Shown here piece after piece: positions 1 to 64,000 of a DNA stretch of 64,000 nucleotides. Both the position numbers and the translations under genes were made by a program. The stretch is taken from contig NZ_BBXC01000013.1 in the NCBI RefSeq assembly GCF_001570525.1, positions 124,001 to 188,000 on the forward strand. Reading direction: 5' to 3'. The notes beneath the pieces are model-generated. The model saw only the letters and a program-made list of their open reading frames with translations, did no database searches and was not told the origin of the DNA. Each line of letters starts with the position of its first letter. The stretch's first letter is position 1. The stretch is from Herbidospora sakaeratensis. GTDB taxonomy: Bacteria > Actinomycetota > Actinomycetes > Streptosporangiales > Streptosporangiaceae.

Positions 1-2913
1 CACGCTGAAGTCCTTGAAATCGAACTGGCCGGTGACGTTCGCCGCGTGGGACGTGGCGATGAGCCCCGCGTCCTGCCGTTCGGCGACGCCGGGCAGGGTC
101 ACGGTCGCGCCGACCTTCGTCCAGGTGGTGCCGTTCTTGGAGTAGTAGCCGCTGACCTGGGCGCCGGTGCGGACGAGCCGGACCCACACCGGCGCGGTGA
201 CGCCCGACGCCCCGCTGAAGGAGTCGAGGTAGCCGTTGCCGTTGGCGTCCCACTGGAAGGCCACCCCGTTGCCGGGGGTGGCGACGACGGCCGCGTAGCC
301 CGGCGAGGACGCCGAACCGGTGACGTCGTTGCGCAGCACGACGCCCGCCTTCGCCCAGGCGTTGGTGTTGTCCATGCGGGTGACCTGCGCGGTGACGGTG
401 GCGGTGGCGCCGGCCGCGTCGTCGCGGTAGATCGCCCCGTACTCGTCGAAGGAGCCGCCGGCGTCCTGCCAGATGTCGGTTCCCGAGGTCATGATGACGA
501 ACTCCGACCCGGCCTCGGCGAACTGGCTGGGCACCGAGCCGTGCCCCTTCATCGAGGTGAGCGGGTTCAGCGCCGACACGGTGACCGACCGGGTCAGGCT
601 GAAGCCGGCCTGGTCGGCGCGGCCGGTGACGGTCGCCTTCACGTCCGCCCGGCTGACCGGGGTGGACACCGACTCGGGCGCGGTGACCTGCCACGTCTCG
701 CTGTCGGAGACGCCGGAGTCGAGGCCGTAGCGCACGGGCTTGCCGACGCGCTCGGCCCGCCAGCCGCCGGGCACGGCGAGGGCGACGGCGAACTCCGAGG
801 CCCGGCGCGGGCTGAAGTTCCGCACGGTCACGGTGACCTCCGTCGACTCCCCTGCCCGCAACACGGCCGGAGCCGCCGTGAGCGCCGCGCCGACCGGCGG
901 CCGCTGCGCCTCGGGGGCGCCTCGGTGGTCGCCGGTGGGACCGGCCTGGTAGATCACCCGGCTGGCCTCCAGCGGCAGGGTGGCCTCGGTGACGGTGCGG
1001 TTCCCCCGCGCGACGTTGCCGCGCTGGCCGTTGGTGATGCCGGTGATCGCGGAGTTGGTGGCGTAGTTGTCGATCAGGGTGAGGTCGCCGGTCCGGTTGC
1101 CGTTCTGGTTGTTGGCGTGCGCCCACTGGGCGGCGGTCCGGACGAACACGTTGCGGCTGGCGCTCAGGTAGCGGGAGCCCTCGTCGAAGTAGAGGCCCAG
1201 CTGCCCGCTGCCCTCGCAGTAGTTCTCGTCGATGACGCTGCGCGGCATCGCCGACAGGGTGTAGATGCAGCCCGCGTCGAACATGGTCTGCACGACGTTG
1301 CGGACGTGGTTGCCGACGACGCGGACGTCGCTCAGGGTCGTCGGCGTGTCGTAGACGGGCTGGAAGTCGTACAGGCCGCGGTTGACGTACTCGGGGCTGC
1401 CGCCCGGGTCGTTGGCGCCCCAGCCGTAGCCGAGCCCGATGCCCGTGTACGGCATGTCCGAGACGTAGTTGTGCTCGATCGACAACCGGGTCACGTAGCT
1501 GGCGAAGATCGCGTCCTGGTCGAGGTACTCCAGCGCGGTCGCGTAGACGCGGTTGTCACGGATCGAGATGTCGCTGTTGACCATGCGCGGGTCGGAGGGG
1601 TGGTGCGCGTCGGGGCGCACGCCGCCGACCATGATCCCGCCGCCCGCGCTCGCGGTGAACGTGCTCCCGACGACCGACACCTTGTGCGCGCCCAGGCCGA
1701 CGTCGCTGGCGTGCGCGTTGGCGTCGTTGCCGATGCCGAGCGCGAGGGAGCCGAGGTTGGTGAAGGTGTTGCCGGTGAACACGATGTCCTCGGCGGCCGA
1801 CACCTGGACGGCCGACGCCGACTGGGCCCAGCCGTTGCGGGAGCCCTCGAAGCCCTTGCAGCCGAACGCGCAGGAGGTGAAGGCGTCGGCGGGCCGGTGC
1901 GGCTGGACGCCGCTGATGAACACGCCGGTCTGCTGGTTGGCGTAGCCGTCGGAGGTGCTGGGGTGCAACCACGAGGTGCCGGTGAAGGTCAGGTTCTCGA
2001 ACCGCAGGTTGCGGGCCGGGGCGTCGTAGGTGCCGCCGACCTGGAGCAGCGACTCCAGGCGGGGCAGCTCGACCCGGGCCTCGGACATGTCCTGGCCGGC
2101 CAGGGGCTTGTAGTAGAGCACGCCCGCGGTGGTGTCCAGGTACCACTCGCCGGCCTCGTTCAGGAAGCTCTTGGAGTTGAGCAGCGTGAAGGTCCCGGCG
2201 CGCAGCGGCTGCTGGATGGCGTCGTAGCCGTAGGTGTTGTTGTTCCAGGCCGGCTGCTGCATGACGACCGTGGTGCCGGTGATGCTCTCGACGGGCGCGA
2301 ACCGGTTGGTGAACGACAACATCGCCTGGAACTCGATGCGCTTCTGGTCGGGCAGGCCGGCCAGGTAGGACAACGCGGGGTTGTTGACGGTGAAGCCGTT
2401 GGCGTTGAACGTGACGTCGCCGCGGGCGAGGCGCAGCCGCGCCTTCTGGGCGAGCTTGCCGTCGACGTACAGCTGGCGGGTGTCGAAGCCGGTGCCGACG
2501 GCGGCCCTGTAGACGCCGGTCGCGGCGTCGTCGAGCTCCCAGCCGGTGACGGGCCTGGCGCCGCTGATCACCGGGTGGGCGTCGCGGGCGGCCGTCCAGG
2601 TGACGGTCGCGCCCTCGCCGGGGGAGTCCGCCGCGGTCAGGCGCAGCGGCTCGGTCAGCCGGTGGACTCCGTCGAGGAGCTCGACGGTCACGTTGACGTC
2701 GCCCTTGGCGAGGGCGGCGCGGACCCGGCGCTGCGCCTCGCCGAGCGTGGCGAGCGGGTCGTCGCGCCGGCCGTCTCCGTTGTCGTCGGCGCCGGCCGCG
2801 CCCGTCGGCGCGACCACGATGGTCTGACTGGAAACGGCTGCCTGGGCCGGGACGCATAACGTCCCGGCGACGAGTGCGGTGGCGAGAGCGGCCGCCAGGG
2901 CGGAGAGACGCAC
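1..2913 (-). CDS. secreted right-handed beta-helix protein with NEW3-like and C-terminal DUF1349-like domains (3' end outside window)
   Basis: The reading frame runs leftward off the window, giving at least 971 residues. I chose the GTG at 2913 because a GAAGGGA ribosome site lies just upstream and it gives a clean signal peptide (MRLSALAAALATALVAG, then a cleavage site near AQA). Residues about 40-640 have the Asn/Gly-rich pattern of a parallel beta-helix, with repeated short phrases such as ISIRDNRVYAT and IEHNYVSDMPYTGIGLGYG, as in polysaccharide lyases and glycosidases of that fold. Residues about 690-790 resemble the NPCBM-associated NEW3 domain (LRAGESTEVTVTVRNFSPR). The last part looks like a DUF1349-type concanavalin-like domain (WVRLVRTGAQVSGYYSKNG). 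It probably acts outside the cell on a plant or microbial polysaccharide. The substrate and catalytic residues are not recognisable by eye. Confidence 0.85.
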   Translation of the reverse strand, partial: MRLSALAAALATALVAGTLCVPAQAAVSSQTIVVAPTGAAGADDNGDGRRDDPLATLGEAQRRVRAALAKGDVNVTVELLDGVHRLTEPLRLTAADSPGEGATVTWTAARDAHPVISGARPVTGWELDDAATGVYRAAVGTGFDTRQLYVDGKLAQKARLRLARGDVTFNANGFTVNNPALSYLAGLPDQKRIEFQAMLSFTNRFAPVESITGTTVVMQQPAWNNNTYGYDAIQQPLRAGTFTLLNSKSFLNEAGEWYLDTTAGVLYYKPLAGQDMSEARVELPRLESLLQVGGTYDAPARNLRFENLTFTGTSWLHPSTSDGYANQQTGVFISGVQPHRPADAFTSCAFGCKGFEGSRNGWAQSASAVQVSAAEDIVFTGNTFTNLGSLALGIGNDANAHASDVGLGAHKVSVVGSTFTASAGGGIMVGGVRPDAHHPSDPRMVNSDISIRDNRVYATALEYLDQDAIFASYVTRLSIEHNYVSDMPYTGIGLGYGWGANDPGGSPEYVNRGLYDFQPVYDTPTTLSDVRVVGNHVRNVVQTMFDAGCIYTLSAMPRSVIDENYCEGSGQLGLYFDEGSRYLSASRNVFVRTAAQWAHANNQNGNRTGDLTLIDNYATNSAITGITNGQRGNVARGNRTVTEATLPLEASRVIYQAGPTGDHRGAPEAQRPPVGAALTAAPAVLRAGESTEVTVTVRNFSPRRASEFAVALAVPGGWRAERVGKPVRYGLDSGVSDSETWQVTAPESVSTPVSRADVKATVTGRADQAGFSLTRSVTVSALNPLTSMKGHGSVPSQFAEAGSEFVIMTSGTDIWQDAGGSFDEYGAIYRDDAAGATATVTAQVTRMDNTNAWAKAGVVLRNDVTGSASSPGYAAVVATPGNGVAFQWDANGNGYLDSFSGASGVTAPVWVRLVRTGAQVSGYYSKNGTTWTKVGATVTLPGVAERQDAGLIATSHAANVTGQFDFKDFSV

Positions 2914-2950
2914 GGGAGTTCCCTTCTTCCGGTACGAGGGCACTTGGCCC

Positions 2951-2990
2951 ACCGGGGGAACGTAATTCGTATGACGTCTTACGTCAATAA
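2951..2990 (-). promoter_or_regulatory. promoter and palindromic operator of the beta-helix gene
   Basis: On the minus strand there is a -35 TTGACG (2982-2987), a 17-base spacer and a -10 TACGTT (2959-2964), which would start transcription about 38 bases before the GTG at 2913. A perfect inverted repeat, TGACGT-CTT-ACGTCA (2972-2986), covers the -35 end and most of the spacer. A repressor bound there would block RNA polymerase. No adjacent regulator is obvious. Confidence 0.6.
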
Positions 2991-2995
2991 GGAAC

Positions 2996-3991
2996 TCACA
3001 AGCGAGCGGCCACCTCCGTGATGGTCGCGGCCCAGATTCCGGACCCCGGATCGATCACCGCGAAGTGGTCGCCGGGCAGCTCCAGATAGGTGACGTCGTC
3101 GCCCGCCGCGCGGGCCGCGGCGGCGTAGCGGCGGTTGAAGTCGATCAGGTCGAGGTCGTCGTCCCCGGCCGTCACGACGAGCTGCGGCACGCCGAGCGGC
3201 AGGCGGCGCATCGGGTCGGCGGCGGCGTACACGCCGGGGAGGTCGGCGGACGGGCCGCCGAGGGCGTGCGCGACCGCGCCGGCGCCGACGCGGCGGCGTT
3301 CGCCCTCGGCGAGGTCGAGCACCCCGGCCAGGGAGACGGCCAGGGAGATCCGGCCGTCGTCGGCGGCGGCGCGCAGGGCGAGCTGGCCGCCCGCCGAGTG
3401 GCCGAAGACCACGATGCGATCGGAGTCCACGGCGGCGAGGCCGGCCGCGACGTCGGCGACGGTGGCCGCCCAGCCGTGCCGGTCGGGGCGGCGGTATTCG
3501 AGGTTCCAGGCGGCGTAGCCCCGGGCGGCCAGGTCGATCGCGAGGGCGTCCATCAGGTCGGCGGCCCAGATCGAGCGCCAGTAGCCGCCGTGGATCAGCA
3601 CCGCCGCCGGCGGGCGGCCGCCGTCGTGTCCCGGCGGCAGGCGCAGGTCGGCCCACTGCTCGTCGCCGGGGCCGTAGGCGATGCGCTCGGCGGGGTGCCG
3701 CAGCCGGTGCACGGCGTGCCGGATCGCCCAGGCCAGGCCCCAGAGGCCGCGGCCGTACAGGTGAATGGAGCCGGGGGAGACCGCGACCGGGCCGGCGCCG
3801 GCGGGGTCGTACCAGACGACGGGGGCGGGGTGCGGCACCGGTTCGCCCACCGCCACCACGGCGTCTCCCGTGGCGTCGAGCCCGGTGACCACGCGGCCCT
3901 CGACGCCCAGCTGCCGGAACTCCGACTCGGCGACGCGCCGGACCAGCTCGGGGTCGGCCCTCAGGCCCGGGGTCAGCGCCACCACGATCAC
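2996..3991 (-). CDS. kynurenine formamidase-like alpha/beta hydrolase
   Basis: This is an alpha/beta hydrolase of 331 residues. It has the HGGYW motif typical of arylformamidases (134-138), the nucleophile elbow GHSAGG (Ser about 199), an acidic residue near 278 (GDDDLD) and a catalytic His near 309 (GDHF). As the last gene of the kynurenine operon it should hydrolyse N-formylkynurenine to kynurenine and formate, the step after tryptophan dioxygenase. The GTG start overlaps the stop of the upstream decarboxylase gene (GTGA), which supports both the start and translational coupling. The 133 residues before HGGYW are more than the family usually has. That segment includes an unassigned stretch (GSIHLYGRGLWGLAWAIR). 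The assignment rests on motif plus context. Confidence 0.8.
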   Translation of the reverse strand: MIVVALTPGLRADPELVRRVAESEFRQLGVEGRVVTGLDATGDAVVAVGEPVPHPAPVVWYDPAGAGPVAVSPGSIHLYGRGLWGLAWAIRHAVHRLRHPAERIAYGPGDEQWADLRLPPGHDGGRPPAAVLIHGGYWRSIWAADLMDALAIDLAARGYAAWNLEYRRPDRHGWAATVADVAAGLAAVDSDRIVVFGHSAGGQLALRAAADDGRISLAVSLAGVLDLAEGERRRVGAGAVAHALGGPSADLPGVYAAADPMRRLPLGVPQLVVTAGDDDLDLIDFNRRYAAAARAAGDDVTYLELPGDHFAVIDPGSGIWAATITEVAARL

Positions 3992-4992
3992 CGGGTCCTC
4001 CCGAGGAAACGCAGGGCGTTGCCCGACAGCAGCTTGTCCCGCTGTTCCGCGCCGAGGAAGTCCGCCTCGTGCACGACCCGGCCGGCCGGGCGCTCGCCCA
4101 GCGGGTAGGGATAGTCGCTGCCGACCATCACCTGGTCGTCGCCCAGGACGTCCACGAGCAGCCGCAGCGCCGCCGGGTCGAACACGACGCTGTCGACGGA
4201 GAAGCGGCCGACGTAGTGGCTCGGCGGATGGGCCGACCGGCCGCGCACCACGTCGCCGCGACGGCGCCAGGCGTTGTCGGCGCGGCCGAGCCAGAACGGG
4301 AAGCTGCCGCCGCCGTGCGCGAAGCACAACCGCAGCGTCTCCGGCACCTGGTCGAAGACGCCGCCGAGGACGAGCGCCAGCACCGACAGGTGGGTCTCGG
4401 CCGGCATGCCGGTCAGCCAGCGCGCCATCCACCGGTCGAGCCGGGGGCCGCCGGGCATGTCCCACGGGTGCACGAAGACCGGCGCGCCGACCTCCGCGCA
4501 GTGCCGCAGGAACATCACGACGCCCGCGTCGTCGAGGTCGCGGTCGCCGACGTGGTTGCCGATCTCGACGCCCGCGTGGCCGTCGGCCAGGCAGCGGTCG
4601 AGCTCCGCGCACGCCGCCTCCGGGTCCTGGAGCGGAACCTGGCAGAACGGCACCAGCCGGTCGCTCTTCGCGGTCAGCTCCAGCGTGAGGTCGTTGAAGA
4701 CACGGGCGACCTTCACGGCCTGGTCGGCCGGGCGGTCGTAGGAGAAGAAGACCGGCGTGGGGGAGACGACCTGCACGTCGACGCCGTCGGCGTCCATGTC
4801 GGCCAGGCGGGTGCCGGCGTCCCACGCCTCGGCCCCGATCGGGCGGAACTCGGTCTCGCCCACCATGATCATGGCGGCGCGTTCGGAGTCGACGCGGAGC
4901 CAGGGCCAGCCCGTGCCGCCGCACCGGGCGGCCAGGTCGGGCCAGCCCTTCGGCACCAGGTGGGTGTGGACGTCGACGACGGGCCCGGCCAT
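3988..4992 (-). CDS. nbaD: 2-amino-3-carboxymuconate-6-semialdehyde decarboxylase (amidohydrolase family)
   Basis: This metal-dependent amidohydrolase-fold decarboxylase has 334 residues. It opens with the HxH metal motif (VDVHTHLVPKGW), then shows a His in APVFVHPWDMPGG, a His in LCFAHGGGSFPFW and an Asp in VMVGSDYPYPLGE, the metal-ligand pattern of ACMSD. It removes CO2 from aminocarboxymuconate semialdehyde and so diverts it from quinolinate (NAD) formation to catabolism. The start ATG at 4992 shares one base with the stop of the 3-hydroxyanthranilate dioxygenase gene (TGATG). A longer open frame upstream is only antisense coding of that gene. The stop overlaps the next gene's GTG. Confidence 0.92.
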   Translation of the reverse strand: MAGPVVDVHTHLVPKGWPDLAARCGGTGWPWLRVDSERAAMIMVGETEFRPIGAEAWDAGTRLADMDADGVDVQVVSPTPVFFSYDRPADQAVKVARVFNDLTLELTAKSDRLVPFCQVPLQDPEAACAELDRCLADGHAGVEIGNHVGDRDLDDAGVVMFLRHCAEVGAPVFVHPWDMPGGPRLDRWMARWLTGMPAETHLSVLALVLGGVFDQVPETLRLCFAHGGGSFPFWLGRADNAWRRRGDVVRGRSAHPPSHYVGRFSVDSVVFDPAALRLLVDVLGDDQVMVGSDYPYPLGERPAGRVVHEADFLGAEQRDKLLSGNALRFLGRTR

Positions 4993-5516
4993 CAGCCCTT
5001 GCCCGGGTGGAGCGCGCCGCACGCGGCGCAGGTGCGGGCGGCCTCGTCGGCGTAGAACGCCTGGAAGACCGGCGGCAGGTCCTGGACGATGTCGCGGACC
5101 TGGAGCTCGACCTCGTGCAGCAGGTTCCCGCAGTCGGGGCAGTACCACTGGAACCTCTCCAGCGTGCCCTCCTCGCGCACCCGCTCGACCACCATGCCGA
5201 TCGACCCGGCCTCGGGCCGCTGCGGCGAGTGGGGCACGTTCCCCGGCAGCATCCACATCTCGCCCTCGCGGATGTGCACGGTACGCGGCCCTTCCGGCGT
5301 CATGAGGTTGACGTGCATGGTGCCCTTGACCTGGTAGAAGAACTCCTCGTAGGGGTCGACGTGGAAGTCGGTGCGCTGGTTGGGGCCGCCCACGACCTGC
5401 ACGATGAAGTCCGATCCGCCCGGGAACATCTCCTTGTTGCCGACCGGCGGCTTCAGCAGGTGCTTGTTGCCCTCGATCCAGCCGGGGAAGTTCACCGGCT
5501 CGGTGATGTCGGTCAT
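4992..5516 (-). CDS. nbaC: 3-hydroxyanthranilate 3,4-dioxygenase
   Basis: This cupin ring-cleavage dioxygenase has 174 residues, a normal length for the bacterial enzyme. The iron ligands are visible as [13 protein letters not shown] (His, Glu) and NVPHSPQRP (His). The C-terminus carries two CxxC pairs (CPDC and CAAC) that form the second, rubredoxin-like iron site seen in bacterial HAO. It opens 3-hydroxyanthranilate to aminocarboxymuconate semialdehyde, which the next gene decarboxylates. The ATG overlaps the stop of the deaminase gene upstream as ATGA. Confidence 0.95.
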
Positions 5517-5938
5517 TCGTCGACTCCTTCCGGGAGTAGCGCCACGGCCTGTATCTCGATCAGCAGATGGGGATGGGGGAGCTGGTGCACCGCCACGGTG
5601 GTGCGGGCGGGCCCGGTCTCGTCGAAGTACTCCGCGTAGACCTCGTTGTAGCCGCCGAAGTCGTTCATGTTCACCAGGTAGGTCGTCACCTGCACCAGGT
5701 CGGCCAGGCCCGCCCCGGCGGAGGCGAGGAGGTCGCCGATGTTCTCGATCACCGCCCGGGTCTGCACCCGGATGTCGAGGGAAGTCGTGCCCATCGCGTC
5801 GGCGCTCGCGCCCGCGATGCTGTTGTCCGGACGCCGGCTGGAGGTGCCGGAGACGAAGGCGAACCCCCCGGCGACCTTCAGGTGCGGGAACCGCCCGCGC
5901 GGGGTCGCCTTACCGGGAACGATCTTGCCCGCGCTCAT
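5513..5938 (-). CDS. nbaF: 2-aminomuconate deaminase (RidA/YjgF family)
   Basis: This RidA-family protein has 141 residues counted from the ATG at 5938, which has GGGAG about eight bases upstream. The sequence contains [12 protein letters not shown], the Glu-rich [19 protein letters not shown] helix, and the ligand Arg in [13 protein letters not shown] followed by IEIQAVAL. In this operon it should deaminate 2-aminomuconate to 4-oxalocrotonate, releasing ammonia. A longer in-frame version exists, but its extra 24 Arg-rich residues look non-coding. The stop overlaps the dioxygenase ATG (ATGA). A 12-codon mini-ORF at 5935-5973 links it to the upstream gene. Confidence 0.9.
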
Positions 5939-5973
5939 GAGTCCGCTCCCGGCGCGATCGGCGTGCCGCTCAT
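5935..5973 (-). other. 12-codon mini-ORF bridging the decarboxylase and deaminase genes
   Basis: Minus-strand ATG at 5973 overlaps the decarboxylase stop (ATGA). The peptide [12 protein letters not shown] follows, and its TGA overlaps the ATG of the deaminase (ATGA). It fills the only other gap in the operon, so ribosomes could pass through it. Its text resembles the deaminase N-terminus ([11 protein letters not shown]), so it may be a relic of a 5' duplication. The function is inference. Confidence 0.4.
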
Positions 5974-6695
5974 TTCGCCGCCTTGAACGAGGCCGTGCCG
6001 AGCTTTTCAACCACCGCGCGCACGTGGTCGCCCGGGTTCAGGGGCACCGCCGCCGTGGCGGCCCCGGCCAGCACGATCCAGCCGTCGCGCAGTTCCACGC
6101 CGCGGCCCCCCGCCAGGCGGACCGCCGCGTCGAAGGCCCGGCGCGGGTCGCCGAGGATGGCGGCCGTCGAACCCGTCTGGACGACGCGGCCGTTCACCTC
6201 CAGCAGCACGCCGAGGTTGCCGAGCCCTTCGGGCACCGGCCGCCAGGGGCCGACGACGAAGCCGGACGCCGAGGTGTTGTCGGCGATCACGTCGGGCAGC
6301 GAGAAGTCGAAGCCCTCGAAGCGCGAGTCGATCACCTCCAGCGCCGGGGCGACGGCCTCGACGGCCGAGTGGGTGACCAGGAACGCGACCTCCGGTTCCG
6401 CCCGCGCGTGGATCTGCCGCGTGAGGTCGAGCACGCCGCCGTCGGCGATCCGCATGCCGTCGGTCAGGTGGCCCCAGATGACCTCGTCCACGCCGACCTG
6501 GGCCATCTTGGCGCGGCTGGTCAGGCCCATCTTCACGCCGGCCAGGCGCTCGCCCCGGGCCAGCCGCCGTTCGACGAGCGCCCGCTGCACGTCGTAGGCC
6601 GCCGGCGGGTCGAGACCGGCCGCCGCCGCGAGGCGCGGGATGGCCGTGGCCGTCAGCGCCGCCCGGTCGAGGCGGTCGGCGAGTTCGCTGATCAT
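5970..6695 (-). CDS. nbaG: 4-oxalocrotonate (2-oxo-3-hexenedioate) decarboxylase
   Basis: This 241-residue member of the hydratase/decarboxylase (fumarylacetoacetase-like) family is related to the hydratase encoded at 8568. Typical signatures are [12 protein letters not shown], the metal-binding [10 protein letters not shown] and [11 protein letters not shown]. It converts 4-oxalocrotonate to 2-oxopent-4-enoate plus CO2, usually in a complex with the hydratase. The ATG at 6695 overlaps the stop of the aldolase gene (ATGA). Confidence 0.9.
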
Positions 6696-7699
6696 GGGGT
6701 CCCTCCGAGGTCGAGCGCCACGTCGACGATCATGTCCTCCTGGCCGCCGACCATCCGGCGGCGGCCCAGTTCGACCAGGATGGCCCGCACGTCGACGCCG
6801 TAGCGGCCGGCGGCGCGTTCGGCGTGCCGCAGGAAGCTGGAGTAGACGCCGGCGTAGCCGAGCGAGAGCGTCTCCCGGTCGACCCGCACGGGCCGGTCCT
6901 GCAGCGGCCTGACCAGGTCGTCGGCGGCGTCCATCAGCGCGAACACGTCGCAGCCGTGCGGCCAGCCGTGCAGGTCGGCGACGGCGGCGAACACCTCCAG
7001 CGGGGCGTTGCCCGCCCCCGCGCCCATGCCCGCGAGCGAGGCGTCGACCCGGGTGGTGCCGTGCTCGACGGCGACGACGCTGTTGGCGACGCCGAGCGAC
7101 AGGTTGTGGTGGGCGTGGATGCCGATCTCGGTGCCCTCGTCGAGCACCTGCCGGTAGGCGTCGACCCGGTCGGCGACGTCGCGCATGAGCAGCCGGCCGC
7201 CCGAGTCGGTGACGTAGACGCAGTGCGCGCCGTACGACTCCATGAGCTTGGCCTGCCCGGCCAGGGTGGCCGGGTCGGCCATGTGGGACATCATCAGGAA
7301 CCCGGCCACGTCCATGCCGTTGTCCCTGGCCCAGGCGATGTGCTGGGCTGCGATGTCGGCCTCGGTGCAGTGCGTCGCGACGCGCACGCTGGTGACGCCG
7401 AGGTCGCGGGCGGCCTTCAGGTCGGCGATGGTGCCGATGCCGGGCAGCAGCAGCGTGGTGAGCCGGGCCCTGGTCATGACGGAGGCGGCGGCCTCGATCC
7501 ACTCGGCGTCGGTGGCCGCGCCGTGGCCGTAGTTGACGCTGGAGCCCGCCAGCCCGTCGCCGTGGGCGACCTCGATCGCGTCCACGCCCGCCGCGTCGAG
7601 CGCGGCGGCGATCTCGGCGACCTGGGCGGGGGTGTAGCGGTGGGCGACGGCGTGCATGCCGTCGCGCAGGGTCACGTCCTGGACGTAGAGGCGGTTCAC
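6692..7699 (-). CDS. nbaI: 4-hydroxy-2-oxovalerate aldolase
   Basis: This HMGL-like TIM-barrel aldolase has 335 residues. The N-terminal motif [13 protein letters not shown] carries the catalytic Arg/Asp, and [16 protein letters not shown] carries the two metal-binding His. [13 protein letters not shown] and the C-terminal communication domain ([14 protein letters not shown]) are also typical. It splits 4-hydroxy-2-oxovalerate into pyruvate and acetaldehyde and normally channels the aldehyde to the dehydrogenase encoded immediately upstream. The start is the GTG at 7699, which overlaps the dehydrogenase stop (GTGA). Confidence 0.95.
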
Positions 7700-8571
7700 C
7701 GGGTCACCATCCGTTCGGCCGTGCGCAGCGCGGCGGAGGTCATGATGTCCAGGTTCCCGGCGTATTCGGGCAGGTAGTGGCCCGCGCCGGAGACCTCCAG
7801 GAAGACCGACACCTGCAGACCCGTGGGCACCGGGTCGAACTGCACCTCCTGCTTGAGGCGGTAGCCGGGCACGTACTCCCGCACCGAGGCGACCATGTCG
7901 GCGACCGAGCGGGCGATCTCCGCGCGGTCGCCGTCGGCGCACAGGCAGTAGACGGTGTCGCGCATGAGCAGCGGGGGTTCCGCCGGGTTCAGCACGATGA
8001 TCGCCTTGCCGCGTTCGGCGCCGCCGACCACCTCGATCGCCCGGGACGTCGTCTCGGTGAACTCGTCGATGTTGGCGCGGGTGCCCGGCCCGGCCGACCG
8101 GGAGGCGATCGAGGCGACGATCTCCCCGTACACGACCGGGGCGACCCTGCCCACGGCGGCCACGATCGGCACGGTGGCCTGGCCGCCGCAGGTGACCATG
8201 TTGACGTTGCGCTCGCCGAGGTGCTCGTCGAGGTTGACCGGCGGCACCACGTAGGGGCCGACGGCGGCCGGGGTGAGGTCGACGACGATCTTGCCGTGTG
8301 CGCGCAGCACCTCGTCGTTGTGCCGGTGGGCCCCGGCCGAGGTGGCGTCGAAGACCACGTCGACGCCGGCGAACTCCGGCAGCGCGACCAGGCCCTCGAC
8401 GCCCTTGTCGGTGGTGGCCACGCCCAGGCGCCGCGCGCGTGCCAGGCCGTCGGAGGCCGGATCGATTCCGGCCATCGCGACCATGCGCAGGCTCTTCGAT
8501 AGGCGCAGCACCTTGATCATCAGATCGGTGCCGATGTTGCCCGACCCGATCACCGCCACTCCGGCGCTCAT
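7696..8571 (-). CDS. nbaJ: acetaldehyde dehydrogenase (acylating)
   Basis: This CoA-acylating aldehyde dehydrogenase of the DmpF type has 291 residues. It has an NAD-binding start ([16 protein letters not shown]), the catalytic Cys in [14 protein letters not shown], and [16 protein letters not shown] near the middle. It oxidises the acetaldehyde released by the aldolase to acetyl-CoA, the exit of the pathway into central metabolism. The ATG at 8571 overlaps the stop of the hydratase gene (ATGA). Confidence 0.95.
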
Positions 8572-9356
8572 GCCGCCCCTCCGAAACAGGTCCTGACCGA
8601 GCCGAGGCCCGAGATGCGCGCCTCGTAGGCCGCGCCCGGCGTCACCGGCACCATCGGCCCGAGCGCGCCCGAGAGCACCACGTCGCCGGCCCGCAGCGGG
8701 CGGCCCGCCGTCGCGAGCGTCCCGGCGAGCCAGGCCACGGCGTGCGCGGGGTTGCCCAGGCAGGCCGCGCCCGCGCCGACCGAGACCGGCTCGCCGTCGT
8801 GTTCGAGCACCGCGCCGCAGAGCCGCAGGTCCACGTCGGCGATCCGCCGGGGGCTGACGCCGAGCACGAACAGGCCGCTGGAGGCGTTGTCGGCGATGGT
8901 GTCGACGATGGAGATGTCCCAGTTCGCCACCCTGCTGCCGACGATCTCGATGGCCGGCAGCAGGTGGTCGGTGGCGCGGACGACGTCCACGACCGTCACC
9001 TGCTCGTGCGGCAGGTCGGCGCCGAGGACGAACGCGATCTCCGCCTCGACGCGCGGCTGGAGCACCCGGCCGGGGGCGACCTCCGCGCCGTCGGGCACCG
9101 CCATGTCGGCGAACAGCACCCCGAAGTCGGGCTGGAAGACCCCGAGGGCCTTCTGGACGACGGGATTGGTCAGCCCGATCTTCGCGCCGACCGGCCGCCG
9201 CCCCTCGGCGGTCCACCGCTCGACCTGCGCCCGCTGCACGGCGTAGGCGGTGGCGACGTCCCCTTCGGGCAGCAGGCCGCCGCGCAGGGGCGGGCACGGC
9301 GTGCCGGTGTCGTAGGCGTCGCGCAGGACCTGCGCCGCCCGCTGGATGTCGGTCAT
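8568..9356 (-). CDS. nbaH: 2-oxopent-4-enoate hydratase
   Basis: This MhpD/DmpE-family hydratase has 262 residues and includes [15 protein letters not shown], the metal-binding [11 protein letters not shown], and [13 protein letters not shown]. It adds water to 2-oxopent-4-enoate to give 4-hydroxy-2-oxovalerate, the aldolase substrate. The paralogous decarboxylase lies three genes downstream, and the two normally form a complex. The start overlaps the aldehyde dehydrogenase stop (ATGA). Confidence 0.92.
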
Positions 9357-10846
9357 GTGAGGTCCACGCAGACGTTGGTGAGCTCCGAATAGAAGGCGAG
9401 TGAGTGTACGCCGCCCTCCCGGCCGACCCCCGACGCCTTGACCCCGCCGAACGGGGTGCGCAGGTCGCGCAGGAACCAGGTGTTGACCCAGACGATCCCG
9501 GCGTCGAGGCGGGCGCCGGCCCGGTGGGCGCGGCCGACGTCACGGGTCCAGACGGTCGCGGCCAGGCCGTAGGCGCTGTCGTTGGCCAGCGCGAACGCCT
9601 CGTCCTCGTCGTCGAACGGGGCGACGTGGCAGACCGGGCCGAAAATCTCCTCCCGGTTGGTGCGGGCGTCCGGCCCGAGGCCGGTGAGCACGGTCGGCCG
9701 CACGTACGCGCCGCCGTCGCGCGCGTCGCCGAAGACCGGCACGTCGCCGCCGGCCAGCACGGTCGCGCCCTCGGCGCGGGCCAGGTCGTAGTAGCCGAGC
9801 ACCTTGTCGCGGTGCCCCCGGGAGATCAGCGGCATCGTGCCGGTCGCCGGGTCGGACGGCCACCCGAAACCCTGCTCGGCGGCCCGCCGGGCGAGCCGTT
9901 CGGTGAACTCCTCGAAGACGGGCCGCTGCACGTAGAGCCGTTCGGTGCACAGGCAGACCTGGCCGCCGTTGGTGAAGCTGGAGCGCACCGAGCCCTCGAC
10001 GGCGGCGTCGAGGTCGGCGTCGGCGAAGACCAGCCCGGCGTTCTTGCCGCCCAGTTCGAACGACACCGCCTTCACCCCGTCGGCCGCGGCCCGCATGATC
10101 GTGCTGCCGGTGGCCGACTCCCCGGTGAAGGTGATCGCGTCGACCCCGGGGTGCGTGGTGAGGAACTCGCCCGCCGAATCGGGGCCGAAGCCGTGGACGA
10201 GGTTGAACACCCCGTCGGGCACGCCGACCTCGGCCATCACCTCGGCCAGCAGCGTGGCCGAGGCGGGCGTCTCCTCCGACGGCTTGACGACCACCGCGTT
10301 CCCGCAGGCCAGCGCGGGCGCGACCTTCCAGGTCAGCAGGAGCAGCGGCAGGTTCCACGGCACGATGACCGCCACCACGCCGACCGGCTTGCGCACCGCG
10401 TAGTTGATCGCCCGGCCGCCGGTGACGAACGACTCGGTGGGGGCCGTCGCGGCGATCTCGGCGAAGGCCCGGAAGTTGGCCGCGCCGCGCGGGATGTCCA
10501 GCGTCCGGGCCTGGGAGATCGGCTTGCCGGTGTCGGCGACCTCGGCCGTGACCAGGTCGTCGAAGCGCCGGTCGAGCTCGTCGGCGACGGCGTTCAGCAG
10601 CGCGGCGCGCTCGCGCACGTCCATGCGCCCCCACGGGCCGCGCATCGCCCGGCGGGCCGCCCGCACGGCCGCGTCGACGGTGTCGCGACCGGCTTCGGCG
10701 ACCTCGAAGACCGTCTCCCCGGTGACCGGGCTGACCTTGGCGAACGGCTTCCCGTCCGGGACGAACCGGCCGTCGACGAAGTTGCGCAGCAGCCCCGGTT
10801 CGCCGGCGGGGCGGCCGGACATCAGGTCCGGCGTCCACAGGGTCAT
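9353..10846 (-). CDS. nbaE: 2-aminomuconate 6-semialdehyde dehydrogenase (ALDH superfamily)
   Basis: This NAD-dependent aldehyde dehydrogenase has 497 residues. It shows [19 protein letters not shown] for cofactor binding, the catalytic Glu in [12 protein letters not shown] and the catalytic Cys in [14 protein letters not shown]. The C-terminal ALDH end [17 protein letters not shown] is intact. In this operon it should oxidise aminomuconate semialdehyde to 2-aminomuconate. The ATG at 10846 overlaps the stop of the monooxygenase gene (ATGA). Confidence 0.92.
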
Positions 10847-12168
10847 GCGTTCCGCCTCCCTCTCAGGATCGCGCCGCCGATGAGCAGCGCCCCGGCCCCG
10901 ACGGCCGCGCCGAGCACCCGGTGCTGACGGCGGACCCGCCGCCACACCTGGGCGTAGGGGACGGTCGAGAAGGAGACCAGCTCGTAGCGGGAGACGTAAC
11001 GGCCGGGCAGGGCCCGCTCCAGCGCGTGCTCCACCTTCTTCTGGAGCTGGAAGACGGGGGAGGCGACCTTGTCGCGCATCTCGACGAAGTTGGCCAGGGC
11101 CATCCGGGCGATGGCCTCGGTGTTGTCCCTGCGCCGCTCCTCGTAGAGGGGCAGCGCGCGGGCCCAGTCGCCGCCGGTCTCCTCCAGGCAGCGGTCGAGT
11201 TCGACGACGTCCTCGAAGGCGCAGTTGGCGCCCTGGCCGTAGAAGGGCACGATCGCGTGGGCGGCGTCGCCGATCAGGGCGGCGGCGCCGCCGATGTGCC
11301 AGGGGGTGCAGCGCACCGTGCCGAGCGGGCCGACGGGGTTGTGGCGGTAGTCCTCGACGAGGGTGGGGGCCAGCTCGATCAGGTCGGGGTAGTGCTCGGC
11401 GAAGTGGCGTTCGATCGCCGCCGGGCTGCCGATCGAGGCGAAGCTCGCGGTGCCGCTGGTGGGCCAGAACAGGGTGCAGGTGAACGACCGGTCGGGGTTG
11501 GGCAGCGCGATCATCATGGAGGTGCCGCGCGGCCAGATGTGCAGGGCGTCCGGGGCCAGCGCGAACTCGCCGTTCCGGGGCGGGATGCGCAGCTCCTTGT
11601 AGCCGTAGTCGAGGAAGTCGAGGCTCTCGGTCAGCCCGGCGTGCGCGAGCAGCTGGGCCCGCACCGCCGACCCCGCGCCGTCGGCCCCGAGCACCACGGC
11701 CGCCTTCGTGTGGACGACGCCGCCGGGGGTCTCGTACGTCATCTCGCCCGTGCGCGGGTCGAGGCCGGTCAGCCGGTGGTCGAAGGCGATGCGCACGCCC
11801 GGCTGGCCGGCCGCCGCGGTGAGCAGGGCGTTGTTGAGGGCCGAGCGGCTGATCGAGTTGATCGCGCGCTGCCCGTCGTGGCTGTAGGGCTGGAAGTCGA
11901 GCTCGCCCCGCACCGGGTGGATGACCCGGCCGCGCATCGGCAGCGCGTCGGCCATGACCTGCTTGTCGAGGCCGACGCGGCGCAGCGCGTCGAGGCCGCG
12001 CTCCGACAGGGCGAGGTTGATCGACCGGCCCCGCTCGACCGCGCCGGTCCTGGGGTCGGGACGCCGTTCGTACAGGGCGACCCGCAGGCCGCGCCGGGCC
12101 AGGAAACAGGCGAGCAGGCAGCCGGCCAGGCCGGCGCCGACCACCGCGATCTCGTCCGGGTCGCTCAT
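10843..12168 (-). CDS. kmo: kynurenine 3-monooxygenase
   Basis: This FAD-dependent monooxygenase of 441 residues converts kynurenine to 3-hydroxykynurenine using NADPH and O2. Visible motifs are the dinucleotide fold GAGLAGCLLACFLARRG, the kynurenine monooxygenase phrase RSINLALSERGLDALRRVGL, and the second FAD motif LIGDAAHAIVPFYGQGANCAFED. The last residues (about 418-435, LGAAVGAGALLIGGAIL followed by RGRR) form a single hydrophobic helix like the C-terminal membrane anchor of mitochondrial KMO. The ATG at 12168 overlaps the kynureninase stop (ATGA). Confidence 0.95.
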   Translation of the reverse strand: MSDPDEIAVVGAGLAGCLLACFLARRGLRVALYERRPDPRTGAVERGRSINLALSERGLDALRRVGLDKQVMADALPMRGRVIHPVRGELDFQPYSHDGQRAINSISRSALNNALLTAAAGQPGVRIAFDHRLTGLDPRTGEMTYETPGGVVHTKAAVVLGADGAGSAVRAQLLAHAGLTESLDFLDYGYKELRIPPRNGEFALAPDALHIWPRGTSMMIALPNPDRSFTCTLFWPTSGTASFASIGSPAAIERHFAEHYPDLIELAPTLVEDYRHNPVGPLGTVRCTPWHIGGAAALIGDAAHAIVPFYGQGANCAFEDVVELDRCLEETGGDWARALPLYEERRRDNTEAIARMALANFVEMRDKVASPVFQLQKKVEHALERALPGRYVSRYELVSFSTVPYAQVWRRVRRQHRVLGAAVGAGALLIGGAILRGRRNA

Positions 12169-13400
12169 CGGGCCTCCTCGATGACGTGGGCGAGGGCGTC
12201 GGCCAGCCGCCAGCAGTCGTGGTAGGTGCAGTACAGGGGGACCGGCGCGGCCCGGACGATGTCGGGCTCCCGGGCGTCGGTGATCACGCCGAACTCGAAA
12301 CGCAGCCGTTTGGCCAGCTCGTGGGCGCTGCCGCCGCCGATCCGCAGGGAGAGCTGGCTGCCCCTCCGATCGGGGTCGCGCGGGGTGACCACGGTGATCG
12401 GGAGCTCGTCGAGCAGCGATTCCAGGTAGCCGGTGAGGCGACGGCTCCGGGCCCGGAGCGCGGTCATGCCGACGCGGTCGAAGATCTCCAGGGAGGTGCG
12501 GACCGGGCCCATGGCGTAGATCGGCGGGTTGGAGATCTGCCAGGCGTCGGCCGTCGCCGGGGGACGGGAGACCGGCGCCATCTCGAAGCGGGTGGCCGCT
12601 TCGGTGCTCCACCAGCCCTCGAACCGCCGCACGGCCGGGTCGCCGAGGTGCCGCTCGTGCACGAACACGCCGCCGAGCGCGCCCGGCCCCGCGTTCAGGT
12701 ACTTGTACGAGCACCACGCGGCGAAGTCGGGCCCCCATTCGTGCAGCTCCAGCGGGACGTTCCCGGCGGCGTGCGCCAGATCCCAGCCGACCAGCGCGCC
12801 CGCCTCGTGGCCCGCGCGGGTGATCGCCGGGATGTCCATGAGCTCGCCGGTGAGGTAGTTGACCCCGCCGAGCAGCACCAGGGCGACCTCGTGGCCCTCG
12901 CGGGCGAGGTAGCCGAGCACGTCGGCGGGGTCGAGCCGGACCACCGTCGCGTCGGGGTCCAGATCGTGGAAGCGGGCCTGGCTGCGGACCGCGTAACCGT
13001 CGGACGGGAAGGCGGTGTCCTCGATGACGATCTTCGTCCGGGCGCCGGCGGGCCGGTAGAAGGACACCATCAGCAGGTGCAGGTTGACCGTCAGCGAGTT
13101 CATCACCACGGTCTCCTGCGGCAGCGCGCCGACCAGCCGGGCCGCCGTGCCGGTGAGGAGCTCGTGGTAGGGCAACCACGGGCGGGCCGCGTCGAGATGG
13201 CCCTCGACGCCGAGCCGGGCCCAGGCGTCCAGGTCGTCGAGCAGGTCGCCCCGGGTCGCCCGGGGCTGCAGGCCCAGGGAGTTGCCGGCCAGGTAGGCGG
13301 CCTCGGCGTAGCGGCCGCCGTCGGCCGGGGGGACGTGGAAGAGGTCGCGGTGGCCCGGGTCGGCCAGGTCGCGTTCGAGGGCGTCGGCCTCGGTGAACAT
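12165..13400 (-). CDS. kynU: kynureninase
   Basis: This PLP-dependent hydrolase of 411 residues cleaves 3-hydroxykynurenine to 3-hydroxyanthranilate and alanine. Family marks are YLAGNSLGLQPRAT near the N-terminus, VMNSLTVNLHLLMVSFY, GWDLAHAAGNVPL, and the PLP lysine in CSYKYLNAGPGALGG (Lys about 233). The ATG at 13400 has a GGAG site upstream and follows the dioxygenase stop by 13 bases. This is the only non-overlapping protein junction in the operon apart from the mini-ORF bridge. Confidence 0.96.
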   Translation of the reverse strand: MFTEADALERDLADPGHRDLFHVPPADGGRYAEAAYLAGNSLGLQPRATRGDLLDDLDAWARLGVEGHLDAARPWLPYHELLTGTAARLVGALPQETVVMNSLTVNLHLLMVSFYRPAGARTKIVIEDTAFPSDGYAVRSQARFHDLDPDATVVRLDPADVLGYLAREGHEVALVLLGGVNYLTGELMDIPAITRAGHEAGALVGWDLAHAAGNVPLELHEWGPDFAAWCSYKYLNAGPGALGGVFVHERHLGDPAVRRFEGWWSTEAATRFEMAPVSRPPATADAWQISNPPIYAMGPVRTSLEIFDRVGMTALRARSRRLTGYLESLLDELPITVVTPRDPDRRGSQLSLRIGGGSAHELAKRLRFEFGVITDAREPDIVRAAPVPLYCTYHDCWRLADALAHVIEEAR

Positions 13401-13413
13401 CGTCGTACTCCGC

Positions 13414-14271
13414 TCAGACGAGGGTCCTGGCGGACCAGAGTTCGGGGAAGACCACGCGGGCCATGCTGCGGCGCAGCCAGTTGGCCCCGGCCGAGCCGCC
13501 GCTGCCGGCCTTCTCGCCCATGGTCCGCTGCACCGCCTTGAGGTGCTGCCAGCGCCAGTCGCCGAAGCCGTCGGCGAGGCCGGTGAGCGCCTCACCGAGC
13601 GACCAGAGGTGGTTGCCGGGGGTGTTCTCCCGGTAGATCTCGACCCAGGCGGCCTCGACGGCCGGATGGCCCTCGTGCTCGACGGTCACGTCACGGTCGA
13701 GCAGGTCACCGGGGATGTCGAAGCCCTGCCGGGCCAGCGCCGCGATCACGTCGTCCCACAGGCTGGGGTTGCGCAGGGTCTCCTGGAGGGCGGCGTACAC
13801 CTCGGGCTGGCGGTGGAAGGGCCGCAACAACGACGCGCTGCGCAGGCCGAGGAGGAACTCCAGGTGCCGGTACATGGCCGACTGGAAGCCCGACGCCTCG
13901 CCCAGCTGGTCGCGGAAGCGGTTGAAGTCGGCCGGGGTCATCCAGTCGAGCCCGCGCCAGGCGGCGTTCAGGCCCTCGATGTCGAGGGTGGCCCGCTTCA
14001 GCGGGGCCAGCGCGCCCCAGACGTCGTCGTCGCGCAGCAGCCGCTGGGCCTCACGCAGTTCGAAGCAGGTCAGGCCGAAATAGAGCTCCATGATCTGGCT
14101 GACCATGAGGAAGGACATCTCGCCGGGGTCCTTGCTGATGGTCTGCTGGAGCGAGTGCAGGGTGTCGGCGTGCACGTACACGTCGTAGGGCAGGCCGTCG
14201 GCGAACTCCAGGGTGGGGTTCCCGCCGTTGGCGGCGGCCCTGGCCGCGCGGGTGCTGTTCGTGCTCTCCAC
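13414..14271 (-). CDS. kynA: tryptophan 2,3-dioxygenase
   Basis: This haem dioxygenase of 285 residues is the first gene of the operon and the first pathway step, opening the indole ring of tryptophan to N-formylkynurenine. Diagnostic stretches are EMSFLMVSQIMELYFGL, the haem/substrate region SGFQSAMYRHLEFLLG, and the C-terminal WRWQHLKAVQRTMGEKAGSGGSAG. The start is the GTG at 14271, because the nearby ATGs lie in other frames. It is divergent from an Lrp/AsnC regulator that probably controls it. Confidence 0.95.
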   Translation of the reverse strand: MESTNSTRAARAAANGGNPTLEFADGLPYDVYVHADTLHSLQQTISKDPGEMSFLMVSQIMELYFGLTCFELREAQRLLRDDDVWGALAPLKRATLDIEGLNAAWRGLDWMTPADFNRFRDQLGEASGFQSAMYRHLEFLLGLRSASLLRPFHRQPEVYAALQETLRNPSLWDDVIAALARQGFDIPGDLLDRDVTVEHEGHPAVEAAWVEIYRENTPGNHLWSLGEALTGLADGFGDWRWQHLKAVQRTMGEKAGSGGSAGANWLRRSMARVVFPELWSARTLV

Positions 14272-14391
14272 AAGACCTCATGCTCCACCAAACGGTCATA
14301 TACCGAGAAGAAGCACTTAACGGTACGATGCGCCCCTGGCCTGTTGTTTCACGGCCAAACCGCTCAACCGCTTAAAGAACCGAAGGTCGCC
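14272..14391. promoter_or_regulatory. divergent promoter region of the kyn operon and Lrp regulator
   Basis: This 120-base gap is the only place where the twelve-gene operon can start. Candidate -10 boxes are TATATG on the minus strand (14297-14302) and TACGAT on the plus strand (14324-14329). The -35 elements are weak, as expected if Lrp activates. A direct repeat AACCGCTC/AACCGCTT (14358-14373) sits before the regulator gene. The exact sites are inferred. Confidence 0.45.
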
Positions 14392-14841
14392 ATGGACGAT
14401 ATGGATTGGGCGCTGCTGCGCGAGTTGCAGGTCGACGCGCGGTTGTCCTTCAGCGAGTTGTCCCGCCGGGTCCACCTGTCGCCGCCCGCCGTGGCCGAAC
14501 GGGTGCGGCGGCTGGAGGAGACCGGCGTCATCTCCGGCTACCACGCCCGGGTCGACCTGGCCCGGACCGGCTGGCCGGTGATGGCGATCATCCGGATGTC
14601 CTGCTACGGCCCCCGCTGCATGTTGCGCGACCCGTCGGTGGCCGAGTGGCCCGAGGTGCTGGAGATCCACCGCATCACCGGCGACGCCTGCTGCATCCTC
14701 AAGGTCGCCGCCGAGACGATGGACGCCTTCGAGCACGTCATCGACCGGCTCGCGCCCTACGGCCAGCCGTCGAGCACGATGGTGTTGTCGACCCCGCTCG
14801 CGTGGCACTCGGTCACGCCGCCCCGAACCTCTCCCGCCTGA
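14392..14841 (+). CDS. Lrp/AsnC-family regulator, probable KynR-type activator
   Basis: This protein has 149 residues. The N-terminal winged helix (MDWALLRELQVDARLSFSEL, then LSPPAVAERVRRLEETGVI) is followed by an AsnC/RAM ligand domain (CCILKVAAETMDAFEHVIDRL). It is divergently placed against the tryptophan dioxygenase gene. Lrp-type KynR proteins are known to control kynurenine genes in Pseudomonas and Burkholderia with kynurenine as effector, so the same job is likely here. The ATG at 14392 was chosen because the open frame further upstream is antisense to the dioxygenase. Its 3' end overlaps the convergent oxidoreductase gene by 29 bases. Confidence 0.88.
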   Translation: MDDMDWALLRELQVDARLSFSELSRRVHLSPPAVAERVRRLEETGVISGYHARVDLARTGWPVMAIIRMSCYGPRCMLRDPSVAEWPEVLEIHRITGDACCILKVAAETMDAFEHVIDRLAPYGQPSSTMVLSTPLAWHSVTPPRTSPA

Positions 14842-15856
14842 GAGCGGGCAGCACCGCCGAGCCCAGCAGTTCCACCCCGCGCCGGTCGCTCAGCCCGTGG
14901 GGGGTGCCGAACTCGACCCGGCGCACCCCCGCGTCGATCAGCGCCTGGGCCTGCGCGGCGACCTGGTCGGGGGTGCCCGCGAACGCGAACAGGTCGAGCA
15001 GGTCGCCGGGGATGAGCCGGCCCGCCTCCGCGTGCCGCTCGGCGTCGACCAGCTCCTTCACCCGGGCCACCAGGTCGGCCGGGATCTCCAGGGTGGGGTC
15101 GAGCTCGGCCACGACCGCCAGGTACATGGCCACCTCCGCCCGCGCCCGGGCCCGCGCCGCCGCGCCGTCGGAGTCGACGACGGTGACCGCGCCGAGCACG
15201 ATCCCGACGTCCTCGGCCGCGCGTCCGGCGGCCTCCGCGCCCGGCCGCAGCCGCTCGCGGATCACCTTCACCATCGCCGGGTTGGCGCTGCCGCCCACCT
15301 TGATCTCGTCGGCGATGCGCCCGGCCAGCGCCGCGCCCTTCGCGCCCCACGCGCCGAGCAGCAGCGGCGGGTCGGGGCGGTGCACCGGGTAGCGCAGCGT
15401 GGTGCCCGGGGCCAGCCGGAACACCCGGCCCTCGTAACCGGCGGCGTCGCCGCGCAGCAGCCGGTAGACGACCTGCGCCGACTCCTCCAGGGTGGTCAGC
15501 GGGCGCGACTGCTCGATGCCGACCGCGCCCAGCCAGGTGCCTCGCGCCAGGCCGAGGTAGGCCCGGCCCTTCGAGGCCAGGTCGAGCGCGGCGATCTGGC
15601 CGGCGATCTCGTAGGGGGCCAGGGAGTAGGGGTTGAGGCAGGCCACGCCCAGGCGCACCCGCTCGGTGGCCGCCGCCATCTCCAGCAGCGGGAAGATCGG
15701 CGGCTGGAACATCAGGTCGCCGAAGACGGTCAGCACGTCGAAGCCGTGCTCCTCGGCGCTGCGCGCCAGTTCGGCGTAGTCGCCCGCGCCCTTGTCGCTC
15801 TGCAGGCCGAGCCCGATCTCCACCCTGTCCATGAGCGGGTCCATGAGCGGGCTCAC
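14813..15856 (-). CDS. LLM-class (F420-dependent type) oxidoreductase
   Basis: This luciferase-like TIM-barrel protein has 347 residues from the GTG at 15856, or 343 from the in-frame ATG at 15844. The GTG is favoured by its GTGA overlap with the upstream stop. Family features are VEIGLGLQSDKGAGDYAELA, a conserved AYLGLARGTWLGAVGI region and PLLLGAWGAKGAALAGRIADE. Such enzymes use F420 or FMN to reduce or oxidise small molecules. It is the last gene of the XRE operon and is related to the oxidoreductase at 24712 in the divergent operon. Both may act on the imported compound or its products; this is inference. The start region has a repeated MDPLMD motif. Confidence 0.85.
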   Translation of the reverse strand: MSPLMDPLMDRVEIGLGLQSDKGAGDYAELARSAEEHGFDVLTVFGDLMFQPPIFPLLEMAAATERVRLGVACLNPYSLAPYEIAGQIAALDLASKGRAYLGLARGTWLGAVGIEQSRPLTTLEESAQVVYRLLRGDAAGYEGRVFRLAPGTTLRYPVHRPDPPLLLGAWGAKGAALAGRIADEIKVGGSANPAMVKVIRERLRPGAEAAGRAAEDVGIVLGAVTVVDSDGAAARARARAEVAMYLAVVAELDPTLEIPADLVARVKELVDAERHAEAGRLIPGDLLDLFAFAGTPDQVAAQAQALIDAGVRRVEFGTPHGLSDRRGVELLGSAVLPALRRERFGAA

Positions 15857-16173
15857 GTCAGGTCGGCCGAGTTCATCCGCCGCCGGCAGGTGCGCGAGAC
15901 CTGCATGACCAGGCGTTCCTCCGGGTCGGGGCAGGCGAACTGGGTGTCCTGGGCCAGCCAGTCGCCCGCCGCCAGGTCGCGCTGCTTGGCCGCGAGGAAG
16001 GGCAACACGGAGGCCAGGGCGTACACGCAGAAGTGCTGGCCGTCGGGCAGCCTCAGGTGGGCGCTGTTGGTCAGGTCGAAGTGGTCGCCGACGTTCATGC
16101 CGCAGACCGACCGGCCCTCGATGCGTTCGACGGTGACCCGGAGGTCGTAGAGCTCCATGTCGGGTTCGCTCAT
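15853..16173 (-). CDS. TIGR04076-like small protein
   Basis: This 106-residue protein of unknown function has the pattern LRVTVERIEGRSVCGMNVGD, then FCVYALASVLPFLAAKQRDL and FACPDPEERLVMQV. That layout (an early G-x-C-x-x-G-x-x-x-GD and a later ACPD) recalls the TIGR04076 family as I remember it. It has four cysteines. Both ends overlap neighbours as ATGA/GTGA, so it is translated with the regulator and the oxidoreductase. A biochemical role cannot be given. Confidence 0.65.
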   Translation of the reverse strand: MSEPDMELYDLRVTVERIEGRSVCGMNVGDHFDLTNSAHLRLPDGQHFCVYALASVLPFLAAKQRDLAAGDWLAQDTQFACPDPEERLVMQVSRTCRRRMNSADLT

Positions 16174-16727
16174 GGTGTCGGGGGGTTTATGGCCAAAACG
16201 ATCTCCGTATTGGTCGCAGAGTCATTCAGGTAGCGGTGGGGGCGGTTGGAGTCGAGCGTCAGGCTCTCGCCGGCGGCGACGGTGTAGACCGACCGCTCGA
16301 CCTGGACGGTCAGCATGCCGGAGACCACGTACACGCACTCCAGGGACGGGTGGCTCCACAACTCGTCGCTGGAGACCTCGCCGGGGGCCAGCACGGCGTG
16401 CAGCACTTCGAGCTGCCCGTTGCCGGGGGTCAGCCGCTCGTAGCGGATCTGGCCGTTGGGCGCGCCGAGGGTGGAGCGCTCACCGGGCCGGCTGATCCAC
16501 ACCGCGGGCGCGGCCGGGTCCTCGAACAACGAGGCGATGGACGCGCCGAACACCCCCGCCAGGCGGCGCAGGGTCGACAGGCTGGGCTCGGTGACGCCCC
16601 GCTCGATCTGACTGAGCAACGTGGGGGAGACGCCGGCCTGCTCGGCCAGGGCCCGCAGGCTCATCCCCCGTTCGGTGCGCAGCTCGTGCAAGCGATCTCC
16701 GATCACCCGCGCCGTCCTTCCTACCAT
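16170..16727 (-). CDS. XRE-family regulator with C-terminal cupin domain
   Basis: This protein has 185 residues. Residues 10-65 form a helix-turn-helix (LRTERGMSLRALAEQAGVSP, TLLSQIERGVTEPSLSTLRR). Residues about 105-180 form a cupin sensor (ECVYVVSGMLTVQVERSVYT, then DSNRPHRYLND). This architecture (PuuR/SutR type) usually means a repressor that senses the catabolic substrate. It is first in an operon with 16173 and 15856 and divergent from the ABC importer operon, so it probably controls both. Three related inverted repeats lie in the gap. Confidence 0.9.
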   Translation of the reverse strand: MVGRTARVIGDRLHELRTERGMSLRALAEQAGVSPTLLSQIERGVTEPSLSTLRRLAGVFGASIASLFEDPAAPAVWISRPGERSTLGAPNGQIRYERLTPGNGQLEVLHAVLAPGEVSSDELWSHPSLECVYVVSGMLTVQVERSVYTVAAGESLTLDSNRPHRYLNDSATNTEIVLAINPPTP

Positions 16728-16953
16728 CGCAGTGTCACGTGCAGGTTAACTACACGCGTGGGCAGCACCGTAAGGGTGCCGATGTTCGCCGTCAACAGAC
16801 AGTCGTGAGCAGGTGATCAGCGGTGACGGGTCTTGACGTGGTCCCTGCCCACGGCCTAGCGTGCCCGGTCAACGTGCAGTAAGGCTGCACGAGAGTCATG
16901 ACATCGCCCCATATGTCTGAGCGGGCCCCCGTAGCCCGGCCTTGGAGTCCCTC
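16728..16953. promoter_or_regulatory. divergent promoter region with three GTTAAC/GTAAGG-type inverted repeats
   Basis: A plus-strand promoter is visible: -35 TTGACG (16833-16838), 18-base spacer, -10 TAGCGT (16857-16862). Three inverted repeats flank it. They are an imperfect GTGCAGGTTAACTACAC (16739-16755) just upstream of the regulator start, GCACC-GTAAG-GGTGC (16765-16779), and CGTGCAG-TAAGG-CTGCACG (16873-16891), which is perfect and just downstream of the expected transcription start. They are likely sites of the XRE regulator. Confidence 0.6.
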
Positions 16954-18540
16954 ATGAAGATCCGCCGGTCTGCCGGTGCGCTCACCGCCGCAGTGGCGCT
17001 GAGCCTGCTCACCGCCTGCGGCGGCGGCAACGCCGCCGGCCCGTCCTCGCCCGGCGGGCAGGGCGGCAAGACGCTCGTCATCGACACCGCGTTCCAGCTC
17101 AAGACCACCGACCCGGCCCGCATGTACGAGCCGTCGGGGCTGCTGATCGACCAGACGATCTACGACACGCTGCTCACCTTCAAGGGCAGCGACGTGACCA
17201 AGCCGGTCCCGGCGCTCGCCGAGTCGTTCACCGCCTCCGACGACGCCAAGACCTTCACGTTCAAGCTGCGCACGGACGCGAAGTTCTCCGACGGCACCCC
17301 GGTCACCTCGGCCGACGTCGCCTTCTCGCTCAACCGCGTGAAGAACGTCAAGGGCAACCCGTCGTTCCTGATGGCGGGCCTCACGGTCACCGCGCCCGAC
17401 GCGACCACCGTCGTGATCGCCAGCGAGGAGCCGAACACCGCCATCCCGTTCATCCTGCCCAACCCCGCGCTGGGGATCGTCAACTCGGCGGTGGCCAAGA
17501 AGAACGGCGCCACGGACGCCGAGGACGCCGACAAGACCGACACCGCCGAGGCGTTCTTCAACAAGCAGTCGCAGGGCAGCGGCCCGTACGTCCTGGAGAG
17601 CTACAGCACCACCTCGCAGGTCGTGCTGAAGCTGAACGAGAACTACTGGGGCCCCAAGCCCGTGTACTCCCGGGTCGTCGTGCGCAACACGCAGGCCAAC
17701 GTGCAGCGGCTCAACGTGCAGAAGGGCGAGTCGCAGATCGCGGTGGACCTGTCGCCCGAGCAGGCCAAGAACATGGGCGACCTCCAGGTCGTCAACGGCG
17801 CCTCGCCGAACGTGTTCTTCCTGTTCGCCAACGACAACCCGGAGATCTCCAAGATCTCCTCGAACCCGAAGTTCCAGGAGGCCGTGCGCTACGGCGTCGA
17901 CTACCAGGGACTCGTCGACCTGGCCGGTGAGGGAGCCGTGCAGGCGCCCGGCATCGTCCCGTCGCTCTTCCTCGGCGCGCTCCCGGCCGCCGACGGGATC
18001 AAGCGCGACGTCGCCAAGGCCAAGGCCGCGCTGGCCGAGTCGGGCCTGCAGAACCCGACCGTCAAGCTGAACTACCCGAGCGACGTGCAGGTCAACGGGC
18101 TCAACTTCGGCGACCTCGCCGCCCGCGTGCAGGCCAACCTCAAGGAGGTCGGCATCAACGTGGAGCTGGCCCCGGCGTCGGTGCAGACCGCGCTGGAGTC
18201 CTACCGCGGCGGCACCGAGGAAATGGGCCTGTGGCAGTGGGGCCCGGACTTCCCCGACCCCAGCAACTACCTCAACTTCCTGCCGGGCCAGACCGTGGGC
18301 CTGCGCGCCGGATGGGCCGAGGGCGCCGCCCCCGACCTGGAGGAGCTCGGCGGCAAGGCCCGCACCACCGTCGACGACGCCGCCCGCTCGGCGCTGTACG
18401 TCGACATCCAGCACAAGATGAACGAGGCCGGCCCGATCATGCCGCTGATCCAGCCGGCCCAGATCCTGGTCGGCGCCAAGTCGGTGCAGAACCTCCAGTC
18501 CAACGCCCTCTGGCTGGTCAACGTCCGTGAGCTCGGCTAA
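16954..18540 (+). CDS. ABC transporter substrate-binding lipoprotein (peptide/opine/nickel family, SBP_bac_5)
   Basis: This protein has 528 residues. The signal peptide ends in the lipobox LLTACGG, so it is anchored to the outer face of the membrane. Family marks include KTFTFKLRTDAKFSDGTPVTSADVAFSLNR split over two conserved blocks, GPYVLESYSTTSQVVLKLNENYWG and a C-terminal LPGQ/WAE region. It binds a peptide-sized or opine-like solute and hands it to the permeases that follow. The ATG at 16954 has a GGAG site. An in-frame TTG twelve bases upstream is less likely. The ligand is unknown. Confidence 0.93.
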   Translation: MKIRRSAGALTAAVALSLLTACGGGNAAGPSSPGGQGGKTLVIDTAFQLKTTDPARMYEPSGLLIDQTIYDTLLTFKGSDVTKPVPALAESFTASDDAKTFTFKLRTDAKFSDGTPVTSADVAFSLNRVKNVKGNPSFLMAGLTVTAPDATTVVIASEEPNTAIPFILPNPALGIVNSAVAKKNGATDAEDADKTDTAEAFFNKQSQGSGPYVLESYSTTSQVVLKLNENYWGPKPVYSRVVVRNTQANVQRLNVQKGESQIAVDLSPEQAKNMGDLQVVNGASPNVFFLFANDNPEISKISSNPKFQEAVRYGVDYQGLVDLAGEGAVQAPGIVPSLFLGALPAADGIKRDVAKAKAALAESGLQNPTVKLNYPSDVQVNGLNFGDLAARVQANLKEVGINVELAPASVQTALESYRGGTEEMGLWQWGPDFPDPSNYLNFLPGQTVGLRAGWAEGAAPDLEELGGKARTTVDDAARSALYVDIQHKMNEAGPIMPLIQPAQILVGAKSVQNLQSNALWLVNVRELG

Positions 18541-19609
18541 GCCGAAAAGCGGTACCCCCGGGGCGGGCCGGCGTCCGGCCCGCCCCGGCGGGGTGCTGCT
18601 GCGGTTCCTCGTCCGGCGGCTGGCGGCCGCCCTGCTGCTGTGCGTCGGCATCACACTCGTGGCCTTCACCCTGACCCAGCTGGTCCCGGGCGATCCCGCC
18701 GCCGCCAACCTGGGGCAGTCGGCGGTCGACGACCCGGCCGCGGTGGCCGCGTTCCGCGCCAAGTACGGGCTGGACCAGCCCGTCCCGGTGCAGTACCTGA
18801 CGTACATCGGCAACGTGTTCCAGGGGAACCTGGGCGTCTCGCAGCAGAGCCACCGCCCGGTGGCGGAGGACCTGGCCGAGTTCGTGCCCGCCACCATCGA
18901 GCTCGCGCTGTTCGCGATCGTGCTGTCGCTGGTGGTCGGCGTCGCCCTCGGCGTCGTGGCGGCCGTCAACCGCGACCGCTGGCCCGACCAGCTGCTCCGG
19001 GTGGTCAGCCTGGGCGGGGTGTCCATGCCCACCTTCTGGGTCGCGCTCGTCGCCTTCTACCTGCTGTCGTTCAAGTTCGACCTGCTCCCGGGCACCGGAC
19101 GGCTCGATCCGGTGCTGAGCCCGCCGCCGTACACGACCGGCTTCTACTCCGTGGACGCGGCCCTCGCCGGACAGTGGGACGTCATGTGGTCGGCGCTCGG
19201 CCACCTGGTGCTGCCCTCGCTCGTGCTGGCCGTCTACACGGTCGGCATGCTGATGCGCTTCAGCCGGGCGTCGGTGCTGGAGATCCTCGGCAACGACTAC
19301 GTGCGCGCGGCCCGGGCCAAGGGCCTGCCCGAACGGGTGGTCATCGTGCGCCACGTGCTGCGCCCCGCGATGGTCGCGATCATCACCGTGGCCGGCGTCG
19401 CCTTCGGCAGCCTGCTGTCGGGCGCGGTGCTGGTGGAGAAGATCTTCTCCTGGCCCGGCGTCGGCCAGTACGCCTACCGCAGCGCCGTCAACCTCGACCT
19501 GCCCGGCATCATGGGCGTCAGCATCGTCGTCGCCGGCGTGTACATCCTCATCAACCTGCTCGTCGACCTGCTGTACGGGGTCATCGACCCGAGGATCAGG
19601 CTCACATGA
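18527..19609 (+). CDS. ABC transporter permease, DppB type
   Basis: This inner-membrane permease has 360 residues and about six transmembrane segments, opening with LLRFLVRRLAAALLLCVGI. The coupling (EAA) loop is YVRAARAKGLPERVVIVRHVLRPA. The GTG at 18527 lies inside the end of the binding-protein gene (14-base overlap), and the stop overlaps the next ATG (ATGA). It pairs with the DppC-type subunit to form the import channel. Confidence 0.93.
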   Translation: MSSAKPKSGTPGAGRRPARPGGVLLRFLVRRLAAALLLCVGITLVAFTLTQLVPGDPAAANLGQSAVDDPAAVAAFRAKYGLDQPVPVQYLTYIGNVFQGNLGVSQQSHRPVAEDLAEFVPATIELALFAIVLSLVVGVALGVVAAVNRDRWPDQLLRVVSLGGVSMPTFWVALVAFYLLSFKFDLLPGTGRLDPVLSPPPYTTGFYSVDAALAGQWDVMWSALGHLVLPSLVLAVYTVGMLMRFSRASVLEILGNDYVRAARAKGLPERVVIVRHVLRPAMVAIITVAGVAFGSLLSGAVLVEKIFSWPGVGQYAYRSAVNLDLPGIMGVSIVVAGVYILINLLVDLLYGVIDPRIRLT

Positions 19610-20442
19610 CGACTGGATCCCGCACCCCGTGGCGGCAACCCCTGGCCCTGGTCGGCGCGGCCTTCGTCGTGTTGTGGGTGCTCGTGGCGGTGCTCGCCCC
19701 CGTGCTGGCGCCGTACGGCCCCCTCGACCAGATCGCCGACAAGCTGCTCGAACCCTCGGCGCAGCACCTGTTCGGCACCGACCAGCTCGGCCGCGACGTG
19801 CTCAGCCGCGTGATCTACGGCGCGCAGGTGTCGCTGCCGCTGGCGTTCCTGCTGGTGGCGCTGTCGGCGGTCATCGGGTCGGTCGTCGGCGCGGTCGCCG
19901 GGTTCTTCGGCGGCTGGGTCGACGGCACCCTGATGCGGCTGGCCGACCTGGTGTTCGCCTTCCCCGGCATCATCCTGGCCATGGCGGTCGCCGCCGCGCT
20001 CGGCCCCGAACTGCGCAACGCCGTGCTCGCGGTCGTGGTGGTGTCGTGGCCGTCGTACGCGCGGCTGGTGCGCGGTCTGGTCATGTCGGCCAGGAACGCC
20101 GAGTACGTCGCCGCCGGGCGGCTGCTCGGCTCCTCGTCCGTCCGCACGATGATCGTGGACCTGCGGCCGAACGTCGCCGGTCCGGTGCTGGTCATGGCGG
20201 CGCTCGACGTCGGCAACGCGGTGCTGCTGCTGTCGGGCCTGTCGTTCCTGGGCCTCGGCGCGCAGCCGCCCATGGCCGAGTGGGGCTCCATGGTCGTGTC
20301 GGGAATGGACTACTTCGACCTGTGGTGGTTGTGGCTGTATCCGGGCCTGTCCATCCTCACCGTCGTGCTCGCCTTCAACTTCGTCGGAGACACGCTGCGG
20401 GACGCCCTCGATCCGCGCACCGCGCGTGCGATCAGGGGGTGA
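19606..20442 (+). CDS. ABC transporter permease, DppC type
   Basis: This second channel subunit has 278 residues. It carries the conserved HLFGTDQLGRDVLSRVIYGA block, a GFFGGWVDGTLMRLADLVFA segment and the coupling loop EYVAAGRLLGSSSVRTMI. Five or six hydrophobic helices are evident. The ATG at 19606 overlaps the DppB-type stop. The stop overlaps the following GTG. Confidence 0.93.
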   Translation: MTTGSRTPWRQPLALVGAAFVVLWVLVAVLAPVLAPYGPLDQIADKLLEPSAQHLFGTDQLGRDVLSRVIYGAQVSLPLAFLLVALSAVIGSVVGAVAGFFGGWVDGTLMRLADLVFAFPGIILAMAVAAALGPELRNAVLAVVVVSWPSYARLVRGLVMSARNAEYVAAGRLLGSSSVRTMIVDLRPNVAGPVLVMAALDVGNAVLLLSGLSFLGLGAQPPMAEWGSMVVSGMDYFDLWWLWLYPGLSILTVVLAFNFVGDTLRDALDPRTARAIRG

Positions 20443-21415
20443 CCGTGGGAACGCTACTCGAGGTCGAGGACCTCACCGTGTGGCTCGCCACCAGGAACGG
20501 CCCCCGCAAGGCCGTCGACGGCCTGTCGTTCCGGGTCGACTCCGGCGAGGTGTTCGGCATCGCGGGGGAGAGCGGCAGCGGCAAGACGATGACCGCGATG
20601 GCGCTGCTCGGCCTGCTGCCGCACGCCGCCAAGACCAGCGGCCGGGCCGTCTTCGAGGGCCGCGACCTGCTGGCCATGAAGCCGCGCGCGCTGCGCGACG
20701 TGCGCGGGCGCAACATCGCGATGGTGTCGCAGGACCCGTCCACGAGCCTGCACCCGATGCTCAGCATCGAGACCCAGGTGACCGAGCACATGCGCCACCA
20801 CCTGGGGATCGGCAGGTCGGAGGCGCGCGGGCGGGCCGTCGAGCTGCTGTCGACGGTGCGCATCCCCGATCCGGAGCGGGCGCTGAGGGCGCACCCGGCG
20901 CAGTTCTCCGGCGGCATGCGCCAGCGCATCGCCATCGCGGTGGCGCTGGCCTGCGAGCCCCGGCTGCTGCTGGCCGACGAGCCGACGACCGCGCTCGACG
21001 TCACCGTGCAGGCGGGCATCCTGCGGCTGCTCGACCGGCTGCGGCGCGAGCGCGACCTGGCCGTCGTGGTGATCACCCACGACCTGGGCGTGATGTCGGC
21101 CGTGGCCGACCGCATCTGCGTCATGTACGGCGGCCGCACCGCCGAGGTCGGCCCGCGCGAGACCGTGCTGACGCGTCCCCGGCACCCCTACACCCGGGGC
21201 CTGCTCGACGCGCTGCCGCACCCGGAGGGCGGCGCGGCCACGCTGCGGCCGATCCCGGGCAGCCCGCCGTCGCTCGGCGCGGTGCCCGGCGGGTGCCCGT
21301 TCCACCCGCGCTGCGCGTTCGCCGTCGGCTCCTGCCAGGAGGAACGCCCCGAGCCGGTGCTCATCGGAACCGATCACCGGGTGGCCTGCCCGCCCGACCC
21401 GCTGGGAGGCGCCGC

Positions 21416-21419
<4 letters not shown>
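20439..21419 (+). CDS. ABC transporter ATPase, DppD type
   Basis: This ATPase has 326 residues. Walker A is [10 protein letters not shown], the signature is [12 protein letters not shown], Walker B is [12 protein letters not shown], and the switch His is in VVITHDLG. The C-terminal oligopeptide-transporter tail has the cysteine pattern [17 protein letters not shown] chose the GTG at 20439 because it overlaps the previous stop; a GTG two codons further in is possible. It powers import together with the next subunit. Confidence 0.93.
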
Positions 21420-22357
<938 letters not shown>

Positions 22358-22375
22358 CCAATGGAAGGACATGAC

Positions 22376-24715
22376 GTGCTCGCGGAGCTGACCGAGCGGT
22401 TCTGGGCCTGGCGGCTGGCCACCACGCCGCGGACCCGCGACGACATCCCCCGGGTGGTCCGGCCCGCCGGGTGGCGGCCGGAGTGGGACGCCCTCACGGT
22501 CGAGGAGGACCGGCGTTTCCTGGCCGGGATCGAGGACGACCTGGCGGCCGTCGCGCCGTCGGACGACCCGGCGGTGGAGGTCCCGCGCCGGCTGCTCGCC
22601 TCGGCGACCGCGCGGGTGCGGTGGGAGCTCGACGTCGTGCGGAGCTGGCGGCGCGACCCCTGGTTCTACCTCGACCAGACCGTCGGCCACGTCTACGACG
22701 CGCTGCTGCCGCCCGGCCCCTTCGACGCGGCCCGCAGCGCCGACCTGGTCGAGCGGCTGCGCTGGATCCCCGGCACCCTCGACACCGCCCGGGACAACCT
22801 CGACGGCGCCGCGACCCGCGAGTTCGCCGAACTCGCCCTGGCCGACAGCCGCGAGGTGGACGACCAGCTCCGGACCGCCGTCGGGCTGCTGCTGCCGCAC
22901 CTCGACCCGGCCGCCCGCGACGCCGCCGCGAAGGCGGCCGACGCGGCGGCGGAGGCGCTCGCCGAGTGGCGGGCCTGGCTGACCGGGCGGCTGCCGGGCT
23001 TGGCCCCGCACCGGCCCGTCGGCGCGGAGGCGTTCGGCTTCTTCCTGCACCGGGTCGCCCTGCTGCCCTGGTCGACCGCCGAGATCCTCGCCCTGGCCGC
23101 CCAGGAGCGCGACCGGGCCGAGGCGTTCGAGCTGTTCGAGCGGGCCAGGTCGGGCCCGCCCGAGTGGCCGCCGCCCCCGGAGAGCGCCGAAGCCCAGAGC
23201 GCGGCCGAACGGGCCGCCGAGCTGGAGGTGCGCGCCTTCTACGAGGAGCGCGGCCTGCTGTCGCAACCCCCGGAGCTGCGGCACTACCGGAACCTGCCCC
23301 GGCCCGACTACCTGGAGCCGCTGCGCTGGCTGGGCGTCAGCGACGACCTCACCGACGAGCACCGGCTCGACCAGGACGGCGTCAGCTACGTCCCGGCGCC
23401 GGGCCCCGACCTGCCCTACTTCTACCGGGCCAACGCGGCCGACCCCCGCGCCGGGATCATCCACGAGGGCGTGCACTACCAGCAGCTCGCGCTGACCTGG
23501 CGGCACCCCGATCCGGCCCACCGCCGGTTCTACGACTCCGTGCCCAACGAGGGCATCGCCTTCTACAACGAGGAGATGATGCTCCAGGCCGGCCTCTTCG
23601 AGGACGCGCCGCTCAGCCGGGCCATCGTCTACAACTTCATGCGGCTGCGCGCGATCCGGGTCGAGGTCGACGTGCGCCTGGCGCTCGGCGAGATCGACAT
23701 CGACGGCGCGGCCCGCATGCTGCATGAACTCGTGCCGGTCGACCTGGAGACCGCCCGCGAGGAGGCCGCCTTCTTCGCGGCGACGCCGGGCCAGGGGTTG
23801 TCGTACCAGGTCGGGAAGGCACAGGTGACCCGCCTGCTGGCCGACGCCGCCCGCCGCGACCGCGACGGCTTCGACCTGCGCGCCTTCCACGACGCGCTCT
23901 GGGCCGACGGCAACGTCCCGCTGGCCGTGCGGCGCCTGGACCTGCTGGGCGACGCGGGCGAACTGGAGAAGGCCGACGCGCTGGCCGGTGACATGCGCGC
24001 CTTCGCGGCCGAGCTGCTGGACGCCATCACCTCCGGCGACGTCGCCCGCCTCGACCGCCTGTACGCCGACGACATCCGCGTCTGGCACAACTACGACGGC
24101 GTCGACCGGGACAAGGTCGAGAGCCTCGACGCGATCCGCCTCATCGACGCCGGCATCGAGGGTTTCCACGCCACCGACGTGCGCGTCGACCCGGTGCCGG
24201 GCGGCTACGTGCAGCGCTGCGTCTACCGGGGCCGCGACCGCGAAGGGGGCACCGAGATGGCCGTCGACGCGATGATGCGCGTCGAGGTGCGCGGCGGCCG
24301 GGTCACCCGGATCGAGGAGTACACCGACCCGGCGCAGGGCGCGGTCCCGTCGCTCACCCGGATCAAGGACGGCTCGGGCTGGGAGGAGCAGGCCGGCTAC
24401 TCCCGCGCCGCCCGCGAGGGCGACCTCATCGCGGTGAGCGGCACCACGGCCGACGGCCCGGACGCCTACGCCCAGACCCTCGACGCCCTGCGGCGGGGGA
24501 TCGCGGCGGTGGAGGCGCTGGGCGGTTCACGGGAGACCGTGTTCCGCACCCGGCTGCTGCTCACCCCCGAGGCCGACTGGGAGCAGGCCGCGCGGGCCCA
24601 CGCCGAGGTGCTCGGCGACGTGGCCCCCGCCAACAGCACCTACGTCGTCAACGCCCTCATCGGCGCGGGTTTCCTGGTCGAGGTCGAGATCGACGCGAAG
24701 GCGGTCCGGGCATGA
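22376..24715 (+). CDS. three-domain fusion: DUF885 putative metallohydrolase, SnoaL-like and RidA-like domains
   Basis: This protein has 779 residues. Residues 1-535 match the DUF885 type (opening [14 protein letters not shown]), with a zinc-metallopeptidase-like HEGVH (363-367) and a downstream Glu in [12 protein letters not shown] (about 392) as possible third ligand. Residues about 538-650 form a SnoaL/NTF2-like domain ([20 protein letters not shown]). Residues about 663-779 form a RidA/YjgF domain ([20 protein letters not shown], ending [12 protein letters not shown]). The usual RidA ligand Arg position reads PANSTYVV, so it appears replaced. I chose the GTG at 22376 because GGAAGG sits seven bases upstream; an ATG at 22361 is the alternative. 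It probably hydrolyses the imported compound, and the fused domains may process unstable products. The substrate is unknown. Confidence 0.85.
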
Positions 24716-25716
24716 CGTTCTCGCTGCGGGTCAACAACGACCTCGACCTGCCGACCCTGGTCGACCTGGCGCGGCGGGCCGAGAAGCACGGCTTCGACCA
24801 GCTGTGGGTCTCCAACGACCTGTTCCTGCGCTCGGCCCCGGTGCTGCTCGGCGTGCTGGCCGCCAAGACCGAGCGCATCAAGCTCGGCGTCGGCATCATG
24901 AACCCCTACTCCGTGCACGTCTCGGAGATCGCGATGATGGCCGCCACCATGCGCGAGGCCACCGGCGGCCGGTTCCTGCTCGGGGTGGCCGCCGGGTCGG
25001 CCGAGTTCCTCGGCTGGGCCGGGATCGAGCGCCCGCGTCCGCTGTCGCGCACCGCCGAGGCGGTCACCGTGCTGCGCGCCCTGCTCGGCGCGGAGGAGGT
25101 CAGGGGCGAGCTGCCCGCGTGGTTCGGCCCGCTGTCGGAGCTGCGCCTGCCGCCGGGCGACCCGGTGCCCGTGTACGTCGGCGCGATGAGCCCCAAGATG
25201 CTCCAGATGGCCGGGCGGCTCGCCGACGGCGTGCTGCCGCTGCTCTATCCGCCCGAACACTTCACCACCGCGCGGTCCGAGGTCGCGAAGGGCGCCGAGG
25301 AGGCCGGGCGCTCCGTCGACGACCTGGACATCCCGGCCTGCTTCTGGGTCTCCACCGGGGACGACGACGAACAGGCCCGGCTCGCCATGGCCGCCAAGAT
25401 CGCCTATTACGGGCCGTCGTTCGCGCCGTACCTGCTCAGCCGGGCCGGGCTGGCGGTCGACGACTTCGCCCCGATCACGGCCGTGCTGGAGCGTGAGGGC
25501 CTGGACGCCGCCGCGCGGCTGGTCGACGACCGCATGTTGTCGCTCGGCATCACCGGCGGCACGGCCGACGTGGTCGAACGCTGCCGGGCGCTGCGCGCGG
25601 CGGGCGCCACCCACCTGTCGTTCGGGCCCCCGCTCGGCCCCGACCTGCGGGAGGCCGTCGAGAAGCTCGGCAGCGAGGTGCTGCCCGAGTTGTCGGAAAG
25701 GAACAGCCCTTCATGA
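24712..25716 (+). CDS. LLM-class (F420-dependent type) oxidoreductase
   Basis: This luciferase-like protein has 334 residues (LVDLARRAEKHGFDQLWVSN, KLGVGIMNPYSVHVSEIAMM, VPVYVGAMSPKMLQMAGRLA). The ATG overlaps the fusion-protein stop (ATGA). Sequence and layout resemble the oxidoreductase at 14813, and both have an N-P-Y-S segment after the KLGVG/RLGVA strand. It likely performs an F420- or FMN-linked redox step on the imported compound. Cofactor and substrate are inferred only. Confidence 0.88.
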   Translation: MTFSLRVNNDLDLPTLVDLARRAEKHGFDQLWVSNDLFLRSAPVLLGVLAAKTERIKLGVGIMNPYSVHVSEIAMMAATMREATGGRFLLGVAAGSAEFLGWAGIERPRPLSRTAEAVTVLRALLGAEEVRGELPAWFGPLSELRLPPGDPVPVYVGAMSPKMLQMAGRLADGVLPLLYPPEHFTTARSEVAKGAEEAGRSVDDLDIPACFWVSTGDDDEQARLAMAAKIAYYGPSFAPYLLSRAGLAVDDFAPITAVLEREGLDAAARLVDDRMLSLGITGGTADVVERCRALRAAGATHLSFGPPLGPDLREAVEKLGSEVLPELSERNSPS

Positions 25717-26951
25717 ACTCGACCGTGCTGACCGGCTGCACGGTGGTCGACGCCCGCGTGCTCGACGGCGTCGCCCCCCTGCGCGACGCGGGGGTCTGGG
25801 TGCGCGGCGACCGCATCGCCGCCGTCGGCCCCGCCGCCGACGTCCTGGCCGAGGCCGGGCGGGACCACCCGCGCGTCGACCTCGGCGGCGCGTTCGTGAC
25901 GCCCGGCCTGGTCAACATGCACACCCACCTGTCCCTGTCGCTGCCCGGCCAGGGCGGCGACGCGGTCAAGGGCCTGAGCCCCCACGACCTGGCCTTCTAC
26001 ATGGCCGACGGCGCCCGCCGCACCCTCATGTGCGGGGTCACCACCGTCCGCTGCGTCGCCGAGAAGGACCACGCCGACTTCGCGCTGCGCCGCGCCATCA
26101 CCGCGGGCCGCGCGACCGGCCCGCGCCTCTTCACGGCCGGACGGGCGCTGGTCTCCACCGGAGGCCACGGCCACGAGGGCACGGACACCCTGGAGTGCGA
26201 CGGCCCCGACGGCTTCCGCCGGGGGGTGCGCAGCCAGGTCAAGGCCGGGGCCGACCTGATCAAGGTGATGATCTCCGGCGGCATCGCGGGCGAGCACGAG
26301 GACATCGACACCCGCCAGCTCTTCGCCGACGAACTGGCCGCCGTCATCGAGACCGCGCACGCCTGGGGCCGCAAGGTCACCGCCCACGCGGGCCCCGCCC
26401 CGGTGATCGCCGAGGCCGTGGAACTCGGCCTCGACTGCGTCGAGCACGGCTACCAGCTCACCCCCGAGGTGGTCGCCGCGATGGCCGCCAGGGGCACCGC
26501 TCTGGTGCCGACCCTGCTGGTCACCCGCTGCAAGGCGTTCTTCGACGAACTCGGCGTGCCCGAGTGGATGCAGCGGCGTTCGCTCGGCGCGGGCCCCCGC
26601 CACCTGGAGAGCTACGCGATGGCGCTGGCGGCGGGCGTGGACGTGCTGCTCGGCAGCGACATGCCCCCCTTCTGGGACTTCGAGGGCACCAACGCCACCG
26701 TCCGCGAGCTGGAGCACATGTCGGACGCCGGCCTCGGCCCCGCCCGCGCCCTCCACGCCGGCACCCTCGGCCCGATCCGCTGGCTCGGCGCCGAGGCCGA
26801 TCTCGGCACCGTCGAGCCCGGCAGGTACGCCGACCTCGTCGCCATGGACGCCGACCCGCTGGAGTCGGCCTCGGCGTTCCGCGGCGTGCGCTGGGTGATG
26901 TCCGGCGGCGAGATCGTCCGCGACGACCGCACCGGACGGGCCGCCCGGTGA
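25713..26951 (+). CDS. metal-dependent amidohydrolase (imidazolonepropionase/prolidase-like)
   Basis: This amidohydrolase has 412 residues. Metal-site motifs are VNMHTHLSLSL (HxH), the candidate carboxylated Lys in DLIKVMISGG, the His in KVTAHAG and CVEHGYQ, and the Asp in VLLGSDMPPF. The C-terminal beta sandwich returns (LGTVEPGRYADLVAMDADPL). Enzymes of this group cut amide or imide bonds in cyclic or N-terminal positions. The ATG overlaps the oxidoreductase stop (ATGA), and the stop overlaps the next GTG. It fits an amide-containing import substrate. Confidence 0.9.
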   Translation: MNSTVLTGCTVVDARVLDGVAPLRDAGVWVRGDRIAAVGPAADVLAEAGRDHPRVDLGGAFVTPGLVNMHTHLSLSLPGQGGDAVKGLSPHDLAFYMADGARRTLMCGVTTVRCVAEKDHADFALRRAITAGRATGPRLFTAGRALVSTGGHGHEGTDTLECDGPDGFRRGVRSQVKAGADLIKVMISGGIAGEHEDIDTRQLFADELAAVIETAHAWGRKVTAHAGPAPVIAEAVELGLDCVEHGYQLTPEVVAAMAARGTALVPTLLVTRCKAFFDELGVPEWMQRRSLGAGPRHLESYAMALAAGVDVLLGSDMPPFWDFEGTNATVRELEHMSDAGLGPARALHAGTLGPIRWLGAEADLGTVEPGRYADLVAMDADPLESASAFRGVRWVMSGGEIVRDDRTGRAAR

Positions 26952-27379
26952 CCGGCTTCGACGCCGCCACCCGCGGCACCGCCGCCGCCGACGTCGCGGC
27001 CGCCATCGACGACATGTACGACGCCTTCCTGGCGGGCGACCGCACCCGCTTCGACAGCCACCTCCACCCCGACGTGACCACCTGGGAGAGCCACCTGCCC
27101 GGCCCGCTGCGCACCCGCGCCGAACTCGACGCCTACCGCGCCGAGCGGGACGCCGCCGGAGCACGCCCGTCGCTCGACTCGCTGAGCGCCAGGGAGATGC
27201 GCGTGGACGTGTGGGGCGACACCGCCGTGGCCCGGTACGTGCTCGTCGCGGTCGCGCCGGGCGGCCCGCCGGAGCACACCCGGGTCACCGACGTGCTGCG
27301 CCGCTCGGCGACGGGCTGGGCCATCGTGCACCACCACGCGGAGCTCGTCCGCGACGATCCGTACGTGATCATGTCGTGA
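26948..27379 (+). CDS. SnoaL/NTF2-like protein
   Basis: This protein has 143 residues and an NTF2-like alpha+beta layout: DMYDAFLAGDRTRFDSHLHP, then TWESHLPGPLRTRAELDAYR and the final GWAIVHHHAEL. It is the last gene of the importer operon and starts with a GTG that overlaps the amidohydrolase stop. A similar domain is fused inside the protein at 22376. It may be a small isomerase or hydrolase, or a binding protein. The exact role is unknown. Confidence 0.8.
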   Translation: MTGFDAATRGTAAADVAAAIDDMYDAFLAGDRTRFDSHLHPDVTTWESHLPGPLRTRAELDAYRAERDAAGARPSLDSLSAREMRVDVWGDTAVARYVLVAVAPGGPPEHTRVTDVLRRSATGWAIVHHHAELVRDDPYVIMS

Positions 27380-27402
27380 CCTGGGATTGTGAGACTTCGC
27401 GG

Positions 27403-28206
27403 GTGAAGCGAGTGATGGCCGTGACGCTGGTGGCCGCGGGCGCCCTGGTGGTGCCCGCGCAGCCGGCGGCGGCGAAAGTCGATCCGATCAGAGCGCTGAC
27501 GGCGCAGTTCGTGACCGGGAAGGGCGTCAAGCTCAAGACGGTGCTGCAGGTGCGGCCGAAGGGCGGCAAGGGAAGCGTCACCCAGGAACTGGGAGCGATC
27601 CAGTTCGGCCCGAAGGGCCCGATCGCCGCCGACCTCAACGAGAAGACGCGCTACGACAAGGGCTTCTTCGACGACGCCGACAACGACGAACGCGGCGTCC
27701 GCAAGAGCCTCGAGGCCCCCGGGCGGGTGATCTCCCTGCCGAAGTTCACCTACGTGCAGGGCCCCCGCGCCGGACAGGGCTTGCCCGAGGGCAAGTACTG
27801 GGTGCGCAAGCGCCCCCTCCCGCCGGTCCCCGGCGGCGTCATCGTCAACGTGTTCGAGCCGAACACGGTCAAGACGCTGATCGCCAAGGCCGCCTCGACC
27901 CGCGGCGGCGTGGTGCGGGGCACCACCACGAGCGCCAAGATGGCCGCGCTCTCCCCGGTGTTCCGCAAGCAGTTCGGCCCCGGCGGCAAGAGCGAGAGCG
28001 GCCAGATCTCCACGATCGCGTACGCGTTCACGCTCAGCAAGGAGGGCCTGGTCACCCGCCTCAGCGTCACGATGCGCATGCCCGTCGGCGGGGGCACCGT
28101 CGTCGACTACACCTCGGAGACGCGCCTGTACAACTGGGGCACGAAGGTGGCCGTCGTCGCGCCCCGCGCCGAAGCGGTGATCGACGAGAAGGACGTCAAG
28201 CGCTGA
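27403..28206 (+). CDS. secreted protein of unknown function (related to the protein at 32458)
   Basis: This protein has 267 residues. The GTG at 27403 gives a signal peptide (VKRVMAVTLVAAGALVVPA ending near AAA). The mature part is Lys-rich. It shares short blocks with the protein at 32458: VNVFEPNTVKTLI here versus VNVFEPRTLRRLL there, and ALSPVFRK versus AVSPTFRA. I do not recognise the family. A role as an exported lipid- or wall-interacting protein is only a guess. Its end overlaps the convergent lipoprotein gene by 11 bases. Confidence 0.75.
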   Translation: MKRVMAVTLVAAGALVVPAQPAAAKVDPIRALTAQFVTGKGVKLKTVLQVRPKGGKGSVTQELGAIQFGPKGPIAADLNEKTRYDKGFFDDADNDERGVRKSLEAPGRVISLPKFTYVQGPRAGQGLPEGKYWVRKRPLPPVPGGVIVNVFEPNTVKTLIAKAASTRGGVVRGTTTSAKMAALSPVFRKQFGPGGKSESGQISTIAYAFTLSKEGLVTRLSVTMRMPVGGGTVVDYTSETRLYNWGTKVAVVAPRAEAVIDEKDVKR

Positions 28207-28762
28207 ATCTGAAGACCGCGTCCGAGAACCCCTCGGACGCGGTCCAGACGAGCCTGACCCGGACATGGGTGGCGTTGCGGACGAAGGTCACCTTCCGCCC
28301 GCCGTCGGACACGGTGGCCCGCGCCCAGCCGTCGAACTTCCGGGTCAGGTGATGCTCCCACTTCTTGAGGTCGCCGACGGCCACCGCGGCGATGGACTCG
28401 GTCGGCGGCTCGCCGTCGGAGCAGTAACGCCCGAAGTTCGCGATCGCCGTGACCGTGCCCTCGTCCTCTTTGAGCCGGATGCTCTGGCAGGGGTCGGTCT
28501 CGGTGCCGTAGACGAGACGCGGGTGCGACCACGCGCCGGTCTCCGGGTCGTAGTGCTGCTCGGACAACCCCCGGCCGGCCTCGTACCGCATGGCGACCCG
28601 GCGGCCGTCGGGGAGGGTCAACTCCTCCGACGCGGGTTCCGGCAGAGCTTCGGCGGTGGGCGTGGGGGTCGGCGTGGGGCTCGGCCGGGCGACCGGCTCG
28701 TCCTGCCCGCAGGCCGCCGCGGACACGAGCAGCGTCAGGCAGATCAGGGCGCCTCGTATCAC
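28196..28762 (-). CDS. putative lipoprotein of unknown function
   Basis: The start is uncertain. The GTG at 28762 gives an 188-residue lipoprotein with signal VIRGALICLTLLVSAAAC (lipobox SAAC). The in-frame GTG at 28795 adds 11 residues. A Pro/Thr linker (PSPTPTPTPTAEALPEP) follows the lipid cysteine. The rest includes two more Cys (DPCQSIRL, FGRYCSDG) that could pair. No catalytic motif is visible. It is convergent with the secreted protein upstream, and its 3' coding part carries a perfect 13-bp hairpin that can terminate both genes. Confidence 0.72.
   Translation of the reverse strand: MIRGALICLTLLVSAAACGQDEPVARPSPTPTPTPTAEALPEPASEELTLPDGRRVAMRYEAGRGLSEQHYDPETGAWSHPRLVYGTETDPCQSIRLKEDEGTVTAIANFGRYCSDGEPPTESIAAVAVGDLKKWEHHLTRKFDGWARATVSDGGRKVTFVRNATHVRVRLVWTASEGFSDAVFRFSA
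28214..28244. terminator. perfect 13-bp hairpin, likely bidirectional terminator
   Basis: The arms are GACCGCGTCCGAG and CTCGGACGCGGTC around an AACCC loop. It lies just after the stop at 28206 on the plus strand and inside the last codons of the minus-strand lipoprotein gene. No U-tract follows, which is common in GC-rich actinomycetes. Confidence 0.65.
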
Positions 28763-28875
28763 GCCTTTCAGGCTAACGGTGAATCTTTCAGCCACGGCGG
28801 GGGACCGGTCCAGGTCATCGTCCAGGCAAGATCGACCCGCTGGTCGGCGGGACGCCGGGATGCGACTCTCGCGCC

Positions 28876-29079
28876 ATGCGCAAACTGATGGTCTCCGCAC
28901 TGCTCGCATTCGGCTTCGTGCTGTCCGTGGGCGCCGCGCCCGCGCAGGCGGCCACTCTCCGCAACGTCTACTACTACAACTGGGACTGCAACCGGGTGGG
29001 CAACCTCGGCATCACCGAGGGCTGGTGGACGTCCTACCAGTGCGTCCCGGAGCACGGCTACTGGTTCCTCTACGCGTAG
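28876..29079 (+). CDS. small secreted two-cysteine peptide
   Basis: This protein has 67 residues. A textbook signal peptide (MRKLMVSALLAFGFVLSVGA, cleavage after AQA) leaves a mature chain of about 42 residues that is rich in Tyr and Trp. The two Cys lie in WDCNRVGNLG and SYQCVPEHG and probably form one disulfide. The spacing Cys-x3-G-x2-G...G-W-W-x2-Y-x-Cys recalls small secreted actinobacterial proteins of unknown function that I remember, but I cannot name a family. A hairpin terminator follows, so it looks like its own transcription unit. Confidence 0.8.
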   Translation: MRKLMVSALLAFGFVLSVGAAPAQAATLRNVYYYNWDCNRVGNLGITEGWWTSYQCVPEHGYWFLYA

Positions 29080-29096
29080 CCCGGGACGACGCGGCC

Positions 29097-29126
29097 GGGC
29101 CGCGCACCCGAGCCGGTGCGTGGCCC
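29097..29126 (+). terminator. 12-bp hairpin after the small secreted peptide gene
   Basis: GGGCCGCGCACC pairs with GGTGCGTGGCCC (one G-U pair) across a CGAGCC loop, 18 bases past the stop at 29079. There is no U-tract. Confidence 0.6.
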
Positions 29127-29214
29127 CGTCGCCCGAGGTCTGATCACGGCTGATCCGCTCCACGAACGCACCCTCCCTGACCAGGCGACCTCCCACGGGC
29201 GTGTCGAGACGTCG

Positions 29215-29359
29215 CGCCACCGCCAATCGAGGCGGGACTGGCGTGCGACCCGCGGGCCGGCTCGTCCGCGCTCAGCCACAGGCCGATGAGCACGCGCGCC
29301 ACCATCTTCGGCAAGCCCATCCCGACCGCCGTCTCCACGGCCTCGCAATCCACGAGGCC
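29215..29359 (-). pseudogene. possible remnant of a MarR/GbsR-like regulator
   Basis: The 416-base gap 29080-29495 has no intact gene, but its minus strand reads VETAVGMGLPKMVARVLIGL followed by WLSADEP and SPASI. This resembles the winged-helix segment of GbsR/MarR-like regulators in actinomycetes (small residue, G-M-P-x-M-x-A-R-V, then S-P-A-S-I). There is no start, no recognition-helix continuation in frame, and no C-terminal half. I regard it as a decayed fragment. It could also be chance. Confidence 0.35.
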
Positions 29360-29385
29360 GGCCCCGGGCGAACGGGCCCGGGGCC
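29360..29385. other. perfect 10-bp GC hairpin in an otherwise empty gap
   Basis: GGCCCCGGGC and GCCCGGGGCC are separated by GAACGG. It lies upstream of the LRV gene and next to the regulator-like remnant. It may be a terminator left from a lost gene; no other role is apparent. Confidence 0.4.
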
Positions 29386-29495
29386 ACAACGCGCCGATCG
29401 AACTGCCTGGGGACCTCGATCGTGGGAGCGGCCTTCGGCCAGGCAGGACGCGTCAGTCCATCGCGGGCCGGATGGCCGTTCGATCCTGCTCGGGC

Positions 29496-31016
29496 ATGAT
29501 TCCTCCTGTGCTCCACGCTCTCCTCGGGCTGGCCGAGAACACGGCGCTACCGCCCCAACTGATCGATCAGCTCATCGCGACTGCGGACCCGGACGTCGCC
29601 GAGGCCGTGGCCTGCCGGTCGGATCTCAGCCGTGTGCAGGTGGCCGCGCTGTCACGCTTCGAGGGAGCCGCCGTACGACTCGCCCACGAAGGGCGGCTCA
29701 CGGCCGACGACGTCGATCCGGTAGCCCGGCCACGTGTCGCACTCGCCCTCCTTGAAGAACGTTCCGGCAGGCCGGAGTGGGCGAGACTGCTCGCTGCCGA
29801 TCCTCTGGCGGAGACGCGGGAGAAGCTGGCGGCCTGCCCCGGCCTGCCACCCGATGTGCTGCGGACACTCGCCTCCGACCCCGATGTCCGGGTGGTCGCC
29901 GAGCTCGCGCTGTGGGCGCCCGCGGACCTGGCCGGCGAGCTTGCGGCGCATCCGCATGCCGATGTCCGTCGTTCGGTGGCGGCCAACGAAAAGACGCCGG
30001 CAACGGTACTGGCGTCGTTGCTGACCGGTGAGGGGCTCCCGCCGGCGCGGTCCTGCTTGGTCTGTGATCGAGAACCGGTCCCCTTCGTTCACGATCCGGG
30101 CTGCGAACGATCTGACTGCTCACTGCCGCCGGGCGTTTCCTGCGATGGCTCCCATGAGTCGGCTGTGCGGGAAATCCAGCAGATGGCGCTGAGGAACCCG
30201 GCTGCCCCGGTCGACGCCGTCGTGGGCTTCGTCAGTCATCCTTCGACTCTGATGCGCGTCGACTTGGCGGCCCGCACCGATCTGCCCGCACACGTGTACG
30301 CGCAGCTCGCCGAGGATCCCATCCCGTGGGTGCGCGCGACGCTCGCGGGCAACCCCTCGATCAGGGAGGACCTGATCCGCGCCGTGGCCACCGATCGCGG
30401 CCACGACGTCCGGTATCGACTTGCCCACCATCCCGAGCTGCCGCTCGACGTCCTGTCCGACATCGCAGGCGACACCCGGCTCGGCCAGGTGCTCCTGCCG
30501 CGCATCGCATCCGCCTCCGTGGCCGAAGTCACGGCACTGGCCGCGTCACCGATCCCGGCGGTTCGCATGCTGCTCGCCCAGCGGCGCGACCTGTCACCCG
30601 AAATCCGTGGCGCGTTCGCCGACGATCCCGACGCGAGGGTGGTCAAGTCCGTCGCGCCGCACCCGGGCCTGTCCGAAGCGCAGCTCCGTGCGATGGTCAC
30701 GCGCCACGGCGCGCGGGTGCTGGCGAAAGTGGCCGTCAACCCGGACGCCACGGCCCCGCTGCTGGAGGACCTCGCTCAGCACCGGCCGCCGGTGCGGAAG
30801 GCGTTCCGCGCGATCGCCCGGCATCCCAGCGCCACGGCCACGGCGCTGCTCGCCTGCCTCGACGATCACCAGGCCAGACCCCTGGCCGCCCGCCACCCCG
30901 CCCTGCCGCTCTCGGCGATCGTCGAACTACTCCACGACGAAGACTGGCAGGTGGTAGAGGCCGCGGCCGCCAACCCGTCGTTGCCGCTCGCCGCGATGCG
31001 AGAGCTGATTCCCTGA
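29496..31016 (+). CDS. leucine-rich-repeat-variant (LRV) protein with a central cysteine cluster
   Basis: This protein has 506 residues made mostly of about 24-residue helical repeats such as DPDVAEAVACRSDLSRVQVA, ADPLAETREKLAACPGLPPD and NPSIREDLIRAVATDRGHDV, the LRV type of HEAT-like solenoid. The centre holds C187-x2-C190-x12-C203-x4-C208-x7-C216, a possible metal or Fe-S site (LRV of Azotobacter has a 4Fe-4S cluster; recalled). It has no signal peptide and is probably cytoplasmic, acting as a protein-binding scaffold. The ATG at 29496 lacks an obvious ribosome site; a GTG at 29508 is possible. The next gene also encodes helical repeats. Confidence 0.8.
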   Translation: MIPPVLHALLGLAENTALPPQLIDQLIATADPDVAEAVACRSDLSRVQVAALSRFEGAAVRLAHEGRLTADDVDPVARPRVALALLEERSGRPEWARLLAADPLAETREKLAACPGLPPDVLRTLASDPDVRVVAELALWAPADLAGELAAHPHADVRRSVAANEKTPATVLASLLTGEGLPPARSCLVCDREPVPFVHDPGCERSDCSLPPGVSCDGSHESAVREIQQMALRNPAAPVDAVVGFVSHPSTLMRVDLAARTDLPAHVYAQLAEDPIPWVRATLAGNPSIREDLIRAVATDRGHDVRYRLAHHPELPLDVLSDIAGDTRLGQVLLPRIASASVAEVTALAASPIPAVRMLLAQRRDLSPEIRGAFADDPDARVVKSVAPHPGLSEAQLRAMVTRHGARVLAKVAVNPDATAPLLEDLAQHRPPVRKAFRAIARHPSATATALLACLDDHQARPLAARHPALPLSAIVELLHDEDWQVVEAAAANPSLPLAAMRELIP

Positions 31017-31162
31017 GACGCGATCCGCTTGACCGTCGGGTCGATCGACGTCATACGCACCTAGAAGACACGACCGACAGGACCCGGGCATCATGGCCAT
31101 GCCGCTATTCGCTCCCGCAGCGCCGCCTCCACCCCGGGGATACTGCATGCCGATGACCGAAT

Positions 31163-32410
31163 ATGACAGTCCGGCCTCGTTCCGCGGTCAGCTCCAACGG
31201 GGACGCGGTGCATCGCACGTCGACCGCCCCCGGCGCGGCCGACGCGGTGTATGAGTGCGTGATCACGGACCCGCGCTGGGACCGACAAGTCGATCAACGT
31301 GACGGCTACCTCGCCGGTCTCATCGCTCGGCTCGACCTGCCACTGGCGCCGATTGAACAGCACCTGCTCACGTACGACGGCGAGGACGCCGAACCGGTTG
31401 AGCTCGCCTTGCGGGTCCTTGCCCTGCTCCCGATGGCCGGTCGGCTCGACGCGGCGGCCGTGCTGCGCGGATACGCGATCGACGGGCCGCATTGGTCCAC
31501 GGCACTGGAGGCGATCGGCGACAGCGGCGCGATGACGCTTCCCGCCATCTGGGACGGGCTCGCGGACGACATCATGGCCAACCGCGACGATGCCCAGCTT
31601 GCACAGGCGATCTGGTGCGACTCGGAGCCGTGGACGACGTTCGCGCGCTCCCAGCCACGCGTCCGGCGAATCATCGTCGAGCGCAACGCCTCCCGTCCAC
31701 CCGGACCGGCCAGGCGCGACACCCGACCCGGAATCGTCGCCATCGGCACCGAAGACCTGATCGGGCTCGTCGCCGCCGGCGGCTCCGGGCGGCGGCGGGC
31801 GCTGGAGGAACTGGGCAGGCGCGGCGATCGCGTCGTCTTCGACTTCGCCGAGGACCCCGGCCTGCGCAACGCGGCCGGGTGGCTGCCGGGTATCCCACAG
31901 GCGCTCCACCACCTCGGGCGAGACGCGCTGCCACGCGCCCGCACGTGGATCGGCAGCGGCGACGACACCCTCGTCGCGTTCGGGGAGCGGGTGGTGGCAG
32001 AGGTCGGTGACCGGGGCGATGCGCCGGCGTTGCTGGCCGCGTTGCACCGCACGGTCGCCGCCGGAGAATGGTGCGCCGCCGAGGTTCCCGCACGAGGCCT
32101 GGGCCGGTTGGGGATCCAGGAAGCCGCGAGCGAGCTCATGGCCGCGTGGGAAGGCACGCTTCATTCGCTCGCCCGGGAAGCGTTCCTAGACGGGCTTCGG
32201 GGATGTGCGCCGCGTGAAGCCGAAGCCCTCGTGGTCGAGGGACTTGACGACTGCGAGCCGACGGTGCGGCGGCGCGCGTGTGAGGCGGCGCCAGACACGG
32301 CCGCAGTCCGCTCGCGTCTGCGGGAGTTGACCGCCGACCCCCTGGCAGCCGAGGTCCATGAGGCCGCGAACACGCGACTGCGGGTCCTGGCCGTGCGCGG
32401 CATCACCTGA
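31163..32410 (+). CDS. HEAT-repeat-like protein, probably frameshifted at the 5' end
   Basis: The open frame gives 415 residues of alpha-helical repeats (VYECVITDPRWDRQVDQRDG near the start, later repeats EVGDRGDAPALLAALHRTVA and VEGLDDCEPTVRRRACEAAP). The first 25 residues (MTVRPRSAVSSNG) look unlike a natural N-terminus. An ATG at 31152 in another frame encodes MTEYDSPASFRGQLQRGRGA, and Q-L-Q-R-G-R-G is, as I recall, how related actinomycete proteins begin. A one-base indel near 31205-31230 would join the two. It is thus either a mutated gene or a sequencing error. The function is unknown; it is perhaps a partner of the LRV protein. Confidence 0.7.
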   Translation: MTVRPRSAVSSNGDAVHRTSTAPGAADAVYECVITDPRWDRQVDQRDGYLAGLIARLDLPLAPIEQHLLTYDGEDAEPVELALRVLALLPMAGRLDAAAVLRGYAIDGPHWSTALEAIGDSGAMTLPAIWDGLADDIMANRDDAQLAQAIWCDSEPWTTFARSQPRVRRIIVERNASRPPGPARRDTRPGIVAIGTEDLIGLVAAGGSGRRRALEELGRRGDRVVFDFAEDPGLRNAAGWLPGIPQALHHLGRDALPRARTWIGSGDDTLVAFGERVVAEVGDRGDAPALLAALHRTVAAGEWCAAEVPARGLGRLGIQEAASELMAAWEGTLHSLAREAFLDGLRGCAPREAEALVVEGLDDCEPTVRRRACEAAPDTAAVRSRLRELTADPLAAEVHEAANTRLRVLAVRGIT

Positions 32411-32457
32411 CCAGAAGCCGGCAGGACGGCGAGCACCCTGTGGGAGGATGCGGACCC

Positions 32458-33438
32458 GTGAAGTCAAAGATCGCGGGGATCGGCGTCGCCGTCCTCGCCT
32501 CCGTCGTGCTCGTCCCCTTACCCGCCGAGGCCGCCGCCCCCGACCCGGTCGCGGCCGTGAAGCGGCTGCTGGCGCAGAAGCGCACGGCGAAGGTCATCGA
32601 ATGGGGCACGGTCATGCTGGGCGGCCGGGGCCGCAAGATCAACAGCATGATGCACCTGTTCGACTACCACTTCGAGCGCAAGGGCTGGCTCCAACTGGGG
32701 CCGGGCGGCGTGGTCGGCTCCGACCTGACCAGGAAGCTCATGTTCAAGCGCGACGGGACCCTCGCCATCGCCAAGGAGGACGCGGCGGGCGGCGACCTCC
32801 AGGCCAGGAGCCTGCTCGCCCAGACCTCCCTCCACCGGTCGGTCACGGCGAACGGCCGCCACTACTCGTCCGGGAAGCTCTACTCCGCGGCGCTGCCGAA
32901 GGGCAGGCCGTGGGCCTACCGGGGCAGGGCGGTGAGCGGCGGCGCCTTCACCGACCAGATCGTCAACGTCTTCGAGCCCAGGACGCTGCGGCGCCTGCTG
33001 TCCGACACCTACGAGAAGAAGTACATCTCCGGACCGGTCTTCATCGACCCGCTGGGCCGCTCGCAGCAGAACCTCTACTCGTGGCGGGGCAAGCTCACCT
33101 TCGACGACCTCTACGCCGTCTCGCCGACCTTCCGGGCGCTCGCCCTGGCCAAGCCCGACGAGTCGTACGGCCCGGCGGAGGTGTGGTGGGACCTGCTGAC
33201 CGACCGGGCCGGGGTGCCGGTGCGGTTCAACATCATGTGGGACACCGCCTACCAGGGGCACTACTCGTCGAAGGAACGCGCCGAGGGCAGCACGATCACC
33301 GACTTCGTCGGCTGGCGGACCGGCCTGCCGGTCAAGCCGCCCCACTCCACGAAGGTGGCGCCGCTGCCGAGCCCGGCGGCCGGGCTGCCCGAGTTCGACG
33401 ACGTCATGGAGGTCATCCGGGGGCGGCGCCCCCGGTGA
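32458..33438 (+). CDS. secreted protein of unknown function (related to the protein at 27403)
   Basis: This protein has 326 residues. The GTG at 32458 has GGAGG ten bases upstream and begins a signal peptide (VKSKIAGIGVAVLASVVLV, cleavage near AEA). The mature part includes RKLMFKRDGTLAIAKED, IVNVFEPRTLRRLL and AVSPTFRALALAK, blocks shared loosely with the protein encoded at 27403. No enzyme motif is seen. It overlaps the convergent HxlR gene by 26 bases. Confidence 0.78.
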   Translation: MKSKIAGIGVAVLASVVLVPLPAEAAAPDPVAAVKRLLAQKRTAKVIEWGTVMLGGRGRKINSMMHLFDYHFERKGWLQLGPGGVVGSDLTRKLMFKRDGTLAIAKEDAAGGDLQARSLLAQTSLHRSVTANGRHYSSGKLYSAALPKGRPWAYRGRAVSGGAFTDQIVNVFEPRTLRRLLSDTYEKKYISGPVFIDPLGRSQQNLYSWRGKLTFDDLYAVSPTFRALALAKPDESYGPAEVWWDLLTDRAGVPVRFNIMWDTAYQGHYSSKERAEGSTITDFVGWRTGLPVKPPHSTKVAPLPSPAAGLPEFDDVMEVIRGRRPR

Positions 33439-33904
33439 CGGCGGGGCCCGCCAGGCGTTCGAACGCGCCCGGGCCCTCGTGGGGCTTCGGCGGGGCGTCG
33501 AGGTGGCGGGCGCGCAGTTCGTCCATCAGTTCCTCGACGAACGCCGGGCCCCCCTCCCGCATGAGCCGCTGACGGTCGCGCAGTCTCTCGTCGCCCGGCC
33601 GCCAGTCGAGGCCCCAGTTCCCGAGGGTGTAGATGATCGGCAACGTCTGGATGCCGGCCTCCGTCAGGCTGTAGCGGGCGCGCTGGCCCCGGGCGGCGGT
33701 TCCGCGGGTGAGCAGGCCGGCCTCGACGAGCCGCACCAGGCGGTCGGCGAGGATGTTCGAGGCGATGCCCTCGGCCGAGCCGGTGAGCAGGGCCCGGAAG
33801 TGGCGAAGGTCGCCGAACATGACGTCGCGCAGCACCAGCAGCGACCACCGATCTCCGAGCACCTCGACGGCGGCGTTGATCGGACACCCGGACCGTGGGT
33901 CCAC
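33413..33904 (-). CDS. HxlR-family transcriptional regulator
   Basis: This protein has 163 residues. The start GTG at 33904 is set by a strong AAGGAGG site. A longer frame to 33961 would put that site inside the gene. The HxlR winged helix is clear: CPINAAVEVLGDRWSLLVLR, then ILADRLVRLVEAGLLTRG, and RYSLTEAGIQTLPIIYTLGN. The N-terminal Cys of the family is present. It is divergent from the DHFR-fold gene at 33981 and probably controls it together with the MBL gene. Confidence 0.88.
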   Translation of the reverse strand: MDPRSGCPINAAVEVLGDRWSLLVLRDVMFGDLRHFRALLTGSAEGIASNILADRLVRLVEAGLLTRGTAARGQRARYSLTEAGIQTLPIIYTLGNWGLDWRPGDERLRDRQRLMREGGPAFVEELMDELRARHLDAPPKPHEGPGAFERLAGPAVTGGAAPG

Positions 33905-33980
33905 GATTCCCTCCTTGACAGGCGTTTCGCCGTCCCGATAGTAGTTGCAGAATACAACCACTTGTGGAGAGGGGAAGCCG

Positions 33981-34577
33981 ATGGGGCGGTTCGTCTATGC
34001 GATGCAGGTCTCCCTCGACCTGCGGATCGAGCAGGTTCCCGGCGACAACGGCGCCGGTGAGTGGCTGCGGATCCACGAGGAGCTGCACCGCGAGGCCAAC
34101 GCGCGCACGCGGGCGCTCTCGCTCCTCGTCCACGGCCGCGTCTACTACGAGGTCATGGAGGAGTTCTGGCCGAGGGCGCACGAAGACCCGACTCTGCCCG
34201 ACTACATGCACGAATACGGCGAGATCTGGACGTCCAAGCCCAAGATCCTGGTCTCCCGCACGCGCCGCAGCGCCGGCCACGACACCCGGATCATCGGCGG
34301 CGACGACGCGATCGAGCGGCTCGCCGCCCTGCGGGCCGAGACCGAGGGCGGCATCGGGGTGGGCGGGGCGGCGCTCGCCACCCAGCTGCTCCGGGCGGGG
34401 CTGCTCGACGAGCTGCTGCTCTTCACCCACCCCTCGATCCTCGGTTTCGGCCGCACGTTGTTCGACGACTACGACCGGCCGGTCGACCTCGACCTGATCG
34501 AGCAGCGGTCGTTCGAGCAGGGCGTCACCCTGCACCACTACGCGGTCGTCGACGCGAAGGAGGCGGGCGCGTGCTGA
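33981..34577 (+). CDS. DHFR-fold (RibD C-terminal-like) reductase
   Basis: This protein has 198 residues, with a clear GGAGAGGGGAA site before the ATG at 33981. It opens MGRFVYAMQVSLDLRIEQV and has [34 protein letters not shown] and GGIGVGGAALATQLLRAGLL, the pattern of dihydrofolate-reductase-like proteins of the YyaP/YwjB group. It probably binds NADPH; the substrate is unknown. The next gene overlaps its 3' end by seven bases. Confidence 0.87.
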   Translation: MGRFVYAMQVSLDLRIEQVPGDNGAGEWLRIHEELHREANARTRALSLLVHGRVYYEVMEEFWPRAHEDPTLPDYMHEYGEIWTSKPKILVSRTRRSAGHDTRIIGGDDAIERLAALRAETEGGIGVGGAALATQLLRAGLLDELLLFTHPSILGFGRTLFDDYDRPVDLDLIEQRSFEQGVTLHHYAVVDAKEAGAC

Positions 34578-35380
34578 CCCGGGTCGCCGAGGGCGTGCTG
34601 GTGCACGAGAGCATGTTCGTGCAGAGCAACGCTGTCGTGGTGCGGGGCCCGGACGGCGTGCTGCTCGTCGACCCGGGGGTGACCGGAGCCGAACTCGGTT
34701 GTCTCGTGGACGACCTGGCGGAGCTGGGGCAGACCGTGGTCGCGGGCTTCTCGACCCATCCCCACTGGGACCACGTGCTCTGGGACGCCCGGTTCGGCGA
34801 CGTCCCCCGCTACGGCACGGCGCGCTGCGCGGCCGCCATCCGGGAGGAGTTGTCGGACGCGGGCGCGAAGGACCGCATCGCCGACCACCTGCTGGAGACC
34901 GAGATCGCCGGGCAGGTGCCGCTCGACCTCCTCGGCCTGGTCGCCGGCCTGCCCGCCGGCGCCACGGTGATCCCGTGGGACGGCCCCCGGGTCCGGATCA
35001 TCGAGCACCAGGCGCACGCCCCCGGCCACGCGGCGCTGCTGATCGAGGACCGTGGTGTCCTGATCGCGGGGGACATGGTGTCCGACGTCCTGATCCCGAT
35101 GTTCGAGTTCGACGAGGCCGCCGACCCGATCGGCGACTACCTCACCGCGCTGACGCTGCTCGAAGATGTCGCGGACGACGCCCACGTCGTCATCCCCGGC
35201 CACGGGTCGGTCGGCGGACCGGGCCAGGCGCGGGCCCGGATCGACCGGGACCGCGCCTACGTGCTCGCGCTGCGGGACGGCCGGGTCCCGGACGACCCCC
35301 GGATCGGCCCGGCGGCCAAGCCCGGCTGGGAGTGGGTGGGCGACGTCCACGAAGGGCAGTTCCGGCGGTTCGCCCGTTAG
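34571..35380 (+). CDS. metallo-beta-lactamase-fold hydrolase
   Basis: This protein has 269 residues. The zinc motif THPHWDHV (HxHxDH) is followed by a His in HAPGHAALLI, the Asp in IAGDMVSD and a final His in VIPGHGSVGG. Members hydrolyse esters, thioesters or lactones. The GTG at 34571 lies within the end of the reductase gene, so the two are translated together, probably under the HxlR regulator. No signal peptide is seen. The substrate is unknown. Confidence 0.88.
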   Translation: MLTRVAEGVLVHESMFVQSNAVVVRGPDGVLLVDPGVTGAELGCLVDDLAELGQTVVAGFSTHPHWDHVLWDARFGDVPRYGTARCAAAIREELSDAGAKDRIADHLLETEIAGQVPLDLLGLVAGLPAGATVIPWDGPRVRIIEHQAHAPGHAALLIEDRGVLIAGDMVSDVLIPMFEFDEAADPIGDYLTALTLLEDVADDAHVVIPGHGSVGGPGQARARIDRDRAYVLALRDGRVPDDPRIGPAAKPGWEWVGDVHEGQFRRFAR

Positions 35381-35811
35381 TCGAGCACCTGAACGTGCCC
35401 GACCTGGACGACCTCCTCGTCGGCCTGGCCGACGAGCACCAGAGCGGCGGCGGCGACGACCAACGCCGCCACGGCGGCCGCCCACCGGGGCCGGCGTCGT
35501 GGACGAAGAGGAGACGGTTCCGGCGGCACACCCAGGTCCAGCCGGGTGCGCACGGTGTTCCACGCCGTGGCCGCCTGTTCGTCCAGGCCGCAACCGAGGA
35601 CGAACGCGGTGAGCGCCTCCTGGCGGGGGAGCGAGTCGCGTTTGAGCATCCCGGCCGCGGTCGAATAGGGCAGATGGCGGCCGGCCCGCTGCGCGTGCAG
35701 CTGGATGTCGCGGTAGCTGCGTCCAGACCAGGTCTTGAGTGTGCGCAACTGGGCCACGAACTCGGCGTCGGTGCGCGCGGCGGCCGGGTCGGGACGGGCT
35801 TCTGGGCTCAT
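35377..35811 (-). CDS. helix-turn-helix membrane-anchored protein
   Basis: This protein has 144 residues. The N-terminal half is an XRE-like DNA-binding region (FVAQLRTLKTWSGRSYRDI, YSTAAGMLKRDSLPRQEALT) of a type frequent in actinomycetes. The C-terminus has one transmembrane helix (WAAAVAALVVAAAALVLVG) and an acidic tail. It may be a membrane-tethered regulator. The ATG at 35811 is divergent from the serine hydrolase at 35905. The gene ends convergently with the MBL gene with a 4-base overlap. Confidence 0.78.
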   Translation of the reverse strand: MSPEARPDPAAARTDAEFVAQLRTLKTWSGRSYRDIQLHAQRAGRHLPYSTAAGMLKRDSLPRQEALTAFVLGCGLDEQAATAWNTVRTRLDLGVPPEPSPLRPRRRPRWAAAVAALVVAAAALVLVGQADEEVVQVGHVQVLD

Positions 35812-35904
35812 AACCCGGCAGTACAACGGAGTCGCACGGATCCGCACAAGCCGGAACGGCACATTCGTTGCCCCGGATCCGCGGGATCGGCCAGCGTCGA
35901 TCAC

Positions 35905-36978
35905 ATGATCTCTCCCTGGTTGCCCGCCGCCCTTGCTGGAGTCCTGCTGTCCACCGCTCCCGTCCATCCGCGGATCGAGGCGTTCCTTGACCGGACACTG
36001 CCGACCGGCCCCGGCGGCACCGTCGCGGTGGCCCGCCACGGCACGCTCGTGCACTGCGCCGGGTTCGGCCTGGCCGATCGCGAGGCCGGGACGCGGGCCG
36101 GATGCGACACCGCCTACGACGTCATGTCGATCACCAAGCAGTTCACCGCCGCCGCGATCATGAAGCTGCAGATGGCGGGCAAGCTGCGCACCACCGACCG
36201 GATCTCCGTCCACCTCGGCCGGGTGCCGGCCGACAAGCGGCTCATCACCGTGCGCCACCTGCTGACCCACACCTCGGGGCTGACCGACCTCGGCGACGAC
36301 TACGACCCGGTCTCCCGCGACACCATGGTGCGGCGTGCTCTGACGTCGCCCCTGCGGTCGGTGCCCGGAACGGAGTTCCACTACTCCAATGTGGGCTACA
36401 GCCTGCTGGCCGCCGTCGTCGAGAAGGCGTCCGGCCGGTCGTACGAACAGTTCCTGGCCGAGCGGCTGTTCGCCCCCGCCGGCATGACGAGCACCGGCTA
36501 CGTGTTGCCCCGCTGGGCGCCGGGCCAGATCGCGGTCGAGTACGACCGCGACGGCGAGAGACGGGGGCGGCCCACCGAGCACCCGTGGGCGGCCGACGGT
36601 CCCTACTGGTACCTGCGGGGCAACGGCGGCATGCTCTCCACCGCCCGTGACATGTACCGCTGGCACCGGGCGCTGGAGGGGGACACCATCCTGTCCCGGA
36701 AGGCCAAGGCGGAGATGTTCCGGGCGCGGGTGCTCGTCGACCGGACGGCGAAGCTCTACTACGCCTACGGCTGGGGCGTGTTCCCCCGCACCGAGTTCGG
36801 CCGGGTCGCCGAGCACGACGGCGGCAACGACTGGTCGTACGGCGACCTCGCCCGTTCCCTCGACAAGGGCGTGATGGTCTTCTGGATCACCAACCACGCC
36901 TACCGGCAGGGGAGGTGGAACCTGGAGGAACTCAACGGCGAACTCACGCCGGGGCTCCTCCGCGCGTCCCTGAAATGA
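35905..36978 (+). CDS. serine hydrolase, beta-lactamase/class C family, probably secreted
   Basis: This protein has 357 residues. A short signal peptide (MISPWLPAALAGVLLSTA) precedes the domain. Catalytic motifs are SITK (Ser and Lys of S-x-x-K), YSN in FHYSNVGYSLL (Y-x-N) and HDGGN (K/H-x-G box). It likely acts on a D-Ala peptide, an ester or a beta-lactam-like substrate outside the membrane. The short signal and the lack of a resistance context make plain penicillin resistance unlikely. It is divergent from the HTH-membrane gene. Confidence 0.88.
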   Translation: MISPWLPAALAGVLLSTAPVHPRIEAFLDRTLPTGPGGTVAVARHGTLVHCAGFGLADREAGTRAGCDTAYDVMSITKQFTAAAIMKLQMAGKLRTTDRISVHLGRVPADKRLITVRHLLTHTSGLTDLGDDYDPVSRDTMVRRALTSPLRSVPGTEFHYSNVGYSLLAAVVEKASGRSYEQFLAERLFAPAGMTSTGYVLPRWAPGQIAVEYDRDGERRGRPTEHPWAADGPYWYLRGNGGMLSTARDMYRWHRALEGDTILSRKAKAEMFRARVLVDRTAKLYYAYGWGVFPRTEFGRVAEHDGGNDWSYGDLARSLDKGVMVFWITNHAYRQGRWNLEELNGELTPGLLRASLK

Positions 36979-36981
36979 GGG

Positions 36982-37431
36982 TCAGCCGACGCCGATCCGC
37001 TGGAGTTCGGGCTCGATCAGGGCCACGACGCGGTCCTGGTCGCGGCCGTAGGGCTGCCCGGTGTACTTCAGGGCCAGCCGGTCGATGATCTCCCACCCCG
37101 CCTCGCCGTCGACCCACCCGACGACGCGGCCCCGGATCACGACGGGCTCGAACGGGTTGTCGGCGGGCGCGATCGAGATCGCGAGCCGGGGGTCGCGGCG
37201 CAGGTTGCGCGCCTTGCGCACCTCCGGGCCGGTGAAGACGACGACGTGGTCGCCGTGGGTCCCGATGAAGACGGGCACGTTGTGCGGCGAGCCGTCGGGC
37301 AGGACCGTGGCGAGGTGGGCGATCGAGACGCCGTCGAGGACGCGGCGGACGTCGGGCTCGATCAGGTGGACGGGTCGGCGCGCCACCACCTCGTCGACCG
37401 GCACCGCGTGGGCCGTGATGACCTCGTTCAT
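36982..37431 (-). CDS. PPOX-class FMN/F420-binding protein
   Basis: This split-barrel flavin-binding protein of 149 residues has VSIAHLATVLPDGSPHNVPV, the LAISIAPADNPFEPVVIRG core and IIDRLALKYTGQPYG. Such proteins use F420 or FMN and act as small reductases. It is divergent from an HxlR regulator with paired inverted repeats between them. The AAAGGATG ribosome site fits the ATG at 37431. Confidence 0.87.
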   Translation of the reverse strand: MNEVITAHAVPVDEVVARRPVHLIEPDVRRVLDGVSIAHLATVLPDGSPHNVPVFIGTHGDHVVVFTGPEVRKARNLRRDPRLAISIAPADNPFEPVVIRGRVVGWVDGEAGWEIIDRLALKYTGQPYGRDQDRVVALIEPELQRIGVG

Positions 37432-37522
37432 CTGGCGACATCCTTTCGGGGTTCCTTGAGGAGACTCCGTAACCGTACCAACTTAAGTTCCTTCAGGGAA
37501 CCCCAAAGGCTAGAATGGGGGC
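37432..37522. promoter_or_regulatory. divergent promoter with two GTTCCTTnAG operator copies
   Basis: GTTCC-TTCAG-GGAAC (37487-37501) is an inverted repeat and has a relative, GTTCCTTGAGGAGAC (37451-37465), 36 bases away. The perfect palindrome AACTTAAGTT (37480-37489) overlaps the first. A -10 TAGAAT (37511-37516) ends six bases before the regulator ATG, so the regulator mRNA should be leaderless. A TACGGT box faces the PPOX gene. They are probable HxlR sites. Confidence 0.55.
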
Positions 37523-37972
37523 ATGCAACGCACCCAGTTCGGCGACATGGCCTGCTCCATCGCGCGCACCCTCGACGTCATCGGCGAACCCTGGTCGCCG
37601 CTGATCCTGCGCGACGTCTGGGTCGGCCTGAACCGGTTCGACCAGCTCCAGGCCGACCTCGGGATCTCCCGCAAGGTGCTGACCGAACGGCTCGGCCACC
37701 TCGTCGAGCAGGGCGTGCTCGAACGCCACCCCTACGACAACCGGCCACGCTACGAGTACCGCCTGACGGCCAAGGGCGCCGAGCTCGTCGACCTGCTCAT
37801 GGTCATGACCGCGTGGGGCGACCGGTGGCTCGCCGGCGAGGCGGGCCCGCCGGTGCTCTACCGCCACCACGCGTGCGGTGAGATCAGCGGCGTCGACCTG
37901 CGCTGCGCCCACTGCGGCGAGCCGATGCACGCCGGCGACGTCGAGCTCATGCCGGGGCCGGGCGCCCGGTGA
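37523..37972 (+). CDS. HxlR-family transcriptional regulator
   Basis: This protein has 149 residues with the HxlR pattern: CSIARTLDVIGEPWSPLILR, GISRKVLTERLGHLVEQGVL and YRLTAKGAELVDLLMVM. The C-terminus has CAHCGEPM and an earlier Cys (HHACGEI), so it may bind zinc. It is probably leaderless (see the upstream -10). It is divergent from the PPOX gene and likely represses it and itself. Confidence 0.9.
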   Translation: MQRTQFGDMACSIARTLDVIGEPWSPLILRDVWVGLNRFDQLQADLGISRKVLTERLGHLVEQGVLERHPYDNRPRYEYRLTAKGAELVDLLMVMTAWGDRWLAGEAGPPVLYRHHACGEISGVDLRCAHCGEPMHAGDVELMPGPGAR

Positions 37973-38609
37973 ACCGGGCGGCGGCGGCTCCGTCGAGGTG
38001 GCCGGGCGGCAGCCGCCGTCCGCAGACCACGAGCAGCAGGTCCTGGGCCCGGCCGGTCACCGTCGATCCCGTCCCGAGAGACCAGTCGAGGTCGGTGGCC
38101 CGCAGTCGCACGCCGCTGAGATCGGCGCCGAAGAAGGCGATGTTCCTCGGCGCCATGCCGGCGAAGACCATCGCGATCCGGTCGGGCGGCACGATCCGGC
38201 CCAGCCCGAGGGCCACGGTGATGTCGAGGCCGTGGATGACGTCGTGCGACAACGCGCCGGTCGCGCCGCCGCCGGGCGGCGTCCAGGGGTGGGCGAGGTT
38301 GGCCCGCAGGAGGGCCAGCAGGTCGGCGGCGCTCATCCGGCCCGCGTCGCGGCGGGCCAGCCGGTCGGCCATCGTGTTGAAGCTTCCCCGGGCTCTGACC
38401 AGTTCCACCAGCATCCGCCCGGCCGACTGCCGGAACGGCATCGTCGTGTGGGCCACCACCTCCCTGACCCGCCACCCCTCGCACAACGTCGGGGCGTCCC
38501 ACTGGTCGGGCCGGAGCGCGGCGAGGATCTCGGCCTGCTCGGCGCGCTCCGCGCGCACCGCCGCCCGTACGGTCTCATCGGTCGTCTTCGAATTCGTCAC
38601 ACCGGACAT
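37947..38609 (-). CDS. DinB/maleylpyruvate-isomerase-family mycothiol-dependent protein
   Basis: This protein has 220 residues from the ATG at 38609; an ATG at 38633 is an alternative. The MDMPI N-terminal motif is evident: LAALRPDQWDAPTLCEGWRV, REVVAHTTMP (metal His) and LSHDVIHGLDI (two His). Family members use mycothiol or act as S-transferases. The gene is divergent from the ECF sigma factor only 46 bases away, a pairing that suggests a shared promoter region. It overlaps the HxlR gene by 26 bases at the 3' end. Confidence 0.85.
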   Translation of the reverse strand: MSGVTNSKTTDETVRAAVRAERAEQAEILAALRPDQWDAPTLCEGWRVREVVAHTTMPFRQSAGRMLVELVRARGSFNTMADRLARRDAGRMSAADLLALLRANLAHPWTPPGGGATGALSHDVIHGLDITVALGLGRIVPPDRIAMVFAGMAPRNIAFFGADLSGVRLRATDLDWSLGTGSTVTGRAQDLLLVVCGRRLPPGHLDGAAAARFTGRPAPA

Positions 38610-38655
38610 ACGGACCGGAGGCCGGGAACTCATCGGTCGCCCGTAAGGTCGACGC

Positions 38656-39624
38656 ATGCTGGAACGTCTGGAGCGGCACCGGACCGAGCTCACCGGCTAC
38701 TGCTACCGGATGCTGGGGTCCGGCTTCGAGGCCGAGGACGCCGTGCAGGAGACCCTGGTCAAAGCCTGGCGGGCGGTCGAGAGCTACGACGAGCGGCGCG
38801 GTCCGCTGCGCGGGTGGCTCTACCGCATCGCCACCAACGTCTGCCTCGACATGCTGCGCAGCGCCCAGCGCCGGGCCCTCGCGATCGACCTCGGCCCGGC
38901 TTCGCAGGCGGGCGGTCCGCTGGGGCCGCCGATCGCCGACGAACGGTGGATCCACCCGATCCCCGACGCCCGCGCCCTCCCGGAGACCGGCGACCCCGGC
39001 GAGCTGGCGGTACGGCGTGAGACGATCCGCCTGGCGTTCGTCGCCGCCCTCCAGCACCTGCCGGCCCGCCAGCGCGCGGCGCTGATCCTCTGCGACGTCC
39101 TGTGCTGGACGGCCAAGGAGACCGCCGACCTGCTCGACACCACCGTGGCCTCGGTCAACAGCGCCCTGCAACGGGCCCGCGCGACCCTCAGGACCAAGGC
39201 CCCGGACGAGGCCCGGCCCGACGACGCCGCCCGGCGGGACCTGCTCGACCGCTACTGCGCCGCGTTCGAACGCCACGACGTCGACACGCTGGTGTCCCTG
39301 CTGCACGAGGACGTCACGATGTCGATGCCGCCGTTCGCCTGGTGGCTGCGCGGCCGCGACCAGGTCCGCCTGGCCCTGTCCGACCCGGCGGCGTCGTGCG
39401 CGGGGGCCCGGTTGTGGCCGGCGGGGGCGAACGGGTCAGCCGCCTTCTGGCAGACCCGCCCGGACGCCGACGGCGTCCATCACCCGTTCGCCCTGGTCGT
39501 GCTGGAGGCGGCCGACGGGGCGATCACCGACATCGTCACCTTCCTCGGCGCCGACCGGCTGCTTCCGCTGTTCTTCACCGATGGTTCCTGGCCAGGCCGG
39601 CAGGGGTGTCACGGGCGCCGGTGA
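38656..39624 (+). CDS. ECF sigma factor with C-terminal SnoaL-like domain (SigG/SigJ type)
   Basis: This protein has 322 residues. Region 2 is LTGYCYRMLGSGFEAEDAVQ with WLYRIATNVCLDMLRSAQRR. Region 4 is LPARQRAALILCDVLCWTAK with VASVNSALQRARATLR. Residues about 200-310 form an NTF2-like domain (LLDRYCAAFERHDVDTLVSL, MPPFAWWLRGRDQVRLAL), as in ECF41/ECF56-type sigma factors, where it modulates activity in place of an anti-sigma factor. The target genes are unknown; the DinB-like gene next door is a candidate. It overlaps the convergent reductase gene by 50 bases. Confidence 0.92.
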   Translation: MLERLERHRTELTGYCYRMLGSGFEAEDAVQETLVKAWRAVESYDERRGPLRGWLYRIATNVCLDMLRSAQRRALAIDLGPASQAGGPLGPPIADERWIHPIPDARALPETGDPGELAVRRETIRLAFVAALQHLPARQRAALILCDVLCWTAKETADLLDTTVASVNSALQRARATLRTKAPDEARPDDAARRDLLDRYCAAFERHDVDTLVSLLHEDVTMSMPPFAWWLRGRDQVRLALSDPAASCAGARLWPAGANGSAAFWQTRPDADGVHHPFALVVLEAADGAITDIVTFLGADRLLPLFFTDGSWPGRQGCHGRR

Positions 39625-40543
39625 CCGATCCGGCCGGGACGGCCTCGCCGAGCTCCGTCAGCTCGGCGGCGGTGAGGGCGAGGTCCATCGCCGCCGCGTT
39701 CTCCTCCAGGTAGCGCCGCCGCTTGGTGCCGGGGATGGCGACCGCGCCCTGGGCGGCGACCCAGGCCAGTGAGATCTGCGCGGGCGTCGCGCCCCGGGCG
39801 GCCGCGACGGCGGCGACCCGGTCGACCAGGTGCCGGTTGGCGGTCATGTTCTCCGGGGTGAACCAGGGCAGGGTGCGGCGGGCGTCGTCGGCGTCGAGAT
39901 CGTCGACCTTGGCGATCGCGCCGCTCAGCAGGCCGCGGCCGATGGGGGAGAAGGCCACCAGGCCGATGCCCAGCTCGTCCAGGACCTTCTTCACGCCGTT
40001 GTGCAGCACGTCGGGGGCGAACAGCGACAACTCCGACTGCACCGCCGCGATGGGGTGGGTCGCGTGGGCCCGGCGGATGGTGGCCGGCGCGGCCTCCGAC
40101 AGGCCCAGGTGGCGCACCTTCCCGGCCGTGACCAGCTCGGCCATCGCGCCGACGGTCTCCTCGATGGGCACGTCGGGGTCGACGCGGTGCAGATAGTAGA
40201 GGTCGATCACGTCGACCTCCAGGTGCCGCAGGGAACGTTCCACCGCGCGGCACACGTGGGCGGGGCTGCCGTCCATGACCGCGCCGTTCTCGAAGTCGAG
40301 GGCGAACTTGGTGGCGATGGTGATCTCGTCGCGGCGCGCCCCCAGCGCCCTGGCGATCAGCTTCTCGTTCTCGTAGGGGCCGTACGCCTCGGCGGTGTCG
40401 ATGTGGGTGACCCCGAGGTCGACGGCCCGGTTGAGGGTGGCGATGGCCTCGGCCTCGTCGCGGGCGCCGTAGAAGGCGCTCATGCCCATGGCCCCGAGGC
40501 CCTGGCGGGAGACGCGGAGTGCGCCGAGACTGACGTCGTTCAT
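39575..40543 (-). CDS. aldo/keto reductase
   Basis: This NADPH-dependent TIM-barrel reductase has 322 residues. The catalytic tetrad is visible as Asp and Tyr in HIDTAEAYGPYENEKLI, Lys in IATKFAL and His in YYLHRVDP. The C-terminal cofactor site is VAIPGTKRRRYLEEN. It resembles the YakC/IolS group acting on aldehydes. The ATG overlaps the stop of the MerR gene (ATGA), so both are co-expressed and probably induced by an electrophile sensed by MerR. Confidence 0.93.
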   Translation of the reverse strand: MNDVSLGALRVSRQGLGAMGMSAFYGARDEAEAIATLNRAVDLGVTHIDTAEAYGPYENEKLIARALGARRDEITIATKFALDFENGAVMDGSPAHVCRAVERSLRHLEVDVIDLYYLHRVDPDVPIEETVGAMAELVTAGKVRHLGLSEAAPATIRRAHATHPIAAVQSELSLFAPDVLHNGVKKVLDELGIGLVAFSPIGRGLLSGAIAKVDDLDADDARRTLPWFTPENMTANRHLVDRVAAVAAARGATPAQISLAWVAAQGAVAIPGTKRRRYLEENAAAMDLALTAAELTELGEAVPAGSVTGARDTPAGLARNHR

Positions 40544-40944
40544 GTGGTGACTGCCTCGTATCTGGAGATCTTCGCTTCGATGGCGCGCAGGTGGCGCTGG
40601 GTGCGCCGGACCTCGGCGAGCACGCGTTCCCGGTGCCGGGTCAGCAGCTCCAGGCGCTCCTTCTCGGTGCCCTCACGGCGGCACAGCTCGGCCATGAGCC
40701 GGATGTCGGCGATGGACATGCCGGTCTCGCGGAGCATGACCAGGCCGCCGATCCAGGCCAGATCACCCTCGCGGTACCGTCGGCGGCCGCCGGCGTCGCG
40801 GGGCGTGGGATCCAGGAGCAGCCCTTCGCGCTCGTAGTAGCGCAGGGCCTCGACGCCGATCCCGGTCGCCCGGGACACCTCGGTGATCGACAGGCCCTGG
40901 GGCGGCACCTCCACGGTGACCTCGGGAAGCAGAACCTCGCTCAT
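40540..40944 (-). CDS. MerR-family regulator
   Basis: This protein has 134 residues. The winged helix is GLSITEVSRATGIGVEALRY with YEREGLLLDPTPRDAGGRRR, followed by the dimerisation coiled coil (EKERLELLTRHRERVLAEVR). It has no conserved metal cysteines, so it is not a metal sensor. I chose the ATG at 40944 because a longer frame runs into the operator. It forms a two-gene operon with the aldo/keto reductase. Confidence 0.9.
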   Translation of the reverse strand: MSEVLLPEVTVEVPPQGLSITEVSRATGIGVEALRYYEREGLLLDPTPRDAGGRRRYREGDLAWIGGLVMLRETGMSIADIRLMAELCRREGTEKERLELLTRHRERVLAEVRRTQRHLRAIEAKISRYEAVTT

Positions 40945-40958
40945 GCGTCCACAGTGCC

Positions 40959-40982
40959 ACCTGTAGCGCACTACAGGTCAAA
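40959..40982 (-). promoter_or_regulatory. MerR operator and -35 box
   Basis: The perfect inverted repeat ACCTGTAG-CGCA-CTACAGGT (40959-40978) is typical of MerR sites, which lie between widely spaced -35 and -10 boxes. On the minus strand a -35 TTGACC (40977-40982) overlaps its upstream arm. The -10 is poor, as expected for a MerR-activated promoter. The start codon is 15 bases away. Confidence 0.65.
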
Positions 40983-41000
40983 CGGGCATCCCCGGCCTGA

Positions 41001-41366
41001 TCAGAGCCAGATCGTGGCGAGCCAGACCTCGGCCGCCGCGAGCACGATCAGGGTGACGTTCAGCCCGGTCTCCTTGACCTCGCCACGCGACAGGTGCAGC
41101 CCGGTGGCCAGCACCTGGAGCACCGTGAACCCGGCCGCGGCGGCCAGCGCCAGGCCGGGCAGGATCCCGGTGACCGGGGGAAGGACGAGCCCGGCCGCCC
41201 CCAGCACCTCCAGGGCGCCGATCGTCCGGACCATCGGCATCGGGACGGTGTCGACCCAGCCCATCATGGGCTGGAGCCGCTCCTTGCTCTGGACGATCTT
41301 CTTGCCCCCGGCGTAGAGGTAGAACAGGCCCAGCAGGGCGGCGATGATCCAATAGGCCACGGTCAT
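41001..41366 (-). CDS. DoxX-family membrane protein
   Basis: This protein has 121 residues with four hydrophobic helices (MTVAYWIIAALLGLFYLYAG, LEVLGAAGLVLPPV, LALAAAAGFTVLQVLATGLH, LNVTLIVLAAAEVWLATIWL) and the GGKKIVQSKERLQPM loop typical of the DoxX-like family. Starts at 41375 and 41411 are also possible. It is divergent from an HxlR regulator, a frequent pairing in actinomycetes, where such proteins respond to oxidative or disulfide stress. The exact function is unknown. Confidence 0.82.
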   Translation of the reverse strand: MTVAYWIIAALLGLFYLYAGGKKIVQSKERLQPMMGWVDTVPMPMVRTIGALEVLGAAGLVLPPVTGILPGLALAAAAGFTVLQVLATGLHLSRGEVKETGLNVTLIVLAAAEVWLATIWL

Positions 41367-41438
41367 GGCGCCCATGATGGGGGACCGCCGGATGCCGTAC
41401 AAAAGGAACATCAGTGTGCGTGGTAACCGGGAGTCGCC

Positions 41439-41816
41439 GTGTCACAGAACGAGAAGACCTGTCTGATCAGGGGAGACGCCGGCCGGACGGTCCGCGCCAT
41501 CCTCGACCGCATCGGCAGCAGGTGGACCCTGCTGATCGTCGCGACCCTGCACGGGCGGCGGCTGCGGTTCACCGAGTTGCAGCAGCACATCCCCGGCGTC
41601 TCGCAGCGCATGTTGTCGCTCAGCCTGCGCCGGCTGGAACGCGACGGGCTCGTCTCGCGCACCGCCCACGCCGAGGTGCCGCCCCGGGTGGAGTACGAGC
41701 TCACGCCGATGGGCCAGACCCTGATCGCCCCGGCGATCACCCTCGCCGAGTGGGCGGCGGAGCACAATCCCGCCATCGAACGCAGCCAGGCGGCCTACGA
41801 CACCCGCGAGGACTGA
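41439..41816 (+). CDS. HxlR-family transcriptional regulator
   Basis: This protein has 125 residues (VRAILDRIGSRWTLLIVATL, VSQRMLSLSLRRLERDGLV, YELTPMGQTLIAPAITLAEW). A Cys near the N-terminus (EKTCLIRGDAG) matches the redox Cys position of the family. The start is the GTG at 41439. It is divergent from the DoxX gene 72 bases away and likely controls it. Confidence 0.9.
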   Translation: MSQNEKTCLIRGDAGRTVRAILDRIGSRWTLLIVATLHGRRLRFTELQQHIPGVSQRMLSLSLRRLERDGLVSRTAHAEVPPRVEYELTPMGQTLIAPAITLAEWAAEHNPAIERSQAAYDTRED

Positions 41817-41849
41817 CCGTTTCGGGCCTGCTCCGTCCGCGGACGCCGG

Positions 41850-43547
41850 TCAGAGCGGCGGATACGCGTTCCGGACGAGCGTCCCGAAGTAGGACGGCCA
41901 GAAGACGCCGTAGGCCGGACCGCCCGGCGTCGCTCCCGACGGCCGGTACGAGCCCATCGGCGGGGCGAACGTGGGGTCGCACCACCGGTTGACGCCGTCG
42001 CTCGCGCCGTCCGACTCGCCGGGCGGCCGGGCCCAGATGAAGGCGTCGACCCCGGCTCTGGGCGCGGCGGCGGGGCGTTCGCCGATGCCCGCGTTGAGCT
42101 GGTTGCACCAGTTGTAGCGGTTGACGCGCCGGTCGAGCCGCGACTGGTCGACGTAGGTGTTGACGTCGGTGGAGACGCTGACGGCGGTCGGCCGGGCGGT
42201 GCCGCCCCAGCCGTTGCGCGAGGTGTCGATCAGCATGCCGATGTCCGCCGGGAGGCCCGCCGCGATGAAGGCGGTGCGCAGGTGGCGCGTGTAGTGGTCC
42301 TCGTCGATGTGCGGGTTCCAGTCGACCCACCGGCTCCAGAGCAGCGGCTGCCCGGCGACCAGCTTCCCGGTGTCCGGGAGGAAGACCTCGTCCACCGGGA
42401 CGTAGTTGGCGACGTTGGTGACGAACCCGTGCACCCCCGGCGTGCCCTCGACGACCTCGGCGAGCACGTCGACCAGCGGCCCGGAGACCTCGGTCCAGCC
42501 GGCCACCGACGACCGGCCGGCGTCGAGGTAGACGTACACGTTGGGGACCAGGCCGAGGGTCGTGACGGCCTGCTTCAGACCTGCGACGTACAGGCCCGAC
42601 GTGCGCGCCTCCACGCACTGGGTCTCCTGCGGCCAGCTGACCATGCTGCCGACGGTCTCCGGCTCGACGAGCGTGACGATCCTGAGCTGGGCGTAGCGCG
42701 GGTCGGCCAGGATGGCCGCGATGGGGTCGAGGAACTGGTTCCTGTACGCCGTCACGCCGTCGGCGCTCAGGGGGAACTCCGCCGTGGGCCACCACGACGA
42801 ACACTCCTTGCCCGGCAGGTCGCTCAGCACGAGCGTCACGACGACGGGGTCGTCGTTCCCCTGCGACAACGCCTGGACGCGCGCCCGCTCCAGATGTTGC
42901 CGCAACCCCATGCCGCCCCTGATCGACCCGATCGCCGCCACGGAGTCGAGCCACAGGGCGGTCGGCTGGAACGCGACCTTCCGCATCGCGGCGCCGACCT
43001 CCCCGCCCGTGGCGGTGGCGGCGGCCTCGACGTTCGCGACGTACTCGGGGTTCAGGTAGCCGCGTGCGCCGAGGTAGGGATTGTCGACCCGCGACGGACT
43101 CGGGGAAGGACTCGGGCTCGGCGAAGGTGACGGGCTCGGACTCGGCGAGGGGCTCGGTGACGGCGGGCCGCCGCAGGTGGTGCCGTTCAGGGTGAAGCGC
43201 GTCGGCGCGGGGTTGGCGCCGGTCCAGCTGCCGTTGAAGCCGATGGTCACCGTCGCGCCCGGTGCGATCACCCGGTTGTGCGGCTCGTTCACCGCCTCGA
43301 CCCGCGCCCCCGACTGGCTCCACCGCGCCGACCAGCCGTGCGTGACCGTCTGCCCGGCGGTGAAGTCGAACCGCAACGTCCAGCCGGTGACCCGATCGCC
43401 GGTGTTCTTGATGGTGACGCCGGCGGTGAACCCGCCCGGCCACGAATTCGCCCCGTACGTCACCACGCATCCCGGAGCGGCCCACGCCACCCCCGGCAGC
43501 ACGACGAACACGAGCAGCACACCGACAAGCACGCGCAGGAGCCTCAT
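41850..43547 (-). CDS. secreted GH6-family glycoside hydrolase with N-terminal CBM2
   Basis: This protein has 565 residues. Signal peptide (MRLLRVLVGVLLVFVVLPG, cleavage near AWA), CBM2 (about 26-128; CVVTYGANSWPGGFTAGVTI, Trp-rich, Cys at both ends), Pro-Ser linker (about 129-154), then the GH6 barrel (PTALWLDSVAAIGSIRGGMG, VYVYLDAGRSSVAGW, FVTNVANY, MLIDTSRNGWGG). GH6 enzymes cut beta-1,4-glucan. At the places where I expect the two active-site Asp (DLPxRDC and EPDS/EIDS) this protein reads DLPGKEC and EPETV, so both carry Glu. Activity as a cellulase is therefore not certain. A minus-strand monooxygenase gene lies upstream. Confidence 0.88.
   Translation of the reverse strand: MRLLRVLVGVLLVFVVLPGVAWAAPGCVVTYGANSWPGGFTAGVTIKNTGDRVTGWTLRFDFTAGQTVTHGWSARWSQSGARVEAVNEPHNRVIAPGATVTIGFNGSWTGANPAPTRFTLNGTTCGGPPSPSPSPSPSPSPSPSPSPSPSPSRVDNPYLGARGYLNPEYVANVEAAATATGGEVGAAMRKVAFQPTALWLDSVAAIGSIRGGMGLRQHLERARVQALSQGNDDPVVVTLVLSDLPGKECSSWWPTAEFPLSADGVTAYRNQFLDPIAAILADPRYAQLRIVTLVEPETVGSMVSWPQETQCVEARTSGLYVAGLKQAVTTLGLVPNVYVYLDAGRSSVAGWTEVSGPLVDVLAEVVEGTPGVHGFVTNVANYVPVDEVFLPDTGKLVAGQPLLWSRWVDWNPHIDEDHYTRHLRTAFIAAGLPADIGMLIDTSRNGWGGTARPTAVSVSTDVNTYVDQSRLDRRVNRYNWCNQLNAGIGERPAAAPRAGVDAFIWARPPGESDGASDGVNRWCDPTFAPPMGSYRPSGATPGGPAYGVFWPSYFGTLVRNAYPPL
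43085..43168 (-). repeat. Pro-Ser linker-coding repeat in the GH6 gene
   Basis: This low-complexity 6-base repeat (minus strand CC-n-TC-n units) encodes alternating Pro-Ser between the CBM2 and catalytic domains. It varies in codon use and is a site for length change by slippage. Confidence 0.7.
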
Positions 43548-43647
43548 GGCATCCCCCAGGACGCGACGACCGACCCCCGAACGTCACCCCAGATGGCCCG
43601 CCCCCGGCAACCCGGCCCGGCGAATCCCCAGGTCGGCCCTGAACCTT

Positions 43648-44796
43648 TCAGGCGTCCTCCCAGGCGATGCGGTGGTCGTACATCCAGTTGAGGGACCCGC
43701 GCCTGGCCACCTGCCGCAGCACCACCGGCAGGAAGAGGTCGCGCAGGTAGGCCCCGACCGGGCCGGGCGCCTTGCCGTCGCCGTTGCGTTTGCCCTGGGC
43801 GACGATGCGCTCCACCCGCCCCCGGCGCAGCCGTTCGTAGGCGGCGAACGCCTCCGGCGTCTCGTGGTCGCGCAGGCACGTGGCCAGCACGACCGCGTCC
43901 TCGATCGCCATCGACGCCCCCTGCCCGGATGACGGTGAGGTCGCGTGGGCGGCGTCGCCGACGATCACCATGTGGGAGTTCGACCAGGTGGGAACCGTCG
44001 GCAGGTCGTAGGTGTTCCAGGCCGGCAACACGTGGGGCGTGGCCGCGATGATGTCGCGCATCGGCCCGGCGTCGTCGCGGAACAGCTCGATGAGCGCCGC
44101 CGGGGTGACGGCCGCCAGGTCGTCGGCCGTGGGCTCCTTCGGGCTGGCCGGGTTGGCGAACCACCAGACCCCGCCGTCGGGGTGGACGAGATAGCCGAAG
44201 AAGCACCGCCGGCCGAAGACGAAGTGGCTGACGCCGGGCCGTCCCGGCACGCGTATGCCTTCGGCGAACCCGCCCGTGTTGAGCAGCCCGAGGTGCCGGG
44301 GCCGGGGCGCGCCGGGGTCGATGATCGTCCGGGTCCGCGACCAGAGTCCGTCCGCGCCGACGAGCAGCGCGCCGTCCGCCGTGGTCCCGTCTTCGAACCG
44401 GGCCTGTACGCCGCCGCCGGCGACCCCCGCGCCGGTCAGCCGTTTGCCGTACTCGACGGTGACCCCCCGCCGGACCGCCTCGTCGCGGAGCGCCCGGTAG
44501 AGGTCGCCCCGCCGGAGAGTGCGGCTCGGTTGCGGGATGACGGCCAGTTCGCGGCCCTTGGCGTTGACCATCACCCCCTCGGGGGTGTCCATGCCGAGAT
44601 CGGCCACGAGGTCGTGCAGGCCGAGGACCCGCAGCGCCTCCAGCCCGTTCCGCGCCAGGGTCAGGAACGCCCCGACGCCGTCGGAACCCCGGTCGTACGC
44701 CTCGAAGAGCCGGACGCCGAGCCCGGCCTTCCGGAGTGCCATGGCCGTGACCGGCCCCGCGATGCCGCCACCGATGATCAACGTTTCCTTGGTCAT
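43648..44796 (-). CDS. FAD-dependent aromatic monooxygenase-like protein
   Basis: This protein has 382 residues. It has the FAD fold TLIIGGGIAGPVTAMALRKA, the DG motif LVGADGLWSRTRTII and the second FAD motif IVGDAAHATSPSSGQGASMA, the group-A flavin hydroxylase layout (PHBH/TetX-like). It is divergent from a PadR regulator, a pairing often used to detoxify a phenolic or antibiotic compound. The ATG at 44796 lies inside a palindrome, and a -10 TATAGT ends six bases before it, so the mRNA may be leaderless. The substrate is unknown. Confidence 0.88.
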   Translation of the reverse strand: MTKETLIIGGGIAGPVTAMALRKAGLGVRLFEAYDRGSDGVGAFLTLARNGLEALRVLGLHDLVADLGMDTPEGVMVNAKGRELAVIPQPSRTLRRGDLYRALRDEAVRRGVTVEYGKRLTGAGVAGGGVQARFEDGTTADGALLVGADGLWSRTRTIIDPGAPRPRHLGLLNTGGFAEGIRVPGRPGVSHFVFGRRCFFGYLVHPDGGVWWFANPASPKEPTADDLAAVTPAALIELFRDDAGPMRDIIAATPHVLPAWNTYDLPTVPTWSNSHMVIVGDAAHATSPSSGQGASMAIEDAVVLATCLRDHETPEAFAAYERLRRGRVERIVAQGKRNGDGKAPGPVGAYLRDLFLPVVLRQVARRGSLNWMYDHRIAWEDA

Positions 44797-44832
44797 ACTA
44801 TGACTATACATAAAATGACTAACAAATACGAT
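44789..44832. promoter_or_regulatory. compact divergent promoter with GTCATACTATGAC operator
   Basis: The palindrome GTCATA-C-TATGAC (44792-44804) overlaps the monooxygenase start codon. A minus-strand -10 TATAGT precedes that ATG by six bases. For the PadR gene, -35 TTGGTC (44789-44794) and -10 TAAAAT (44811-44816) are 16 bases apart, with the palindrome over the -35. The region is clearly A/T-richer than its surroundings. Confidence 0.55.
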
Positions 44833-45400
44833 GGCCGTCATGACATCGCGGCGATCACCTCTGGCGATGGCGGTGCTCTCACTCGTCGTGGAGACGCCCA
44901 TGCACGCCTACCGGATGCAGCAACTGATCAAGGAGCGCCACAAGGACGACGTCGTCAACGTCGCGCAGCGCAACAGCGTCTACCAGACGATCGACCGCCT
45001 GCTCCGCGACGGCCTGATCGCCGTCCAGACGACGACCCGCGACGAGAACCGCCCCGAGCGCACCGTCTACGAACCCACCGCCGCCGGCCGCGACACCCTC
45101 AGGGAGTGGATGCGGGCCATGCTCGCCGACCCCAGGCGCGAGTTCCCGGAGTTCCCCGCGGCCCTCGCCTTCCTGCCGGTGCTGACGATCCCCGAGGCCG
45201 TCGAGGCGCTGACCGAACGGCTCACCACCCTGGAGACCCGCACGGCCGCCCTCGACGCCGAACTCGCCGACGGGGCGAGCTTCCTGCCCCGGGTGTTCCT
45301 GGTGGAGACCGAATACCAGCGTGCGGTGGTGGCGGCCGAGGCCGAATACGTGCGGCGGCTGCTCGCCGACATCGGCACGGGCGACGTCACCTGGTACTGA
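44831..45400 (+). CDS. PadR-family transcriptional regulator
   Basis: This protein has 189 residues. The PadR winged helix is visible as AVLSLVVETPMHAYRMQQLI and NSVYQTIDRLLRDGLI, then YEPTAAGRDTLREWMRAML, with a C-terminal helical dimerisation domain (VEALTERLTTLETRTAALDA). A second ATG at 44840 is possible. It is divergent from the FAD monooxygenase and probably represses it until its substrate is present. Confidence 0.9.
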   Translation: MAVMTSRRSPLAMAVLSLVVETPMHAYRMQQLIKERHKDDVVNVAQRNSVYQTIDRLLRDGLIAVQTTTRDENRPERTVYEPTAAGRDTLREWMRAMLADPRREFPEFPAALAFLPVLTIPEAVEALTERLTTLETRTAALDAELADGASFLPRVFLVETEYQRAVVAAEAEYVRRLLADIGTGDVTWY

Positions 45401-45428
45401 GGCGGGAGCCCCCGGGTAGGACCAGCTC

Positions 45429-46667
45429 ATGGCACACCAACAGCGGCAACCGGTGATCGTGGTCGGCGCGGGGCTGGCCGGGCTGGCCTGCGCGGTGCGG
45501 CTGCGCCGCTCGGGCGTCCCGGTCACCGTGCTGGAGGCCTCCGACGGGGTGGGCGGCCGGATGCGCACCGACGTCGTCGACGGCTTCCGCCTCGACCGGG
45601 GCTTCCAGGTGCTGAACACCGGCTACCCCGAGGTGCCCCGCGTGCTGGACGTCGAGGCGCTGCGGCTGCGCGCCTTCAACTCCGGCATGCTGGTCTTCCG
45701 CTCCGGCGGCGGCAGGGAGAGGGTCATGCTGCCGTGGAGACATCCGCAGTACGCCCTCACCGGCCTGACCGCCGGCCTCGGCACCCTGGCCGACAAGGCG
45801 GTCCTGGCCGCCATGACCACCCGCGACCTGGCCTTCCCCGCCTCGGCGTTGCGCGCGGGGGCCGAGCGCACCGTCCTCGACGAGCTCAGGCACTGGGGCA
45901 TGTCACCGGTGATGGTCGAGCGGCTGATCCGCCCGTTCCTGGCGGGCGTGCTGCTGGAGCGGGAGCTGGAGACCTCCAGCAGGGTCTTCCACCTGATCTG
46001 GCGGTCGTTCGCGCGCGGCACCATCGGCGTGCCGGCATTGGGCATGGGCGAGGCCCCGGCGCAGCTGGCGAGCCGGCTGCCCGACGGGGCCCTGCGCCTG
46101 GAGTGCCCGGTGCGGTCGGTCGGCGGCGCGGGCGTGGTCCTGGACGACGGCGCGGAGTTGCCGGCCGCCGCCGTCGTGGTGGCGACCGACCCGGGCGCCG
46201 CCGCGACGTTGCTGCCCGACGTGACGGCGCCCGCCATGCGGGCCGTGACCACCTTCTACCACGCGGCCCCCCGGTCCCCGCTCGGGGAGGCCACGCAGGT
46301 GATCGACGGCGACGGAGTCCTGGCCGACACGCTGGTCATGACCGACGCGGCCCCCGAGTACAGCGCCACGGGTGAGGCGCTGATCTCCACGTCGGTGCTG
46401 GGCGTGCTGGGCGACGACGACGAACCGCGGGTGCGCGACCGCCTGGAGGAGATCTACGGCTCCGAGGTCCGGGGCTGGCGTCACCTGGCGTCCTACCCGA
46501 TCCCGGAGGCGTTGCCGGCGATGCCGCCGCCCATGCCGTTGCGCCGCCGGGTGCGTCTGAAGGACGGGCTCTACGTCTGCGGCGACCACCGGGACACCGG
46601 GTCGATCCAGGGGGCGCTGGTGTCCGGGCGGCGGGCGGCCGACGCGGTTCTGCACGACCTCAGCTGA
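45429..46667 (+). CDS. FAD-dependent amine oxidase/phytoene-desaturase-like oxidoreductase
   Basis: This protein has 412 residues. The N-terminal dinucleotide fold VIVVGAGLAGLACAVRLRRS is followed by VLEASDGVGGRMRTDVVDGF, the NAD(P)-binding amine-oxidase signature. The C-terminal FAD end is KDGLYVCGDHRDTGSIQGAL. It lies 28 bases after the PadR gene and may share its transcript. The substrate is unknown; a single gene with no carotenoid context argues against a carotenoid desaturase. Confidence 0.87.
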   Translation: MAHQQRQPVIVVGAGLAGLACAVRLRRSGVPVTVLEASDGVGGRMRTDVVDGFRLDRGFQVLNTGYPEVPRVLDVEALRLRAFNSGMLVFRSGGGRERVMLPWRHPQYALTGLTAGLGTLADKAVLAAMTTRDLAFPASALRAGAERTVLDELRHWGMSPVMVERLIRPFLAGVLLERELETSSRVFHLIWRSFARGTIGVPALGMGEAPAQLASRLPDGALRLECPVRSVGGAGVVLDDGAELPAAAVVVATDPGAAATLLPDVTAPAMRAVTTFYHAAPRSPLGEATQVIDGDGVLADTLVMTDAAPEYSATGEALISTSVLGVLGDDDEPRVRDRLEEIYGSEVRGWRHLASYPIPEALPAMPPPMPLRRRVRLKDGLYVCGDHRDTGSIQGALVSGRRAADAVLHDLS

Positions 46668-47700
46668 GGTAGATGGGCACGTGCGTCCACGACGACTGGC
46701 CGTGGACGTTGCGGTAGTACTTGATCGCGTGGTTGTAGCGCATGCGCGCCGCTATGTGGCTGGCGGTCGCGTCGCGGCTGAACGACGGGTTGCCCACGAT
46801 GCCGCCCCACTCGACCAGCGTCTTGGTCCACGACCCCGTGGCGTTGGGCTTCCACCAGAAGTGGACCTCGCCGCTGGGGGACTGGGCGACGATCGACGAC
46901 GTGGCGCCGTCGTTGGCGAGTTGCGGATCGGCCGCGCCGAGCGTGCCGCCCGGGCTCACCGGGGTCGCCGGCCAGCCGGACGTGCCGTGGACGTTGCGCA
47001 GGTAGGTCAGCCCGTTGTTCCAGTCGCGGAAGGCGATGGCGGTGCTCGTGGCGTCCCGGGCGATCGACGGGTCGGACAGGACGCTGCCCGGCTGCGCGAC
47101 CAGCTCACCCGCCCAGCCGTTCGCGCCGTCGGCCTTCCAGAAGTAGTACATGCTGTTCGCCTCTCCCCGGGCCGCGATCACCGTGGTCGTGCCGTGGCGG
47201 GCCATGGAGGGGCTGCCGACGATGAGCACCGGGCTGACCAGCTGGGGGACCCAGACCGGGTTGCCGTGCGTGGCGGTGTAGGAGTACAGCTGGCCCTGGA
47301 TGTCGACGGCGGTGATGACCGTCTTGGCGCCGTCGCGGACGATGGCGGGAGCGCCGACGACGGTGCCGGGCCCGGCGGCCTGCTGGGCGGTCCACGTCGG
47401 GTCGCCGTGCAGGTTCCAGTAGAAGGTCAGGCTGTTGCTCGGCCCCTGGACGGCGATGCCGCTGCCCGCCGCGTCGCGGGCCAGGGCGGGGTCGGAGTAG
47501 GCGTTCGGGCCGGGCAGCACTTGCCGGCTCCACGCTCCGACGGGGGAGCCGTTGAGGTTGTAGGCGAAGTGGACGCCGGTGCCCTCGCGGAAGGCCAGCG
47601 AGGTGGCGCCGGAGCCCCGGGTCACCGGGACCGGCGGCGCGGCGAGCGCGGGGCTCGCACTAAGGATCACCAGGATCATGGCCAGCAGCAGTCGTCGCAC
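46660..47700 (-). CDS. secreted seven-repeat beta-propeller protein
   Basis: This protein has 346 residues. Signal peptide (MRRLLLAMILVILSASPALA), then seven repeats of about 46 residues, each opening like DPALARDAAGSGIAV, DPSIARDATSTAIAFRD or NPSFSRDATASHIAARM and containing aromatic pairs (FYWNLHG, YYFWKADG, KYYRNVHG). The count suggests a seven-bladed propeller, possibly a sugar-binding lectin of the PLL type (as recalled); the ligand is unknown. It ends convergently with the FAD gene, overlapping by eight bases. Confidence 0.82.
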   Translation of the reverse strand: MRRLLLAMILVILSASPALAAPPVPVTRGSGATSLAFREGTGVHFAYNLNGSPVGAWSRQVLPGPNAYSDPALARDAAGSGIAVQGPSNSLTFYWNLHGDPTWTAQQAAGPGTVVGAPAIVRDGAKTVITAVDIQGQLYSYTATHGNPVWVPQLVSPVLIVGSPSMARHGTTTVIAARGEANSMYYFWKADGANGWAGELVAQPGSVLSDPSIARDATSTAIAFRDWNNGLTYLRNVHGTSGWPATPVSPGGTLGAADPQLANDGATSSIVAQSPSGEVHFWWKPNATGSWTKTLVEWGGIVGNPSFSRDATASHIAARMRYNHAIKYYRNVHGQSSWTHVPIYLS

Positions 47701-47718
47701 GAGTCCTCCTCGTTGGTG

Positions 47719-48267
47719 TCAGGGGTTGCGGTAGACGAAGACGGTGATGTTCTCGGTGCCGCCGTTGTCGCCTCGCTGGGGGTCGTTCACCTGGAACTGC
47801 AGGCGGCCCGATCGTGAGCCGAGGTAGGTGTAACAGGGGCTGTCGGAGCCGGCGACCCGCCAGCCGGTGCTCCGGGTGTGGCCGTCGTCGAGCCTGGCCG
47901 GCCGGTTGGTGACAGTCGTACGGGCCCGGACCATCAGCACGTAGGGGGCGAGCAGGGGAGCGGGCCAGCCGGCTCCGGCGAGGCGGCCCTCATCGCCGTC
48001 AGGGTCCTTGGTGGTGCCCCACCAGTCGATGCGCAGGAAGGAGAACGCGTCGGTCTGCGAGGCGACGACGTCTCCGGGGCGGATCGTGCCCACGCCGACC
48101 CCGCGTGCGTCCTCTCCGTCCAGGACGGCGCGCAGGGTGAAGTCGGCGGCGTCACCGCCCTCGCACCGGCTGAAGGCGTCGTCGGCGTGGGCGGGCACGG
48201 CGGGCAGCAGGCCGCCGAGGACGAGCACGATCGGCAGGGCGGCGGTGAGGATGCGGCGTACGGTCAT
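47719..48267 (-). CDS. secreted protein of unknown function
   Basis: This protein has 182 residues. Signal peptide MTVRRILTAALPIVLVLGG, with cleavage near AHA. Two Cys occur (FSRCEGGD and SPCYTYLG). The mature sequence (FTLRAVLDGEDARGVGVGT, LAPYVLMVRARTTVTNRPAR) suggests a beta-rich domain. I do not recognise it. It lies 18 bases upstream of the propeller gene on the same strand, so the two may be one operon. Confidence 0.78.
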   Translation of the reverse strand: MTVRRILTAALPIVLVLGGLLPAVPAHADDAFSRCEGGDAADFTLRAVLDGEDARGVGVGTIRPGDVVASQTDAFSFLRIDWWGTTKDPDGDEGRLAGAGWPAPLLAPYVLMVRARTTVTNRPARLDDGHTRSTGWRVAGSDSPCYTYLGSRSGRLQFQVNDPQRGDNGGTENITVFVYRNP

Positions 48268-48378
48268 GGCGGACGCTCCGATGTCGCGTGGTCTGGGCTG
48301 ACATCGGCAGTCTGCGGTCCGGGGGCGGGTCGCGTCCGGCCGGGAAGCAGAGGCTTCGGGGCGGGAATCCGGGGCCGT

Positions 48379-48398
48379 CCCGGCGGTTTTCCGCCGGG
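48379..48398. terminator. 8-bp hairpin after the receiver gene
   Basis: CCCGGCGG and CCGCCGGG flank a TTTT loop, directly after the stop of the receiver gene (minus strand). It closes the two-component operon. No U-tract follows. Confidence 0.6.
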
Positions 48399-48399
48399 G

Positions 48400-48822
48400 T
48401 CAGGGGAGCAGGCCCGCCACGTGCGGATCGACGGCGATCTCGCCCCGGTGGACGGCGGCGAGCATCCCGACGACCAGATGCGGCACCGCCAGCCGCTCTT
48501 TGAGCAGGTAGCCGACCCCTCCACCGGCGGGCAGCCCGAGCACCCGCCGCACGTACGCGGCGTCGGTGCGGACCGACAGCAGCAGGATGCCGACCGCCGG
48601 GTGGGCGGCGCGCACGGCCTCGGCCGTGACCACTCCCTGGTCACCGGGGCCGGGCAGGTCGATGACGACCACGTCGGGCGCGGTGGCCGCCACCACCCGC
48701 AGCGCCGCCGCGTGGCCGGCGGCGGAGCCCAGCACCTCCGCGCCTGCCTGGGCGAACAGGTGCCTCAGCGCGGCGAGCAGCTCGGGCGTGCTCTCGACCA
48801 CGACCACCCTCGCCTGTTCCAC
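48400..48822 (-). CDS. receiver-only response regulator protein
   Basis: This protein has 140 residues: a CheY-like receiver fold with the phospho-Asp in VVVIDLPGPGDQG, a Ser/Thr in ILLLSVRTD and the Lys in YLLKERLAV. The usual acidic pair at the start is changed (VVVVESTPELL instead of V-x-D-D). It stops at VDPHVAGLLP, exactly where NarL-type regulators go on to the LuxR helix-turn-helix. No HTH is encoded downstream in any frame. It may tune the kinase encoded at 51303, or be a truncated regulator. Confidence 0.78.
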   Translation of the reverse strand: MEQARVVVVESTPELLAALRHLFAQAGAEVLGSAAGHAAALRVVAATAPDVVVIDLPGPGDQGVVTAEAVRAAHPAVGILLLSVRTDAAYVRRVLGLPAGGGVGYLLKERLAVPHLVVGMLAAVHRGEIAVDPHVAGLLP

Positions 48823-48880
48823 ACTCTCGATCTTGTACGTGTTCTCAGCCGATGACCCCCCAGGTTTCCACCCCCCGGTG

Positions 48881-49558
48881 TCAGGTTTTCCCCTGGCTGC
48901 GCAGGTAGGCCAGCGTCGCCAGCACCCGCAGGTTGACCCCGCGCCGCCCGGCCTCGCCGGGCATCAGCCCGAGCTTGCCGAACACGGTGCTCAGGTTCTT
49001 CTCGACGTTGCTGATCGCGCACGACAACCGCTGGGCGATGGCCAGGTTGGACAACCCGGTCGCCACCAGCGCGAGGATCTCCCGCTCGCGCGGGGTCAGC
49101 GTGGCCAGGGGGTCGTCGGAGCGCCGCCGGCTCATCAGCAGCCGCACCACGTAGGGGTCGACGACCAGCTCGCCCCGGGCCACCCGGGTCAGCGCGTCGA
49201 CGACCACGGCCATCTCGCCGACCTGGCTCTTGGCCAGGAAGCCGACCGCGCGCGGCGGCTCCTCCATCGACAACAACCGCTCGACGTACACCGGGTCGGG
49301 GTTGGCCGAGACCGCCAGCAGTCCCACGTCGGGGTAGCGGACGCGGAGCCGCTCGGCCAGGCTCAGGCCCTCGTCGGGCGGCCCGTGCGGGGACAGGCGC
49401 AGGTCGATCGTGGCCACGTCGGGGGCGTGCCGGTCGATCAGCTCCATCGCCCGGTCGGCGGTGTGCGCGGCTCCCGGCACGTCGATGCCGTGGTGGGCCA
49501 GCGCCTCGACCAGCGCGGCGCACAGGATGCGGTCGTCCTCGACCACGACGACTCTCAC
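48881..49558 (-). CDS. NarL/FixJ-family response regulator
   Basis: This protein has 225 residues. Receiver: VVVVEDDRILCAALVEALAH, phospho-Asp in ATIDLRLSP, Lys in GFLAKSQVG. Output: LTPREREILALVATGLSNLA, IAQRLSCAISNVEKNLSTVF, a LuxR-type helix-turn-helix. The GTG at 49558 overlaps the kinase stop (GTGA), so it is the kinase's partner. Target genes are unknown, but neighbouring secreted-protein genes on the same strand are candidates. Confidence 0.93.
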   Translation of the reverse strand: MRVVVVEDDRILCAALVEALAHHGIDVPGAAHTADRAMELIDRHAPDVATIDLRLSPHGPPDEGLSLAERLRVRYPDVGLLAVSANPDPVYVERLLSMEEPPRAVGFLAKSQVGEMAVVVDALTRVARGELVVDPYVVRLLMSRRRSDDPLATLTPREREILALVATGLSNLAIAQRLSCAISNVEKNLSTVFGKLGLMPGEAGRRGVNLRVLATLAYLRSQGKT

Positions 49559-51303
49559 GAGGATGTCCCTTCGGGTGGCAGGGGGATGCGGACGGTGAGC
49601 CGGGTGCCGGCGTGCGGGCCGCTCTCGATGGCGAGCGTGCCGTCGACGGCGCCCACCCGGGCGGCCAGCCCGCGCAGGCCGGTGCCCGAGGCGTCGGCCC
49701 CGCCCACGCCGTCGTCGTCGACGCGCACGACCAGATCGGCCGTCTCGGTGGCGGCGATCACGACGGAGACGCGGGTGGCGGACGCGTGCTTGTAGACGTT
49801 GGCCAGGGCCTCGGAGATGACGTAATAGGCGGTCGACTCCACGGTCGGCGGCCATCGGAGCGGCGGGATCGACACGTCGGTGACCACCGGCGACCGGTCG
49901 GCCAGCACGCCGATCGCCTGGGCGAGGCCGTACTGTTCCAGGTCGACCGGGTGCAGGCCCTGGGCGAGCGCGCGCAGGGACTCGATCCCGTCGAGCAGCT
50001 CGGTCTTCGCCTGCTCCACCAGGGCGGCCGCCTGCGGCGACTGCCCCGCGTCGAGGCGTTCACCCGCCATGCCCAGCCGCAGCAGCGCCGCGAAGAACCG
50101 CTGTTGCGTGCCGTCGTGCATGTCGCGGGCGATGCGCTCGCGCTCCTCGAACGTGGCGGCGGTGAGCTGCGAGCGCGACTCGCGCACCTCCTCGTAGAGG
50201 CGGGCGTTCTCCAGCGTCAGGCCGGTCAGCGCGACGGCGATCTCCGTGGCCCGATCGCCGGAGGCCACGGCCGGGTCGTGGTCGATGACGCAGAGCAGCC
50301 GGTCGCCCCGGTGGATCGGCGTCATCGCCCGGCCCGGACCGGCCGTCTCGGCGGCGGTTCCGCCGGGCCCGGGGAACACCAGCCGCAACGTCGGATCGCC
50401 GAGGGTGTCGGCCAGCGCCGCCTGGAGGGCGTCGGCCTGACGCTCCCCGGCCAGCCGCAGCGGCAGCGCCGTCAGCCGGATCTGGTCCGACCACGCCAGC
50501 CCCACCCACAGCAGGTAGCCGCCGAGGCTGACGATCGCCGTGCCGCCCACGAGCAGGACGCCGAACATGAGCTGCGAGGCCAGCGGCAGGGACAACGCGC
50601 TGGCCAGCGACGGCGCCAGCAGCAGCACCCCGATGAGGGCCAGCGCCCCCCACACCGGCCCGGTACGCCGCCGGCGCGCCCGCAACGAGGTCAGCAGCCG
50701 GCGCAGCACGAGCCCGACGCCCACGATCCCGATCACCATGACCAGGTAGCTGCCGAACTTGCCCCACGCGGTGTTGACCTGCGGAAGGTTGAAGTTCCAG
50801 GGGTTGGCCGGCCGGTCGGCGAGGTAACGCCCGACCTGCGTGCCGACGGAGGCGGCATAGGCCAGCACGACGTAGACCCGGTCGACCGTGCTGCTCAGGT
50901 ATCCGGTGGGCACGCTCATCGCGATGTGCCCGAAGACCCCGACGTACAGGTAGGCGAGGCAGAAGCCGGTCACGTAGAGCAGCGGATGCCCGGGCAGCAC
51001 CCGCAGGAACTGCAGGTAGTAGCTCGCCCCCATGAGCAGCAGCAACAGGCCGAGCCGCGTCCAGCGGGTCCGCGCCCAGACGATCGCCCCGCCGACGATG
51101 AACGGCACCCCGAAGGCGTGGTAGGCGGCGTCGAGCCAGACCGGCGGCGCGGGGGTGCGGGGCGGGTCGGACACGCCCCAGGAGACGCCCGTCGTCCAGG
51201 CCGCCAGCGCGAGCGCCAGGATCGCGGCCGCCACCGGCACCGCCGAGCGAAGGCCGGTCCGCGACGTCGTGCCCCAACCGCCAAGGTCGATCACCGGGCG
51301 CAA
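49555..51303 (-). CDS. membrane histidine kinase, NarL/DesK class (HisKA_3)
   Basis: This protein has 582 residues. About eight hydrophobic segments fill residues 15-265, followed by a degenerate sensor region, the phospho-His box RERIARDMHDGTQQRFFAAL and the ATPase motifs EALANVYKHASATRVSV (N box), RVDDDGVGG and GTGLRGLAARVGAVDGTL. The start is a TTG at 51303 or the GTG at 51294. It phosphorylates the regulator encoded next. The signal is unknown. Confidence 0.9.
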   Translation of the reverse strand: MRPVIDLGGWGTTSRTGLRSAVPVAAAILALALAAWTTGVSWGVSDPPRTPAPPVWLDAAYHAFGVPFIVGGAIVWARTRWTRLGLLLLLMGASYYLQFLRVLPGHPLLYVTGFCLAYLYVGVFGHIAMSVPTGYLSSTVDRVYVVLAYAASVGTQVGRYLADRPANPWNFNLPQVNTAWGKFGSYLVMVIGIVGVGLVLRRLLTSLRARRRRTGPVWGALALIGVLLLAPSLASALSLPLASQLMFGVLLVGGTAIVSLGGYLLWVGLAWSDQIRLTALPLRLAGERQADALQAALADTLGDPTLRLVFPGPGGTAAETAGPGRAMTPIHRGDRLLCVIDHDPAVASGDRATEIAVALTGLTLENARLYEEVRESRSQLTAATFEERERIARDMHDGTQQRFFAALLRLGMAGERLDAGQSPQAAALVEQAKTELLDGIESLRALAQGLHPVDLEQYGLAQAIGVLADRSPVVTDVSIPPLRWPPTVESTAYYVISEALANVYKHASATRVSVVIAATETADLVVRVDDDGVGGADASGTGLRGLAARVGAVDGTLAIESGPHAGTRLTVRIPLPPEGTSS

Positions 51304-51389
51304 GCGTATCCGCGCGGCCGTGCGTTCCGGGGTCGTTGGGCCGATGGGGAGGACCGCAACCCCGTTTTCGGCGAGGGCGCTCCCCGGGG

Positions 51390-51419
51390 CCTCGGGCGGG
51401 CCGGACGGCCCACCCGAGG
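51390..51419 (-). terminator. hairpin after the pectin-lyase-fold gene
   Basis: CCTCGGG-C-GGGCC pairs with GGCCC-A-CCCGAGG (one mismatch), nine bases past the stop at 51428 on the minus strand. Confidence 0.55.
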
Positions 51420-51427
51420 GAGTGGAC

Positions 51428-53260
51428 TTACGGGGCCGGGTAGTCGGTGATGTACACCGGCGAACCGACCCGGGTCAGGTCGGCCGGGCCGCCCACGCCG
51501 TTGACGACGTGGTCGATGATGCCCGCGCTGAGGTTGACGGTCATGATGTGGTGCAGCTTGATGCCCGGGCGGTCCGGGACCTCGAAGCCGTTCTCGGTGT
51601 GGATCGACGGGTTGTTCTGGTTGAAGACGTAGACGCCGCCGCCGTAGAGCCGGTGCTTCTGGACGCCGTTGCCGACCTTGTAGCCGGCGTAGCCCTCGAC
51701 GTCGCCGTTCATCCAGTCGGCCTGCGTCGGCGGGTCGTAGGGCAGCTCGTTCTGGTAGAGGATCGTGGTGCCGTTCTCGCCGTTCCAGATCGTGTTGTAG
51801 CGCTGGAAGTGCTCGACGAACAGGCCGGTCGCGGTCACGTTGTCGCCGTTGATGATGGCGCCGTTGCGGCCGTCGTTGGTGTTCCACCGCTCGGTGTCGG
51901 TGAAGCCCTCGACCCCGTGGTCGGCGCGCCACACCCAGGTGTGGTCGATGAGCACGTTGTCGGTGTTGACCTCGAGCGCGGTGTTGGTCCGGCCGATGTG
52001 GGGTCCGCCGACGCGGAAGTACACGTCCGACAGGGTGGTCGGGTTGTCGGCCGGGTTGTTGCTGCGCTTGTCCTTCTTGCCGACCTTCAGCAGGACCTGC
52101 GACTTCTTCAGGCCCGCGTCGATGGTCACACCGGCGAAGATCACGCTCGGGACGTCGGCGATCTCGACCGGGGTCACGGCGTTGACGGCGGTGAGCGTGG
52201 CGTGGCCGATGCCGAGGACGACCGTGCCGGCGCGCTTGACGTCGATGGTGCGGTCGACGTCGTACACGCCGGGGGTGAGCAGCAGGTGCTTGCCGGCGGC
52301 GAGCGCCTTGTTGATGTCCTTCACCGAGTCGGACGGCTTCGCGACGAAGAAGTCGCTGAGCGGCAGGGTGTGACCGGGGGTCAGCCCGTTCGCCCAGGTG
52401 ATGCCGCGCGAGTCCTTCTTCGCCGCGGGCACCCGGACCTGGTAGTCGCCCTGGGCGTCCACGAACAGGTAGGGCTTCTCCCGGCTGACGGGGTTGGTCT
52501 CGAGCGTGGTGTAGGGCGGGCTCGGGAACGCGGCGTCGTCGGGGGCGCCGACGGTGCCCGCGAACACCTGGTTCCACACGGCGTTCGACCAGCTGGCGAC
52601 CTCGCTGTCGCGGGTCAGCCACTGCTGCTGCGATCCGTTGACGACGGCCGGCAGCTTGGAGTCGGCGATGAAGCCGCCGCTCGCGTACTGCGGACCGGCG
52701 GTGCAGTAGTCCATCAGCGACAGGGTGCCGCCGGTGACGTTGAGCCGGCGCATGGAGACCGCCTGGGAGACGGCCCAGAAGTTCGTCCCGGTACGGCAGC
52801 CCTCCGAGCCCTTACCGGTGATGTTGATCGACAGGTTGGAGATGGTGCGCCAGAAGTTGGTCAGCGCGATGCAGTTGGTGGGCGTCAGGCAGCGGTTGTA
52901 GACCTCGACCTTGCCGTTGATGACGACGTCGGTGGGCGAGGCGCCGAGGCCGGCGATCTCGGTGTAGTAGCCGACCTTGAAGTGCAGCGGCTGCTCCGCG
53001 GACCCGTAGGTGCCCGGCTTGAACAGGTAGGCGTGCCGGGTGGTGCCCATCTCGTTGTCGACCTGGGCGGCGTGGGCGGCGTCCAGGGTCGCCTGGATCG
53101 TGCTCTGCGGCATGCCGGGGTCGAAGACGGTGACGTTGGAGCCGAGGTCGGTCACCGGCGCCGCCGCGGTCGCTGCCGGGCCGGTGGTCACGACGGAGGC
53201 CGCCAGTAACAGCCCTAATGCGATCAACCTGCCGAGGTACGGCCGGCGGGTGGTCGTCAT
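51428..53260 (-). CDS. secreted pectin-lyase-fold protein
   Basis: This protein has 610 residues. Signal peptide MTTTRRPYLGRLIALGLLLA, cleavage near ATAA. The body shows the ladder-like pattern of a right-handed beta-helix (ITWANGLTPGHTLPLSDFF, HLLLTPGVYDVDRTIDVKR, VLIDHTWVWRADHGVEGF, NGENGTTILYQNELPYDP). Proteins of this type are often labelled adenylyl cyclase by old annotation, but no cyclase motif is present. It probably binds or cleaves a polysaccharide. A LacI-type palindrome lies in its promoter, next to the LacI gene. Confidence 0.82.
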   Translation of the reverse strand: MTTTRRPYLGRLIALGLLLAASVVTTGPAATAAAPVTDLGSNVTVFDPGMPQSTIQATLDAAHAAQVDNEMGTTRHAYLFKPGTYGSAEQPLHFKVGYYTEIAGLGASPTDVVINGKVEVYNRCLTPTNCIALTNFWRTISNLSINITGKGSEGCRTGTNFWAVSQAVSMRRLNVTGGTLSLMDYCTAGPQYASGGFIADSKLPAVVNGSQQQWLTRDSEVASWSNAVWNQVFAGTVGAPDDAAFPSPPYTTLETNPVSREKPYLFVDAQGDYQVRVPAAKKDSRGITWANGLTPGHTLPLSDFFVAKPSDSVKDINKALAAGKHLLLTPGVYDVDRTIDVKRAGTVVLGIGHATLTAVNAVTPVEIADVPSVIFAGVTIDAGLKKSQVLLKVGKKDKRSNNPADNPTTLSDVYFRVGGPHIGRTNTALEVNTDNVLIDHTWVWRADHGVEGFTDTERWNTNDGRNGAIINGDNVTATGLFVEHFQRYNTIWNGENGTTILYQNELPYDPPTQADWMNGDVEGYAGYKVGNGVQKHRLYGGGVYVFNQNNPSIHTENGFEVPDRPGIKLHHIMTVNLSAGIIDHVVNGVGGPADLTRVGSPVYITDYPAP

Positions 53261-53295
53261 GGTTCGTTCCTTCCTTGGGGGGCACCACTGATCTT

Positions 53296-53309
53296 TGAGA
53301 GCGCTCTCT
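53296..53309. promoter_or_regulatory. LacI/CebR-like operator upstream of the pectin-lyase-fold gene
   Basis: TGAGAGCGCTCTCT contains the perfect 12-base palindrome GAGAGCGCTCTC (53297-53308). It differs by few bases from the CebR cellulose-utilisation operator TGGGAGCGCTCCCA (recalled). It lies 36 bases before the start of the secreted protein gene and 49 bases past the LacI gene stop. Confidence 0.65.
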
Positions 53310-53356
53310 CCTAGGTCAAGGGGTTACGGGCAACTAATGTCACGTCTTTTTTCATC

Positions 53357-54415
53357 TCATGGGAAAATGGGCCCGCGGGCCGGGGGAGCGGTGCTGGAAC
53401 GTACCTCCAGCCGGGTGGCCAGCTCGACCCGGTCCTCGTCCGGCGCGGCGCCGGAGGCCAGGGTCAGCACCATCTGCGCGGCGGCGGCGCCCATCTTCTT
53501 CAGGGGCTGGCGCACGGTGGTCATCGGCGGGTCGGCCCACTGCGCCAGCGGCAGGTCGTCGAACCCGACGACGCTCACGTCCTCCGGGACGCGCAGCCCC
53601 GCCCGGTGCGCCGCCTGGTAGACGCCGAGCGCCTGCAGGTCGTTGGCGGCGAAGACGGCGGTCGGCCGATCGGGCCCTGCCAGCAGCGCCGCGCCCTCGG
53701 CCCGGCCGCCCTCCACGTACAGCGGGGCGGTGCGCACCAGCCGGGGGTCCTGGGGGACGCCGGCCGCGTCGAGCGCCGCGCGGTAGCCGTCGAGGCGGGC
53801 CCGGCAGCACATCAGCGTGCCGGGGCCGGTGACCATGGCGATGCGGCGGTGGCCCAGCTCCAGCAGGTGGCGGGTGGCCGACAGGCCGCCGTTCCAGTTC
53901 GTCGCCCCCACGGAGGGCACGCCGTGCTCGGGCTCGCCGCGCGGGTCGAGGGCGACCAGCGGGATCGACCGGCTGGCCAGGCGGTCGCGCTGCCGCTGGG
54001 GTATGTCGGCCGAGACCGCGATGACGCCCAGCGGGCGGCGGGCGAGCACCTGGTCGATCCAGCCCGCGTGCGGGGTGCGCCGTCCGCGCATGTCGGTCAG
54101 GCCCAGGACCATGCCGTACGACTGGGTGACCTCGTCCATGCCCTGGATCAGTTCCAGCGCCCACAGGCTGTCGAGCGACTCGAAGACGACCTCGACGACC
54201 GCGCTCGACTCGGCGGCGTCAGGCCGGCGACGCCAGCCGTGCTCCCTGACCAGGTCCTCGATCCGGCGGCGGGTGCTGCTGGCCACCCCGGGATGACCGT
54301 TGATCACCTTGGAGACGGTCGGGGCCGACACGCCGGCCAGCTTGGCGATGTGCGCGAGCGTGACCTCCTGCCGGGGACGGGACTCTGCATGCGGATCGCG
54401 GGGGATGGCGGTCAC
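53357..54415 (-). CDS. LacI-family transcriptional regulator
   Basis: This protein has 352 residues from the GTG at 54415. The helix-turn-helix and hinge are VTLAHIAKLAGVSAPTVSKV, INGHPGVASSTRRRIEDLV. The sugar-binding periplasmic-like domain follows (LGVIAVSADIPQRQRDRLAS, AVFAANDLQALGVYQAAHRA, VSVVGFDDLPLAQWADPPMT). It is flanked by the pectin-lyase-fold gene and the divergent GH9 cellulase gene, with LacI-type palindromes on both sides, so it likely senses an oligosaccharide and represses both. Confidence 0.93.
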   Translation of the reverse strand: MTAIPRDPHAESRPRQEVTLAHIAKLAGVSAPTVSKVINGHPGVASSTRRRIEDLVREHGWRRRPDAAESSAVVEVVFESLDSLWALELIQGMDEVTQSYGMVLGLTDMRGRRTPHAGWIDQVLARRPLGVIAVSADIPQRQRDRLASRSIPLVALDPRGEPEHGVPSVGATNWNGGLSATRHLLELGHRRIAMVTGPGTLMCCRARLDGYRAALDAAGVPQDPRLVRTAPLYVEGGRAEGAALLAGPDRPTAVFAANDLQALGVYQAAHRAGLRVPEDVSVVGFDDLPLAQWADPPMTTVRQPLKKMGAAAAQMVLTLASGAAPDEDRVELATRLEVRSSTAPPARGPIFP

Positions 54416-54494
54416 GCCGCGATTCTACGAAGTGCCCGGAAAGCGTCGTGAAATATACAGAATCATTCGCCCGATAAATCGCCATGAGCTGCAC

Positions 54495-54505
54495 GAAACG
54501 CTTTC
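54495..54505. promoter_or_regulatory. LacI-type half-palindrome before the GH9 gene
   Basis: GAAACGCTTTC has symmetric GAAA/TTTC arms around CGC. A looser relative, GGAAAGCGTC, lies at 54438-54447. Both are in the 164-base gap between the LacI and GH9 starts. Confidence 0.4.
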
Positions 54506-54579
54506 TCTCATCCTGACGGCTGTCCTCTTGCGGCCCGGCGGTCACAAGATGCGAAGCCCATGGGTTGAGAGGACTCCAC

Positions 54580-56829
54580 GTGAACACCTCAGGCCGGATG
54601 CGGCTATCGGCGGCGGCACTGGCCGTCGCCCTGGCCGCGGCATCGATCACCGCGATCGTCACCACCGAGACCGCCAACGCGCTGGCCCGCCCGGCGCTCG
54701 GCCAGAACATCAAGGTCAACCAGGTCGCCTACGCGCCCACCGCGGCCAAACAGGCGACCGTGATCAGCAGTTCGAGCTCGCCGCTGGCCTGGAGCCTGCT
54801 GAACGGCTCCGACCAGGTGGTGGCCAGTGGCACCACCACCGTCTTCGGTTCGGACTCGCCTTCGGGAGACTCCGTCCACAAAATCGACTTCTCCTCGTAC
54901 ACGGGGACCGGGAACAATTTCGTGCTCACCGTGAACAACGAGTCGAGCCACCCCTTCGACATCGGCACGGCCGCCTGGAAGAAACTGCCCTACGACGCGC
55001 TGGCGTTCTTCTACCACCAGCGCAGCGGCATCGCGATCACCTCCCAGTACGCCGGCGGCAACCAGTACGCCCGCGCCGCCGGCCACCTGAACGTCGCCCC
55101 CAACCAGGGCGACGCCAACGTGCCGTGCCGCACCGACTGCGGCTACCGGCTGGACGTGCGCGGCGGCTGGTACGACGCCGGCGACCACGGCAAGTACGTG
55201 GTCAACGGCGGCATGTCGGCCTGGCAGCTGGTCAACGCCTACGAACGGGCCAGGAACGTCGCCGGCGCCGACCCCACCGCCTTCGGCGACGGCACCATGT
55301 CGCTGCCCGAGCGCGGCAACGGGGTGCCCGACATCCTCGACGAGGCCCGCTGGGAGATCGACTTCCTGCTGAAGATGCAGGTCCCCGACGGCCGGTCGCT
55401 GGCCGGCATGGCCCACCACAAGATGCACGACACGAACTGGACCGGCCTGCCCCTGCTGCCCGCCCAGGACCCCCAGCCCCGCGTGTTGTCGGCCCCGTCC
55501 ACCGCCGCGACCCTGAACCTGGCGGCCGCCGCCGCCCAGTGCGCCCGGGTGTGGGCCACCATCGACTCCGGCTTCTCCACCCGCTGCCTGACCGCCGCCG
55601 AGAAGGCCTACGCGGCGGCCAAGGCCAACCCGTCGCGGTTCGCCCCCACCTCCGACGACGTCGGCGGCGGCTCGTACGCGGACACCAAGGTGAGCGACGA
55701 GTTCTACTGGGCCGCCGCGGAGCTGTACACCACGACCGGCAAGCAGACCTACCGCAACGATCTGACCGCCTCCTCCCTGTACTACGGGCGCAGCTTCACC
55801 AACGAGGGCGCCCAGTGGTCGGAGGTCGCCAGCCTGGGAGACATCACCCTGGCGCTGGTGCCCAACGGGCTGAGCTCCTCCATCGGCTCGCAGTTGCGCG
55901 CCTCCTTCGTCTCGGCGGCCGACGGCCTGCTGAACGTGATGCGCGGCCAGGGTTACCCGGTGCCCTTCCAGCCCAACGGCGGCGGGTACATCTGGGGGTC
56001 CAACAACCTGATCCTCAACAACGCGGTGCTGCTGGCCCTGGCCCACGACTTCACCGGCGCCGAGCGCTTCCGCTCCGGGGTGTTCGAGACGATGGCCTAC
56101 GAGTTCGGCCGCAACCCGCTGGGCTACTCCTACGTCACCGGCTACGGCGACCGGCCCTCCCGCAACGTCCACCACCGGTTCTGGGCCAACCAGCTCGACT
56201 CCTCGTTGCCGATCGCGCCTCCCGGTTCGCTGGCGGGCGGCCCCAACAGCGGCCTGCAGGACCCCGTCGCCCAGCAGCGCCTCAGCGGCTGCCGGCCGCA
56301 GAAGTGCTACCTGGACGACATCGACGCCTGGTCGGTGAACGAGGTCGCCATCAACTGGAACGCCGTCCTGGCCTGGGTGGGAGCCTGGACGGCCGAGAAG
56401 TCCGGCCCCAACACCCCGTCCCCGTCGCCTTCGCCGAGTCCTTCGCCCAGCCCATCTCCGTCGCCCAGCCCGTCTCCGAGCCCGAGTCCGTCACCGTCGC
56501 CCAGCCCGTCGCCCAGCTCCGGTAGGGCCTGCGCCGCGACCTACAGCGTCGTCAACCAGTGGCCGACCGGATTCGGGGCCTCCGTCGAGGTGAAGAACAC
56601 CGGCACCGTCGCGCTGACCGGCTGGACCGTCGCCTGGACCTTCCCCAACGGCCAGACCATCACGCAGTTGTGGAACGGCGCGCACACCGTCAGCGGCTCG
56701 GCCGTCACCGTGACGAACCTGTCCTGGAACGGGGCGCTCACCCCCAACGGCGCCGCCTCGTTCGGGTTCAACGGCGCCTGGAGCGGCGCCAACACGAGCC
56801 CCACCGCGGTGACCTGCACCGCTCGATAG
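54580..56829 (+). CDS. secreted GH9 cellulase with C-terminal CBM2
   Basis: This protein has 749 residues. The start GTG at 54580 has GAGAGGA upstream; a TTG at 54565 is less likely. Signal peptide to about residue 37 (ETANA), CelD-type Ig-like domain (about 45-125; IKVNQVAYAPTAAKQATV), GH9 barrel with catalytic Asp in GGWYDAGDHGKYV, His in RNVHHRFWA and Glu in WSVNEVAINWNAVLAWV, a Pro-Ser linker (about 610-645), then CBM2 (CAATYSVVNQWPTGFGASVE). It cuts cellulose outside the cell. It is divergent from the LacI regulator. A strong hairpin follows. Confidence 0.94.
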   Translation: MNTSGRMRLSAAALAVALAAASITAIVTTETANALARPALGQNIKVNQVAYAPTAAKQATVISSSSSPLAWSLLNGSDQVVASGTTTVFGSDSPSGDSVHKIDFSSYTGTGNNFVLTVNNESSHPFDIGTAAWKKLPYDALAFFYHQRSGIAITSQYAGGNQYARAAGHLNVAPNQGDANVPCRTDCGYRLDVRGGWYDAGDHGKYVVNGGMSAWQLVNAYERARNVAGADPTAFGDGTMSLPERGNGVPDILDEARWEIDFLLKMQVPDGRSLAGMAHHKMHDTNWTGLPLLPAQDPQPRVLSAPSTAATLNLAAAAAQCARVWATIDSGFSTRCLTAAEKAYAAAKANPSRFAPTSDDVGGGSYADTKVSDEFYWAAAELYTTTGKQTYRNDLTASSLYYGRSFTNEGAQWSEVASLGDITLALVPNGLSSSIGSQLRASFVSAADGLLNVMRGQGYPVPFQPNGGGYIWGSNNLILNNAVLLALAHDFTGAERFRSGVFETMAYEFGRNPLGYSYVTGYGDRPSRNVHHRFWANQLDSSLPIAPPGSLAGGPNSGLQDPVAQQRLSGCRPQKCYLDDIDAWSVNEVAINWNAVLAWVGAWTAEKSGPNTPSPSPSPSPSPSPSPSPSPSPSPSPSPSPSPSPSSGRACAATYSVVNQWPTGFGASVEVKNTGTVALTGWTVAWTFPNGQTITQLWNGAHTVSGSAVTVTNLSWNGALTPNGAASFGFNGAWSGANTSPTAVTCTAR
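56418..56520 (+). repeat. Pro-Ser linker-coding repeat in the GH9 gene
   Basis: This is a run of alternating Ser and Pro codons (units such as CCGTCGCCCAGC) between the catalytic domain and CBM2. It is similar in style to the linkers of the GH6 and CE1 genes but of independent length. Confidence 0.7.
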
Positions 56830-56838
56830 GCCAAAACG

Positions 56839-56876
56839 GCGCCGGTGCGGCGGAGTGAGTTCCGCCGCACCGGCGC
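56839..56876. terminator. perfect 16-bp hairpin, bidirectional terminator
   Basis: GCGCCGGTGCGGCGGA and TCCGCCGCACCGGCGC around a GTGAGT loop, between the GH9 stop (56829) and the convergent small gene (stop 56883). Confidence 0.75.
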
Positions 56877-56882
56877 TCCCGG

Positions 56883-57242
56883 TCAGTCGATGCCGTGCGC
56901 CTCGTCTTCCTCGCGCAGCCGCGCGAGGTGGTGCATGATCGCGGCGGCCTCTCTGCCCCACGTCGTTTCGAGGTCTTCGCCGCAGGCGGCCGCCAGGGTT
57001 TCCACCAGGTGCCGGATGACCAGCGTCGAGGCGGTGAACAGGGCGGGCGGGCCCATGCCCAGGGTCGGCCCGGCGATGTCCCGCGTGACGAGGTCGAGGT
57101 CGCCGGACAGCCGGCGCAGATCCTCGGGCGTCTTGATCTGCATCTCCAGACTGATCACGCTCAATACGGCAGGCACCTTTTCGGCCACCAGGCCATCGAA
57201 TCGCCGTCCTTCCTCAGGGGTGAAACCCGTCCAGCCGCTCAT
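56883..57242 (-). CDS. small alpha-helical protein of unknown function
   Basis: This protein has 119 residues from the ATG at 57242; an upstream in-frame start at 57260 would add MGHPAL. It is mostly helical (RRFDGLVAEKVPAVLSVISL, TPEDLRRLSGDLDLVTRDIA, TASTLVIRHLVETLAAACGE, EAAAIMHHLARLREEDEAHG). No domain is recognised. It lies 54 bases after the lipoprotein hydrolase gene on the same strand. Confidence 0.7.
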   Translation of the reverse strand: MSGWTGFTPEEGRRFDGLVAEKVPAVLSVISLEMQIKTPEDLRRLSGDLDLVTRDIAGPTLGMGPPALFTASTLVIRHLVETLAAACGEDLETTWGREAAAIMHHLARLREEDEAHGID

Positions 57243-57296
57243 CAGGGCCGGATGCCCCACTCGCCGCGGTTCACGCCCTCACGGCGTGGGCTCGGG

Positions 57297-58139
57297 TCAG
57301 TGCCGCGCCGCGAACACGGCCTCGATCTCCGCGAGCACGAGCTCGGGACGTTCCGCCGGCACGTCGTGGGAGGCCCCCTCGGCGGTGACGAGCCGGCGGC
57401 CGGGCCCGGCCTGCACGAACGCGGCGGCGGCGTCGCGCCAGCGCTGGGCGTCCACAGGAGAGCCGTCGAACGGGGTCTTCGCCGACACGATGACCGTCGC
57501 CGGCACCGAGTCGGGCCAGATGACCTGGTGGAACGCGGCGTGCGCGGCGGCGAAGCCGTCGGCGGTGGCGAGCAGCTGGCGGTTCTCCGGTTTCTCCGGG
57601 TCCTTCTTCGCCTCCTCGACGTGGGGCCGGGCGGCGGCCACGAGGCGGGGGATCTCCTCGTCGGTGAAGAACTGCGGCAGGTTGGCGTCCACGAGGACCG
57701 CGCCGGAGAGCAACTCCGGGTCGTCCTGGGCGAGGTGGTGGGCGACCTCGCCGCCCTGGGAGTGGGCGACGAGGGTCACGTCGTCGGTGACGCCCAGTTG
57801 TTCGAGGCCCGTCTTGAGGTCGCCGACGGCGCTCTCGACCCGCCACGGGCCGGGCACGACGTCGCTCTTGCCGAGACCGGCCCGGTCGTAGGCGATGACG
57901 GTCGCGCCGGTGGCGGCGTGCAGCTTCGGGACGAGGTCCGTCCACTGCGCGGCCGACTCGCCGCCGCCCGAATCGAGCACGATCGTGGCGTCGCTGCCCG
58001 GGGTGACGTAGAAGGCCAGCCGGTGACCGTCGTTGTCGATCAGATGGAGCTCGGGCCCGGTCTCGCCGCAGGCGGCGACGGTGACGGCGAGCAGGACGAG
58101 GGCCGGCAGGGCCCCGTTCACGAAGCGGCGGGGAGACAT
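57297..58139 (-). CDS. alpha/beta-hydrolase lipoprotein
   Basis: This protein has 280 residues. The ATG at 58139 starts a lipoprotein signal (VNGALPALVLLAVTVAACGE). The hydrolase fold shows the oxyanion region VLDSGGGESAAQW, YDRAGLGKSD, nucleophile elbow VAHSQGGEVAHHLA, and the final His in ASHDVPAERP. It is likely tethered outside the membrane and hydrolyses an ester. The substrate is unknown. It is divergent from the catalase gene. Confidence 0.88.
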   Translation of the reverse strand: MSPRRFVNGALPALVLLAVTVAACGETGPELHLIDNDGHRLAFYVTPGSDATIVLDSGGGESAAQWTDLVPKLHAATGATVIAYDRAGLGKSDVVPGPWRVESAVGDLKTGLEQLGVTDDVTLVAHSQGGEVAHHLAQDDPELLSGAVLVDANLPQFFTDEEIPRLVAAARPHVEEAKKDPEKPENRQLLATADGFAAAHAAFHQVIWPDSVPATVIVSAKTPFDGSPVDAQRWRDAAAAFVQAGPGRRLVTAEGASHDVPAERPELVLAEIEAVFAARH

Positions 58140-58322
58140 GCGCCCATCCTTCGGCGGCCATGTCGATCGCGGAATGCGGCATACAGGCGTGTCGGCGGTA
58201 GGGCGGGCCCGACCGTGCTTGTGCGCCGCTTCGGTGGGTAGCACGAGCGGTGATCACGTTACGGCTGGTCAAACAGCCGGCACAGGCCGTAGTCCACAAG
58301 CGTCGGAACAGGGGACTTTGGC

Positions 58323-59678
58323 ATGCCCGATGAGAACAATCCCGTGACCAGGGCCGTCGACAAGGTGATCGAGGCGGTCACCGACCACTCGGAGAAGGGC
58401 GAGATCCCCGGCCGGCCCGGCGTCGAGCCGCCCACGGTCGAAGAGCCCACTGAGCCCCGTGGCCCGCTGCCGCCCAAGCCCGACCAGCACGGCCCCGAGC
58501 CGTTCACGCCGACCGGGCAACCCTCGGGTGAGACGACCGGGACGCGGGCGCAGGGCGGGTCGTTCCTGACCACCGCCACCGGCACCCGGGTGCCGGACAC
58601 CGACCACTCGCTGAAGGCGGGGCCGCGCGGGCCGGTGCTGCTGCGCGACCACCACCTGCGTGAGAAGATCACCCACTTCGACCACGAGCGCATCCCCGAA
58701 CGCGTCGTGCACGCCCGGGGCGCGGCGGCGCACGGCGTCTTCCGCGGCTACGGCACGGCCTCGAAGATCACCAAAGCGGCGTTCCTGGCCAAGGGTGTCG
58801 AGACGCCGGTGTTCGTGCGGTTCTCGACCGTGCTGGGCTCGCGGGGGTCGGCGGACACGGTGCGCGACACCCGGGGCTTCGCGACCAAGTTCTACACCTC
58901 CGAGGGCGTCTTCGACCTGGTCGGCAACAACATCCCGGTCTTCTTCATCCAGGACGCGATCAAGTTCCCCGACGTCATCCACGCCGGCAAGCCGCACCCC
59001 GACCGGGAGATCCCGCAGGCGCAGAGCGCCCACGACACCTTCTGGGACTTCGTCTCGCTGCACACCGAGGCGACCCACCACACGATGTGGAACATGTCCG
59101 ATCGGGGCATTCCGAGGTCGTACCGGATGATGGAGGGCTTCGGGGTCCACACGTTCCGGCTGGTGGCGGACGACGGTCAGACCACGCTGGTGAAGTTCCA
59201 CTGGAAGCCGAAGGCGGGCGTGCACTCCCTGGTGTGGGAGGAGGCCCAGATCGTCAACGGCGTCGACCCCGACTTCCACCGCCGCGATCTCGCCGACGCC
59301 ATCGAGGCGGGCGCCCATCCCGAGTGGGAGCTGGGCGTCCAGACGTTCCCCGACACCGGCGACCAGACGTTCGAGGGCATCGACCTGCTCGACCCGACCA
59401 AGATCGTGCCCGAGGAACTCGCGCCGGTGCAGCCGATCGGCCTGCTGACCCTGAACGCCAACCCGGTCGACTTCTTCGCCGAGACCGAACAGGTCGCCTT
59501 CCACGCCGGGCACCTCGTGCCCGGCATCGACGTGACCTACGACCCGCTGCTCGCCGCGCGGTTGTTCTCCTACCTCGACACCCAGATCACCCGGCTCGGC
59601 GGGCCGAACTTCGACCAGCTGCCGATCAACCGGCCGCACGCCCCGGTCAACGACATGCTGCGCGACGGCATGCACTAG
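58323..59678 (+). CDS. catalase, N-terminal/catalytic part of an HPII-type enzyme (ends at in-frame amber)
   Basis: The frame gives 451 residues before a TAG at codon 452 (59676-59678). The catalase core is intact: active-site His in [60 protein letters not shown], and the haem-Tyr region [17 protein letters not shown]. In related large catalases the text NDMLRDGMH continues with Gln. Here CAG has become TAG, and the same frame reads on in the next feature. N-terminal residues 1-100 are a Pro-rich extension typical of the HPII type. The truncated chain may still fold but lacks the second domain. Confidence 0.9.
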
Positions 59679-59684
59679 ACCGCC

Positions 59685-60572
59685 GTGCACACGGGGGTCG
59701 CCCCCTACCGGCCCAACTCCCTCGACGGCGGTTGCCCGTTCCACGCGGCCGACGGCTACGTCGAGGTGCCCTTCCCGGTGGAGGCGGGCCCGCGGGGGCG
59801 GCTCGCGCCCGCCTCCTACGACGACCACTTCAGCCAGCCCCGGATGTTCTGGCGGAGCATGTCGCCGGTCGAGAAGGAGCACATCGTCGCCGCGTACACC
59901 TTCGAGCTGAGCAGGGTGTACGAACAGGCGATCAAGGAGCGGCAGCGGCGCGTGCTGGCCCAGATCGACCCCGTGCTCTGCGAGGAGGTCGCCGCCGGGC
60001 TCGGCCTGCCGGCCCCGGCCGCGTCGCTGATCGAAGGACGCCCGGCCAGCCCGGCGTTGTCCCAGGTGGGGGAGGTCTGGCCGACCACCGGGCGGATCAT
60101 CGGCATCGTGGCGGGTTCGGACCTCGACGCGCTGCGCGCGGTCCGGCGCACGATCCTGGACGACGGCATGGTGCCGCTGGTGATCGCGCCCACGGGCGGC
60201 GTGCTGGCGGGCGAAGGGGAGCCGGTGACCGTGCAGCGCACGTTCGCCGCCGCCCGGTCGGTCGAGTTCGACGCCGTTCTGGTCGCCGGAGCCCCGGCGC
60301 CGGGAGCCGACGCCCACGGGGCCCGCGACGCCAAGGCCGGGATGAGCGGCCCGGTCGACCCGCGTGTCGTCCTGCTGCTCAACGAGGCGTACCGGCACGG
60401 CAAGCCGATCGGCGGCTGGGGCCGGGCCGGCGACGCCTTCGCCGCCGCCTCGATCCCGCCCGGGAGCCCGGGCGTGGTGGTGGGCGTGGAACCCGTCGCG
60501 GTGCTCGGCGAGGTGACCGCGCTGCTGGCCCGCCATCGGGTCTGGGACCGGTTCCCCGCCACGCTCGCCTGA
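59685..60572 (+). CDS. C-terminal flavodoxin/GATase-like domain of the HPII-type catalase, separated by an amber codon
   Basis: This 295-residue segment is in the same frame as the catalase core, six bases after the TAG (the next possible start is the GTG at 59685). It begins HTGVAPYRPNSLDGGCPFHA, continues FSQPRMFWRSMSPVEKEHIV, and ends in the class I glutamine-amidotransferase-like domain of large catalases (RIIGIVAGSDLDALRAVRRT). No ribosome site precedes the GTG. With codon 452 restored to Gln, the full protein would be about 749 residues, the length of HPII. Expression needs readthrough or reinitiation unless the TAG is a sequence error. Confidence 0.85.
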   Translation: MHTGVAPYRPNSLDGGCPFHAADGYVEVPFPVEAGPRGRLAPASYDDHFSQPRMFWRSMSPVEKEHIVAAYTFELSRVYEQAIKERQRRVLAQIDPVLCEEVAAGLGLPAPAASLIEGRPASPALSQVGEVWPTTGRIIGIVAGSDLDALRAVRRTILDDGMVPLVIAPTGGVLAGEGEPVTVQRTFAAARSVEFDAVLVAGAPAPGADAHGARDAKAGMSGPVDPRVVLLLNEAYRHGKPIGGWGRAGDAFAAASIPPGSPGVVVGVEPVAVLGEVTALLARHRVWDRFPATLA

Positions 60573-60577
60573 CGAGC

Positions 60578-60615
60578 ACGCCGGGTCCGGGCGACGTTCC
60601 GCCCGGACCCGGCGT
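60578..60615. terminator. perfect 15-bp hairpin, bidirectional terminator
   Basis: ACGCCGGGTCCGGGC and GCCCGGACCCGGCGT around GACGTTCC. It lies between the catalase end (60572) and the convergent esterase stop (60631). Confidence 0.75.
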
Positions 60616-60630
60616 CGATCGACTAGGAGA

Positions 60631-61980
60631 TCAGGCCCTGGTCCACCGCTGGGTGGCCTGGCCGTTGCACGAGGCCACGGTCACGGTGGCGGAGTTGCCG
60701 GTGCCGGTGACGTTGAGGCACAGGTTGTTGGCGCCGCTGGTCACGGTGCCGTTGGAGTTGAACGTCCACTGCTGGTTGTTGTTGGTGTGGCAGTCCCACA
60801 ACTGCACGCGGGTGCCCGACCCGGCGTTCGTGGGGGAGTCGAGGCACTTGCCGAGCGTCTGGAGCCGGCCCGAGCCGTAGCTGAAGACCTGGTTCGGGTT
60901 GGTGTGGCAGTCGTAGATCTGCAGCAGGGTGCCGTTGGCGCTGGCGCTGTTCGGCGAGTCGACGCAGCGCCCGGCCGCCTCGTTGCGCAGGCGGAAACTG
61001 GTCGAGGGGCTCGGCGACGGCGTGGGCGACGGGGTGGCGCTCGGCGACGGCGACGGACTGGGCGACGGGTTGGGGCCGGAGGTGCTCTGGAACTGGGAGA
61101 AGAACTTCCAGACCTCGTTCTTGGTCCAGGTCTGCGCGCCGTTCTCGGTGTACGTCCCGTCCACCGGCGCGGGCGTGTGACCGTTGTCGTACGCGGCCCA
61201 GACCACCGGATACCCGGCCCGGCAGCCCGAGTAGGCGGTGACGACGTGGCTCCGGCTGCCGGAACCCGGCTCGGGCGGGTTCTGCGCGGTGCACCCGTTG
61301 TTGCGGACGAACCTGTCGCGCAGCGACCGTCCCTGCGAGATGTTCAGCACGTTGTCGGTGATGCCGTGCAGCCCCATGTACGCGATGGGCTGGCTGCCGC
61401 CGTTGCACCCGCTGAGCTGCGCGCCGGCGAACACCGCGACCGCGCGGAAGACGTTCGCCCGGCTGCACGCCAGGGAGTAGCTCATGCCGCCGCCGTAGCT
61501 GAAGCCCATGGCGAACCGCAACGACGGGTCGACGCAGAGGTCGGCCTCGACACGCTGCATGATGTCGTCGAAGAGGGTGACGTCCTCGCCGTTGGAGTTG
61601 GCCCACCCGTTGTTGAGGCCCTGCGGCGAGATGAAGATCGCGGTGTTGTTGGCGAGCTGCCGCTGCCCGTAGTAGGACCACGACGACCCGCTGCCGCCGC
61701 CGGAGTCGACGTCGTTCATGGTGCCGTTCAGCCAGTGGATGCCGAACATCAGCCGGTAGGGCGTGGTGTTGTTGTAGTTCGCCGGGATCCGCAGAATGAA
61801 CTGGCGGTTCTTCCCGCTCGACTGGATGGTGTGCGTTCCGCTGGTCAGCGTCGGGGTCTTCCCGCATCCGGAGGTACCGGCCGCGGCGGCGCTGCCGCTG
61901 TTCATCGCCAGGTGCGCCGCGAGCAGGACGAGCGACGCGACCAGCGCCATCGCCCCGCGAATGAACCTAGGCTTCGACAT
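60631..61980 (-). CDS. secreted CE1-type (PHB-depolymerase/feruloyl-like) esterase with C-terminal ricin-type CBM13
   Basis: This protein has 449 residues. The ATG at 61980 has a GGAGGG site. Signal peptide (MSKPRFIRGAMALVASLVLL, cleavage near AAAA), then the esterase: RQFILRIPANYNNTTPYRLM, HWLNGTMNDVDSGGG, nucleophile FAMGFSYGGGMSYSLACS (G-x-S-x-G), Asp in GLHGITDNVLN, His in NGHTPAPVDG. A Pro-Ser linker (about 296-318) leads to a beta-trefoil lectin (CVDSPNSASANGTLLQIYDC, CLDSPTNAGSGTRVQLWDC). It likely removes acyl groups from plant xylan. It is not close to other xylan genes. A CebR-like site lies upstream. Confidence 0.88.
   Translation of the reverse strand: MSKPRFIRGAMALVASLVLLAAHLAMNSGSAAAAGTSGCGKTPTLTSGTHTIQSSGKNRQFILRIPANYNNTTPYRLMFGIHWLNGTMNDVDSGGGSGSSWSYYGQRQLANNTAIFISPQGLNNGWANSNGEDVTLFDDIMQRVEADLCVDPSLRFAMGFSYGGGMSYSLACSRANVFRAVAVFAGAQLSGCNGGSQPIAYMGLHGITDNVLNISQGRSLRDRFVRNNGCTAQNPPEPGSGSRSHVVTAYSGCRAGYPVVWAAYDNGHTPAPVDGTYTENGAQTWTKNEVWKFFSQFQSTSGPNPSPSPSPSPSATPSPTPSPSPSTSFRLRNEAAGRCVDSPNSASANGTLLQIYDCHTNPNQVFSYGSGRLQTLGKCLDSPTNAGSGTRVQLWDCHTNNNQQWTFNSNGTVTSGANNLCLNVTGTGNSATVTVASCNGQATQRWTRA
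61007..61080 (-). repeat. Pro-Ser linker-coding repeat in the CE1 gene
   Basis: Alternating Pro-Ser codons with a few Thr/Ala (minus strand) join the esterase to the CBM13. Confidence 0.6.
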
Positions 61981-62552
61981 TCGCGATTCCCTCCGGCTGT
62001 GGGGGCCGGGCCGGCGATAAAGACATCGTTCTGCGTTCCTCTCCATCAGGTGCACCGGAAACGAGGTGGGAGCGCTGAGGTTGCAGCGGAGCACATACGA
62101 CCTGGTCATGAATGTCAAGCAGCTTGATACGCGGGACCCGCTGGCCAGGGAAGGTTCGGGCCGATCGCGTGAAACTTTCGTGGGTAACAGCCCGATCGTA
62201 GGCCGGTGGCGGGTGTCCGCGTCGACCTATGAGCCATCGCCATATGGGACTCTTCGCGTCCATAAGTTTCGGAATAACGCCGATAATTTCATCCGAATGA
62301 GATCGACGCGCGGTCGGGGATCGGCACGCTGTTCTCGACCTGGTCGGGGTCGAGACTCCCGGGTCGACCTGGATGATTCCGGCTCCCTTGCGGGGCGCCG
62401 CCCGGAGGCGTTCGAGGACCTGCCGGAAGTTCAGGGGCCGCGAGATGGGCGCATCGCCGCCGGGGGAGCGATCGGAACGCAATACACGTTCGTGCCTCAT
62501 GGCGGGTACGGCGCTCAGGTAACGTCCAGAGACGGGCGACTCGAGGTGGATC
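61981..62552. other. 572-base intergenic stretch with no intact gene
   Basis: Apart from the CebR-like half site, I find no gene. GC content falls around 62170-62310. Open frames on both strands here lack conserved motifs. The minus strand of 62290-62500 reads ISRPLNFRQVLERLRAAPRK with a likely frame break soon after. It has protein-like composition and may be a decayed gene, but I do not recognise it. Confidence 0.5.
62067..62080. promoter_or_regulatory. CebR-like half site before the CE1 esterase gene
   Basis: TGGGAGCGCTGAGG matches the first ten bases of the CebR-type consensus TGGGAGCGCTCCCA (recalled). It lies 87 bases upstream of the esterase start. Confidence 0.35.
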
Positions 62553-62831
62553 ATGAAGGTCGTGGTGATCGGGGCGGGGATGGGCGGCCTGGCGCTGGCT
62601 CAGGCGTTGTCCCGTGGCGGGATCGAGGTGGTCGTCCACGAACGTGATCGGGCCGTGGAGGCCACCGGGGGATACCGGCTCCACCTCGACCACCGGGCCT
62701 GCGCCGTGTTGCGCCGCCATCTCGCGCCGAGTCACTATCAGGCGCTGCTCGCCAGCTCGGCCGGGCGGCAGGCGTTCACGCGGTTCGCCATGGCCGACCA
62801 CCGGATGCGCCTGCTGTTGGGGTGCCGGTAA
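62553..62831 (+). pseudogene. truncated FAD-dependent oxidoreductase (N-terminal fragment)
   Basis: A good ribosome site (GAGGTGG) precedes the ATG at 62553. The fragment has only the dinucleotide-binding fold (MKVVVIGAGMGGLALAQALS, then VVVHERDRAVEATGGYRLHL) and ends after about 89 native residues. The last codons (LLGCR) come from the transposon end that starts at 62819. Full enzymes of this flavin hydroxylase type have about 400 residues, so the gene was cut by the insertion. Confidence 0.8.
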
Positions 62832-63230
62832 GAACGTTGTCACACGCCCCAAACCGGGATGATCTTGTTTTGTGACCTGGCTTGTTGATGCTGAGCCGTC
62901 ATGGCGCGTGCCCCGATGGACATCGATGAACTGGTCGAGCACTGGACGATCCTGGACGAGGAACGTGATCTGATCGCAGGGAAGCGCGGTGCCACCCGCC
63001 TCGGCTTCGTGATCTTGCTCAAGTTCTACACCCGGCAGGGCCGGTTTCCGCGCGGGCGCGGGGAATTGAGAGGAAGGAGGAGGTCGAGCACGTGGCCAAG
63101 CAGATCAACGTGGCCGCCGCGGACCTTTCCTCCTATGAGTGGTCCGGATCGACGATCGAATACCACCGCAGCCAGATCCGCGCCCACCTCGGATTCCGTA
63201 CGTGCTCGGCCGCCGATGCCGTGGTGCGGG
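62819..63230 (+). mobile_element. Tn3-family transposon remnant (left end and transposase start)
   Basis: GGGGTGCCGGTAAGAACGTT (62819-62838) and following bases look like the terminal inverted repeat of an actinomycete Tn3-family element (GGGG start, TAAG/ACGTT block). The transposase N-terminus starts 82 bases inside, the usual layout. Only about 410 bases remain. The other end is not in the window, so the right part was lost by deletion. Confidence 0.65.
62901..63230 (+). pseudogene. Tn3-family transposase N-terminal fragment, frameshifted and truncated
   Basis: The ATG at 62901 begins DIDELVEHWTILDEERDLIA and GKRGATRLGFVILLKFYTRQ with GRFPRGRGEL, the DUF4158-type N-terminus of Tn3 transposases. 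A one-base shift near 63068-63078 moves the frame, after which VEHVAKQINVAAADLSSYEW and STIEYHRSQIRAHLGFRTCS follow. Homology stops at about 63220. It is non-functional. Confidence 0.82.
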
Positions 63231-63273
63231 TTGCCAGGAAGGACTGGACGGTCCCATCGTGCGCATGTGGGTG

Positions 63274-63966
63274 TCACGCCATGGCAACGCAGTCGACTTC
63301 GATGTCGAAATTCCCTGGCCAGGCGGGAACGCAGACGAAGACGCGGGACGGCGGGTCGACGGGGAAGTAGCGCGTGTAAATGGTGTTGACCGCCGCGAAC
63401 TTCTCGACCGATGTGCAGTACACGGTGCACTTGAGAATCTTGTCCAGCGACGAGCCCGCCGCCTGGAGGCAGAGTTCCATCTGGTTGAGGACGAGTTCGG
63501 TCTGCCGCTCGATCGATGCCCCAGCAGCGACCTGTCCGCTGCCCGGGTCGAAAGGTGGGAACCTGGAAACGTAGATCGTGTCGCCGTGCCTGGTCACGGC
63601 CGAGGTCGGTGCCTTCCACCGTTCGAGGTAGGTCGACAGCGGCTCGACGCGAATGATTTCCCTGCTGGTCGCCGGTTCTGGGACGTCGTAGGTCTCCAGG
63701 ACGCGCCGGTCGAGAAGCGGGATGAGCCGGCCGATGACGAGATCGGTGAAATGCGGTGTCGCCTGGTGGACGGCGAACGCCTCACGTGAGGCGTGGCGTT
63801 CCAGGATCACGATCTCGTGGTCGTCGTCGAGTTGCCGGTGGGGGATGAAGGAGATGTTGCCGGGTTCTGTTCGCGCGGCCCGGGTGATCTCCTGAAGGAG
63901 AGCGAGCGCCTTGTTCTGATTGCCGTTTGCGATCGACAGGCGGGCGATGACTTGCAGTTCGGGCAT
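63274..63966 (-). CDS. fusion of an antibiotic-biosynthesis-monooxygenase (ABM) domain and a RidA domain
   Basis: This protein has 230 residues, with an AGGAAAG ribosome site before the ATG at 63966. Residues 1-98 are an ABM-type ferredoxin-like domain (LQVIARLSIANGNQNKALAL, ISFIPHRQLDDDHEIVILER, HFTDLVIGRLIPLLD). Residues about 105-230 are a RidA domain (GDTIYVSRFPPFDPGSGQVA, MELCLQAAGSSLDKILKCTV) with the ligand Arg kept (PPSRVFVCVPAWPGNFDIEV). It may both oxidise or degrade an enamine/quinone-like metabolite and deaminate its imine. The role is inferred. Neighbours beyond the window are unknown. Confidence 0.85.
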   Translation of the reverse strand: MPELQVIARLSIANGNQNKALALLQEITRAARTEPGNISFIPHRQLDDDHEIVILERHASREAFAVHQATPHFTDLVIGRLIPLLDRRVLETYDVPEPATSREIIRVEPLSTYLERWKAPTSAVTRHGDTIYVSRFPPFDPGSGQVAAGASIERQTELVLNQMELCLQAAGSSLDKILKCTVYCTSVEKFAAVNTIYTRYFPVDPPSRVFVCVPAWPGNFDIEVDCVAMA

Positions 63967-64000
63967 GGCTTTCCTGTCGCCGCCGCATCGTGGCCTGCGC

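Follow-up and report, generated by a model that had tools for sequence, protein, structure and literature searches.

The window, a stretch of 64,000 nucleotides of Herbidospora sakaeratensis DNA, carries on its minus strand a gene for a protein with a GH6-like domain. The parts of the gene are listed by position in the window.

41850..43547, minus strand: entire gene (565 aa), encoding a signal peptide, CBM2, PSP linker and GH6-like domain in that order (single open frame and Pfam)
43476..43547, minus strand: N-terminal hydrophobic signal peptide, residues 1-24 (judged by eye)
43173..43469, minus strand: CBM2, residues 27-125 (Pfam)
43089..43169, minus strand: Gly/Pro/Ser linker (translation)
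41850..43088, minus strand: GH6-like domain with exo (Cel6B) type fold (Pfam, alignments and predicted structure)

The protein was assigned to the GH6 sequence family by its Pfam profile match (PF01341 Glyco_hydro_6, E 2.7e-68, 231.5 bits against a cut-off of 27) together with its fold, and the CBM2 was assigned by a match to PF00553 CBM_2 (E 1.8e-29, 102.5 bits). The cellulose face of a CBM2 has three Trp positions, of which the window protein keeps two and has His at the third, and with one of the three missing, cellulose binding is not certain. The predicted structure (pLDDT 81, pTM 0.86, from a shallow alignment of 23 sequences) matched 6k52 with a Foldseek TM of 0.92 and a VIA Z of 48.0, and matched bacterial Cel6 cellobiohydrolases in general with VIA Z of 46-49 and rmsd of 1.9-2.1 over 387-403 residues; a common fold demonstrates no function. 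The neighbouring genes (sigma factor, aldo/keto reductase, MerR, DoxX, HxlR, FAD monooxygenase, PadR and amine oxidase) were discarded as a clue to function, as they suggest no link to cellulose and differ between species. Elsewhere in the window, the minus strand at 46660-47700 probably encodes a secreted protein whose one match, to the beta-propeller family PF13570, is weak and scores under the cut-off.

Six named Herbidospora records match the protein at 81-90% identity, and the gene was found intact in all seven Herbidospora genomes. The nearest relatives outside the genus were located in two of the five genomes of genus g28 and in the sole genome of g51, and the seven Herbidospora and three outgroup sequences form one clade (clade A) with support of 100/100. 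No further member was detected at E<=1e-109 in the order (345 genomes) or in the class (394 genomes, a sample). The third position of the CBM2 face is Tyr or Thr in the other clade A members.

Residue-level phmmer alignments of the window protein were made against HmCel6A (6k52), C. fimi Cel6B (7cbd) and CbsA (5xyh). TrCel6A residue numbers were mapped onto the window protein via HmCel6A and known motif positions. The positions at issue are as follows.

42942..42944, minus strand: Ser202 for Arg (HmCel6A R50); Ser in 10/10 clade members
42822..42824, minus strand: Ser242 for the -1 subsite Tyr (TrCel6A Y169); Ser/Asn in 10/10 clade members
42804..42806, minus strand: Glu248 (GAG) at the TrCel6A D175 site, the base through a water wire; Glu in 2/7 and Asp in 5/7 Herbidospora
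42786..42788, minus strand: Pro254 for the water-holding Ser (TrCel6A S181); altered in 5/10 clade members
42657..42659, minus strand: Glu297 (GAG) at the catalytic acid site (TrCel6A D221, HmCel6A D140); clade E7/G2/N1
42522..42524, minus strand: Asp342 (TrCel6A D263); Asp in 128/128 domains
42513..42515, minus strand: Arg345 for His (TrCel6A H266); Arg in 10/10 clade members
42504..42506, minus strand: Val348 for a tunnel Trp (HmCel6A W189, TrCel6A W269), from the alignment
42009..42011, minus strand: Asp513 (TrCel6A D401); Asp in 128/128 domains
41988..42008, minus strand: bottom (tunnel) loop, lacking 11 columns relative to HmCel6A in 7/7 Herbidospora

The first-pass annotation had read the motifs DLPGKEC, EPETV and YLDAGR, all of which are present in the minus-strand frame at 41850-43547, and had placed Glu at both key Asp positions of GH6, which the alignments bear out: E248 falls at the TrCel6A D175 site and E297 at that of the catalytic acid D221. 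In the comparison with characterised enzymes, E248 pairs with the Asp of RDC and E297 with that of EPDS, and neither position adjoins a gap, so the true catalytic Asp residues do not lie elsewhere, which is what would have refuted that annotation. An alignment artefact or a sequencing error, by which Glu would not truly occupy the Asp sites, deserves mention since at six other loci the pairwise alignment was displaced around the acid and the risk of misalignment is thus real. For clade A the probability of such an error is negligible, as no gap lies beside the sites in the alignment to solved structures, two aligners agree, and the same acid-site GAG is found in seven assemblies.

The chemistry expected at these sites is described in PMC6091422, according to which D221 protonates the leaving group, D175 can accept the proton of the nucleophilic water via a bridging water, and S181 helps to hold that water. 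The same source reports that TfCel6A D79E, an Asp to Glu change at the D175 site, was about as poor as D79A, two to three orders below wild type; that the activity of CfCel6A D216E was also reduced; and that TrCel6A D175A had 2-3% of its activity left, so that low activity could remain here. Among the residues required of a catalytic GH6 cellulase, the window protein lacks the Asp acid, the D175-site Asp, the -1 Tyr, the water-holding Ser and His266, and it has the Asp residues of the D263 and D401 sites as Asp342 and Asp513; Trp199 and Trp480 are also retained. An exo-type GH6 is expected to have long active-site and bottom loops that build the tunnel, and the window protein departs from this in its short bottom loop, for which a role in tunnel formation has been described (PMC8940973); in the outgroup members (L032-L034) this loop is nearly complete, one column shorter than in HmCel6A. 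With Glu in place of both D175 and D221, Pro in place of S181, the -1 Tyr missing and His exchanged for Arg, the window protein would be expected, judging by these residues, to give very poor or nil hydrolysis.

Across clade A (n=10), Tyr169 is replaced by Ser (eight) or Asn (two), the acid by Glu (seven), Gly (two) or Asn (one), and Trp269 by Val (seven), Leu (two) or Ser (one), while Arg174 is Lys, Ser222 is Thr, His266 is Arg and the HmCel6A R50 site is Ser in all ten. Ser181 is altered in five members and D175 in three, Lys395 is Arg in seven, and Asp263, Glu399 and Asp401 are retained in 10/10. Eighteen columns, including Arg345, Ser202 and Thr298, are diagnostic of the clade, which consequently also has constraints of its own. 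E297 is found in all seven Herbidospora orthologs. E248 is confined to two, from the window species and from H. galbida, which do not pair as sisters in the tree, and Asp (codon GAC) stands at that site in the remaining five. In the three sequences from g28 and g51 the acid is Gly, Gly and Asn, and the D175 site is Asp, Gly and Asp. A fixed Glu/Glu pair was for these reasons rejected as the mark of the group, and the presence of Glu, Gly and Asn at the acid site across three genera is a mark of released constraint. Within Herbidospora, 282/411 positions are invariant, and 14 of 114 GH6 columns that are otherwise invariant vary, nine of them within residues 242-256 and 299-305, the stretches that surround the catalytic residues.

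The first-pass annotation had proposed, from paired conservative swaps, a distinct GH6 subgroup that was either altered in mechanism or specificity or non-catalytic. The distinctness stands, given the 100/100 clade, and non-catalytic is the better supported of the options offered. The swaps proved not to be paired, since Glu at the D175 site is a species-level variant (2/7 orthologs) and the acid site varies among E, G and N in the clade, and they are accompanied by non-conservative changes (Y169 to Ser/Asn, S181 to Pro in the window protein, W269 to Val, R50 to Ser) and by the shorter tunnel loop. An active glycosidase of altered chemistry or substrate would use E297 as general acid and E248 (Asp in sister species) as base, with Arg345 and the open cleft suited to mixed-linkage or branched beta-glucan. 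Such an enzyme gains some credit from the facts that Glu is able to serve as a general acid and is invariant here in 7/7 Herbidospora, that the D263, D401 and E399 sites are kept in 10/10 clade A members, that the short bottom loop would open the tunnel, and that the gene is under purifying selection. We regard it as unlikely, since sister genera that also have Arg345, Ser202 and Thr298 carry Gly or Asn as the acid, the -1 Tyr is lost and the water-holding Ser partly lost, and the D175 site varies within Herbidospora.

Selection was estimated from pairwise omega. Over the 21 Herbidospora pairs the mean was 0.305 (range 0.183-0.423), and the value was 0.333 for the clade A gene in the same four species as two sets of canonical paralogs, which gave 0.172 and 0.193 (six pairs each, grouped by hand, with orthology unproven). 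Selection on the clade A gene is thus relaxed but still purifying. With catalytic residues lost, the fold conserved and purifying selection acting, the window protein would qualify as a pseudoenzyme on the strength of its sequence and model. That the gene is a functionless pseudogene in slow loss is improbable. An omega about 1.6-1.8 times that of the canonical paralogs and the state of one relative, in genome G033, would suit such decay; the gene is, however, intact in 7/7 Herbidospora with omega of 0.18-0.42, the invariant positions number 282/411 as given above, and about 100 bp of leader are conserved although the upstream neighbour is common to only 2/6 other species. The G033 relative itself (L033/L069), a member of clade A, has an in-frame TAG in its GH6 domain and no detected CBM2 and is a probable pseudogene.

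The extent of such changes was surveyed in the same bacterial family. The survey loci were drawn from the matches listed to the window protein in 297 family genomes and in genus searches, and they do not form a random sample; the 132 loci yielded 128 distinct usable GH6 domains, which were aligned with MAFFT. Asp was found at the acid site in 108/128 domains and at the D175 site in 118/128, and Glu at both sites in 2/128, the window protein and its H. galbida ortholog. Departures at conserved catalytic-site residues were seen in 27/128 domains among these matches, and the domains fell into groups A-D and 101 canonical rows, the latter defined as every row outside those groups. Groups A-D were first spotted at Tyr169, D175, the acid and His266, so the conservation of those four in the canonical rows is partly by construction. 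Sites that were not used for sorting are nevertheless conserved in 101/101 canonical rows (Arg174, Ser181, Glu219, Ser222, Asp263, Trp269, Trp272, Lys395, Glu399 and Asp401), and two of them, W269 and R174, are altered in 10/10 clade A members. With 125 columns invariant in 31 canonical rows as the base, 5/16 active-site columns against 9/109 others were altered in all ten clade A members (Fisher p 0.018), a test that was not blind; the active-site column list was derived from the literature, but the residues at those sites had been viewed beforehand. A seemingly larger acid-less set (L110, L140, L147, L149, L150 and L152) was dismissed, the apparent Asn being a tblastn shift and the motif EIDS; on the MAFFT recount these loci fall among the canonical rows.

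Three further lineages depart from the canonical pattern. Lineage D comprises nine domains (L080, L084, L085, L114, L115, L121, L141, L143 and L155) in which the acid is Arg (six), Lys (two) or His (one) and Tyr169 is His in 8/9; an N-terminal CBM2 was present in the four that were checked. Lineage B comprises seven domains (L043, L047, L088, L094, L103, L123 and L126) with the motifs DLPDRNC and EPDF, in which the acid Asp is retained, the D175 site is Asn and the E399 site is Val. Lineage C is one gene (L064 in genome G084) with EPNS, in which both the acid and the His are Asn; G084 also holds a clade A gene and a canonical GH6 gene. An N-terminal CBM2 was recognized in 7/8 checked members of lineages B, C and D and was not found in L043. 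Like clade A, these lineages belong to the same bacterial family and have no exact CebR box upstream (see below); unlike clade A, they have lost other residues. Groups B and D, like A, are each supported at 100/100, and B is nested in the canonical tree apart from A. Groups A and D were joined by FastTree (0.763) and not by IQ-TREE, and an AU test (p 0.456) did not separate the two arrangements. When 384 class genomes were queried with a lineage D sequence, strong hits, at 78-84% identity, were confined to g65, in three of its genomes. The best reading is that clade A is one of several degenerate GH6 lineages in one bacterial family. In genome G000, GH6 matches stand at the end of contig C21 and at both ends of C22: two are canonical and truncated by the contig ends, and another, L002, is found where C22 begins. 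Near-identical GH6 copies may be the cause of the broken assembly.

The upstream regions were compared with respect to the cellulase regulator CebR. In Streptomyces, TGGGAGCGCTCCCA is reported as the CebR site before cellulose-induced genes, and growth on cellulose required a GH6-CBM2 protein (PMC4898821). When the count was limited to distinct domains whose upstream sequence extended over 1200 bp or more, an exact CebR box was present before 83/92 canonical and 0/27 degenerate GH6 genes, although the 27 degenerate loci are kin by descent and a Fisher value for this contrast therefore overstates independence. When reduced to 2-3 independent pairs, the contrast ran in the same direction in nearly all random pairings and never in the opposite one, and the sign test was not significant. 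No match to TGGGAGCGCTCCCA with up to two mismatches was found before any clade A locus, which by this measure places the clade outside the CebR regulon. In lineages B and D the exact box was absent, and the lineage C gene has a CebR-like box with two mismatches. The nine canonical genes without an exact box (L127, L130, L132, L137, L138, L139, L144, L149 and L153) all lie within one subtree of 21 rows and possibly have another operator.

The leader of the clade A gene, about 100 bp before the start codon, is conserved among the seven Herbidospora species, and the upstream neighbour gene is common to only 2/6 of the others. The leader contains the following feature.

43629..43650, minus strand: element TGAAnnnTTCAnnnnYGACSTG, its near end lying 81 bp upstream of the ATG; matched exactly in 9/10 clade loci

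A sigma-70 promoter was not found in this leader. A known RNA element was discounted, as Rfam gave four sub-threshold matches to microRNA families and, at gathering scores, no match anywhere in the window. The pattern used at first, TGAANNGTTCANNNNYGACNTG, occurred exactly at 13 places in ten genomes, namely nine clade GH6 genes, one LPMO gene and three secretory-lipase-like genes, with none for the reversed control; it was not exact at the clade A gene of G056. The pattern was later widened, after LPMO hits had been seen, and then occurred exactly at 18 places, comprising nine clade GH6 genes, five AA10 LPMO-CBM2 genes, three lipase-like genes and one other (L214), where a Pfam scan on guessed coordinates gave nothing. 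At up to one mismatch, the widened pattern gave 82 hits and its reverse one. Each of the seven Herbidospora genomes has one AA10 LPMO-CBM2 gene with the element (five exact and two with one mismatch, by the widened pattern). The lipase-like genes that share it are L189, L194 and L202, the first two assigned by PF03583 and L202 by its likeness to L189, and the element perhaps marks a small regulon of secreted proteins. Outside the clade, TGAANNGTTCANNNNYGACNTG at up to two mismatches gave no hit in lineages B, C and D (2/7 B loci match at three), and at up to three mismatches on either strand it gave a hit in 15 canonical loci. In their leaders the LPMO genes have a CebR-like stretch that differs from the box at three positions by eye count; matches with two mismatches lie farther off, and these genes may therefore still answer to CebR.

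For binding without cutting, the relevant precedent is HmCel6A D140A, which is inactive through mutation of the acid but continues to bind cellohexaose, with an affinity for oligosaccharides almost that of the wild type (PMC8940973), which makes the same behaviour plausible for the window protein. Taken with this precedent, the CBM2 and the loss of the acid, the -1 Tyr and the His lead us to propose that the gene product is a cellulose-binding pseudo-cellobiohydrolase, non-hydrolytic or nearly so; we hold this to be likely, with both the loss of hydrolysis and the binding read from sequence. The residue changes, conservation, purifying selection, predicted fold, absent CebR box and shared element were computed directly, and the following course of events would account for them. 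A copy of a CBM2-GH6 cellobiohydrolase would have lost its proton-transfer machinery (the acid, the -1 Tyr, the His, and in places the Ser and the D175-type Asp) and retained the fold, signal peptide and cellulose-binding module. It stands without a CebR site and with another conserved upstream element, the regulatory change presumably having run in that direction. The CBM2 would anchor the protein on cellulose, and the opened GH6 cleft would keep hold of a glucan chain, or of the end of one, without turning it over, so that the protein might serve as a targeting, chain-loosening or adhesion factor. It would perhaps act with the LPMO-CBM2 whose gene carries the same element. The fuller proposal, that a non-hydrolytic GH6-CBM2 protein is co-controlled with the AA10 LPMO through TGAAnnnTTCAnnnnYGACSTG and aids the LPMO or the hyphae on cellulose, and that catalysis and CebR control were lost in parallel in several lineages, is offered as a tentative possibility.

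The nearest known systems are the bacterial exo-cellobiohydrolases of Cel6B type (T. fusca Cel6B, C. fimi Cel6B, HmCel6A and CbsA), which share the family, the fold and the D263 and D401 sites; the window protein differs from them in the replaced acid Asp, -1 Tyr, His and one tunnel Trp, in the shorter tunnel loop and in the missing CebR box. An N-terminal CBM, as in the window protein, is described for Thermobifida-like exocellulases (PMC3377646). GH6 proteins without the acid Asp are already known from tunicates, in CesA-GH6 and in Salpa SthGH6-1b, the latter with Glu (E197) at that site (PMC7464555); these differ in being eukaryotic, CesA-GH6 being fused to cellulose synthase, and are likened here by description and not by sequence. 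The engineered mutants HmCel6A D140A, TfCel6A D79E and Y73S, and TrCel6A D175A and D221A carry laboratory changes at the same sites, D79E making the exchange that is seen at E248 of the window protein and Y73S the one seen at S242. The clade A changes, unlike these, are natural and combined, and that of the Tyr is conserved over genera. Among the matches listed in open-access literature on inactive or non-catalytic GH6 proteins or Herbidospora cellulases, nothing plainly concerned clade A.

GH6 cellobiohydrolases are among the best-studied cellulases. What appears to be new here, as far as sequence can tell, is a natural pseudoenzyme series in this classic family, in which the loss of catalysis would be coupled with absent cellulase control. 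Mayes et al. ask why evolution has not placed Glu at the D175 site of GH6 enzymes (PMC6091422); Glu exists there naturally, within a lineage whose acid has been lost as well. The natural series of acid-site losses (E, G and N in clade A; R, K and H in lineage D) is useful for studying what a dead cellobiohydrolase does. Counts of GH6 genes made by similarity overstate the number of cellobiohydrolases, given that 27/128 domains depart from the catalytic pattern among the matches listed, a sample that is not random. If the proposed partnership is true, which we consider possible rather than probable, a GH6 domain would have been repurposed in these organisms as a cellulose-chain binding partner of an LPMO or of the hyphae.
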